IMG/VR virus record: IMGVR_UViG_3300034110_000280
Span: 1-22,186 of that record
From: a virus
DNA: 22,186 nt
Direction: 5' to 3' (one strand)
Shown: one piece after another, positions 1 to 22,186 of the stretch
Numbering within the stretch: position 1 is the first letter of the stretch
Layout of the letters: every line of letters begins with the position of its first letter
Program-made: the position numbers and the translations under genes
Notes under the pieces: model-generated
The model's input: only the letters and a program-made list of their open reading frames with translations
Told to the model about the DNA's origin: nothing
Database searches by the model: none

Positions 1-76
1 AATCTGGAACCAAAGAAGTTGAATCAGACATCAACACAGTAGATAAAAATGGTAGAGTAGTAGCAATTTTAGCCAT
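1..76 (-). CDS. Start of a gene cut by the window edge, probably the major capsid protein
   Basis: Only the first 25 codons are inside the window (protein begins MAKIATTLPFLSTVLMSD). The ATG at 76 is preceded by AAGGA at a normal distance, and the gene follows the scaffold-like gene after a 15-base gap on the same strand. In phages with an XkdF-type protease and a scaffold, the next gene is usually the major capsid protein, so that is the likely product by position. No domain can be judged from 25 residues. The reading frame is well supported; the function is inferred from gene order only. Confidence 0.6.
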   Translation of the reverse strand, partial: MAKIATTLPFLSTVLMSDSTSLVPD

Positions 77-91
77 TATAGTTTTTCCTTA

Positions 92-1030
92 TTATTTGAT
101 ATGTTTGAAGATTGCAGCGCGAGACTTTGCAAGTTCTACAGCTTCAGAATCTTTTACTTCGTTATGACCTTGTTCAGTGGTCAATTCCTGTGCGACAGTG
201 CTTGCGGCAGCATCAACAATTGATTTAGCAGATTTCAATGCTTCGATTTGAACAGCAACAGCTTCTGCGTTTACTTTGTTCATGTCGTACATTGCTTTAG
301 CTACGTTCTCAAATTTCTCGTCAGCTACCAAACCTTTCAGTTGTGCAGCAAACTCGTCAAACTTGGCTTTCTCCTCAGCAGCTTTAACAACATCTAGTTG
401 AGATACCAACTCTGTTACTTTTGCTTCCAAAGATTTAACCAGATCAACTTGAGTTGCTAGTTCAGCTTCTTTTGCAGACAATGCTGATTTAGCAAGTTCT
501 AGTTCTTCCATTTGTTTTTCCTTTGTGTGTAAATGCTCGGTCAGAGCGGTTTCAATTGATTGCTGCAACGCAACAATGTCGTTAAATGCAGACTTAGTGA
601 TATTTTCAACTTTGCCGTCATTCATTGATTTCATTAATTGGAATTGAGATACGCGAGATTCAATCCACTTAGTATGTTCTGCTTCCCAATCGTAATTTTC
701 TTCAGAGTCTTTACGCTCTTTGTTAGCTTTGACATAAGCTTCATGCTCAGTTTCAAAACCTAACAACTTAGCTAATACTTCAGCATCGTCGCTCCACATA
801 TCGAAGAACTTACGTAGAAATTCTTCCATACTAAGAGTCAGCGTTACTTGCTCAAGAGCTTTTTTAATTTCAATAGTTTCTTCTGGAGCAGAAGCTTTGA
901 TTACTAAAGTTTTAAAGCCATTTGCGGCATGACCAAGATCAGCGCCAACTAAAGATACACAATGATCATCTTTGTTGAAGTCGAACTTCTTCAATACACG
1001 CTTTGCTTTTTGTTTAATAGTTTCTGACAT
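92..1030 (-). CDS. Scaffold-like coiled-coil head assembly protein
   Basis: A 312-residue protein starting MSETIKQK. I chose this ATG over an upstream in-frame one because it has AGGT upstream and forms a TAATG stop-start junction with the XkdF-like gene. Residues 20-45 form a compact segment (CVSLVGADLGHAANGFKTL). Residues about 150-225 are rich in Ala, Glu, Lys and Leu and look like a long coiled coil, followed by more alpha-helical sequence to the C terminus (FKHIK). Its place between an XkdF-like protease and a probable capsid gene fits a scaffolding protein that shapes the procapsid and is cut out by the protease. I see no catalytic motif. The role comes from composition and position, not from a recognised domain. 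Confidence 0.65.
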   Translation of the reverse strand: MSETIKQKAKRVLKKFDFNKDDHCVSLVGADLGHAANGFKTLVIKASAPEETIEIKKALEQVTLTLSMEEFLRKFFDMWSDDAEVLAKLLGFETEHEAYVKANKERKDSEENYDWEAEHTKWIESRVSQFQLMKSMNDGKVENITKSAFNDIVALQQSIETALTEHLHTKEKQMEELELAKSALSAKEAELATQVDLVKSLEAKVTELVSQLDVVKAAEEKAKFDEFAAQLKGLVADEKFENVAKAMYDMNKVNAEAVAVQIEALKSAKSIVDAAASTVAQELTTEQGHNEVKDSEAVELAKSRAAIFKHIK

Positions 1031-1509
1031 TACTGTACCTCGTAACCTACAGCAGAGCATTCGATAGAGACACCAGTATATGTTCCATCTAGTACGCCTT
1101 GCCACAAGGTTTCATTATTAAATTTCCACCACTGTAACCAAGTACCTTTCTTGATGAATACACCTGATTCAGTTGTAAAGTCACAAGGAGCGGTATAGGA
1201 TTGTTCAATGACTACATCATCGTTAGACAATAAACCCGCATGGTCAATACCTGCTTTACGACAAGCTACATTGAAATTAGCACAAGCTTCAGCAACATCT
1301 GAAGCACTATACCAGTCAGCATGTGCGTCACGAGTTAAACCATCATCATCTTGTGGTTCTAATACAACAAACATTGCACGTTGTTCTAAGGTGTCTACTG
1401 ATTTAACTACTTGAACTACTTCAGGGGTGTCTGGTGTGGGGTTTGAATTATCGCCTACTAAACTATCTAAAAAGTCAAGTAGTTTCTCAAACATTAGTTC
1501 TTTATTCAT
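1030..1509 (-). CDS. XkdF-like phage head maturation serine protease
   Basis: A 159-residue protein that resembles the XkdF / Peptidase_S78_2 family of putative phage proteases. Residues 45-60 (RAMFVVLEPQDDDGL) match the family's opening strand; His90 (GIDHAG) and Ser148 (TGVSIE) are at the expected catalytic places; IKKGTW at 119-124 and the LWQGVLDGTYTG segment are typical. The first 40 residues, rich in Asp, Pro and Val, may be a flexible or propeptide-like arm. The usual job of such enzymes is to trim scaffold and capsid during procapsid maturation. It lies two bases from the portal gene and overlaps the scaffold-like gene by one base, which agrees with this role. Family assignment is good; activity is inferred. 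Confidence 0.78.
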   Translation of the reverse strand: MNKELMFEKLLDFLDSLVGDNSNPTPDTPEVVQVVKSVDTLEQRAMFVVLEPQDDDGLTRDAHADWYSASDVAEACANFNVACRKAGIDHAGLLSNDDVVIEQSYTAPCDFTTESGVFIKKGTWLQWWKFNNETLWQGVLDGTYTGVSIECSAVGYEVQ

Positions 1510-1511
1510 TG

Positions 1512-3026
1512 TTATGCCTTGTTTGCGCTATTGACTTTAGTACCTTTACCACCCGTTTGAGTAGTTCCTGTACCACTAGTACCTTGACCTTCACCACCGC
1601 GACTAACATCGTTAGGATTAATCAAGCGTTCAAGTAATTCTTCTTCTGTCATATCTTCCAGCATGTCGGTACGTAAACCGCACTTCTGTAATACTTCAAG
1701 AATGAATTCTTTTTGGCGAGGTAAGAAGCCAACAGATGCAACACGTTGTACGGTTGAGCTATATACTTCAGGGTCAATATCATCTAACGCATTTAATTCA
1801 AACTGAGGAATATCATCTTCTTCAAGATACACTCTGTTAATTTCCATAATCTGTTTAACCAAATCATTTTGGACAACAGACTGGATAAACAGCATATGTT
1901 TTTCCATGAAGAAAGCATGTAAGCTTGTTTTAGCATCGGCTAAAGAGTAGCTACCAGAAGCATCATTACCTAAGTTAATAAAGCCAGCACCAAACACATC
2001 TAAAATTGCTTTCTTGCGATCATTGATTATTGTATCGGTGGATACTGAGTTACTGCCTTCAATACCAGTAACAGATACATCATATGTATATTTACCGTTA
2101 CCGTTTTCACCTTGAGTATCGCTACCTAACATAATAAATGTTTGATCACCGTTATGTACTAAAGCAGCTTGTTGCTGCAACGCCATTAACGTAGCGTATT
2201 CATTAGATGTTTCGTCTTCCGCAGCTTTATTGATATGTTCAGTAGGTACACGTAATGTTAGGATACCGCCGATACCTTTACTAACACCAGTAACTTCCAT
2301 AGCTTCAATTAATACTTTCTCTTTCCATGCTTTATAACAAGCATTCAATGGAGAAACACCAATAGGTGAACTATTCTTACTGTCCCAACTAAACAACATG
2401 AACTTATTACGTTTCATATAATCGTTAGGATTCATTGATACAGGTTTTATACTAGAGTATCCTATATTCAATGATTGTGCTTGGTATTGACGTAAACCAA
2501 TTACTGTACGACTGTCATTATCAAACTTCCATTGTTCAACACTATGTTGTGAACGAGGAGCAAGCTTCTTTAGTTTCCAAGGATACTTAGCATACTTTTT
2601 AGAGAAGTTTGGTTCATATACTTTTTCAAGCCATGAGAAACCATACTGTAAATAAGTGAGGATGTTAATGCAACTTTCATACCACGTTACATCTTTAAGA
2701 TTCTTCAAGTTCCAGTTGAGGTAATCACAGAATTCTTTAGCTTGTGGATTTTTAGAGTTGGTGGTAAACTTAGCCTTAGCTAGAGCTTTTGTAAGGAACG
2801 CTTCAGCAGTACCTAATGCAGCACCAACAGTTGCATCTTGTCGCATTTTCTCGTAACATACGAGATTGTATGGAGGAGTTAACTCCCTCCGCATTTCATT
2901 CTGAACCCAAGATCCCATAGCGCGAAGATTTGGCGTACCAACTTCACCTGTGCGAATTCTTGTAGATTCAACAGATGTGGATGCTTCAGCTTTAGTGATC
3001 TCGATTTGATCCGTATTATCGGACAT
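1512..3026 (-). CDS. Phage portal protein
   Basis: A 504-residue protein resembling the Mu gp29 / DUF935 type of portal. After a disordered start of about 35 residues come YEKMRQDATVGAALG (about 58-72), the usual helical entry of portals, and LAPRSQHSVEQWKFD, a phrase common to the portal stem-wing region. The C-terminal tail (about 465-504) is Gly-, Thr- and Ser-rich and probably disordered. Portals form the dodecameric ring at one capsid vertex through which DNA is packed and ejected. The length is normal for the family. The ATG at 3026 has GGAG upstream. It sits directly after the large terminase gene and before the protease gene, the classic order of a packaging-head module. Confidence 0.87.
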   Translation of the reverse strand: MSDNTDQIEITKAEASTSVESTRIRTGEVGTPNLRAMGSWVQNEMRRELTPPYNLVCYEKMRQDATVGAALGTAEAFLTKALAKAKFTTNSKNPQAKEFCDYLNWNLKNLKDVTWYESCINILTYLQYGFSWLEKVYEPNFSKKYAKYPWKLKKLAPRSQHSVEQWKFDNDSRTVIGLRQYQAQSLNIGYSSIKPVSMNPNDYMKRNKFMLFSWDSKNSSPIGVSPLNACYKAWKEKVLIEAMEVTGVSKGIGGILTLRVPTEHINKAAEDETSNEYATLMALQQQAALVHNGDQTFIMLGSDTQGENGNGKYTYDVSVTGIEGSNSVSTDTIINDRKKAILDVFGAGFINLGNDASGSYSLADAKTSLHAFFMEKHMLFIQSVVQNDLVKQIMEINRVYLEEDDIPQFELNALDDIDPEVYSSTVQRVASVGFLPRQKEFILEVLQKCGLRTDMLEDMTEEELLERLINPNDVSRGGEGQGTSGTGTTQTGGKGTKVNSANKA

Positions 3027-3044
3027 TTCTTTCTCCGATTAAAT

Positions 3045-4544
3045 TTACATATCAGCTAAAGCTATAGCTTTAACACTTGGAGGAGGTGCGGCAAATGCAC
3101 CTAGTTTTGGTACTGTATATACTTTTACAGTATTGAGGTAATTAAATGCTGTACCTACAGCATCAACAAAATCATCATGTCTAGTTCTAGTAGATTTAGT
3201 AACACCGTCGAAGTTTTCACACTCTCTGTGAAAGTATTCTAATGTTTTTCTATCCCAACCAGACTCAACTATAAATACTAACCCATTCTGAACTGCTGTA
3301 AAGAAAGGTTCTGATTTCTTAATTTTACTAGCTGTTGAACTAGATATATCTTTCTTGGGTATTAATCCTTCAGACATAATGAATTTTGATAAATATTCAA
3401 ATGCTGCTGCACCCCCTGCACCGTTGTCCTTTGGTATAACAATATGGACATCACTTCCATCTCGTTTACCTTGTGCTACGATACTGGCATCTCTATCGCC
3501 TGTACGCTTACGGTAATAATCACCGCTCATTAGATAGTAGTAACCATCTTTAGATTTAGCGACAAGAACACTTGCTGTAGCGTCACAACCGACCGTAGCG
3601 GGTGTATCATCAGCAGTTGATGCTAAGTCGTATCCACGAGCTAACATGCAACCTAGAGGTACTTGAGAGGCTTTCTTGAGGTCTTCACGCTTATAGAATA
3701 TACCAGTATCATCGGTACTAGCCCAACAACCTTTCAAAAGCTGCTTACGCTTACCTTCTGGCATACTATCAAGCTTCTTACGATAGGAAGCATCTAATGT
3801 ATCGAGTGCTACGTTATCGTCTAACGTTGCAGGAATGTATGTATATGTTTCAGGATCTTTATCCCAAGCATCTTTTAATTCTTGTTCATCCCAAGACGTA
3901 TACAATACACCTTCTACTACAACGAAATATCTACGTTTACCAGATAATTCTTTTATAGGAAAGTCTTCTTCATCCAGATAAGGTTTAACCCATTCGTAAA
4001 TGAAGCTGTTTGGATCGGGGTTGAGTGTACATCGAATAGATTTTGGAATACCAGACATCGAACGGTTACGAGAACGTATAATGTCGAATTGATAAGGGGA
4101 ACGGTATTGAGCTTCTTCAAAGAAGGCACAGTTAATTTCTGTACCATACCAAGCGTCAGCGTCTTTATCTGTGCTTAAATACGAGAACGTAGTCCTTGCA
4201 CCAGATGGGAATGTGATTGTTTTTTGTTGTTCGTTTATCTTTGCTTGACCGAGGAATCTACCGTTTGTGTCAACAAGATATGGCATGTACATACGTTTTG
4301 CATCAACCCAAAGACCTTTATCAATCTCTGTTGATGTTGTACGAAAGAATACGCTGAAATAAAGAGGATCGTGAATACCTAATAAATTTACGCAAAGCGC
4401 ACCGTAGGTTTTACCGCCACCAGCTCCACCTCCGAAGAATACTATACTTTCTTTGGCATTGGCAAATTCTAATTGCTTAGGTTGAAGCTTAATCTCAGGT
4501 ATATTCTGAACACTCTTTTTCCTAAGATTATGTTGTTTAGTCAT
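3045..4544 (-). CDS. terL: Terminase large subunit (packaging ATPase and nuclease)
   Basis: A 499-residue protein with both terminase domains. In the ATPase half the Walker A loop is GGGAGGGKT at 38-46, the Walker B strand is CAFFEEA at 139-145 with Glu143 and Glu144, and the coupling motif is TLNPDP at 173-178. The RNase H-like nuclease half shows GYDLAST with Asp306, an Asp-Asn turn at 373-374 (PKDNGAGG) and the final acidic cluster RHDDFVDAVG with Asp457, Asp458 and Asp461. The enzyme pumps DNA into the procapsid through the portal and cuts the concatemer. The start is preceded by AAAGGAGAATTA. The length is normal and no key residue appears to be lost. The packaging strategy cannot be told from this sequence alone. 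Confidence 0.94.
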   Translation of the reverse strand: MTKQHNLRKKSVQNIPEIKLQPKQLEFANAKESIVFFGGGAGGGKTYGALCVNLLGIHDPLYFSVFFRTTSTEIDKGLWVDAKRMYMPYLVDTNGRFLGQAKINEQQKTITFPSGARTTFSYLSTDKDADAWYGTEINCAFFEEAQYRSPYQFDIIRSRNRSMSGIPKSIRCTLNPDPNSFIYEWVKPYLDEEDFPIKELSGKRRYFVVVEGVLYTSWDEQELKDAWDKDPETYTYIPATLDDNVALDTLDASYRKKLDSMPEGKRKQLLKGCWASTDDTGIFYKREDLKKASQVPLGCMLARGYDLASTADDTPATVGCDATASVLVAKSKDGYYYLMSGDYYRKRTGDRDASIVAQGKRDGSDVHIVIPKDNGAGGAAAFEYLSKFIMSEGLIPKKDISSSTASKIKKSEPFFTAVQNGLVFIVESGWDRKTLEYFHRECENFDGVTKSTRTRHDDFVDAVGTAFNYLNTVKVYTVPKLGAFAAPPPSVKAIALADM

Positions 4545-4644
4545 TAATTCTCCTTTATTTAATATGCTTAATAAAACACATTAAAGAAAAGATTTAATAA
4601 TATAAGATGGCAAAACCACTCCATGTGTGAATTGCCAAATTCTT

Positions 4645-4746
4645 TTAGACTATTTCAGTAGAGGAGATTACTGGAGGCCATTCATCTGAAATATATGAAA
4701 CACCTTCGCCGTAGCCAGTGCTTAAACCCCAATCTTGTTCACGCAT
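4645..4746 (-). CDS. Small unrecognised protein (33 residues)
   Basis: A short ORF, starting MREQDWGLSTGYGEGVSY, found in the gap between the terminase gene and the 149-residue gene. Support is a very good ribosome site (TAAAGGAGAATGTT before ATG), the same strand as its neighbours and a 15-base gap from the gene before it. It has no membrane segment and no motif known to me; two Trp and a Gly-Tyr-Gly turn suggest a small folded or partner-bound peptide. About 100 bases separate its stop from the terminase start. Confidence 0.55.
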   Translation of the reverse strand: MREQDWGLSTGYGEGVSYISDEWPPVISSTEIV

Positions 4747-4761
4747 AACATTCTCCTTTAA

Positions 4762-5211
4762 TTACTTAGCTGCTGGTTTACGCCCACGTTTAGGTGCAAC
4801 ATCAGCCACTTCGTTTGTAGCATCATTAACTACATTATCAAGTGTAGCAGATTCTTTTTCTGCTTGCAATACTAATTCATCAGAAGCTTCATACGCAATT
4901 GCAAAGAATGGTGTACGAATTGAGTTATAACGTAAGCTAATTTTATCTAATTGAGAAGCAGCAGCTTCGGCTTCTTCTAATGTAAATTTACCAGCCTTAG
5001 CAGCATTGAATGTTAAATCAAGTAATGTGCGACCGTCAACTACGTTTTGTTCTTCACCACCGATCATCAACTTCATGTTCAATCGAGTAGCTACAAGCAA
5101 ACGACAATAAGATGACCAACCAGCTTCAACTGTTGCCAAGTTACTACCTTGCTCAATAATACCTTTGAAATAACTACGGACACCGCCGTATGTTAAGTTT
5201 ACTAATTTCAT
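4762..5211 (-). CDS. Unrecognised protein in the packaging module, basic C-terminal tail
   Basis: A 149-residue protein. The body is mostly helical (for example LTFNAAKAGKFTLEEAEAAASQLDKI around 65-90) and ends in PKRGRKPAAK. The RGRKP core resembles an AT-hook, a motif that grips the minor groove of AT-rich DNA, so DNA contact is possible. It lies between the small-terminase-like gene and the large terminase gene, which suggests a part in packaging or in head completion. The start has AAGGAATTATAA upstream. A long leader of 130 bases with a 12-bp inverted repeat precedes it. I do not recognise the family. Confidence 0.75.
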   Translation of the reverse strand: MKLVNLTYGGVRSYFKGIIEQGSNLATVEAGWSSYCRLLVATRLNMKLMIGGEEQNVVDGRTLLDLTFNAAKAGKFTLEEAEAAASQLDKISLRYNSIRTPFFAIAYEASDELVLQAEKESATLDNVVNDATNEVADVAPKRGRKPAAK

Positions 5212-5251
5212 TTATAATTCCTTATGTGATTCTTCTGTGCGGGGAGAAGAA

Positions 5252-5300
5252 ATCTCCATGAAGTGGAGAGGTGCAGAGGAGAAGCTGCCTTCATGGAGAT
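5252..5300 (-). repeat. 12-bp inverted repeat (hairpin) upstream of the 149-residue gene
   Basis: The arms ATCTCCATGAAG (5252-5263) and CTTCATGGAGAT (5289-5300) are exact reverse complements. A second short stem, GCAG (5273-5276) with CTGC (5285-5288), lies directly inside the right arm. In the transcript this gives a long bulged hairpin 41 bases before the start codon of the 149-residue gene. No U-run follows, so it is not a plain terminator. It may be an RNase processing site or control element between small-terminase-like and downstream genes. Just outside it, GTATAC occurs twice four bases apart (5310-5325). Confidence 0.6.
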
Positions 5301-5341
5301 GAGGGAGAAGTATACTAACGTATACAATGTAGTTTTAGTTA

Positions 5342-5758
5342 TTAGTTTGTTGCAGAACCAAACGTAACAATAACGTTCTGGAATGTAGAATCTTCTTCAG
5401 AATCTTCATCACGTTGTTGCTGTGCTTTCAGCTTACGCTGTTCTTCGTCTTTGATAGCTTGGATTTCAACCTTGTCATTGTGCATAACAAGTTGATAGTA
5501 TTTATCAGCAATAAACACATAACATTTGAAAGCGTGATTCACATTACCTTTGGCTAATTCGTCATCTGCCATCTTCTTGATGGCTTTAAGTGATGCTAGC
5601 CCACTAGATAATAACATTGTTTCTAATGTTGCTTTACTATGCCGATGTTTAGTGCCTTTGCCGCTGCCTTTAGGTCTTCCGCGTAAATTTAAACTATGGC
5701 CTTTCTTAATTGTTCCATCAGGATTTCTACGATCATCCATTGGAGTTACATCAGACAT
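5342..5758 (-). CDS. Putative terminase small subunit (DUF5681-like N terminus)
   Basis: A 138-residue protein. Residues 11-32 (NPDGTIKKGHSLNLRGRPKG) match the short motif of DUF5681-type proteins, which often sit next to terminase genes. The middle is helical (KATLETMLLSSGLASLKAIKKMADDELAKG), and residues about 100-125 are highly charged (EEQRKLKAQQQRDEDSEED) and probably a coiled coil. Small terminases bind the packaging start site and load DNA onto the large subunit; that role is inferred from the motif and position as first gene of the late operon. It starts after AAGGACAGCAT and has its own promoter at 5800-5828. Confidence 0.62.
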   Translation of the reverse strand: MSDVTPMDDRRNPDGTIKKGHSLNLRGRPKGSGKGTKHRHSKATLETMLLSSGLASLKAIKKMADDELAKGNVNHAFKCYVFIADKYYQLVMHNDKVEIQAIKDEEQRKLKAQQQRDEDSEEDSTFQNVIVTFGSATN

Positions 5759-5799
5759 ATGCTGTCCTTAATTCTTTACATATAATACAATCTACAGGG

Positions 5800-5828
5800 A
5801 TATTAACACCATGTATTCCATTTGTCAA
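5800..5828 (-). promoter_or_regulatory. Sigma-70-type promoter for the packaging-head operon
   Basis: On the minus strand: TTGACA (5828-5823), 17-base spacer, TAATAT (5805-5800). Transcription would start about 35 bases before the small-terminase-like ATG. Both boxes are close to consensus. It may also serve as the only promoter for the whole left arm inside this window. Confidence 0.75.
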
Positions 5829-5848
5829 TAGGTGGTGTATTGAAAATG

Positions 5849-6082
5849 TTAGAGATTTTCATCATATGAAGGTAGGTTACTAATCGAAGTTGACTCAGTA
5901 AATGCTTGATGCTCAAATTCATATTGATATGAATGATCTTTAGATTTGTGCAAACAAGTGTTACATAGAGCAACTAATTCTGGGGAGTGTGGGTAGGTTC
6001 TGGTTGTTTCTGAACCAGCCAAGGTTCTATCACAAGCAATACAGTGGAAGACCATACCCGTTAATATACGGGATGAAGACAT
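5849..6082 (-). CDS. Small zinc-binding protein (two CxxC pairs)
   Basis: A 77-residue protein with Cys14-x2-Cys17 (HCIACDR) and Cys40-x2-Cys43 (LCNTCLHKS), spaced as in a single zinc ribbon or treble-clef fold. The C-terminal 25 residues are acidic and polar and look unstructured. Such mini zinc proteins in phages may bind host RNA polymerase, DNA or RNA; nothing here tells which. The start has AGGA upstream, and its own promoter lies at 6117-6144. It stands alone between the tRNA region and the late operon. Confidence 0.72.
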   Translation of the reverse strand: MSSSRILTGMVFHCIACDRTLAGSETTRTYPHSPELVALCNTCLHKSKDHSYQYEFEHQAFTESTSISNLPSYDENL

Positions 6083-6116
6083 GATGAAAATCCTAAGAGT
6101 TGGTTGGTAAAATGAA

Positions 6117-6144
6117 AGAATAGCATGACATTATGATTTGTCAA
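6117..6144 (-). promoter_or_regulatory. Sigma-70-type promoter for the zinc-protein gene
   Basis: On the minus strand: TTGACA (6144-6139), 16-base spacer, TATTCT (6122-6117). It lies between the 3' end of the CAU tRNA and the zinc-protein start, so it gives that gene transcription independent of the tRNA unit. Confidence 0.68.
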
Positions 6145-6164
6145 TAGCTAAATGAAAATAAATT

Positions 6165-6242
6165 TGGTAGACCCACGAGGATTTGAACCTACGTACCTTT
6201 CCCTTATGAGGGGACTGCTCATACCAAATGAGCTTTGAGTCT
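6165..6242 (-). tRNA. tRNA with CAU anticodon (Met or lysidine-type Ile)
   Basis: A full cloverleaf can be drawn on the minus strand: acceptor AGACTCA with TGGGTCT (7 bp, one G-U), D stem GCTC/GAGC, anticodon loop CTCATAA giving CAU, T loop TTCAAAT, discriminator A and an encoded CCA. Total length is 78. Two flaws are visible: the outermost anticodon-stem pair is G-A, and the T stem pairs only as CG-(T)-AGG with CCT-CG, that is with one bulged T. Met and Ile(CAU) cannot be told apart here without checking identity elements. It may be functional or slightly decayed. Confidence 0.75.
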
Positions 6243-6256
6243 AGTATTAAGAAATA

Positions 6257-6273
6257 CCCCTCTATTCGAGGGG
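6257..6273 (-). other. GC-rich hairpin just upstream of the CAU tRNA
   Basis: CCCCTC (6257-6262) and GAGGGG (6268-6273) pair around a five-base loop. It lies 14 bases before the 5' end of the tRNA and lacks a U-run on the minus strand, so a processing signal or spacer hairpin is more likely than a terminator. A further stem, CAATGTAG with CTACGATTG (6283-6290 and 6303-6311, one bulge), lies directly next to it. Confidence 0.45.
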
Positions 6274-6321
6274 ATATTATTACAATGTAGCTAGAAAACA
6301 AACTACGATTGCTCAGACTTG

Positions 6322-6421
6322 TAATGAGTCGTGTTCGTGGATACCACTAAACATACTTAGCTAACTACGAGAACCCCCATAGTTATCCATTTGCAACTGG
6401 TGCTTTGTATTCAACTCATTA
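6322..6421 (-). ncRNA. Structured RNA candidate with a four-way-junction layout
   Basis: An outer 10-bp stem joins 6412-6421 with 6322-6331 (one G-U wobble). Inside it, an 8-bp stem pairs TAACTACG (6362-6369) with CATAGTTA (6378-6385), one pair being a wobble on the minus strand. A 4-bp stem, GTGG/CCAC, lies at 6337-6347, and a weak CCA/TGG stem at about 6388-6401. The shape is tRNA-like in outline, but I find no convincing anticodon arm or T loop, so I do not call a tRNA. The outer stem shares bases 6416-6421 with the right arm of the neighbouring 18-bp repeat, so the two structures cannot both form. Confidence 0.35.
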
Positions 6422-6535
6422 GTTTGATGTTTACGGTGGAGTCGAACCACGAATATCTACCCAAGATTTAAGATGGAATTGAACCATCAAACTGTATGCC
6501 TACAGTGCGCCATGCTATAAACATCAAACTAATGA
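6416..6535. repeat. 18-bp perfect inverted repeat enclosing the tRNA-like element
   Basis: TCATTAGTTTGATGTTTA at 6416-6433 is the exact reverse complement of 6518-6535, with 84 bases between. It extends the acceptor stem of the tRNA-like element well beyond seven pairs. The nine-base core CATCAAACT occurs a second time at 6485-6493, so the left and inner copies compete for the same partner. Confidence 0.85.
6428..6523 (-). tRNA. Aberrant type II tRNA-like element, possibly tRNA-Leu (CAA)
   Basis: On the minus strand: acceptor TGTTTAT (6523-6517) with GTAAACA (6434-6428); a perfect 5-bp arm GATGG/CCATC with loop TTCAATT (6472-6488), which read as an anticodon loop gives CAA (Leu); a variable arm ATCT/AGAT (6455-6467); and a T arm GTGG/CCAC with the canonical loop TTCGACT (6436-6450). 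Problems: the stretch between acceptor and anticodon arm is 28 bases and folds as ACTGT/ACAGT (6491-6506) rather than a normal D arm; base 37 would be T; and no CCA is encoded. The loop TTCAATT also fits a T loop, so this may instead be a fused remnant of two tRNAs. It sits inside an 18-bp inverted repeat. Confidence 0.42.
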
Positions 6536-6541
6536 ACTAAA

Positions 6542-6577
6542 ATAAGTGGGGATAAACATTTCTGTTACACCCCTTAT
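6542..6577 (-). other. Leader hairpin with GAAA tetraloop before the tRNA region
   Basis: On the minus strand ATAAGGGG pairs with CCCC-A-CTTAT with one bulged A. Inside it, after a 3x3 internal loop, AACA pairs with TGTT around a GAAA loop. It lies about 40 bases after the -10 box of the promoter at 6615-6642, so it would be part of the 5' end of the tRNA-region transcript. It may be a stability or processing element. Confidence 0.45.
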
Positions 6578-6614
6578 CTTTCCAGTGGAAAAACCTTACA
6601 TCCTCACAAGACAA

Positions 6615-6642
6615 ATAATACCACAGATTTATATATTGTCAA
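6615..6642 (-). promoter_or_regulatory. Sigma-70-type promoter for the tRNA region
   Basis: On the minus strand: TTGACA (6642-6637), 16-base spacer, TATTAT (6620-6615). It lies immediately after the stop of the 125-residue gene and has only structured non-coding DNA downstream for about 370 bases, so its main products should be tRNA and structured RNA. Confidence 0.75.
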
Positions 6643-6661
6643 GTATTATTTTAAAATATTT

Positions 6662-7039
6662 TTATTCATATTGCTTATCCTCTGATAACTTCAAGTAACC
6701 TTTGTTAGCTAACCCATGTGCAATATCGTGCGAAATTCCACGAGAAATATCAGAACTATGATAAATGTAATCTGCTACATCTCTAATTAAGTTCTTCTTT
6801 TCAATGTAAGTATTACGATCCAATGGATAGAAATATTGATAATAACCTAACGTACCAAGATTAGGACTAAATCTTTCGTCAATCACTCTACATACACATA
6901 TGTCACACATACCATTGTTTGTATGCTCAAGGATCTTAACTTTAAGAACTTTATCTTCAGAATTGCATGTAAGTACAATCTCACCTACTGGTGGTAAATT
7001 CACCATCTCTTGATTATGATAATCATACCAATTTGTCAT
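6662..7039 (-). CDS. Unrecognised small phage protein (125 residues)
   Basis: It starts MTNWYDYHNQEMVNLPPVGEIV. The opening phrase, a Trp-Tyr-rich start then PPVG, is a recurring pattern in phage accessory proteins and looks like a small beta-rich fold at residues 15-70, with two Cys at CDICVC (45-50). The C-terminal third is helical. The function is unknown. Its ATG overlaps the stop of the zinc-ribbon gene by four bases (ATGA), so translation is probably coupled; both belong to the unit driven from 7686-7714. Confidence 0.75.
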   Translation of the reverse strand: MTNWYDYHNQEMVNLPPVGEIVLTCNSEDKVLKVKILEHTNNGMCDICVCRVIDERFSPNLGTLGYYQYFYPLDRNTYIEKKNLIRDVADYIYHSSDISRGISHDIAHGLANKGYLKLSEDKQYE

Positions 7040-7257
7040 TTGTTGCTCTCCTCTTTTCTGGCGATGTAGTTAAGTAAGTTTAAAGATTTATCATTCTCAA
7101 CTAACTGTGCATATGTGGTGAATATAAAACCACAACTACTACACATGGTGTTCAAGGTATCAAGGGATTTACATTGTCCATATACAGTCACATCTTCTGT
7201 TATTACTAACAGTTCAAGATCGGATTGGTTACAATGTGGACATCGAGTTATTGTCAT
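7036..7257 (-). CDS. Small zinc-ribbon protein
   Basis: A 73-residue protein with Cys6-x2-Cys9 (RCPHCNQ) and Cys39-x2-Cys42 (MCSSCGF), the layout of a zinc ribbon like that found at the N terminus of YgiT/MqsA-type antitoxins or in transcription-factor ribbons. No helix-turn-helix follows, so it is not a complete antitoxin of that type. It may act in transcription or as a DNA or RNA contact module. The ribosome site AGGAGAATATA is strong. It is the middle gene of three on the minus strand. Confidence 0.75.
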   Translation of the reverse strand: MTITRCPHCNQSDLELLVITEDVTVYGQCKSLDTLNTMCSSCGFIFTTYAQLVENDKSLNLLNYIARKEESNK

Positions 7258-7266
7258 TATATTCTC

Positions 7267-7656
7267 CTATTTATTTGAATACTTGGCATGTAATCGTTCA
7301 TACTCAGCACGTTCATTTTCTTCCTTCTCCAGACGAGATTTCTCTACCCGTTGTTGGTACTCTAATTCCTTTTGCTTTACCTGTTCTAAACAGTATTTAC
7401 GAAGCTCTTGTAATTTAGCATCAATATTTTCTGGGAATTTAACTAGCCCGCTAATTCCACTCCAATCATATCCACACTTATGCACTTGAATAAATAAATT
7501 ACCTTTTGATACTACTAACCCGTCTGCATAAAAAGATTGCTCAATATCACCTAACTCCAATGTAATATCAAATTCTTCTTGCAGCTTGTACATCTCATCA
7601 AGATAATGATCTGCTAAGTTTTCTAATCGTTGGTGTTCTGCAATAAAGTCTTTCAT
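7267..7656 (-). CDS. Unrecognised protein with C-terminal coiled coil
   Basis: A 129-residue protein. The first 80 residues mix helix and strand (LFIQVHKCGYDWSGISGLVKF at about 54-74). Residues 80-125 are a strongly charged helix (KQKELEYQQRVEKSRLEKEENERAEYERL), very likely a coiled coil for self-association or partner binding. The start has AGAGGAGATAACC upstream. It is the first gene of the three-gene unit behind the promoter at 7686-7714. No family is recognised. Confidence 0.75.
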   Translation of the reverse strand: MKDFIAEHQRLENLADHYLDEMYKLQEEFDITLELGDIEQSFYADGLVVSKGNLFIQVHKCGYDWSGISGLVKFPENIDAKLQELRKYCLEQVKQKELEYQQRVEKSRLEKEENERAEYERLHAKYSNK

Positions 7657-7685
7657 GGTTATCTCCTCTGTAAAAAACTAAACAA

Positions 7686-7714
7686 ATACTAGCACTAGGT
7701 CTTTTAGGTGTCAA
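7686..7714 (-). promoter_or_regulatory. Sigma-70-type promoter for the three-gene minus-strand unit
   Basis: On the minus strand: TTGACA (7714-7709), 17-base spacer, TAGTAT (7691-7686). It lies between the AT-rich tract of the candidate origin and the ATG at 7656, leaving a leader of about 25 bases. Confidence 0.75.
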
Positions 7715-7717
7715 CAG

Positions 7718-7873
7718 GTTTTTATTGATTCTCTAGATCTTTCTTTTTTATTATTTCTTTTCCTTATTATCTAATCTCTTTATTATATAGTGTAGCCATT
7801 GCGCACAGGTCAAGTGTCGTATTGGAGACAGGTAGTTGTCGTTAATACGGACAGGTAACTTCTCTGTAAGCTT
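7718..7873. other. Candidate replication origin: three iteron-like repeats beside an AT-rich tract
   Basis: ACAGGT occurs at 7805, 7828 and 7851, exactly 23 bases apart each time. The first two copies also share TGTCGT at nearly the same offset (7815 and 7837). The repeats end at the stop codon of the winged-helix gene. On their other side, about 7725-7792 is almost wholly A/T with strong pyrimidine bias on the plus strand, as a DNA-unwinding region would be. No ORF is credible here. Iterons, AT tract and a neighbouring DNA-binding protein gene together resemble iteron-type origins; an operator array for that protein is the main alternative. Confidence 0.5.
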
Positions 7874-7874
7874 A

Positions 7875-8312
7875 CTAAAACGGTTCATCATCATTAAACC
7901 AAGTAGTATTTACTTGTGGTAAAGGTACTTGTTTTTTAGGTTCCTTGTGTGCTTGTTTCTTTGTCTGTTTAGTTATTACACCATTAGGTGTTAATATATC
8001 CATTACAGTGTACACGTTTGTCTGATTGGCTTTATCAGACCCTAAACCATGTCGTTCTTGTCTAATCACAAAACCTAAGTTAACAAGTTTGTTGATTGAC
8101 TCTATCACTTTAGATCTACTAATACCGATAGCTTCACTGATAGTGGTATTTGATTCATGAAACGTGTTACCTTGTAGTTTAAAAAACTGATACCTAAATT
8201 TCATGTAAGCAAAGACTTTCAGTGAGTAAGTGTCTATCTCAGAATGTAACAAAACTTCCATAGGGATCTGCACGTTGTAGTGAGGAAGTATTGCTTCGTT
8301 CTTATATGTCAT
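7875..8312 (-). CDS. Winged-helix replication/regulatory protein with an SSB-like C-terminal tip
   Basis: A 145-residue protein. Residues about 20-110 resemble the helix-turn-helix domain of DnaD/RepA_N-like replication and plasmid-control proteins: LKVFAYMKFRYQFF, then TISEAIGISRSKVIESINKLVNLGFVIR as the recognition helix pair and wing. After a Lys-Gln-rich linker (about 114-132) it ends NTTWFNDDEPF. This acidic tip ending in Pro-Phe is the same kind of tail with which SSB proteins recruit helicases, nucleases and primases. Just beyond its stop lie three 23-base repeats. I infer an origin-binding or replisome-loading protein; a plain repressor is possible. The ribosome site GGGAGGTGAAGA is very strong. 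Confidence 0.68.
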   Translation of the reverse strand: MTYKNEAILPHYNVQIPMEVLLHSEIDTYSLKVFAYMKFRYQFFKLQGNTFHESNTTISEAIGISRSKVIESINKLVNLGFVIRQERHGLGSDKANQTNVYTVMDILTPNGVITKQTKKQAHKEPKKQVPLPQVNTTWFNDDEPF

Positions 8313-8346
8313 TCTTCACCTCCCTTGGTAGTTAGAATTGACAATC

Positions 8347-8375
8347 ACTCTATACCATCTAGTTTACCTTGTCAA
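8347..8375 (-). promoter_or_regulatory. Divergent promoter, leftward, for the winged-helix gene
   Basis: On the minus strand: TTGACA (8375-8370), 17-base spacer, TAGAGT (8352-8347); the -10 box matches consensus at four of six places. The -35 box lies within GTCAACAT (8371-8378), a motif repeated at 8420-8427 beside the opposite promoter. Confidence 0.5.
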
Positions 8376-8389
8376 CATCAAAATATCTA

Positions 8390-8418
8390 TTGACAACACC
8401 TTCTCATGTGTGTAATAT
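8390..8418 (+). promoter_or_regulatory. Divergent promoter, rightward, at the head of the early arm
   Basis: TTGACA (8390-8395), 17-base spacer, TAATAT (8413-8418). It starts the plus-strand gene array. TTGTCAA at 8369-8375 and TTGACAA at 8390-8396 are exact inverted copies covering both -35 boxes, and GTCAACAT repeats at 8371 and 8420, so a shared operator is plausible. Confidence 0.78.
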
Positions 8419-8449
8419 GGTCAACATTGATAACGCAGAGGAGAATACC

Positions 8450-8713
8450 ATGAATGATTGCAAAACGAACATCGACGAACACTCAATCCTAGATCTATTG
8501 ACATTAACTCGGATGTATGTCAACATTCCATACAATGCGATCTTTGAGTTTGTAGCTGTAGAGTCTAGTCGTAATCTGGATTTCTTTGATAAGAACATTA
8601 TTGACCGAATGTATGATAAATTTAAAGATGAACGGTTAGTGATGAACATACTATTAGCTGTTCGTGCAGACTTGTTAGAAATTAACATCGTGAATGCTGA
8701 TTATAACTCGTAG
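8450..8713 (+). CDS. First gene of the rightward early arm, unrecognised (87 residues)
   Basis: I place the start at the ATG preceded by GAGGAGAATACC rather than further upstream, since the upstream reading runs back into the promoter. The protein (MNDCKTNIDEHSILDLL...) is acidic and mainly helical, with Leu- and Ile-rich helices typical of a small all-alpha protein, and has no cysteine pairs or membrane segment. Being first behind a consensus promoter suggests very early expression, the class that often includes host-takeover proteins; its function is unknown. Confidence 0.7.
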   Translation: MNDCKTNIDEHSILDLLTLTRMYVNIPYNAIFEFVAVESSRNLDFFDKNIIDRMYDKFKDERLVMNILLAVRADLLEINIVNADYNS

Positions 8714-8720
8714 GAGCGTT

Positions 8721-8789
8721 GTAGAGACTACATAATGGGCGTACCTAAGCAAAGGCACTGCTTATAGATAATAACAGCGTATAGACGCT
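8721..8789 (+). promoter_or_regulatory. Leader with three short hairpins before the 77-residue gene
   Basis: Three stems follow one another: GTAG/CTAC around AGA (8721-8731), TAAGCA/TGCTTA around seven bases (8746-8764), and AGCGT/ACGCT around ATAG (8776-8789). AGCGT also occurs at 8715-8719 and could pair with 8785-8789 instead, closing all of it into one larger fold. GGAGGAA follows for the ATG at 8804. I see no U-run, so translation control or RNA stability is likelier than termination. Confidence 0.42.
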
Positions 8790-8803
8790 TGGAGGAAGTA
8801 TAA

Positions 8804-9037
8804 ATGAACAAAGAACAACAACATTCACCTAAATATTGGGTAGTACATAACAAACACAATGACGATATTTTGGTTAACACTTTAAGTAAGACTAAAATTA
8901 AAGCGGTTGATCGCTTCCTTGATTATTATGCTTATGACATAGTTGGTGTCATGTCGGACGACGAGTTAGAAGATTGGTGGGAAACCCAAACAGAGTTTGT
9001 TTGTAACTTAATTGAAGTTAAATTAGTGGAGGCATAA
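8804..9037 (+). CDS. Unrecognised small protein (77 residues)
   Basis: It starts MNKEQQHSPKYWVVHNKHNDDI. It has a short strand-rich N terminus, then a helix with many acidic residues (MSDDELEDWWETQTEF). The ribosome site is GGAGGAAGTATAA. Its stop TAA is followed directly by the next ATG. No motif is recognised. Confidence 0.7.
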   Translation: MNKEQQHSPKYWVVHNKHNDDILVNTLSKTKIKAVDRFLDYYAYDIVGVMSDDELEDWWETQTEFVCNLIEVKLVEA

Positions 9038-9355
9038 ATGCAAGAAGATTACAAACCATATATTCAAAATCGTATCTACGTGTCAGTTGGTGATAAGTTA
9101 TACGAACGTCAAGTAGTGTGTGCAGCTAACCGCTACGGAGACTTGATTGTGTTAGGTGTGCGTCATCACTGTCCTATTATGAATAAAACTTTGGATCTGT
9201 TAGGTATTGACGGATTTACAAAAGAACAAGGCTTCGTAGACCAATGGGGTAACTACATGGATCGAGTAGAAGCCTTGGAAGTATTAAAAGCTAATGGGAG
9301 ATTTATTAGAAATGAAGAATTTCTTGATGAATTATATAGTGAAAACCTTTATTAA
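9038..9355 (+). CDS. Unrecognised small protein (105 residues)
   Basis: A mixed strand-helix protein. RHHCPIMNKTLDLLGIDG (about 47-64) is a distinctive stretch; residues 64-76 (FTKEQGFVDQWGN) read like the GFVD-type phrase seen in many uncharacterised phage proteins. No membrane segment. It starts after GTGGAGGCATAA and is likely co-translated with the gene before it. Confidence 0.72.
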   Translation: MQEDYKPYIQNRIYVSVGDKLYERQVVCAANRYGDLIVLGVRHHCPIMNKTLDLLGIDGFTKEQGFVDQWGNYMDRVEALEVLKANGRFIRNEEFLDELYSENLY

Positions 9356-9371
9356 AGATGGAGAGGTTTAA

Positions 9372-9590
9372 ATGACTAAATCAGAGATAGATTTACAGAA
9401 GTTGGAAAACAAGTTAGTCTCGTTGGTGGTCTATTTTAAAAGTAGACTACCAGATACACACGATACACTCGCTATTAAAATGGCAATCAGACACGCAGAA
9501 CGTGCAGGATGGTTTAAAGAACTTTCAGACCAAGATTTAATAGCACTACCTACGGTTAAATTACATTTAAATAAACGTAAAGAATTATAG
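9372..9590 (+). CDS. Unrecognised small helical protein (72 residues)
   Basis: A basic, mostly helical protein (LQKLENKLVSLVVYFKSRL; AIRHAERAGWFKELS) ending in KRKEL. The charge pattern would allow nucleic-acid or protein binding but shows no known motif. The ribosome site GGAGAGGTTTAA lies before the ATG. It lies seven bases before the next gene. Confidence 0.68.
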   Translation: MTKSEIDLQKLENKLVSLVVYFKSRLPDTHDTLAIKMAIRHAERAGWFKELSDQDLIALPTVKLHLNKRKEL

Positions 9591-9597
9591 AGGGAGT

Positions 9598-9807
9598 ATG
9601 AAAAAAGTACAGATATGCTATCACATTTATCGTTGTCATCCAGAGACATGCTGTCATGATAATCATAATTCTTGGTGGGTGTATGATCTAAAATCAATGG
9701 ATGTAATTGATAAATTTGAATCTAAGAATAAAGCTATTGATTTCTGTGACACAAATGATTTAGAATTTACAATTAAGCTTCCAAATTGGAGTGAATATGG
9801 CTATTAA
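9598..9807 (+). CDS. Small Cys/His-rich protein (69 residues)
   Basis: The first 22 residues carry Cys7, His9, Cys13, His14, Cys18, Cys19, His20 and His23 (ICYHIYRCHPETCCHDNH), a density that suggests metal binding, though the spacing is not a standard zinc finger. The rest is a small mixed fold (WWVYDLKSMDVIDKFESKNKAIDFC). It starts after GAGGGAGT. Its end overlaps the start of the next gene by 11 bases. Confidence 0.65.
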   Translation: MKKVQICYHIYRCHPETCCHDNHNSWWVYDLKSMDVIDKFESKNKAIDFCDTNDLEFTIKLPNWSEYGY

Positions 9808-10174
9808 AATTATAGATCCTAAAGGTTTCCATAAATATATGGATCACATTGACGCCACTGACGATAAAATTGAAGAATTAAGGTCACAGTTAAAAAGCTT
9901 AGAAGAATACCGTAAAGATTTATTTGCAAGGAAAGAGGAGTGTGTAATTCACTACCTAGATGAACCAACATATTCACATTCAATGGAGATGATTGATAAA
10001 TTTATAACAGACACAGGGTTCGATGGTCTTTGGGACTTTGATAAATTTTGGGATAGATATGCTTATTTTGACGATGCTAAAGGATGGGATTGTGGTATTT
10101 ACAATCTAAATGTAGTGTACTATGCTGAAGTAGAAATGCGGTATAAAGACTTAAAACGTGAGGGGAAATTATGA
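9797..10174 (+). CDS. Unrecognised protein with N-terminal coiled coil (125 residues)
   Basis: I use ATG at 9797 (MAIKIIDPKG); an in-frame GTG six bases earlier lies inside the ribosome site TTGGAG. Residues about 20-48 (DKIEELRSQLKSLEEYRKDLFARKEE) form a short coiled coil. The second half is rich in Trp, Phe, Tyr and Asp (GLWDFDKFWDRYAYFDD), suggesting a compact aromatic core. The 3' end overlaps the next gene as ATGA. Confidence 0.7.
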   Translation: MAIKIIDPKGFHKYMDHIDATDDKIEELRSQLKSLEEYRKDLFARKEECVIHYLDEPTYSHSMEMIDKFITDTGFDGLWDFDKFWDRYAYFDDAKGWDCGIYNLNVVYYAEVEMRYKDLKREGKL

Positions 10175-10764
10175 GCGGTGCTGAAATATTTTTTACTATT
10201 TTATTTTCGTTAGTAGTTGTTGGTTTGTTACTTGTAGTTGTTAAATTAATTAAGTATGTGTTTAGACAAATTAAATTATCATTTACAAAACCGTGGGAAG
10301 ATAAATCTAAAGATGTATTAAGGGTTGAATTTAATAATAAGGACATATTAGATAATTGGATTTCCGTATATTACAGAGTAAATAACGTGTGGTATAAAGG
10401 TTCTAATTCTTGTTATATTGATAAATCTTGGGATGAATGTAAAATGGGTGAACCTGTAGGGACATTACTTACATTAATACTTGAAGATTATCAAAATTTT
10501 AATTATGTAAAAGGTGAGACAAATTTTAGTCATAGTAAATTGGACATTTATGTAGAGGATAAAAACCTTCTACATATGTTCGGACACAGTATAAGTGTTA
10601 GCCATTTAGAGTCTACCGCAATTATTAGTTTCCTAGACGGCATTGCAACAGACAAAGAAACTAAAGCGGCGGAACTTAAAAAACAACAATTAGCTGAAAT
10701 CAGAGAAAAGAATACTGAAATAGTTATAGATGAAATCAACAAATATTTGGAGGATAAGGAATGA
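10171..10764 (+). CDS. Membrane-anchored protein, unrecognised (197 residues)
   Basis: One clear membrane helix at residues about 6-29 (IFFTILFSLVVVGLLLVVVKL), followed by basic residues (KYVFRQIKLSF), so the long C-terminal part should face the cytoplasm. Residues 50-150 look globular with Trp/Tyr-rich strands; residues 155-197 are a charged helix (ETKAAELKKQQLAEIREKN). It may tether a factor to the inner membrane or act at the envelope in early infection. It overlaps genes on both sides by four bases. No family is recognised. Confidence 0.7.
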   Translation: MSGAEIFFTILFSLVVVGLLLVVVKLIKYVFRQIKLSFTKPWEDKSKDVLRVEFNNKDILDNWISVYYRVNNVWYKGSNSCYIDKSWDECKMGEPVGTLLTLILEDYQNFNYVKGETNFSHSKLDIYVEDKNLLHMFGHSISVSHLESTAIISFLDGIATDKETKAAELKKQQLAEIREKNTEIVIDEINKYLEDKE

Positions 10765-11075
10765 AATTAAAAGCTGGAATACCATTAACCACAAAGAATC
10801 CACAGGAACACACTAATGCTGTGGTATATAAAGTGATAGAAGGTGAACATCGGAATGTCATATGGGTAATTTCAGACTTCGGTAATATTATGAAGTTTCC
10901 ATCTGAAGAAGATGCGCTTCAGCGATATGTTGTTAGTCGCACATATGAAAGAGAAGTATATTATGCTGGAGAATTAGATCTAGGGCAGGAATGGTTGGAT
11001 GGTCAATTTGATATTCGTGGTAGATTGCGAAATCAGATTGAATTGTTAACAGAAGCATTGGGAGATTTGGAATAA
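10761..11075 (+). CDS. Unrecognised small protein (104 residues)
   Basis: A beta-rich first half (AVVYKVIEGEHRNVIWVISDFG) and a helical C terminus (RGRLRNQIELLTEALGDLE). No catalytic motif or membrane segment. It is translationally coupled to the membrane protein before it (ATGA) and to the methylase-like gene after it (TAATG, one shared base). Confidence 0.7.
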   Translation: MKLKAGIPLTTKNPQEHTNAVVYKVIEGEHRNVIWVISDFGNIMKFPSEEDALQRYVVSRTYEREVYYAGELDLGQEWLDGQFDIRGRLRNQIELLTEALGDLE

Positions 11076-11599
11076 TGAAAGACAATCACGAATTAATCAA
11101 CCAAGACAGTGGAAACACAGAATGGTACACCCCAAAAGAAATTATCGAGGCTGCTAGAGCGTGTCTTGGTAAGATCGACTTAGATCCTTTTAGTTGTGAT
11201 GTAGCTAATAAAACAGTTAAGGCTACTGACATCTACACTAAAGAAGATGATGGATTTGAACAACAATGGTTCGGTAAGGTTTGGTGTAATCACCCATTCA
11301 GTCGTGAAAACAATAAACGTATTGCTATGAAAGCTGTAAATGAATATCATGGTAATAATTGTGAGATTGTTATGATTACCTTTGCTGCTACTAGTGAAGC
11401 TTGGTTCAAACCTTTATTATATCGTCCACAATGTTATCTACATGGTCGCACAAACTACTATGACCAGAACGGCAATAAGGTTAAAGGTGTCACTAAAGGT
11501 AGTGTTGTTACATATTTCGGGGATGATGATGAAAGTTTCTACCAAGCATTTAAACATTTAGGTACGATAAAAGTACCGTATCTGAGCGAAGGAGAATAA
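11075..11599 (+). CDS. Dam-type phage DNA N6-adenine methyltransferase
   Basis: A 174-residue protein that fits the phage DNA N-6-adenine-methyltransferase (PF05869-type) family: EWYTPKEII at 16-24, LGKIDLDPFS at 31-40, a DGFEQQW segment at 59-65 and KVWCNHPFSR at 68-77 in the place of the catalytic NPPY/F motif. The second residue of that motif is His73 instead of Pro, so the active site reads NHPF. The family methylates adenine, often to shield phage DNA from restriction or to mark it. The length is normal. It sits in an early operon between unknown genes. Activity with NHPF is plausible but unproven. Confidence 0.8.
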   Translation: MKDNHELINQDSGNTEWYTPKEIIEAARACLGKIDLDPFSCDVANKTVKATDIYTKEDDGFEQQWFGKVWCNHPFSRENNKRIAMKAVNEYHGNNCEIVMITFAATSEAWFKPLLYRPQCYLHGRTNYYDQNGNKVKGVTKGSVVTYFGDDDESFYQAFKHLGTIKVPYLSEGE

Positions 11600-11600
11600 C

Positions 11601-11825
11601 ATGCACGACCATTTATATAGTTATGATAAAATTTATAAGTATGAAATTGTTGTCGAACCTATTCCAAATTCAACAAAGTACAAAGGTTATGTTTATCTAG
11701 ATTTATACGAGAAAGCTGTATACATTTCAGGTGAGTTCAGTGACCCAGAAGCATTAAGAGATTTATTAATCACCAATGTTACTAATTACCTTGATAATTT
11801 TGGAGCTATCCCTATTGACAAATAG
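11601..11825 (+). CDS. Unrecognised small protein (74 residues)
   Basis: It starts MHDHLYSYDKIYKYEIVVEP. The first 45 residues alternate hydrophobic and polar residues like an antiparallel sheet; then come a loop and a helix (DPEALRDLLITNVTNYLDNF). The ribosome site GGAGAATAAC is strong. It ends inside a promoter sequence for the following gene. Confidence 0.7.
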   Translation: MHDHLYSYDKIYKYEIVVEPIPNSTKYKGYVYLDLYEKAVYISGEFSDPEALRDLLITNVTNYLDNFGAIPIDK

Positions 11826-11849
11826 GGATTCAATGATAGTATTAATACT
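11815..11849 (+). promoter_or_regulatory. Promoter with an overlapping 12-bp palindrome
   Basis: TTGACA (11815-11820), 16-base spacer, extended -10 TGATAGTAT with TAGTAT at 11837-11842. AGTATTAATACT (11838-11849) is a perfect palindrome covering the -10 box and the expected start site, a good place for a repressor. It serves the gene at 11871. Confidence 0.6.
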
Positions 11850-11870
11850 TAAATTAATTAGGAGAGAATT

Positions 11871-12266
11871 ATGAGCGATATTCAAGAAAAACTCATCGAG
11901 TTATTTCAACTTGATGGTAGCGCAAGTGTTGCAGAATACTTAGCTGAGTATACTGATAGTACAAAACAACTATGTACTACCGATGAACAACGTGATCTTG
12001 TTGAAGAATACAGTCGAGAGTTATACACTAACTTTAAAATGGATACAGCAAAATATCCGATTGTAGCAAGATTGGAAGAAGCTTTATTAATGAATATGTC
12101 TGAAGATACTATTAAAGAACTTCTTCGCGTCATCAATAGCCCTGACTACATCAAGTTGTATGAGTGCCTAGCTATTGTGTTAGATGAATTTAAATACGGT
12201 CTGGATGATATTGATAGTGTTATCGACATCGAACCAGTAGAACGTGAAACACGAATCTTAATGTAA
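11871..12266 (+). CDS. Unrecognised acidic helical protein (131 residues)
   Basis: A strongly acidic and almost entirely helical protein (KLIELFQLDGSASVAEYLAEYT; LLMNMSEDTIKELLRVINS), with no Cys pair or membrane segment. Acidic small phage proteins sometimes mimic DNA or bind host enzymes, but no family is recognised. It follows TAGGAGAGAATT and has its own promoter at 11815-11842. Confidence 0.72.
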   Translation: MSDIQEKLIELFQLDGSASVAEYLAEYTDSTKQLCTTDEQRDLVEEYSRELYTNFKMDTAKYPIVARLEEALLMNMSEDTIKELLRVINSPDYIKLYECLAIVLDEFKYGLDDIDSVIDIEPVERETRILM

Positions 12267-12276
12267 GGAGAATGTT

Positions 12277-12480
12277 ATGAAATTTAAATTTGAAACAGGT
12301 GCTGTATACATGGCAATGGAAAAATTCATTGCAGAATATAAAGATGACTGTACACCTATTGGATATATGGAATATGACCATATTTTTGCAATTTATGAGA
12401 CATTGACACGCTCACCAGTCAAACCCGCTAGTGTATTATTGGATGATCGTGAATTCTCATTGTTGGAGTATTTCTTATAA
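12277..12480 (+). CDS. Unrecognised small protein (67 residues)
   Basis: It starts MKFKFETGAVYMAMEKFIAEYK. A short mixed fold, mostly helical, with no motif known to me. The ribosome site GGAGAATGTT is strong. Its TAA shares one base with the ATG of the small membrane gene after it (TAATG). Confidence 0.68.
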   Translation: MKFKFETGAVYMAMEKFIAEYKDDCTPIGYMEYDHIFAIYETLTRSPVKPASVLLDDREFSLLEYFL

Positions 12481-12644
12481 TGTGGTATCAGCATCTGAAA
12501 GTTACTTTAGCATTTGTATTTCTAACTCTAGGACTATTATTATTAATACCTGTATCAATCCTTACAGGTAATTATAGTAAAGTTAGTCTGAATGATACAA
12601 TTGATTTATATAAAGATATTGCTAATGATATTTATAGCAAATAG
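12480..12644 (+). CDS. Small single-pass membrane protein (54 residues)
   Basis: It starts MWYQHLKVTLAFVFLTLG. Residues 9-28 form a clear membrane helix (Leu-, Phe- and Ile-rich, ending IPVSILTG); the remaining 26 residues are polar and acidic. The TAATG junction with the previous gene and GGAG 11 bases before the ATG support expression by re-initiation. It is too short to assign; envelope effects such as superinfection exclusion would fit but are only a guess. Confidence 0.62.
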   Translation: MWYQHLKVTLAFVFLTLGLLLLIPVSILTGNYSKVSLNDTIDLYKDIANDIYSK

Positions 12645-12654
12645 GGAGTAATGT

Positions 12655-12876
12655 ATGTATAAAGCAGAAGTATGGGATTATTCAGAACATGAAGAATTAC
12701 TAGAAGTTCTAATTAGCAAACTCAGGGAGAACAAAAAATTAGTTGTATTATTTGACCCAGATTTCCCAACAGGGCGAGGTGTCTTCCATTTAGGCGGTGA
12801 ATCTGAATTAAATATTGAAGAAGCCAAGACTCTAGCGAAAACCTTGAATAATTTTCACTATAATACGGAGATTTAA
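12655..12876 (+). CDS. Unrecognised small protein (73 residues)
   Basis: It starts MYKAEVWDYSEHEELLEVLI. It has a helix, a strand (KKLVVLFDPDFP), a Gly-rich turn (TGRGVFHLGG) and a second helix (IEEAKTLAKTLN): a small alpha-beta fold. No catalytic residues are evident. GGGAG precedes the ATG. It lies two bases before the PhoH-like gene, so it probably shares its transcript. Confidence 0.68.
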   Translation: MYKAEVWDYSEHEELLEVLISKLRENKKLVVLFDPDFPTGRGVFHLGGESELNIEEAKTLAKTLNNFHYNTEI

Positions 12877-12878
12877 TA

Positions 12879-13670
12879 ATGGAACATGGTGTAGGTCGTG
12901 TGAAACGTACTCGTCGTACAAAAGATGATGTACGTGTGGATAAAGTTAATACTGGTACTCGTGAAATTAAAGAGAAATTCTTAGAAGAACGTAAGGCAAT
13001 TAAACCTGTTCAAGCCAAGAATGATTTCCAGAAAGCAGTATTACGTGCATTAGCAACAAAACAAGTAGTTGTGATCTCTGCCCCTGCGGGTGTAGGTAAA
13101 AGTTTCCTAACAATGTCTGCTGCATCAGATGACTTAGTGAAAGGTATTGTTGATAAACTTTTCTTAGCCCGACCAGCCGTTGGTATGGGTAACAGCTTAG
13201 GTATGCTCAAAGGTACGTTACGCGAGAAGTACGAGCCTTACCTTATGCCTCTAATCGAAGTGTTAGTTGACCGTCATGGTCGAGGTGTATATGAGTCTGG
13301 TTTGAATACCGGAAGTATTGAGTTAATCCCTTTTGAATATCTTCGTGGACGTAATCTTTCTGGTTGGGCTATTGTAGACGAAGTACAATGTTGTAGTTCT
13401 GAAGAAATCTACTCCGTATTAACTCGTATCACGGAAGGTGGTAAGCTTGTTTTACTTGGTGATAAAACTCAATCGGACTTGAAAGGTATTGATGGTATGT
13501 CATGGTTGCATGATTTTGTTGAACGTCATAATCTTCACGACACTGTAGAATTTATTGAAGGTACTTCTGACGATATTGTTCGTTCTGGTTTCGTTAAAGC
13601 TATTGTTAAAGCTAAAGAACAAGATACAGGTATTTATACCAACAAATGGAAGGAGAAAGCTAATGAGTAA
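12879..13670 (+). CDS. phoH: PhoH-like P-loop ATPase
   Basis: A 263-residue protein of the PhoH family. Walker A is SAPAGVGKS at 67-75 and the Walker B strand is AIVDEVQ at 164-170 (Asp167, Glu168; family members often have DEAQ). LARPAVGMG (96-104), KYEPYLMPL (118-126) and LLGDKTQSDLKG (in the C-terminal third) are family phrases. A basic N-terminal tail of about 45 residues (RVKRTRRTKDD) may touch nucleic acid. PhoH proteins are common in phages and are thought to act on RNA or in phosphate-stress responses; the true phage role is unsettled. The gene overlaps the ClpP-like gene by eight bases, suggesting coordinated synthesis. Confidence 0.9.
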   Translation: MEHGVGRVKRTRRTKDDVRVDKVNTGTREIKEKFLEERKAIKPVQAKNDFQKAVLRALATKQVVVISAPAGVGKSFLTMSAASDDLVKGIVDKLFLARPAVGMGNSLGMLKGTLREKYEPYLMPLIEVLVDRHGRGVYESGLNTGSIELIPFEYLRGRNLSGWAIVDEVQCCSSEEIYSVLTRITEGGKLVLLGDKTQSDLKGIDGMSWLHDFVERHNLHDTVEFIEGTSDDIVRSGFVKAIVKAKEQDTGIYTNKWKEKANE

Positions 13671-14406
13671 TAAAAAAGATTACGTATATGTAACTCCAGT
13701 GGCTTCAGAATACCGTTATTACTTGGACGATAGTGTTAGTGATCCACAAGACTACCACGAACTCTTTGAGCTTCTATCTTCTGCTGGTGAAAATGATATG
13801 GTACGTATTATCATTAGTAATTTTGGTGGTAGTTTGGTTACTTGTATTGCTATTATAAATGCTATCCGTTCATCTAAGGCATTAACCGTTGGTGTGTTAG
13901 CCTCTGTTGCTTATAGTGCTGGTGGTGCTATCTGGTTGTCTTGTGAAGCACAAGAAGTACAACAGCATGTTGGATTTATGGCACATGACGCTCAAGGCGG
14001 GTCGTTTGGTTCTCTATTCCAACAGAAGCAATCAATTGCGCACGAGATGGAAATTCTACGATCACTATACTCAGATGTATACGAAGGTTTCTTAACAGAA
14101 GAAGAAATCGAGTTAGTGCTGAAGAATGGTGATATGTGGCTAACTGAGAAAGACATCTGTGATCGATTAGATAACAGAGTGAAATACTTTGAAGCCAAGC
14201 AGAAAGAATCTCAAACCAAAGCATTCAATCTAGAAGGTTTAGATGAACTGTACGAAGAAGTATTGACAAGAGAACAACTGTTAAAATTAACTAAAGCAGA
14301 ACTAGCCTCTTACGTATTAGGGGAGATCGCTGTAGATGTTGATGATAATGGAAAATTAATTATCACTAAACTTGATAATCCTGTTGACAACGTAGAATCG
14401 GTATAG
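13663..14406 (+). CDS. ClpP-like serine peptidase
   Basis: A 247-residue protein with the ClpP/crotonase fold signatures. I start at MSNKKDYV because AAGGAGAAAGCTA precedes it; an upstream in-frame extension lies within the PhoH-like gene. IISNFGGSL at 50-58 replaces the usual NSPGG loop, the nucleophile is Ser85 (SVAYSAGG), the base is His108 (FMAHDAQGG), and the acid is probably Asp157 (GDMWLTEKD), so the triad looks complete. The last 50 residues are an acidic extra tail not seen in bacterial ClpP. No Clp ATPase is encoded here. It might borrow a host unfoldase, work with PhoH or act alone. It differs from the XkdF-like head protease, so a capsid role is less likely. Confidence 0.83.
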   Translation: MSNKKDYVYVTPVASEYRYYLDDSVSDPQDYHELFELLSSAGENDMVRIIISNFGGSLVTCIAIINAIRSSKALTVGVLASVAYSAGGAIWLSCEAQEVQQHVGFMAHDAQGGSFGSLFQQKQSIAHEMEILRSLYSDVYEGFLTEEEIELVLKNGDMWLTEKDICDRLDNRVKYFEAKQKESQTKAFNLEGLDELYEEVLTREQLLKLTKAELASYVLGEIAVDVDDNGKLIITKLDNPVDNVESV

Positions 14407-14412
14407 TAGTAT
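14384..14412 (+). promoter_or_regulatory. Promoter that fires inside the following terminator
   Basis: TTGACA (14384-14389), 17-base spacer, TAGTAT (14407-14412). It overlaps the last codons of the ClpP-like gene. The start site should fall near 14419, inside the left arm of the hairpin at 14414-14437, so new transcripts would lack that arm and escape termination. Confidence 0.6.
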
Positions 14413-14413
14413 T

Positions 14414-14443
14414 AGCCTCAGTCGAAAGATTGGGGCTTTTTTA
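14414..14443 (+). terminator. Intrinsic terminator after the ClpP-like gene
   Basis: AGCCTCAGTC pairs with GATTGGGGCT around a GAAA tetraloop (10 pairs, two of them G-U), followed by TTTTTTATTTT. It closes the PhoH-ClpP transcript. Confidence 0.88.
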
Positions 14444-14457
14444 TTTTAGGAGGGTGT

Positions 14458-14736
14458 GTGAAAACTATAGCAGTAATATGTAACAACAAACAAGAATGGC
14501 GACATTTCGTAGAGACTTTACAATTTACATTATCTAAAGACAATAAACCTTATAAGGTAGTAGCAGAAGCTATTGTTGACATAGATAAAAAGGTCAAGTA
14601 TATTCTTGTACCCAATCATTATAGTGGTATCAATAACATGAGAGGGTATGTTATCTCTGAGTATATTACTATGGCTAGTATTGTGGATAATGGTGTGTTT
14701 GATTATTTAATGAATAATTTAAGGAGTGTTGTATGA
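14458..14736 (+). CDS. Unrecognised small protein with GTG start (92 residues)
   Basis: The start is GTG, supported by a near-ideal AGGAGGG seven bases upstream just after the terminator. The protein begins MKTIAVICNNKQEWRHFV, a strand then a helix resembling the opening of a nucleotide-binding alpha-beta fold, then IVDIDKKVKYILVPNHYSG. It may be a truncated Rossmann-like protein, but no loop is diagnostic. A further TTGACA-N17-TATATT lies inside it (14576-14604). The 3' end overlaps the next gene as ATGA. Confidence 0.7.
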   Translation: MKTIAVICNNKQEWRHFVETLQFTLSKDNKPYKVVAEAIVDIDKKVKYILVPNHYSGINNMRGYVISEYITMASIVDNGVFDYLMNNLRSVV

Positions 14737-14924
14737 GTTTAGATTTAGTTATTGACGAAAAGTATCGTAATTTTATTACTTGGGATGAGAAAACTGGTTA
14801 TACTGTGTGGGATGAGACACAAGCGTATGAAGTAGGTACTACTTTTTATCCCAAAGTAGCAGAAGCTATGATGGATGCTTATGGTACTTATTATTTAGAT
14901 CCACAATTTGAGGAGAATGTATGA
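14733..14924 (+). CDS. Unrecognised small protein (63 residues)
   Basis: It starts MSLDLVIDEKYRNFITWDEKT. Short, acidic and aromatic-rich (Trp, Tyr), without membrane segment or cysteine. AAGGAGTGTTGT precedes the ATG. It is coupled by four-base overlaps to the genes on both sides. Confidence 0.66.
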   Translation: MSLDLVIDEKYRNFITWDEKTGYTVWDETQAYEVGTTFYPKVAEAMMDAYGTYYLDPQFEENV

Positions 14925-15397
14925 GTGAAATATGTTGGTATCATGTGCCAGAGGATGCTGAATTTTACGCAGACGGTTATTTCAGAAAAAATGTAAGTGA
15001 CCACGTTGAATTTTTAGACGACATAGGTGGTTGGCGAATCAGTGCTTATAGTTTTGCCGAACTAGCGTCTGCACCAGATTTTGAACTTCGCCCCGTATGT
15101 ACCCCTGAAGCTACACCGGATGTTACCACGGAAGATGATAGTTCAAAATGGACAGCAGTACATTATGACAATTATTACCAATTAACTGAAGCTGATATTA
15201 AAGCTGGTAAAGTTAAGATCGATGCTTATTTTGTTAATAAGATGTGGAAACTTAATCAGAAAGATGATACCGGTGGTTTGTTTCACTCATTAAAAACTAT
15301 TGCTAGATTTGGAGAAAAGAACACCATTGAGCGTGAGCTTAAAGCTTTGTATAATCAAACCAAGCGAATGGCAGAATTATACGGAGTAAAGTTATAA
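14921..15397 (+). CDS. Unrecognised two-part protein (158 residues)
   Basis: An N-terminal aromatic-rich part of about 57 residues (ICWYHVPEDAEFYADGYF; DIGGWRIS) is joined by a Pro-Thr-Glu linker (TPEATPDVTTEDDS, 61-74) to a helical C-terminal part. Residues 100-158 include VNKMWKLNQKDDTGGLFHSLKTIARFG, a phrase typical of small helical phage proteins. No catalytic motif is recognised. Confidence 0.7.
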   Translation: MSEICWYHVPEDAEFYADGYFRKNVSDHVEFLDDIGGWRISAYSFAELASAPDFELRPVCTPEATPDVTTEDDSSKWTAVHYDNYYQLTEADIKAGKVKIDAYFVNKMWKLNQKDDTGGLFHSLKTIARFGEKNTIERELKALYNQTKRMAELYGVKL

Positions 15398-15678
15398 TGA
15401 TACTACAATTAATATTAACTACAGCAGCATTCGCCATATCCACTGGTTTGAAAACGATGCAATCACGCACGATTGCTGTACGTAATTATAAAGCTATTCC
15501 AATAATCAGCTATTTGATTGCGCTCTTAGAACTTAGTGTATACACAAGTACAATAGGTAATGCTGTAGTTACTAATTCTGTATGGCCTATATTTGTATTA
15601 GCAATTGGTGCAAGTATTGGTGCGTTAGGTGGAGTATATGTAGCTGACGCTATCAGTAATAAAGGAGACAAACCATGA
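15397..15678 (+). CDS. Three-helix membrane protein (93 residues)
   Basis: Hydrophobic helices at about 2-17, 34-57 and 62-84; between the first two is TMQSRTIAVRNYKA, basic and so likely cytoplasmic. The layout resembles DUF5698/DUF2179-type membrane domains (a TLRT-type loop, then a helix, then a Gly-rich helix IGASIGALGGVYVADA), but the likeness is only moderate. TAATG joins it to the gene before and ATGA to the gene after. Confidence 0.68.
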   Translation: MILQLILTTAAFAISTGLKTMQSRTIAVRNYKAIPIISYLIALLELSVYTSTIGNAVVTNSVWPIFVLAIGASIGALGGVYVADAISNKGDKP

Positions 15679-15845
15679 GCCATTATTCTGAAATGAGAGA
15701 ACATATAATAACTATCCCTAACCAAGATACAGTACCGCAAAGTCAATATGACCAGATGGTATATGAGCGTAATCAATTATTATCATTGTTATTGAAGTAT
15801 ATGACATTAGATGATATATTGAAAGAAATAACTAGCCAGCGATAA
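15675..15845 (+). CDS. Small unrecognised protein (56 residues)
   Basis: It starts MSHYSEMREHIITIPNQDTV. Support is the ATGA overlap with the membrane gene, AAAGGAGACAAACC as ribosome site, and the terminator that begins inside its last codons. The C-terminal half is a Leu-rich amphipathic helix (RNQLLSLLLKYMTLDDILKE), likely for dimerisation or membrane-surface contact. Confidence 0.62.
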   Translation: MSHYSEMREHIITIPNQDTVPQSQYDQMVYERNQLLSLLLKYMTLDDILKEITSQR

Positions 15846-15857
15846 GCTGGCTTTTTC
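15834..15857 (+). terminator. Intrinsic terminator overlapping a stop codon
   Basis: AGCCAGC (15834-15840) pairs with GCTGGCT (15846-15852) around a five-base loop that contains the TAA, followed by TTTTT. It ends the 14458-15845 block, just before a new promoter. Confidence 0.85.
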
Positions 15858-15889
15858 GTAACTAAATTTAATTACATATCAGAAAGTAA

Positions 15890-15917
15890 TTGACACGTAT
15901 TACCAACCTGATATACT
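15890..15917 (+). promoter_or_regulatory. Sigma-70-type promoter for the 15950-19429 block
   Basis: TTGACA (15890-15895), 16-base spacer, extended -10 TGATATACT with TATACT at 15912-15917. The leader to the first ATG is about 25 bases and includes AGGAGATGTACAT. Confidence 0.8.
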
Positions 15918-15949
15918 AGACAAATCAAAACGACATAGGAGATGTACAT

Positions 15950-16147
15950 ATGGCTAAGAAAATCATTGAGAGTATCATTGTGAGTTATGAAGATTTTGTG
16001 GATATGGATTTTAATCCGCCAAGTAAGTATTATATTCGTAACCCAAATGGTGATTACGAGTTTTTGAAAGGTAATAAACGTGAAGTTGTACAATCGTATT
16101 TCGATGATAAATACGGTGTTGGTAAATTCTCGGTGAGGAGTGTGTAA
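15950..16147 (+). CDS. Unrecognised small protein (65 residues)
   Basis: It starts MAKKIIESIIVSYEDFVDMDF. A small mixed fold, with a central PPSKYYIRNPNGDYEFLKGNK and a basic C-terminal half. First gene behind a strong promoter. Its TAA shares one base with the phosphoesterase ATG (TAATG). Confidence 0.7.
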   Translation: MAKKIIESIIVSYEDFVDMDFNPPSKYYIRNPNGDYEFLKGNKREVVQSYFDDKYGVGKFSVRSV

Positions 16148-16686
16148 TGAGTAAACATTATTTTATTGGTGATACGCATTTTGGACATAGTAATATTCAT
16201 TTGAAGTTTCGTAAGGAATTCTCATCACAAGAGGAACACAATGAAACAATCCATCAGAATATAATGAACGCTGGTGACAAGTGCGATTGTTTATGGTTAC
16301 TAGGTGATATATTCTTTAAGGAAAGTGAATTCTGGCGACTGAAAGAATATGCACGTAAGTATCAACGAGTATATTACGTGTTAGGTAATCATGATAAATT
16401 ATCTGTAGTAAAATATGCACTACAGTTTAAGAATGTTACTATTATGGGTGTAGAACAGCGATGGGGTTTATGGTTAACTCACGTACCTGTACCGGATTAT
16501 GAATTATATCGCGGTAATTGTATTCATGGTCACTTACATAACAAAGTTGTAGAACGTAAAGTATTTGAGTATGGTAATTTTATCGGATCTCAAACTGATG
16601 AGAGATATTTCTGTGTATCTTGTGAGCAAGTAGATTACAAACCAATTAGCCTAAACCAGATTAAAGAAATTAGAGGGTGGAAATGA
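16147..16686 (+). CDS. Calcineurin-like metallophosphoesterase
   Basis: A 179-residue protein with all motifs of the family in order: GDTHFGH (8-14; Asp9, His11), LLGD (Asp54), LGNHD (79-83; Asn81, His82), LTHVP (His112) and IHGHLH (126-131; His129, His131). These bind two metal ions. The DTHFGHSNIHLKFRKEF opening is characteristic of the COG4186-type branch, whose members hydrolyse phosphate esters of undefined substrate. In a phage it could repair RNA or DNA ends or degrade a cyclic-nucleotide signal; nothing here decides between them. It ends with ATGA coupling to the next gene. Confidence 0.9.
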   Translation: MSKHYFIGDTHFGHSNIHLKFRKEFSSQEEHNETIHQNIMNAGDKCDCLWLLGDIFFKESEFWRLKEYARKYQRVYYVLGNHDKLSVVKYALQFKNVTIMGVEQRWGLWLTHVPVPDYELYRGNCIHGHLHNKVVERKVFEYGNFIGSQTDERYFCVSCEQVDYKPISLNQIKEIRGWK

Positions 16687-17000
16687 ATCTAGATCATCTA
16701 GCTAGAGAATCATACAAAGATAATCCATCTAGTGTAATATATTGGCTAATAATGTCTAGTTACCTATACTACATTAGGATGGAATCCGTCCTGTCAGATG
16801 AAACCTTTGATAAAATGGCTAAGTTAGCTTTAGATAAAAATATTAAACATAGTAAGTTGCAATATTTAGTGAATGACGATAGACTTCGTGCAGGTAGTTT
16901 CTTCGACGTAAAGCCAACAGAATACCCAGACTTTATTATCGAAGATGCAGAGAAATTATTGAGATATGGTACTTGGTACGGGAGAGAAATTAATGCGTAA
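16683..17000 (+). CDS. Unrecognised helical protein (105 residues)
   Basis: I use ATG at 16683, which overlaps the phosphoesterase stop by four bases; an in-frame GTG six bases upstream lies in the purine-rich ribosome site. Residues 12-60 (SVIYWLIMSSYLYYIRMESVLSDETFDKMAKLAL) resemble the helical opening of small phage proteins related to NAD-dependent ligase adenylation-domain helices (YYIxxxSxLSDxxFDxM). That likeness is limited to one short stretch and I do not assign the function. Confidence 0.68.
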   Translation: MNLDHLARESYKDNPSSVIYWLIMSSYLYYIRMESVLSDETFDKMAKLALDKNIKHSKLQYLVNDDRLRAGSFFDVKPTEYPDFIIEDAEKLLRYGTWYGREINA

Positions 17001-17193
17001 TGTTTGGGATAGTTATGATAATTGGAAAACTACGGATGTGGAAGGTCAACGAGCTTGGACAGAATCATACCTCTTTGATTGGACACTATCAATGGTGCGA
17101 GAGGACTTCCCAGATGAGGAAGATGAACAATATTTAGAGTGGTTAGCTCAATCAAGAATTGATAGTGGTTATTATGACAATACACCATTCTGA
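16993..17193 (+). CDS. Unrecognised acidic small protein (66 residues)
   Basis: I start at MRNVWDSYDNW because GGGAGAGAAATTA lies just before it and it overlaps the previous gene by only eight bases. Very acidic and Trp-rich (WKTTDVEGQRAWTESYLFDW; EDFPDEEDEQYLEWL). Small acidic phage proteins may mimic DNA or bind host factors; no family is recognised. Confidence 0.66.
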   Translation: MRNVWDSYDNWKTTDVEGQRAWTESYLFDWTLSMVREDFPDEEDEQYLEWLAQSRIDSGYYDNTPF

Positions 17194-17368
17194 TGTCATT
17201 TATTTGTGGATATTAATGGCTGTATTAGTAGGATCGCTTGAACACGAGTTATCCTTATACAGAGAAAGTTTAAAAATGTATTGGGTATATATTGCTATCA
17301 ATCTGATTGTCTGGTATATTACAATAATTGAGTTTGTTATTAATTACAAATTGAGGAGAAAGAAATGA
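17174..17368 (+). CDS. Two-helix membrane protein (64 residues)
   Basis: Two membrane helices, about residues 7-20 and 31-56 (MYWVYIAINLIVWYITIIEFVI), with a basic end (KLRRKK) that should face the cytoplasm. The start is uncertain: ATG 17174 overlaps the previous gene by 20 bases; ATG 17216 would give a shorter protein with a weak ribosome site. It overlaps the next gene as ATGA. Confidence 0.55.
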   Translation: MTIHHSDVIYLWILMAVLVGSLEHELSLYRESLKMYWVYIAINLIVWYITIIEFVINYKLRRKK

Positions 17369-17640
17369 ATTTAGAATTTAAGGTGAATGGTAGTAAAGAA
17401 TTTTACACTATAACTAAAAGTGATCACTATGGTTACACTTTGACACACCATAAGCCAGCGGTCAAAGAAGATGCTAAAAAAGAGTTCTCACAAAGCACTT
17501 TATTCTATGCTAATTTAGACCAGATCGCAGAGAAGCTTTCTTGGATTAACTTAGAAGGTAATAATCTCAATGAGGTTATTGCTTCATTAAATAACACAGC
17601 AAAAAATATTGCTAATACTTTAAAGAAGGTGAACGTATGA
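17365..17640 (+). CDS. Unrecognised small protein (91 residues)
   Basis: It starts MNLEFKVNGSKEFYTITKS. The first 30 residues look like a small sheet; the second half is helical (LDQIAEKLSWINLEGNNLNEVIASLNNTAKNIANTL). No motif is recognised. GAGGAGAAAGAA precedes the ATG, and ATGA overlaps join both neighbours. Confidence 0.7.
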   Translation: MNLEFKVNGSKEFYTITKSDHYGYTLTHHKPAVKEDAKKEFSQSTLFYANLDQIAEKLSWINLEGNNLNEVIASLNNTAKNIANTLKKVNV

Positions 17641-17825
17641 CCAAACGCATTTTTGTAGATATTGAGTTTGATTCTCTAAATGAGTTAGTACGTGATGATT
17701 TGATTGAGCAATTTGATAATCACGAAGATGGTGATATTGAATTACAAAACGCATTAGCTCGTGTAATCAGACATTATTCTACAGATAAACAATGGAAAGC
17801 TTTCCAGAAGAAGCGTGAGGTGTAG
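17637..17825 (+). CDS. Unrecognised small protein (62 residues)
   Basis: It starts MTKRIFVDIEFDSLNELVRDD. A strand followed by acidic helices (IEQFDNHEDGDIELQNALARVIRHY) and a basic tail (KKREV). Stands in a run of overlapping genes; no function can be assigned. Confidence 0.66.
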   Translation: MTKRIFVDIEFDSLNELVRDDLIEQFDNHEDGDIELQNALARVIRHYSTDKQWKAFQKKREV

Positions 17826-17826
17826 T

Positions 17827-18054
17827 ATGGTAATCAAATACGTACTTCTAGATTTAGAATCTGGCGAGTATTTCACTTGTTATTGGGATGAATATGAAAT
17901 TGATGAGATACAATATAGTGAATTAGTTGCTTACACAGAAAGTGAAATGTGTGGTGCTACAGAATTATTTACATACAAAGATGCTGAATACTATAAACAC
18001 TGTATCAGTGCTGAGTTTGGATATGATGTAGAGATTGTGAGGATTGAAGAATGA
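17827..18054 (+). CDS. Unrecognised small protein (75 residues)
   Basis: I start at ATG 17827 (MVIKYVLLDLESGEYFTCYW), preceded by GTGAGGTGTAGT; the in-frame GTG upstream lies in the previous gene. Beta-rich and acidic, with three cysteines not in a metal-binding pattern. Overlaps the SLOG-type gene as ATGA. Confidence 0.66.
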   Translation: MVIKYVLLDLESGEYFTCYWDEYEIDEIQYSELVAYTESEMCGATELFTYKDAEYYKHCISAEFGYDVEIVRIEE

Positions 18055-18599
18055 ATAAAATCTACACAGGTATTGGGAGCAGGGAAGTTCCTGAAAATGT
18101 ATTTGAAGCTATGTCTACTGAAGCTTATCACCTAGCGGGTAAAGGTTACACGCTTCGTTCAGGTGGTGCTAAAGGTAGCGACTCGGCTTTCCAATGGGGA
18201 CATGAGTATTATTACAGTGATGTTAATGCGTTAATCACCAACCAAGAGATTTACATTCCTTGGGTGAACTTTAAGATTGAAGAATACCTAAGTACAAGTA
18301 GTAATATAATCCCTCAACACCTAAATACAGCATGTATGGAAATTGCAGCCAGTGTTCATCCACATTGGGATAGGTGTTCTGCTGGCGCTAAGAAGCTACA
18401 CGCTAGAAATGTTTGTCAAATTCTAGGGGATGGTTTATTCCTACCATCAGACTTTGTGTTATTCTATGCTAAAGAAGTTAATGGTGTTGTGCAAGGTGGT
18501 ACAGCTACCGCAGTGAATATTGCACGTAAGTTTAACGTACCAACAATCAATATGTTTTATCCAGATTGGTCAGATAAATTAGAGGAGCTTGGATTATGA
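18051..18599 (+). CDS. SLOG-superfamily (DprA/LOG-like) nucleotide-binding protein
   Basis: A 182-residue protein with a Rossmann-like SLOG layout: the first strand and loop YTGIGSREVP (5-14), then LRSGGAKGSDSAFQWG (35-50), the Gly-rich phosphate-contact loop, a basic helical insert and GTATAVNIARKFNVPTIN near the C terminus, as in DprA and related proteins. It lacks a clear PGGxGT motif of LOG enzymes, and GVVQGGTATAV stands in that place. SLOG proteins bind nucleotides or nucleotide-derived signals, and DprA relatives bind single-stranded DNA. In a phage early arm, either a DNA-handling or a signal-binding role is possible. Confidence 0.78.
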   Translation: MNKIYTGIGSREVPENVFEAMSTEAYHLAGKGYTLRSGGAKGSDSAFQWGHEYYYSDVNALITNQEIYIPWVNFKIEEYLSTSSNIIPQHLNTACMEIAASVHPHWDRCSAGAKKLHARNVCQILGDGLFLPSDFVLFYAKEVNGVVQGGTATAVNIARKFNVPTINMFYPDWSDKLEELGL

Positions 18600-18760
18600 A
18601 CGAACAAGAGATAGAAACCAAGATAGAACTAACTAGGTGGTTGTTCAACAACACACGAAGTATTTCATATCAAGATTTATTAGATGCTCAAGAACATAAT
18701 GACTTCAACTTTGTTACTGAAACGCTGTATAAATACTTAGAGGAGCATGATTTATTATGA
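18596..18760 (+). CDS. Small unrecognised protein (54 residues)
   Basis: It starts MNEQEIETKIELTRWLFNNT. Supported by ATGA overlaps at both ends and AGAGGAGCTTGGATT as ribosome site. Acidic and helical, with no motif. Confidence 0.62.
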   Translation: MNEQEIETKIELTRWLFNNTRSISYQDLLDAQEHNDFNFVTETLYKYLEEHDLL

Positions 18761-19260
18761 AATCACACGAACTAGCACAATTACTATTATCTCTCCCAGA
18801 CATGGAATTAGGTATTATCCATTACGATGGTGAATTTGACCTTAAATGGGTTAATCTGGTTGATGGAGTTGAAACAAACAAAGTTAAAGTGGATGGTGAG
18901 AAAATCTTAGTGTTAGCGCAAGGTGAGCGATATATTCAAGATAAACAATTCAACCCTAACGATGATTTTGATTTGTTGGAGATTGAATTCTTGTTAGAGG
19001 ATAAAGAAAACTACTGGCGAGTGAATGAAGATTGTCTAACTAATCAGTTGTATGCTTTATTTCAAGGTAAACAGAAGTATGGACAATATCACATACCAGA
19101 AGATACATTAGTTAAGTTAACACTTGGGTATGACCCAGATACGTGGGAACCTAAAGTAATGTTTGCGTCTATTGACAGTGCTAAGGAATTCATCCTACAA
19201 CACTTCAAGTTAGAAATTGAAGATAATGAGTGGTACTGGTTGGAGGCTAAGGGTGAATAA
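18757..19260 (+). CDS. Unrecognised phage protein (167 residues)
   Basis: It starts MKSHELAQLLLSLPDMELGI. This opening, a short helix then a Pro-Asp turn then strands, recurs in many small uncharacterised phage proteins. A first beta-rich part (to about 70) is followed by an acidic helix-loop part and a C-terminal VKLTLGYDPDTWEPKVMFAS. No catalytic motif. It ends over the GTG start of the next gene. Confidence 0.72.
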   Translation: MKSHELAQLLLSLPDMELGIIHYDGEFDLKWVNLVDGVETNKVKVDGEKILVLAQGERYIQDKQFNPNDDFDLLEIEFLLEDKENYWRVNEDCLTNQLYALFQGKQKYGQYHIPEDTLVKLTLGYDPDTWEPKVMFASIDSAKEFILQHFKLEIEDNEWYWLEAKGE

Positions 19261-19429
19261 ATTACACAGTTTCCAACTATTCAACAAACTAATAGCTTTC
19301 AAAATCTCTAATGACTTTGATGGATGGGACGTAGGTATGTTCTCATGTAAGTGTATAGAGAATGCGGAAGGTCGTAAAGCATTGCGTCTTGTTGTTTGGA
19401 GACTAGCTTTATTTATTCAATACAAATAA
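19253..19429 (+). CDS. Small unrecognised protein with GTG start (58 residues)
   Basis: The in-frame GTG at 19253 (MNKLHSFQLFNKLIAFKIS) is preceded by TTGGAGGCTAAG, and GTGAATAA overlaps the previous stop, so I prefer it to the upstream in-frame ATG inside the previous gene. A basic, partly hydrophobic protein (RKALRLVVWRLALFIQ) that may lie on a membrane or bind nucleic acid. Last gene before a hairpin and promoter. Confidence 0.58.
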   Translation: MNKLHSFQLFNKLIAFKISNDFDGWDVGMFSCKCIENAEGRKALRLVVWRLALFIQYK

Positions 19430-19433
19430 TCTA

Positions 19434-19462
19434 TTGACAACAGGATCGCTTTCGGGTATCCT
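19434..19462 (+). promoter_or_regulatory. Promoter nested in a hairpin terminator
   Basis: TTGACA (19434-19439), 17-base spacer, TATCCT (19457-19462). The two boxes lie on the two arms of the hairpin at 19437-19467, and the start site should fall just after the hairpin. It serves 19494 and following genes. Confidence 0.65.
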
Positions 19463-19467
19463 GTTGT
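19437..19467 (+). terminator. Hairpin terminator overlapping the promoter
   Basis: ACAACAGGAT (19437-19446) and ATCCTGTTGT (19458-19467) pair over 10 bp around an 11-base loop, followed by TATTGTTTT. Upstream transcripts from the 15890 promoter should stop here, although the U-run is interrupted. Confidence 0.68.
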
Positions 19468-19493
19468 TATTGTTTTAACAGAGGAGAGAAATT

Positions 19494-19739
19494 ATGAACG
19501 CAAATACACCAACACAGCCGTTTCAAGAATTATTACCACCAGAAGGTGTAATCACTAGCTGGATAAACCACAAAGGATTAACTAAACGAGAAGAATTATC
19601 TGCTCGATTTGGTGCAGCATTATTACCTGTGTATTTGGATACAGTATTACAATATGAATCCTCTGAAGCTATGGTACGTTGTTGGGCGGAATCAAGCGTA
19701 GAATTTGCTGATGCTTTGATTAAGCAGTGGGAGAAATAA
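19494..19739 (+). CDS. Unrecognised helical protein (81 residues)
   Basis: It starts MNANTPTQPFQELLPPEGVI. After a Pro-rich start it is helical (TKREELSARFGAALLPVYLDTVL) with a single Cys. GAGGAGAGAAATT precedes the ATG; first gene behind the promoter at 19434. No family is recognised. Confidence 0.7.
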   Translation: MNANTPTQPFQELLPPEGVITSWINHKGLTKREELSARFGAALLPVYLDTVLQYESSEAMVRCWAESSVEFADALIKQWEK

Positions 19740-19740
19740 T

Positions 19741-20640
19741 ATGCAATTAATCACAATGTTAAATGATTTTGAAGCTGTAACATCTGGTGATGTTATGATC
19801 ATCCAATTACCATCAAGTCGTAAATGGGATATTGATGGTAAACGTATTGAAACATCTTACGTGAAAGGAACACAAGTATCAGTAGCCAAGGATGCTGTTA
19901 TTAGCACAGTAACATCACCACAACGGGTGCTAAAATATTACGTAAATGGTTGGTCATCAGAAATCTCTATTGAACGTATGAATGCGTATCGTGCCGATTT
20001 TGATTATGGTGATAACTACCCAGATTTAGAAACAGAGTTTGAACACCGTAAACTTCTAGCTGAGTTAGACAAGTTTACCCCTGTCTATGAAGAAACTCCT
20101 GAAGTTTTAATCCCAATCGAATACAAAGTGATTGGTGAGTTCACAGATACAGGTAGTGACTATATTGAGACAGCATTGACATACGGTAAAGGTAGATTCT
20201 ATAATAATGAGATGTCTTTCTTTAAACTTAATGTCACTGGATTATTAGGTAACGAATTACAGAAGTTTGCTAAAGAGAAAGGGTTGACATTCTCTAATTC
20301 TACACACTCAGGGTATCGTTATGCACAAATCAACGGAGTGTATGTATCAGAGAAAGCTTGGGAAACTCGTTTACAAGAAGGTAGTACACAATATCACCCA
20401 ACATTGTCATCAGCAATCGGTGCTGAACAAACATTAGTTGGTGAATTACGCCAGATGTTGAATGCTAAATTCAATTATAGTAAACTAGGTGTGTTGTTGA
20501 TTAATGAAATCTATGGTGATTTGCGCCGCATCAAAGGGTATGTTCAAGAACTAGAAGTAAAGGTTAAATCTGATAACACTAAACGTTTAGCTATTAGGGC
20601 TATTGATGAATTGCAGATTAAATTAGGAGAGAATAAATGA
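19741..20640 (+). CDS. Largest unrecognised protein of the right arm (299 residues)
   Basis: A three-part look: a beta-rich N-terminal part (VMIIQLPSSRKWDIDGKRIETSYVKGTQVSV, 18-48), an acidic helical middle, and a C-terminal helical part (about 215-299) with LVGELRQMLNAKFNYSKLG and YVQELEVKVKSDNTKRLAIRAIDELQIKL, possibly a coiled coil. No cysteine, no membrane segment and no catalytic motif known to me. It may be a structural or nucleic-acid-binding protein. Four-base overlap with the lipoprotein gene. Confidence 0.75.
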   Translation: MQLITMLNDFEAVTSGDVMIIQLPSSRKWDIDGKRIETSYVKGTQVSVAKDAVISTVTSPQRVLKYYVNGWSSEISIERMNAYRADFDYGDNYPDLETEFEHRKLLAELDKFTPVYEETPEVLIPIEYKVIGEFTDTGSDYIETALTYGKGRFYNNEMSFFKLNVTGLLGNELQKFAKEKGLTFSNSTHSGYRYAQINGVYVSEKAWETRLQEGSTQYHPTLSSAIGAEQTLVGELRQMLNAKFNYSKLGVLLINEIYGDLRRIKGYVQELEVKVKSDNTKRLAIRAIDELQIKLGENK

Positions 20641-20858
20641 AACAGTTACTAATTGTAGCACTAGCAACTGCATTGACAGGTTGTTTCTATCAAGTTGCAA
20701 ACACTACAGACTTACGGAAAACTGTGTATTTTTGTAAAGGAGTGGAAAATATTGATGAACTACAAATTAATGCCGATGGTATTGAAGATGTTACTTGTAT
20801 AGATGGTAGTAGAGAGCGGCTTGATGCTGTTAACCTACCCATAGGAGAGAATAAATGA
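20637..20858 (+). CDS. Small lipoprotein (73 residues)
   Basis: A typical signal peptide (MKQLLIVALATALTGC) with lipobox LTGC; Cys16 would be the lipid-bearing first residue of the mature protein. The mature part is about 58 residues, acidic, with two Cys that might form a disulphide. It should be anchored to a membrane on the outer side of the inner membrane or sorted to the outer membrane. Superinfection exclusion or periplasmic protection would fit. It overlaps both neighbours by four bases. Confidence 0.78.
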   Translation: MKQLLIVALATALTGCFYQVANTTDLRKTVYFCKGVENIDELQINADGIEDVTCIDGSRERLDAVNLPIGENK

Positions 20859-21232
20859 TTATTTTAGGTTGGATTGGGTTCTTTTTATTGTTTATAAGCA
20901 TACTAGGAATATTATCTAAGCACCCTCATGAAACATTTCTTGAAAGCTGTGCTGGTGTGATACTTGCTATGCTGACGGCTATTGCTATAGTTGGTGGCGC
21001 TATTGGAATAGGTTATTTGGTAATATCTCTCCTTATAGCCACTTTTGGAGATGTTACTGTAGACTCTCCTCGCCCTACAGTACTACAATGTAACGGTGTA
21101 GTTGTAGCAGAGTCTATTAATGGTTTTTATTATGAAGATAAAGGTAATGCTTATAGAGATTACCGCAACAATCTCACATATACACCACGACAAGGTGAAG
21201 TGTGTAAGGAATTATTGAAGGAGATTAAATAA
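20855..21232 (+). CDS. Membrane protein with extracytoplasmic domain (125 residues)
   Basis: Hydrophobic helices at about 2-20 and 34-63 (ILAMLTAIAIVGGAIGIGYLVISLLIATF), then a 60-residue polar domain with Cys at 79 and 118 (VLQCNGVVVAES; EVCKELLKE) that could bond to each other if it lies outside the cytoplasm. No family is recognised. Part of a run of four envelope genes. Confidence 0.7.
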   Translation: MIILGWIGFFLLFISILGILSKHPHETFLESCAGVILAMLTAIAIVGGAIGIGYLVISLLIATFGDVTVDSPRPTVLQCNGVVVAESINGFYYEDKGNAYRDYRNNLTYTPRQGEVCKELLKEIK

Positions 21233-21423
21233 TGAGTATTATATGGGTTATTGCCATACTCTTGGTATCAGGTATATGGGGTTCTGTCGCTGCGATTGTT
21301 GTAGGTAATCGTAAAGGTAATCAAGATTTAGTAATTATCGGTTTTAAGTTTTGGTCATTCTTTATATTAGCATCAATATTATGGTGTCTAGGGTTAGCTT
21401 CTCAATTAATAGGGTTGGTGTAA
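21232..21423 (+). CDS. Two-helix membrane protein (63 residues)
   Basis: Helices at about 2-22 (IIWVIAILLVSGIWGSVAAIV) and 37-61, with GNRKGNQD between them, so both ends are likely on the same, outer side by the positive-inside rule. TAATG junctions with both neighbours. Confidence 0.68.
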   Translation: MSIIWVIAILLVSGIWGSVAAIVVGNRKGNQDLVIIGFKFWSFFILASILWCLGLASQLIGLV

Positions 21424-21599
21424 TGACAGAACAAGAATTTGATCAAGCAGTGGGTGAAGTATTCAAGAATACACATGGTGCAGACATCCCCTATATAAGC
21501 ACTGAGCGTTATGATGGTATGATGATTGATGGTTATATCAGATATGAAGATTTAATCAAACTTGGTGAAGTTGTTAAACAATATGTGGAGAGTAAATAA
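21423..21599 (+). CDS. Small unrecognised soluble protein (58 residues)
   Basis: I start at MTEQEFDQAVGEVF, which forms TAATG with the preceding stop; the upstream in-frame part lies in another gene. Acidic, helical, with PYISTERYDGMMIDGY as a central loop. It sits between two membrane genes. No motif is recognised. Confidence 0.65.
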   Translation: MTEQEFDQAVGEVFKNTHGADIPYISTERYDGMMIDGYIRYEDLIKLGEVVKQYVESK

Positions 21600-21850
21600 T
21601 GGAATTATTGATTGCGTATTTAGTAACTATTGTGTTAGCTATATCCCTATCATTATATGATGACTTGCAGTACATTGGAGAACTAACAGTGAGACTTATC
21701 CTCACCACAATATTTGTAGCGATTATACCACTGTTTAATTTAGCACTTATTATAGTTAGTGGTTATAGGATTGTTCAGCGTAAGTTAGTACCGAACTATA
21801 ACATTATATCGGACATATTAGACACTGTTGTTTATCGGAGGAAAGAATAA
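21599..21850 (+). CDS. Membrane protein (83 residues)
   Basis: Two hydrophobic helices, about 2-19 (ELLIAYLVTIVLAISLSL) and 30-57 (VRLILTTIFVAIIPLFNLALIIVSGY), with a basic tail (RRKE). TAATG coupling at both ends. It completes the envelope cluster that begins with the lipoprotein. Confidence 0.7.
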   Translation: MELLIAYLVTIVLAISLSLYDDLQYIGELTVRLILTTIFVAIIPLFNLALIIVSGYRIVQRKLVPNYNIISDILDTVVYRRKE

Positions 21851-22131
21851 TGGCTACATCAAGTTTTGATAATAAATTTATCATTGAAGATGGGGGATCT
21901 TTGAATCAGTTTGTTAAGGATTTGTGTTCACCAGAAAATATTGGTGAGGTTCCTGAAGAACAGTTAGAAGCTTTCCAGAAATGGTGCGTAGAGTTGGAAA
22001 TTGTTAATAGAGGTTTTCATTACTATGATGGTAATTTAGGTAGTAGTACAGGATACGATTGTTGGTATGGATACTTTGAATCTAGTTATACACCATTAGA
22101 AGCACTTAAAGAAGATGCTAATCATTATTGA
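21850..22131 (+). CDS. Unrecognised acidic protein (93 residues)
   Basis: It starts MATSSFDNKFIIEDGGSLNQ. The C-terminal half is aromatic-rich (GFHYYDGNLGSSTGYDCWYGYF). Two Cys are not in a metal motif. CGGAGGAAAGAATA provides the ribosome site. Last gene of its block. Confidence 0.7.
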   Translation: MATSSFDNKFIIEDGGSLNQFVKDLCSPENIGEVPEEQLEAFQKWCVELEIVNRGFHYYDGNLGSSTGYDCWYGYFESSYTPLEALKEDANHY

Positions 22132-22145
22132 TTTAGAATAATCAT

Positions 22146-22174
22146 TTGACATGGATGTCATTGCTTGTTATTAT
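22146..22174 (+). promoter_or_regulatory. Sigma-70-type promoter at the right edge
   Basis: TTGACA (22146-22151), 17-base spacer, TATTAT (22169-22174). It would start a transcript whose genes lie beyond the window. Confidence 0.72.
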
Positions 22175-22186
22175 GCACATGGTAAA

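Follow-up and report, generated by a model that had tools for sequence, protein, structure and literature searches.

On the minus strand of a 22-kb viral sequence, positions 6410 to 6541 form a structured RNA which is well supported as a tRNA-derived or tRNA-like molecule. Its acceptor stem is extended to at least 18 bp, a T arm is stacked beside this stem, a D-arm-like segment follows the 5' arm, and a second T-loop-type hairpin (UUCAAYU) takes the place of the anticodon arm. Our overall reading is that this stretch is an RNA gene of a tailed phage, placed in a slot whose content of RNA genes varies, and that it acts as a stable, non-decoding tRNA mimic, a decoy or ligand for a host factor working on tRNAs. 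We give this complete reading roughly even chances.

Locus and folding of the element

The window, i.e. the whole stretch of 22,186 nucleotides that was analysed, is an IMG/VR virus record whose terminase large subunit gene shows 65.6% DNA identity to that of Rheinheimera phage Barba31A (Barbavirus). Its left 8 kb carries minus-strand genes for the portal, the terminase and a replication-initiation-like protein. The RNA region is housed in a 580-bp gap flanked by a 77-aa zinc-finger-like ORF (6082-5849) and a 125-aa ORF (7039-6662), and since these bounding genes lie on the minus strand, the relevant transcript is that of the minus strand. The first-pass annotation had seen no gene in this region, and indeed the overlapping ORFs are all of 56 aa or less and none is plausible. 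The consensus promoter that it described is confirmed too; it lies on the minus strand and has 11 of 12 consensus matches. In the window the slot contains, in this order, two hairpins, the inverted-repeat element, an insert, a 25-nt motif with a terminator-like hairpin and a tRNA-Met gene. The features are as follows, in the direction of transcription:

6642-6615, minus strand: promoter P1 of the RNA slot, TTGACA-16-TATTAT; matches the consensus, with a TTGACA-16 nt promoter at the same place in the related contigs L004, L005 and L011 and a TTGACA also in L021
6573-6548, minus strand: GAAA-capped hairpin, GGGG...AACA-GAAA-TGTT...CCCC; its fold is not above chance (z -1.36)
6535-6518, minus strand: 5' arm of the 18-bp extended acceptor-like stem, from inverted repeat, fold and covariation
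6517-6491, minus strand: D-arm-like segment (TAGCATGGCGCA) and hairpin ACTGTA-GGCA-TACAGT, from sequence and fold; the D-like segment aligns with that of the relatives
6488-6472, minus strand: hairpin A, GATGG-TTCAATT-CCATC, of T-loop type at the anticodon-arm position, from alignment, fold and two pairs changed on both sides
6471-6451, minus strand: linker or variable-arm-like region with TTGGGTAGA, from sequence, alignment and fold
6450-6436, minus strand: hairpin B, the T arm, GTGG-TTCGACT-CCAC, adjoining the outer stem, from the fold; its counterpart in the relatives is matched as T arm by the Rfam tRNA model
6433-6416, minus strand: 3' arm of the 18-bp extended acceptor-like stem, from inverted repeat, fold and covariation
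6327-6322: alternative partner TAATGA (plus strand) of the first-pass annotation, discarded as a rival fold (pairing probability about 0.001; the relatives lack it)
6319-6295, minus strand: 25-nt motif AGTCTGAGCAATCGTAGTTTGTTTT, unchanged in phage contigs that are otherwise unrelated; part of a hairpin whose 3' strand varies and still pairs
6273-6257, minus strand: terminator-like hairpin 3' of the 25-nt motif
6242-6168, minus strand: tRNA-Met (CAU), an ordinary phage tRNA gene of the same array (Rfam RF00005, 43.4 bits; about 87% identity to a T5-like phage tRNA-Met)

The element folds at -45 kcal/mol with a z-score of -5.82, which none of 200 shuffled sequences matched, and the homologous elements of L004 and L011 reach z-scores of -3.15 and -4.14, respectively. 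The 18-bp inverted repeat noted earlier is exact (6416-6433/6518-6535), and no repeat of 18 bp with a spacer of up to 150 nt occurred in any of 200 shuffled windows. The tRNA-like element proposed inside the repeat was recovered too, in the form of hairpins with tRNA-like loops. Outside the inverted repeat, the region has mostly no more structure than shuffled sequence. The string of the GAAA-capped hairpin exists as described, but the segment around it (6540-6608) folds like chance, with 24 of 200 shuffles as good. In the distal segment 6270-6415, too, the fold is no better than that of shuffled sequence (z -1.32; 25 of 200 shuffles as good). What is supported of the earlier description is a promoter followed by a structured RNA that is tRNA-like and non-coding.

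Homologous elements and the RNA-gene slot

Four contigs were found to have the 77-aa gene in common with the window, namely L004, L005, L011/L022 (one contig) and L021; L011 had first been reached via the next gene, which is terminase-small-subunit-like. In all of them the locus has the same layout, with a TTGACA promoter followed by RNA genes, a U-rich stretch and the next TTGACA promoter. The content of the slot varies. It holds only a canonical tRNA-Lys(UUU) in L021 and only the inverted-repeat element, behind its own promoter, in L011. In L004 and L005 it consists of a tRNA-Lys-like gene, the inverted-repeat element, the 25-nt motif with a terminator-like hairpin, a tRNA-Met and a further stem-closed element. 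A homologous element is therefore found at the same place in three related phages (L004, L005 and L011), and in the window the GAAA-capped hairpin, in which no tRNA identity is recognisable, holds the position of the relatives' tRNA-Lys or tRNA-Lys-like gene. Judged from these sequences, two promoters enclose a slot whose RNA genes vary among five phages, the window included. The elements of L004 and L005 are 99.3% identical while the neighbouring genes share 81-84%, which could reflect a recent exchange.

No exact DNA relatives of the window element were present in viral_contigs, blastn against phages returned chance-level matches only, tRNA-Met excepted, and alignment of the terminase-small-subunit-like protein against bacterial genomes yielded no relative. 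In Barba31A the inverted repeat is absent at the corresponding place.

A structure-blind MAFFT alignment joins the window element to its relatives via the outer stem, the D-like segment, hairpin A (aligned as GGTTCAAYTCC followed by TTAA) and the 3' arm. Covariation, which the first-pass annotation had named as a check, was found in this alignment. Six of the 18 pairs of the outer stem and two pairs of hairpin A are changed on both sides; this total of eight was reached in none of 500 shuffles, and slid partners gave 0-1, in a set of four elements of which three are close and in which most double changes fall on the window's own branch. Among L004, L005 and L011 only, there are two further double changes, in an inner 9-bp helix and in hairpin A, a number that 50 of 500 shuffles of these three sequences also reach. 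The differences between L004/L005 and L011 leave helices 3 to 5 intact. As the relatives keep the shape through paired mutations, the element is probably a real, selected phage RNA, and the long stem in particular is probably a selected RNA structure. Part of the covariation could be mimicked by template-switch correction, in which the arms of an inverted repeat are made complementary to each other at the DNA level (arm to arm) without selection on the RNA.

Other components of the slot were also inspected. In the tRNA-Lys(UUU)-like gene of L004 (2436-2520) and L005 (2432-2516), a hairpin of about 16 nt interrupts the T loop and the D loop lacks GG. The acceptor and anticodon stems of this gene stay paired despite changes between the two copies and relative to the canonical gene of L021; possibly it is a displayed Lys anticodon stem-loop. 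The further element of L004 (2820-2926), also present in L005, has a closing stem of about 20 bp, a fold with z -4.44 and no match in Rfam. Its identity between both contigs is 100%, despite differences in the tRNA-Met beside it. Immediately ahead of the RNA slot, L004 (1499-2404) encodes a DUF7275/DUF7277 protein that appears nucleotidyltransferase-like by eye. L021 (1923-2825) does so as well according to ORF and sequence reading, unscanned, and the window has no such gene. Four phage contexts that are otherwise unrelated (window, L004, L005, L006/L010, L008) share the 25-nt motif AGTCTGAGCAATCGTAGTTTGTTTT letter for letter, once per record and always with a terminator-like hairpin next to it on the 3' side; its 20-nt core was not found in 84,980 bacterial and archaeal genomes. 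Since a promoter-like site ends just before the motif in L006, the motif may be a small regulatory RNA.

tRNA likeness and alternative readings

The Rfam tRNA model scores the L004 element at 30.2 bits (gathering threshold 29) and the L011 element at 26.2 bits; in both, the acceptor and T arm fit and an insert of 66-75 nt replaces the anticodon arm. This fit makes the element tRNA-like and identifies the long stem as an extended acceptor stem. In the window element itself (6410-6541), ARAGORN calls no tRNA and the Rfam model gives only 13.8 bits, in another register, so that a 7-bp acceptor stem with D, anticodon and T arms is not recognised by a tRNA model. An anticodon loop with U33 and a purine at position 37 was not found either. 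The loop of hairpin A reads UUCAAUU in the window and UUCAACU in the relatives and would place a pyrimidine at position 37, where purines are the rule in tRNAs and pyrimidines are rare. At the same time, this loop is a perfect T loop (UUCAAYU), and its core GGTTCAACTCC is identical to the tRNA-Lys T arm of L021. We therefore prefer to read hairpin A as a T loop over an anticodon loop CAA (leucine), a choice that sequence alone does not settle.

If hairpin A were instead the anticodon arm (UU-CAA-YU), the element would be a functional, highly divergent class II tRNA-Leu(CAA) with the long variable arm next to it, and the long stem would be no more than leader and trailer paired with each other and cut off in processing. 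The position of hairpin A in all four elements, the invariant CAA triplet and the long region after the hairpin, as in leucine tRNAs, agree with this. Moreover, ARAGORN calls a tRNA-Leu(CAA) once about 9 nt of the D region are removed. This call was dropped as evidence because it is unspecific, with 53 of 60 controls in which the D and V regions were shuffled and the hairpins kept also giving a hit. Apart from U or C at position 37 and the T-loop match described above, the extra 9-bp helix that parts the arm of hairpin A from the D arm in L004, L005 and L011 and the lack of an encoded CCA also argue against a leucine tRNA, which we consider unlikely. The element might also be a relic, i.e. a remnant of tRNA genes that are decaying or have been rearranged within a tRNA array, without a function of its own. 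This would suit its poor score as a tRNA and a slot where the tRNA-Lys of L021 is ordinary and the tRNA-Lys-like gene of L004 and L005 is altered. However, a relic would not retain an 18-bp stem through six double changes or keep helices 3 to 5 intact across the differences between L004/L005 and L011, nor would it retain a promoter and be the sole occupant of the slot as in L011, and we regard this origin as somewhat less probable still than a leucine tRNA.

An improbable alternative is that the element is a processing or insulating structure, such as an RNase III site, that serves the downstream tRNA-Met. RNase III substrates typically have long perfect stems like that of the element, and it precedes tRNA-Met in the window, L004 and L005. 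Yet the solitary element of L011 has no tRNA after it, which argues against a mere processing aid for tRNA-Met; in addition, a terminator-like hairpin lies between element and tRNA-Met, and conserved T arms would not be needed for such a role. Very improbable is the RNA switch with mutually exclusive folds that the first-pass annotation had put forward on the basis of alternative complementary segments. The strings TAATGA and CATCAAACT do exist together with their rival partners, but the proposed exclusivity is not borne out. In the predicted ensemble of the 449-nt transcript, the pairs of the 18-bp stem have probabilities of 0.98-1.00, whereas in the same thermodynamic ensemble pairing of TAATGA with 6322-6327 has a probability of at most 0.001 and costs 4.5 kcal/mol when forced, and pairing of CATCAAACT with its inner copy has a probability of 0 and costs 14.7 kcal/mol. 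The TAATGA rival could open no more than the lowest six base pairs of the stem and is therefore no exclusive fold, and the stretch with 6322-6327 is missing from relatives that retain the element. Two conserved alternative folds of comparable stability, as expected of a riboswitch, were thus not found in the element. Transient folds during transcription would be compatible with the thermodynamic calculation, but nothing in the data calls for them.

Comparison with known RNAs and possible role

The element shares with tRNAs (RF00005) and phage tRNA genes the acceptor helix with a T arm on its 3' side, the D-arm-like segment and the position in a tRNA locus. It differs from them by the acceptor-like stem of at least 18 bp, the T-loop-type hairpin in place of the anticodon arm, the missing CCA and the failure of ARAGORN to detect it, and the relatives add an extra helix. 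The tRNA-like domain of tmRNA likewise keeps the acceptor and T arm while its anticodon arm is replaced; ARAGORN and Rfam report no tmRNA, that is, no tRNA-like domain with a tag reading frame. With the YrlA-type bacterial Y RNA (RF02553) the element has in common a long terminal stem bearing a tRNA-like module, but in YrlA the order of the arms inside the stem is different (T arm, acceptor hairpin, D arm). RF02553 gave no match up to E 10 in the window (6100-6660) or up to E 5 in L004. As for the partner proteins, Ro60/TROVE (PF05731) was absent from the records of L004, L005 and L008, and DUF7788 (PF25043) from these and the window, the records possibly being fragments. Membership of the window element in the Y RNAs was rejected accordingly, and the family serves for comparison only. 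A circularly permuted tRNA in the window was rejected as well, as an ARAGORN rescan after rotation of the ends gave no hit while the same test finds permuted cores in L008.

Y-RNA-like units were encountered in other phages. L008, reached via the common 25-nt motif, has a cluster of five stem-closed units (3900-4430), two or three of which hold circularly permuted tRNA cores that ARAGORN detects after rotation only (0 of 3 shuffles); one unit scores 40.1 bits with RF02553. Our literature search turned up no report of permuted tRNA genes in phages. Xanthomonas phage Olaya (200-800) contains, between two genes, at least three unannotated YrlA-like RNAs with complete permuted tRNA cores, and Xanthomonas phage units score 50.0 and 39.6 bits with RF02553, below the gathering threshold of 69. 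Unannotated Y-RNA-like clusters also lie at 1440-2000 in the Vibrio phages MS02 (L016), PhiImVa-1 (L017) and BUCT194 (L019), directly before a DUF2828/DUF7788 gene that was Pfam-tested in MS02 and is annotated in BUCT194; part of one cluster is annotated as a suppressor tRNA. By architecture, the units of L008 and of the Xanthomonas and Vibrio phages are Y-RNA-like. Several units of L008 (3904-4032) and of MS02 and BUCT194 (1440-1570) match the Dictyostelium Class I RNA model RF01414 with up to 31.8 bits, below the gathering threshold of 41.5, and the matches run through the terminal stem, CUUACAGCAA and the 3' CUG. Some units of these three phages display hairpins resembling the anticodon stem-loop of tRNA-Lys (CTTTTAA) or tRNA-Ser (CTGCTAA).

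For the window element we return to the tRNA mimic. P1 would transcribe it, RNase P at the acceptor/T-arm helix and/or RNase III in the long stem would free it from the precursor, and it would then persist as a stable tRNA mimic unable to decode normally. Its most likely role would be that of a decoy or ligand for a host factor acting on tRNAs, for example a tRNA-targeting defence nuclease or a tRNA-modifying enzyme. In general, the use of tRNAs by phages against tRNA-targeting or tRNA-cleaving defences is established (PMC10264068, PMC11555353). We infer the decoy role in general terms, as nothing ties the element to a particular enzyme and no known nuclease-target anticodon stem-loop is recognisable in it. 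More tentatively, the element may found a small family of phage non-coding RNAs, i.e. tRNA mimics in which the acceptor stem is extended and a T-loop hairpin stands for the anticodon arm, and which would be independent genes in the RNA-gene slot and decoys against tRNA-directed host factors.

Annotation of phage tRNA arrays usually stops at what tRNA finders can recognise. In the present case, a covarying, conserved tRNA-like RNA that the finders miss lies in a slot whose tRNAs and other small RNAs are exchanged among related phages. Should this RNA be a decoy, it would offer a direct and simple test of whether phages defend themselves by tRNA-mimic RNAs and not only by resistant tRNAs.

Follow-up and report, generated by a model that had tools for sequence, protein, structure and literature searches.

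How does a small phage protein built around a predicted DNA-binding winged helix come to end in the acidic Pro-Phe tip of single-stranded DNA-binding proteins (SSBs), and what might the tip do there? The question is raised by an open reading frame (ORF) in a viral record of 22,186 nucleotides (IMGVR_UViG_3300034110_000280), which we analysed as a whole and refer to as the window. Positions 7875–8312 on the minus strand encode, from ATG to stop, a protein of 145 residues with the C-terminus KQTKKQAHKEPKKQVPLPQVNTTWFNDDEPF, and the ribosome-binding site GGGAGGTG directly precedes the ATG. The gene and its parts are located as follows.

7875..8312, minus strand: gene of the winged helix-turn-helix (wHTH) protein, 145 residues, ending WFNDDEPF; from the ORF translation and the ribosome-binding site
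8004..8261, minus strand: predicted winged-helix core, residues 18–103; from AlphaFold2, RepA_N N-domain folds and HMM matches
7902..7988, minus strand: predicted disordered Lys/Gln/Pro linker, residues 109–137, net positive; pLDDT mostly below 50
7878..7901, minus strand: SSB-type tip WFNDDEPF, residues 138–145; from the sequence, its recurrence in six relatives and the background of ORF ends

The AlphaFold2 model, built from eight rows and with a mean pLDDT of 71.4, contains a winged helix composed of helices at residues 28–46, 55–62 and 66–79 and strands at residues 82–86 and 99–103. Blocks of residues 11–80 reach pLDDT values of 81–94, confidence is low at residues 109–123 and 130–145, and the segment from residue −40 to −9 carries a net charge of +5. 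TrmB is the best Pfam match of the core (1.9e-7), followed by HTH_36 slightly under its cut-off (7e-5). In the PHROGs collection, residues 7–108 match the N-terminal part of phrog_8102 (1.4e-16), and the families whose N-domains matched bear the names replication initiation, O-like and DnaD-like loader. The preliminary description of this DNA had proposed a winged helix and an acidic Pro-Phe tail behind a Lys/Gln linker. The former is borne out by the AlphaFold2 model, the HTH and wHTH scores in Pfam and the PHROGs N-domain match, the latter by a translation that ends WFNDDEPF after a linker of low pLDDT. As modelled, the protein is thus a DNA-binding winged helix joined by a flexible linker to an SSB-type tip. 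RepA_N (PF06970) was absent among the 16 Pfam families matched by the window protein at E up to 1; Pfam gave no SSB match either, and the model is a wHTH, not an OB fold. A DnaD-like C-domain was not found in residues 109–145, which are mostly below pLDDT 50 and free of helices, and the 145-residue protein showed no match to phrog_8102 beyond position ~125 of 337.

Structure comparison placed the core more precisely. In the Foldseek list obtained with the window model, RepA_N N-domains came on top (4pql, 5.3e-4), with MarR-type folds after them. VIA-align returned 4pql with a Z score of 11.1 (rmsd 3.6 over 102 residues), 4pt7 with 11.0 and 4ro3 with 10.7 (rmsd 2.3 over 92 residues), whereas the best wHTH outside the RepA_N group reached 9.4; all these comparisons use a predicted model with 18–20% identity to the solved structures. 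The title of 4ro3 refers to a Vibrio cholerae protein and names no function; we take it to be the N-domain of PLE RepA. A structure of the RepA N-domain is described in the PLE paper (PMC7145576). Among solved folds, those nearest to the modelled wHTH core belong to replication initiators of plasmids and satellites (RepA_N N-terminal domains, Z ~11). This resemblance and the PHROGs matches favour an initiator, yet they do not prove one because the wHTH fold is common.

No named phage matched positions 6000–14500 of the window at the DNA level. The closest TerL proteins are those of the Rheinheimera Barba phages (56%), Alteromonas phage PT11-V22 and Pseudoalteromonas phage J2-1, and two IMG/VR contigs have a TerL 90–97% identical to that of the window. 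The nearest phage, here called the L007 phage (90% TerL identity), is a 99.6-kb contig syntenic with the window, in which a divergent neighbour, an HTH_3 gene and the wHTH gene are followed by genes leading toward TerS and TerL. The counterpart of the divergent neighbour serves as synteny marker in the window.

8450..8713, plus strand: divergent neighbour gene, 87 residues, 50% identical to its L007 counterpart

The wHTH gene of the L007 phage is found at 51.7 kb, far from the helicase-polymerase module at 93–99 kb; the window phage's own replication genes are outside the 22-kb record. As a separate observation, the window TerL gene is uninterrupted, in contrast to two intron-bearing relatives, one with a group I intron at L007:10642–10927 (Rfam RF00028, 67.5 bits, E 4e-17) and one with a candidate at L006:2455–2700 (RF00028, 39.7 bits, below the gathering score).

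Relatives of the wHTH protein were picked on similarity of the winged helix and not on the tip. Of 50,697 phage records searched by tblastn, 57 matched with E values no higher than 0.01, chiefly Vequintavirinae, and the Vequintavirinae matches examined were proteins of 92–107 residues terminating at the wing, except for Salmonella phage 40, whose deposited fragment has only 63 residues. Relaxing the search to E 10 and walking from match to match led to proteins of large Aeromonas, Pseudaeromonas, Pseudomonas, Rheinheimera and Vibrio phages. The window protein (query P0001) and the KLEP7, 4L372D, 4L372XY and L007 proteins all match phrog_8102; on its own, the window protein matches the 4L372XY protein weakly (E 0.8 in the collection, 2e-5 among the candidates), and the phiA019 match extends to the last residue. 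Close relatives were found neither in viral contigs with P0001 or KLEP7 gp58 as query, nor in genome contigs with query A2. In viral contigs, A2 gave five matches (Vequintavirinae and 4L372XY) and A3 gave two that were already known, and a plasmid search produced two weak HTH matches.

Six of the relatives, from Aeromonas and Pseudaeromonas phages, carry an SSB-type tip: 4L372XY (DLDQDEIPF), 4L372D (ELDQDEIPF), PAc (DQDDVPF; the deposited start is later, the frame being open over 163 residues), PhAER-4 (HEDWNDVPF), KLEP7 (FEDDNDPPF) and phiA009 (DDLEENIPF). The tipped proteins are 119–163 residues long and, as in SSB, their linkers vary in length and sequence. When five Aeromonas proteins are aligned, the final Pro and Phe prove invariant, but the stretch linking wHTH and tip is unconserved, with length differences of up to ~35 residues. 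According to these data, the earlier claim of an SSB-type tail holds up: such tips turn up again in distantly related proteins whose linkers have drifted. The worry that the tip might vary in homologues along with a drifting linker proved unfounded within the tipped group. Against the claim, 12 of the 19 relatives analysed lack the tip; the homologue search recovered it in six distant relatives, and the syntenic wHTH protein of the nearest phage is without it. We also compared the 4L372XY and PAc proteins, which are identical at 5/7 tip and 25/38 linker residues, and the two substitutions in the tip, E to D and I to V, are conservative; with too few sites to discriminate, stronger constraint on the tip than on the linker was discarded as a claim.

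We asked how often such an end occurs by applying a loose rule, namely an ATG-initiated ORF of at least 40 residues that ends in Pro-Phe with at least two acidic residues among the preceding six. Ten of 1,895 ORFs in the window and five genomes followed it, as did 13 of 2,753 ORFs in the genomes of seven relatives, the window left out. These 13 fall into three families: the wHTH proteins (4), SSB-like proteins (6) and one further family (3). Comparing 4/7 wHTH proteins with 9/2,746 other ORFs, the SSB-like ones counted among the latter, Fisher's test gave p ~1e-8, an optimistic value given that the rows are related. This test left the window out, and three of the four tipped wHTH proteins come from related Aeromonas phages, which makes the effective number smaller. 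The window tip might still be a chance ending of no use to its protein: the nearest syntenic relative has none, the linker leading to it is unconserved, and the residue before Pro-Phe is Glu where Ile or Val is usual (Ile, Val or Pro in the other tips). Its recurrence in six relatives and the rarity of acidic Pro-Phe ends, confined to three families in 2,753 ORFs, nevertheless make chance a very improbable explanation. The SSB of phage HK620 is reported to act with Sak4 via its last six residues, NDYPPF (PMC5928155), so that residues other than Ile are tolerated before Pro-Phe. Judged from the sequences, the tip is probably a genuine ligand of the SSB-tail type.

Many relatives end differently, and the notion of a universal tip was rejected. 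In a tree of 19 rows, the tip is present in seven, another extension in seven and none in five. Untipped ends were seen in the L007 phage (EDEQEWRGY), phiPMW, Barba31A and the identical Barba5S protein, Vibrio phages P018-4, RYC, 1.101.O and S4-7, two ICP1 proteins, Pectobacterium ZF40 gp14 and 1.187.O gp255; among the extended ones, those of phiPMW (FDMEEWI) and the L007 phage have acidic-aromatic ends. The window core clusters with the tailless Vequintavirinae proteins, with weak support, and the tip label needs four changes on the tree (4–5 in bootstraps). Because of this grouping and these changes, the tip would seem to have arisen repeatedly or to have undergone frequent loss; a single origin on the 19-row tree is possible. 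No wHTH was found in PT11-V22, J2-1 or a 93-kb relative (G005). In the 93-kb relative, the wHTH slot is filled by a 434-residue protein of PHROG 4756 (L089:2468–3772, plus strand), a member of which the L007 phage carries at another place (L047:5441–6787). Vibrio phage 1.187.O gp253 (L017:1281–1949, plus strand) combines a wHTH with a Cys-rich, zinc-ribbon-like C-terminus ending CELIPF.

The acidic tails of SSB and T7 gp2.5 are known to fold back and tune DNA binding. By analogy, the acidic tail of the window protein could fold back onto the basic DNA-binding face with no partner enzyme involved. The acidic tip follows a positively charged linker in 6/7 tipped proteins, and the Sak4 study mentions that the E. 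coli SSB tail weakly touches its own DNA site (PMC5928155). However, self-inhibition needs acid and not the terminal Pro-Phe, which is invariant in the five aligned Aeromonas proteins, and we regard this explanation as improbable. We are equally sceptical of a decoy, that is, a small and abundant early protein filling the SSB-tail pockets of ExoI, RecO, RecQ or PriA and thereby shielding phage DNA or stalling host replication. It would suit short proteins of 119–163 residues bearing the tip without an OB fold. It would also suit the pocket design that many SSB partners have in common (PMC5872125). A decoy would, on the other hand, not require a conserved DNA-binding wHTH, and in relatives it is the wHTH that is retained and the tip that is lost.

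The surroundings of the gene bear on what the winged helix might bind. Candidate elements in the window are listed below; the promoters come from a consensus scan only, which found no higher number than in shuffles, and the tandem units were found by eye, their pattern being formulated post hoc, after the sequence had been inspected.

8347..8375, minus strand: sigma-70-like promoter candidate of the wHTH gene, TTGACA-17-TAGAGT
8390..8418, plus strand: divergent sigma-70-like promoter candidate of the rightward genes, TTGACA-17-TAATAT
7805..7856, no strand assigned: two tandem semi-palindromic units, TGTCGT-N6/7-GACAGGT, and a half site; candidate binding sites

The units, at 7815–7833 and 7837–7856, are located just downstream of the wHTH stop and, with the half site ACAGGT at 7805–7810, are spaced 22–23 bp apart. 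The preliminary description had the protein "beside repeats", which is a weaker point: apart from the two tandem units seen by eye behind the gene, the repeat finder gave only two-copy repeats of 10–14 nt around it, several of which are the −35 boxes of the predicted divergent promoters. Semi-palindromes with a recurrent 23-bp spacing are seen in some relatives. In phiPMW, GGACAAAATGTCC occurs three times in 103 kb, always ~100–155 bases before the wHTH start, and in the L007 phage both copies of GGACA-N3-TGTCC lie ~175–365 bases before it. Barba31A has two copies of GACAAATTGTC and imperfect ones near the wHTH gene, and PhAER-4 has two of TGTCAATTTGACA; beside the wHTH genes of KLEP7, 4L372XY and 4L372D, the same scan revealed no such cluster. 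In phiPMW and Barba31A, the semi-palindromes accompany a wHTH without tip. Ranked by local self-similarity, the region is 1/428 segments in phiPMW, 2/112 in the L007 phage, 24/193 in Barba31A and 45/468 in KLEP7; 4L372XY and PhAER-4 rank high on account of AT-rich repeats, and the window's rank of 5/101 is owed to another, T-rich repeat. The 23-bp repeat signal is strong in two genomes, not in all. The PLE paper (PMC7145576) describes RepA_N iterons as direct, semi-palindromic repeats around an A-tract, and the phiPMW sites resemble them. Two further signals were set aside: GC-skew minima near the wHTH gene of the window, the L007 phage, Barba31A and phiPMW, which are unusable as origin evidence because skew follows gene direction, and an enrichment of GTCAACA near the gene (seven in the window), which 12/100 shuffles reached.

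Semi-palindromes are to be expected at an autoregulatory operator no less than at an origin. The protein could repress or switch transcription of the divergent early and late operons, with the semi-palindromes as operators and the tip either of minor importance or otherwise used, for example in polymerase contact or stability. The wHTH gene sits at the turn between leftward and rightward genes in the window, the L007 phage, Barba31A and phiPMW, promoter-like sites diverge in the window, and sites cluster upstream of the wHTH gene itself; TrmB, the best Pfam match, is a transcription regulator family, and the MarR-type folds of the Foldseek list point the same way. An HTH_3 gene is also near the wHTH gene in the L007 phage and Barba31A, and it may own the semi-palindromes there. 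Yet a switch leaves the SSB-type tip unexplained, fold and PHROGs matches favour initiators, and one-direction clusters enclose the gene in Plateaulakevirus and KLEP7. We consider it rather unlikely that the protein is mainly a switch.

Which enzyme might the tip contact? The L007 phage encodes, in this order, a primase-helicase (phrog_239, ending GDEVVEQDF), a DNA polymerase (phrog_1252) and the SSB-like protein that terminates in DFDDDIPF. T7 possesses a comparable set: its gp2.5 and gp4 tails each close with acidic residues and Phe, and each binds the polymerase. By this analogy, the window-type tip could be one of several tails that act among the phage's own proteins. Since the nearest genome encodes its own primase-helicase, polymerase and SSB-like protein, the partner may be a phage protein, perhaps the T7-like replisome. 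Host SSB-binding enzymes are the other possibility, the candidates being DnaG, PriA, Pol III chi and ExoI, all of which bind the SSB tip (PMC5872125). The preliminary description's loader of host SSB-interacting proteins at a phage origin is supported in part, namely for the winged helix, the linker and the tip; the origin, the loading and the host partners are conjectural.

The six SSB-like proteins with acidic Pro-Phe ends are a 320-residue L007-phage and a 351-residue phiPMW protein (phrog_2544), those of KLEP7, 4L372XY and PhAER-4 (phrog_4477) and the gp2.5-like protein of Barba31A (phrog_112). PHROGs 2544 and 4477 are listed as of unknown function; their members (L047:18188–19150, plus; L083:14471–15526, plus; L054:6079–7224, minus; L060:15731–16411, plus; L076:19352–19900, minus) show the ends DFDDDIPF, FDEDIPF, DFDEQIPF, DWDEDIPF and DWDENIPF, and they are probably unrecognised phage SSBs. 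A PDB profile search with these proteins gave only weak matches to SSB tips, and the SSB domain PF00436 was detected in 0/3 genomes (L007 phage, Barba31A, 4L372XY). In the 4L372D homologue of the 4L372XY protein (48609–49328, in L068), WDNDIPF is internal, with 14 residues beyond. The third acidic Pro-Phe family, from Aeromonas phages, has DYDPF ends (L059:18376–19338, minus; L067:11492–12436, minus; L077:13522–13848, plus). A DNA pattern for F(D/N)DDEPF-stop, which overlooks other tips because the codon classes must fit exactly, retrieved two stretches from all viral contigs, with no wHTH among them. Both encode actinophage-like helicases (L041:6414–7670, minus; L042:1366–3162, minus); an AAA/RepA-type helicase, as assigned by reading the sequence, ends TIFDDDEPF and would be a second non-SSB phage replication protein with an SSB-type tip. 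A literature search, largely without full texts, found no phage winged-helix protein with such a tip.

Taken together, we tentatively favour a site-specific initiator or regulator in which an SSB-tail mimic serves as recruiting domain and brings replication enzymes to phage DNA sites; whether it does so stands at somewhat less than an even chance. In this mechanism, whose DNA sites, partner and role in initiation we infer, a double-strand DNA binder of the phage replication-initiator type would have its usual C-terminal recruiting domain replaced by the flexible linker and the SSB-tail mimic. The winged helix would bind the semi-palindromic sites adjoining its own gene, and NDDEPF would dock into an SSB-tail pocket with a basic rim and a pocket for the terminal Phe. 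The docked enzyme, possibly host DnaG, PriA, PriC or Pol III chi, or else a phage primase-helicase or polymerase, would be delivered to a chosen duplex site ahead of SSB-coated single strands there. Against this mechanism stand the 12 of 19 relatives that lack the tip, the syntenic L007 protein among them, the four label changes on the tree, the Glu before Pro-Phe, the semi-palindromes next to untipped wHTH genes in phiPMW and Barba31A and, in the L007 phage, the distance between the gene and the helicase-polymerase module. A more doubtful proposition is that in several groups of large phages DNA synthesis begins or resumes at chosen duplex sites with the help of a counterfeit SSB tail: the site-specific winged-helix protein would present to enzymes the peptide that ordinarily marks SSB-coated single strands and so nucleate the primosome or phage replisome, and the tip, which seems to come and go among related wHTH proteins, would be a swappable recruiting module. 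If true, an SSB tail detached from SSB would serve as an address label on a double-strand DNA binder. With a nine-residue tip and a known class of pocket, the recruitment step is testable by a peptide assay and a two-residue deletion.

Several known systems share parts of this design. The nearest wHTH sequences, the 92–107-residue Vequintavirinae proteins (GAP31, 4MG, KB57; 31–41% identity), stop at the wing and, unlike the window protein, have neither linker nor tip. Phage O-like initiation proteins are similar in that the phrog_8102 profile matches the N-terminal 100 residues; this profile spans 337 positions, more than the window protein, and its family name is an annotation, not a functional test. 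With bacterial and phage SSBs, the protein shares the tip (NDDEPF vs DDDIPF, with D, D, P and F kept) and a drifting linker, whereas its double-strand-type wHTH and missing OB fold set it apart. The RepA_N initiators (pSK41 Rep, pTZ2162 Rep, PLE RepA) are alike in the winged-helix N-domain (Z ~11), perhaps in semi-palindromic repeats, which some relatives carry close to the gene, and in a C-terminal part that possibly recruits replication enzymes. Among plasmid initiators, pSK41 Rep joins a wHTH to a C-domain binding DnaG, and pPR9 Rep, in which that C-domain follows a phage-type HTH_36 N-domain, replicates (PMC5703833). How RepA_N-type initiators recruit the replisome is an open question according to the PLE paper (PMC7145576). 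Unlike these initiators, the window protein has no folded C-domain and instead carries ~40 disordered tail residues with an SSB-type end.
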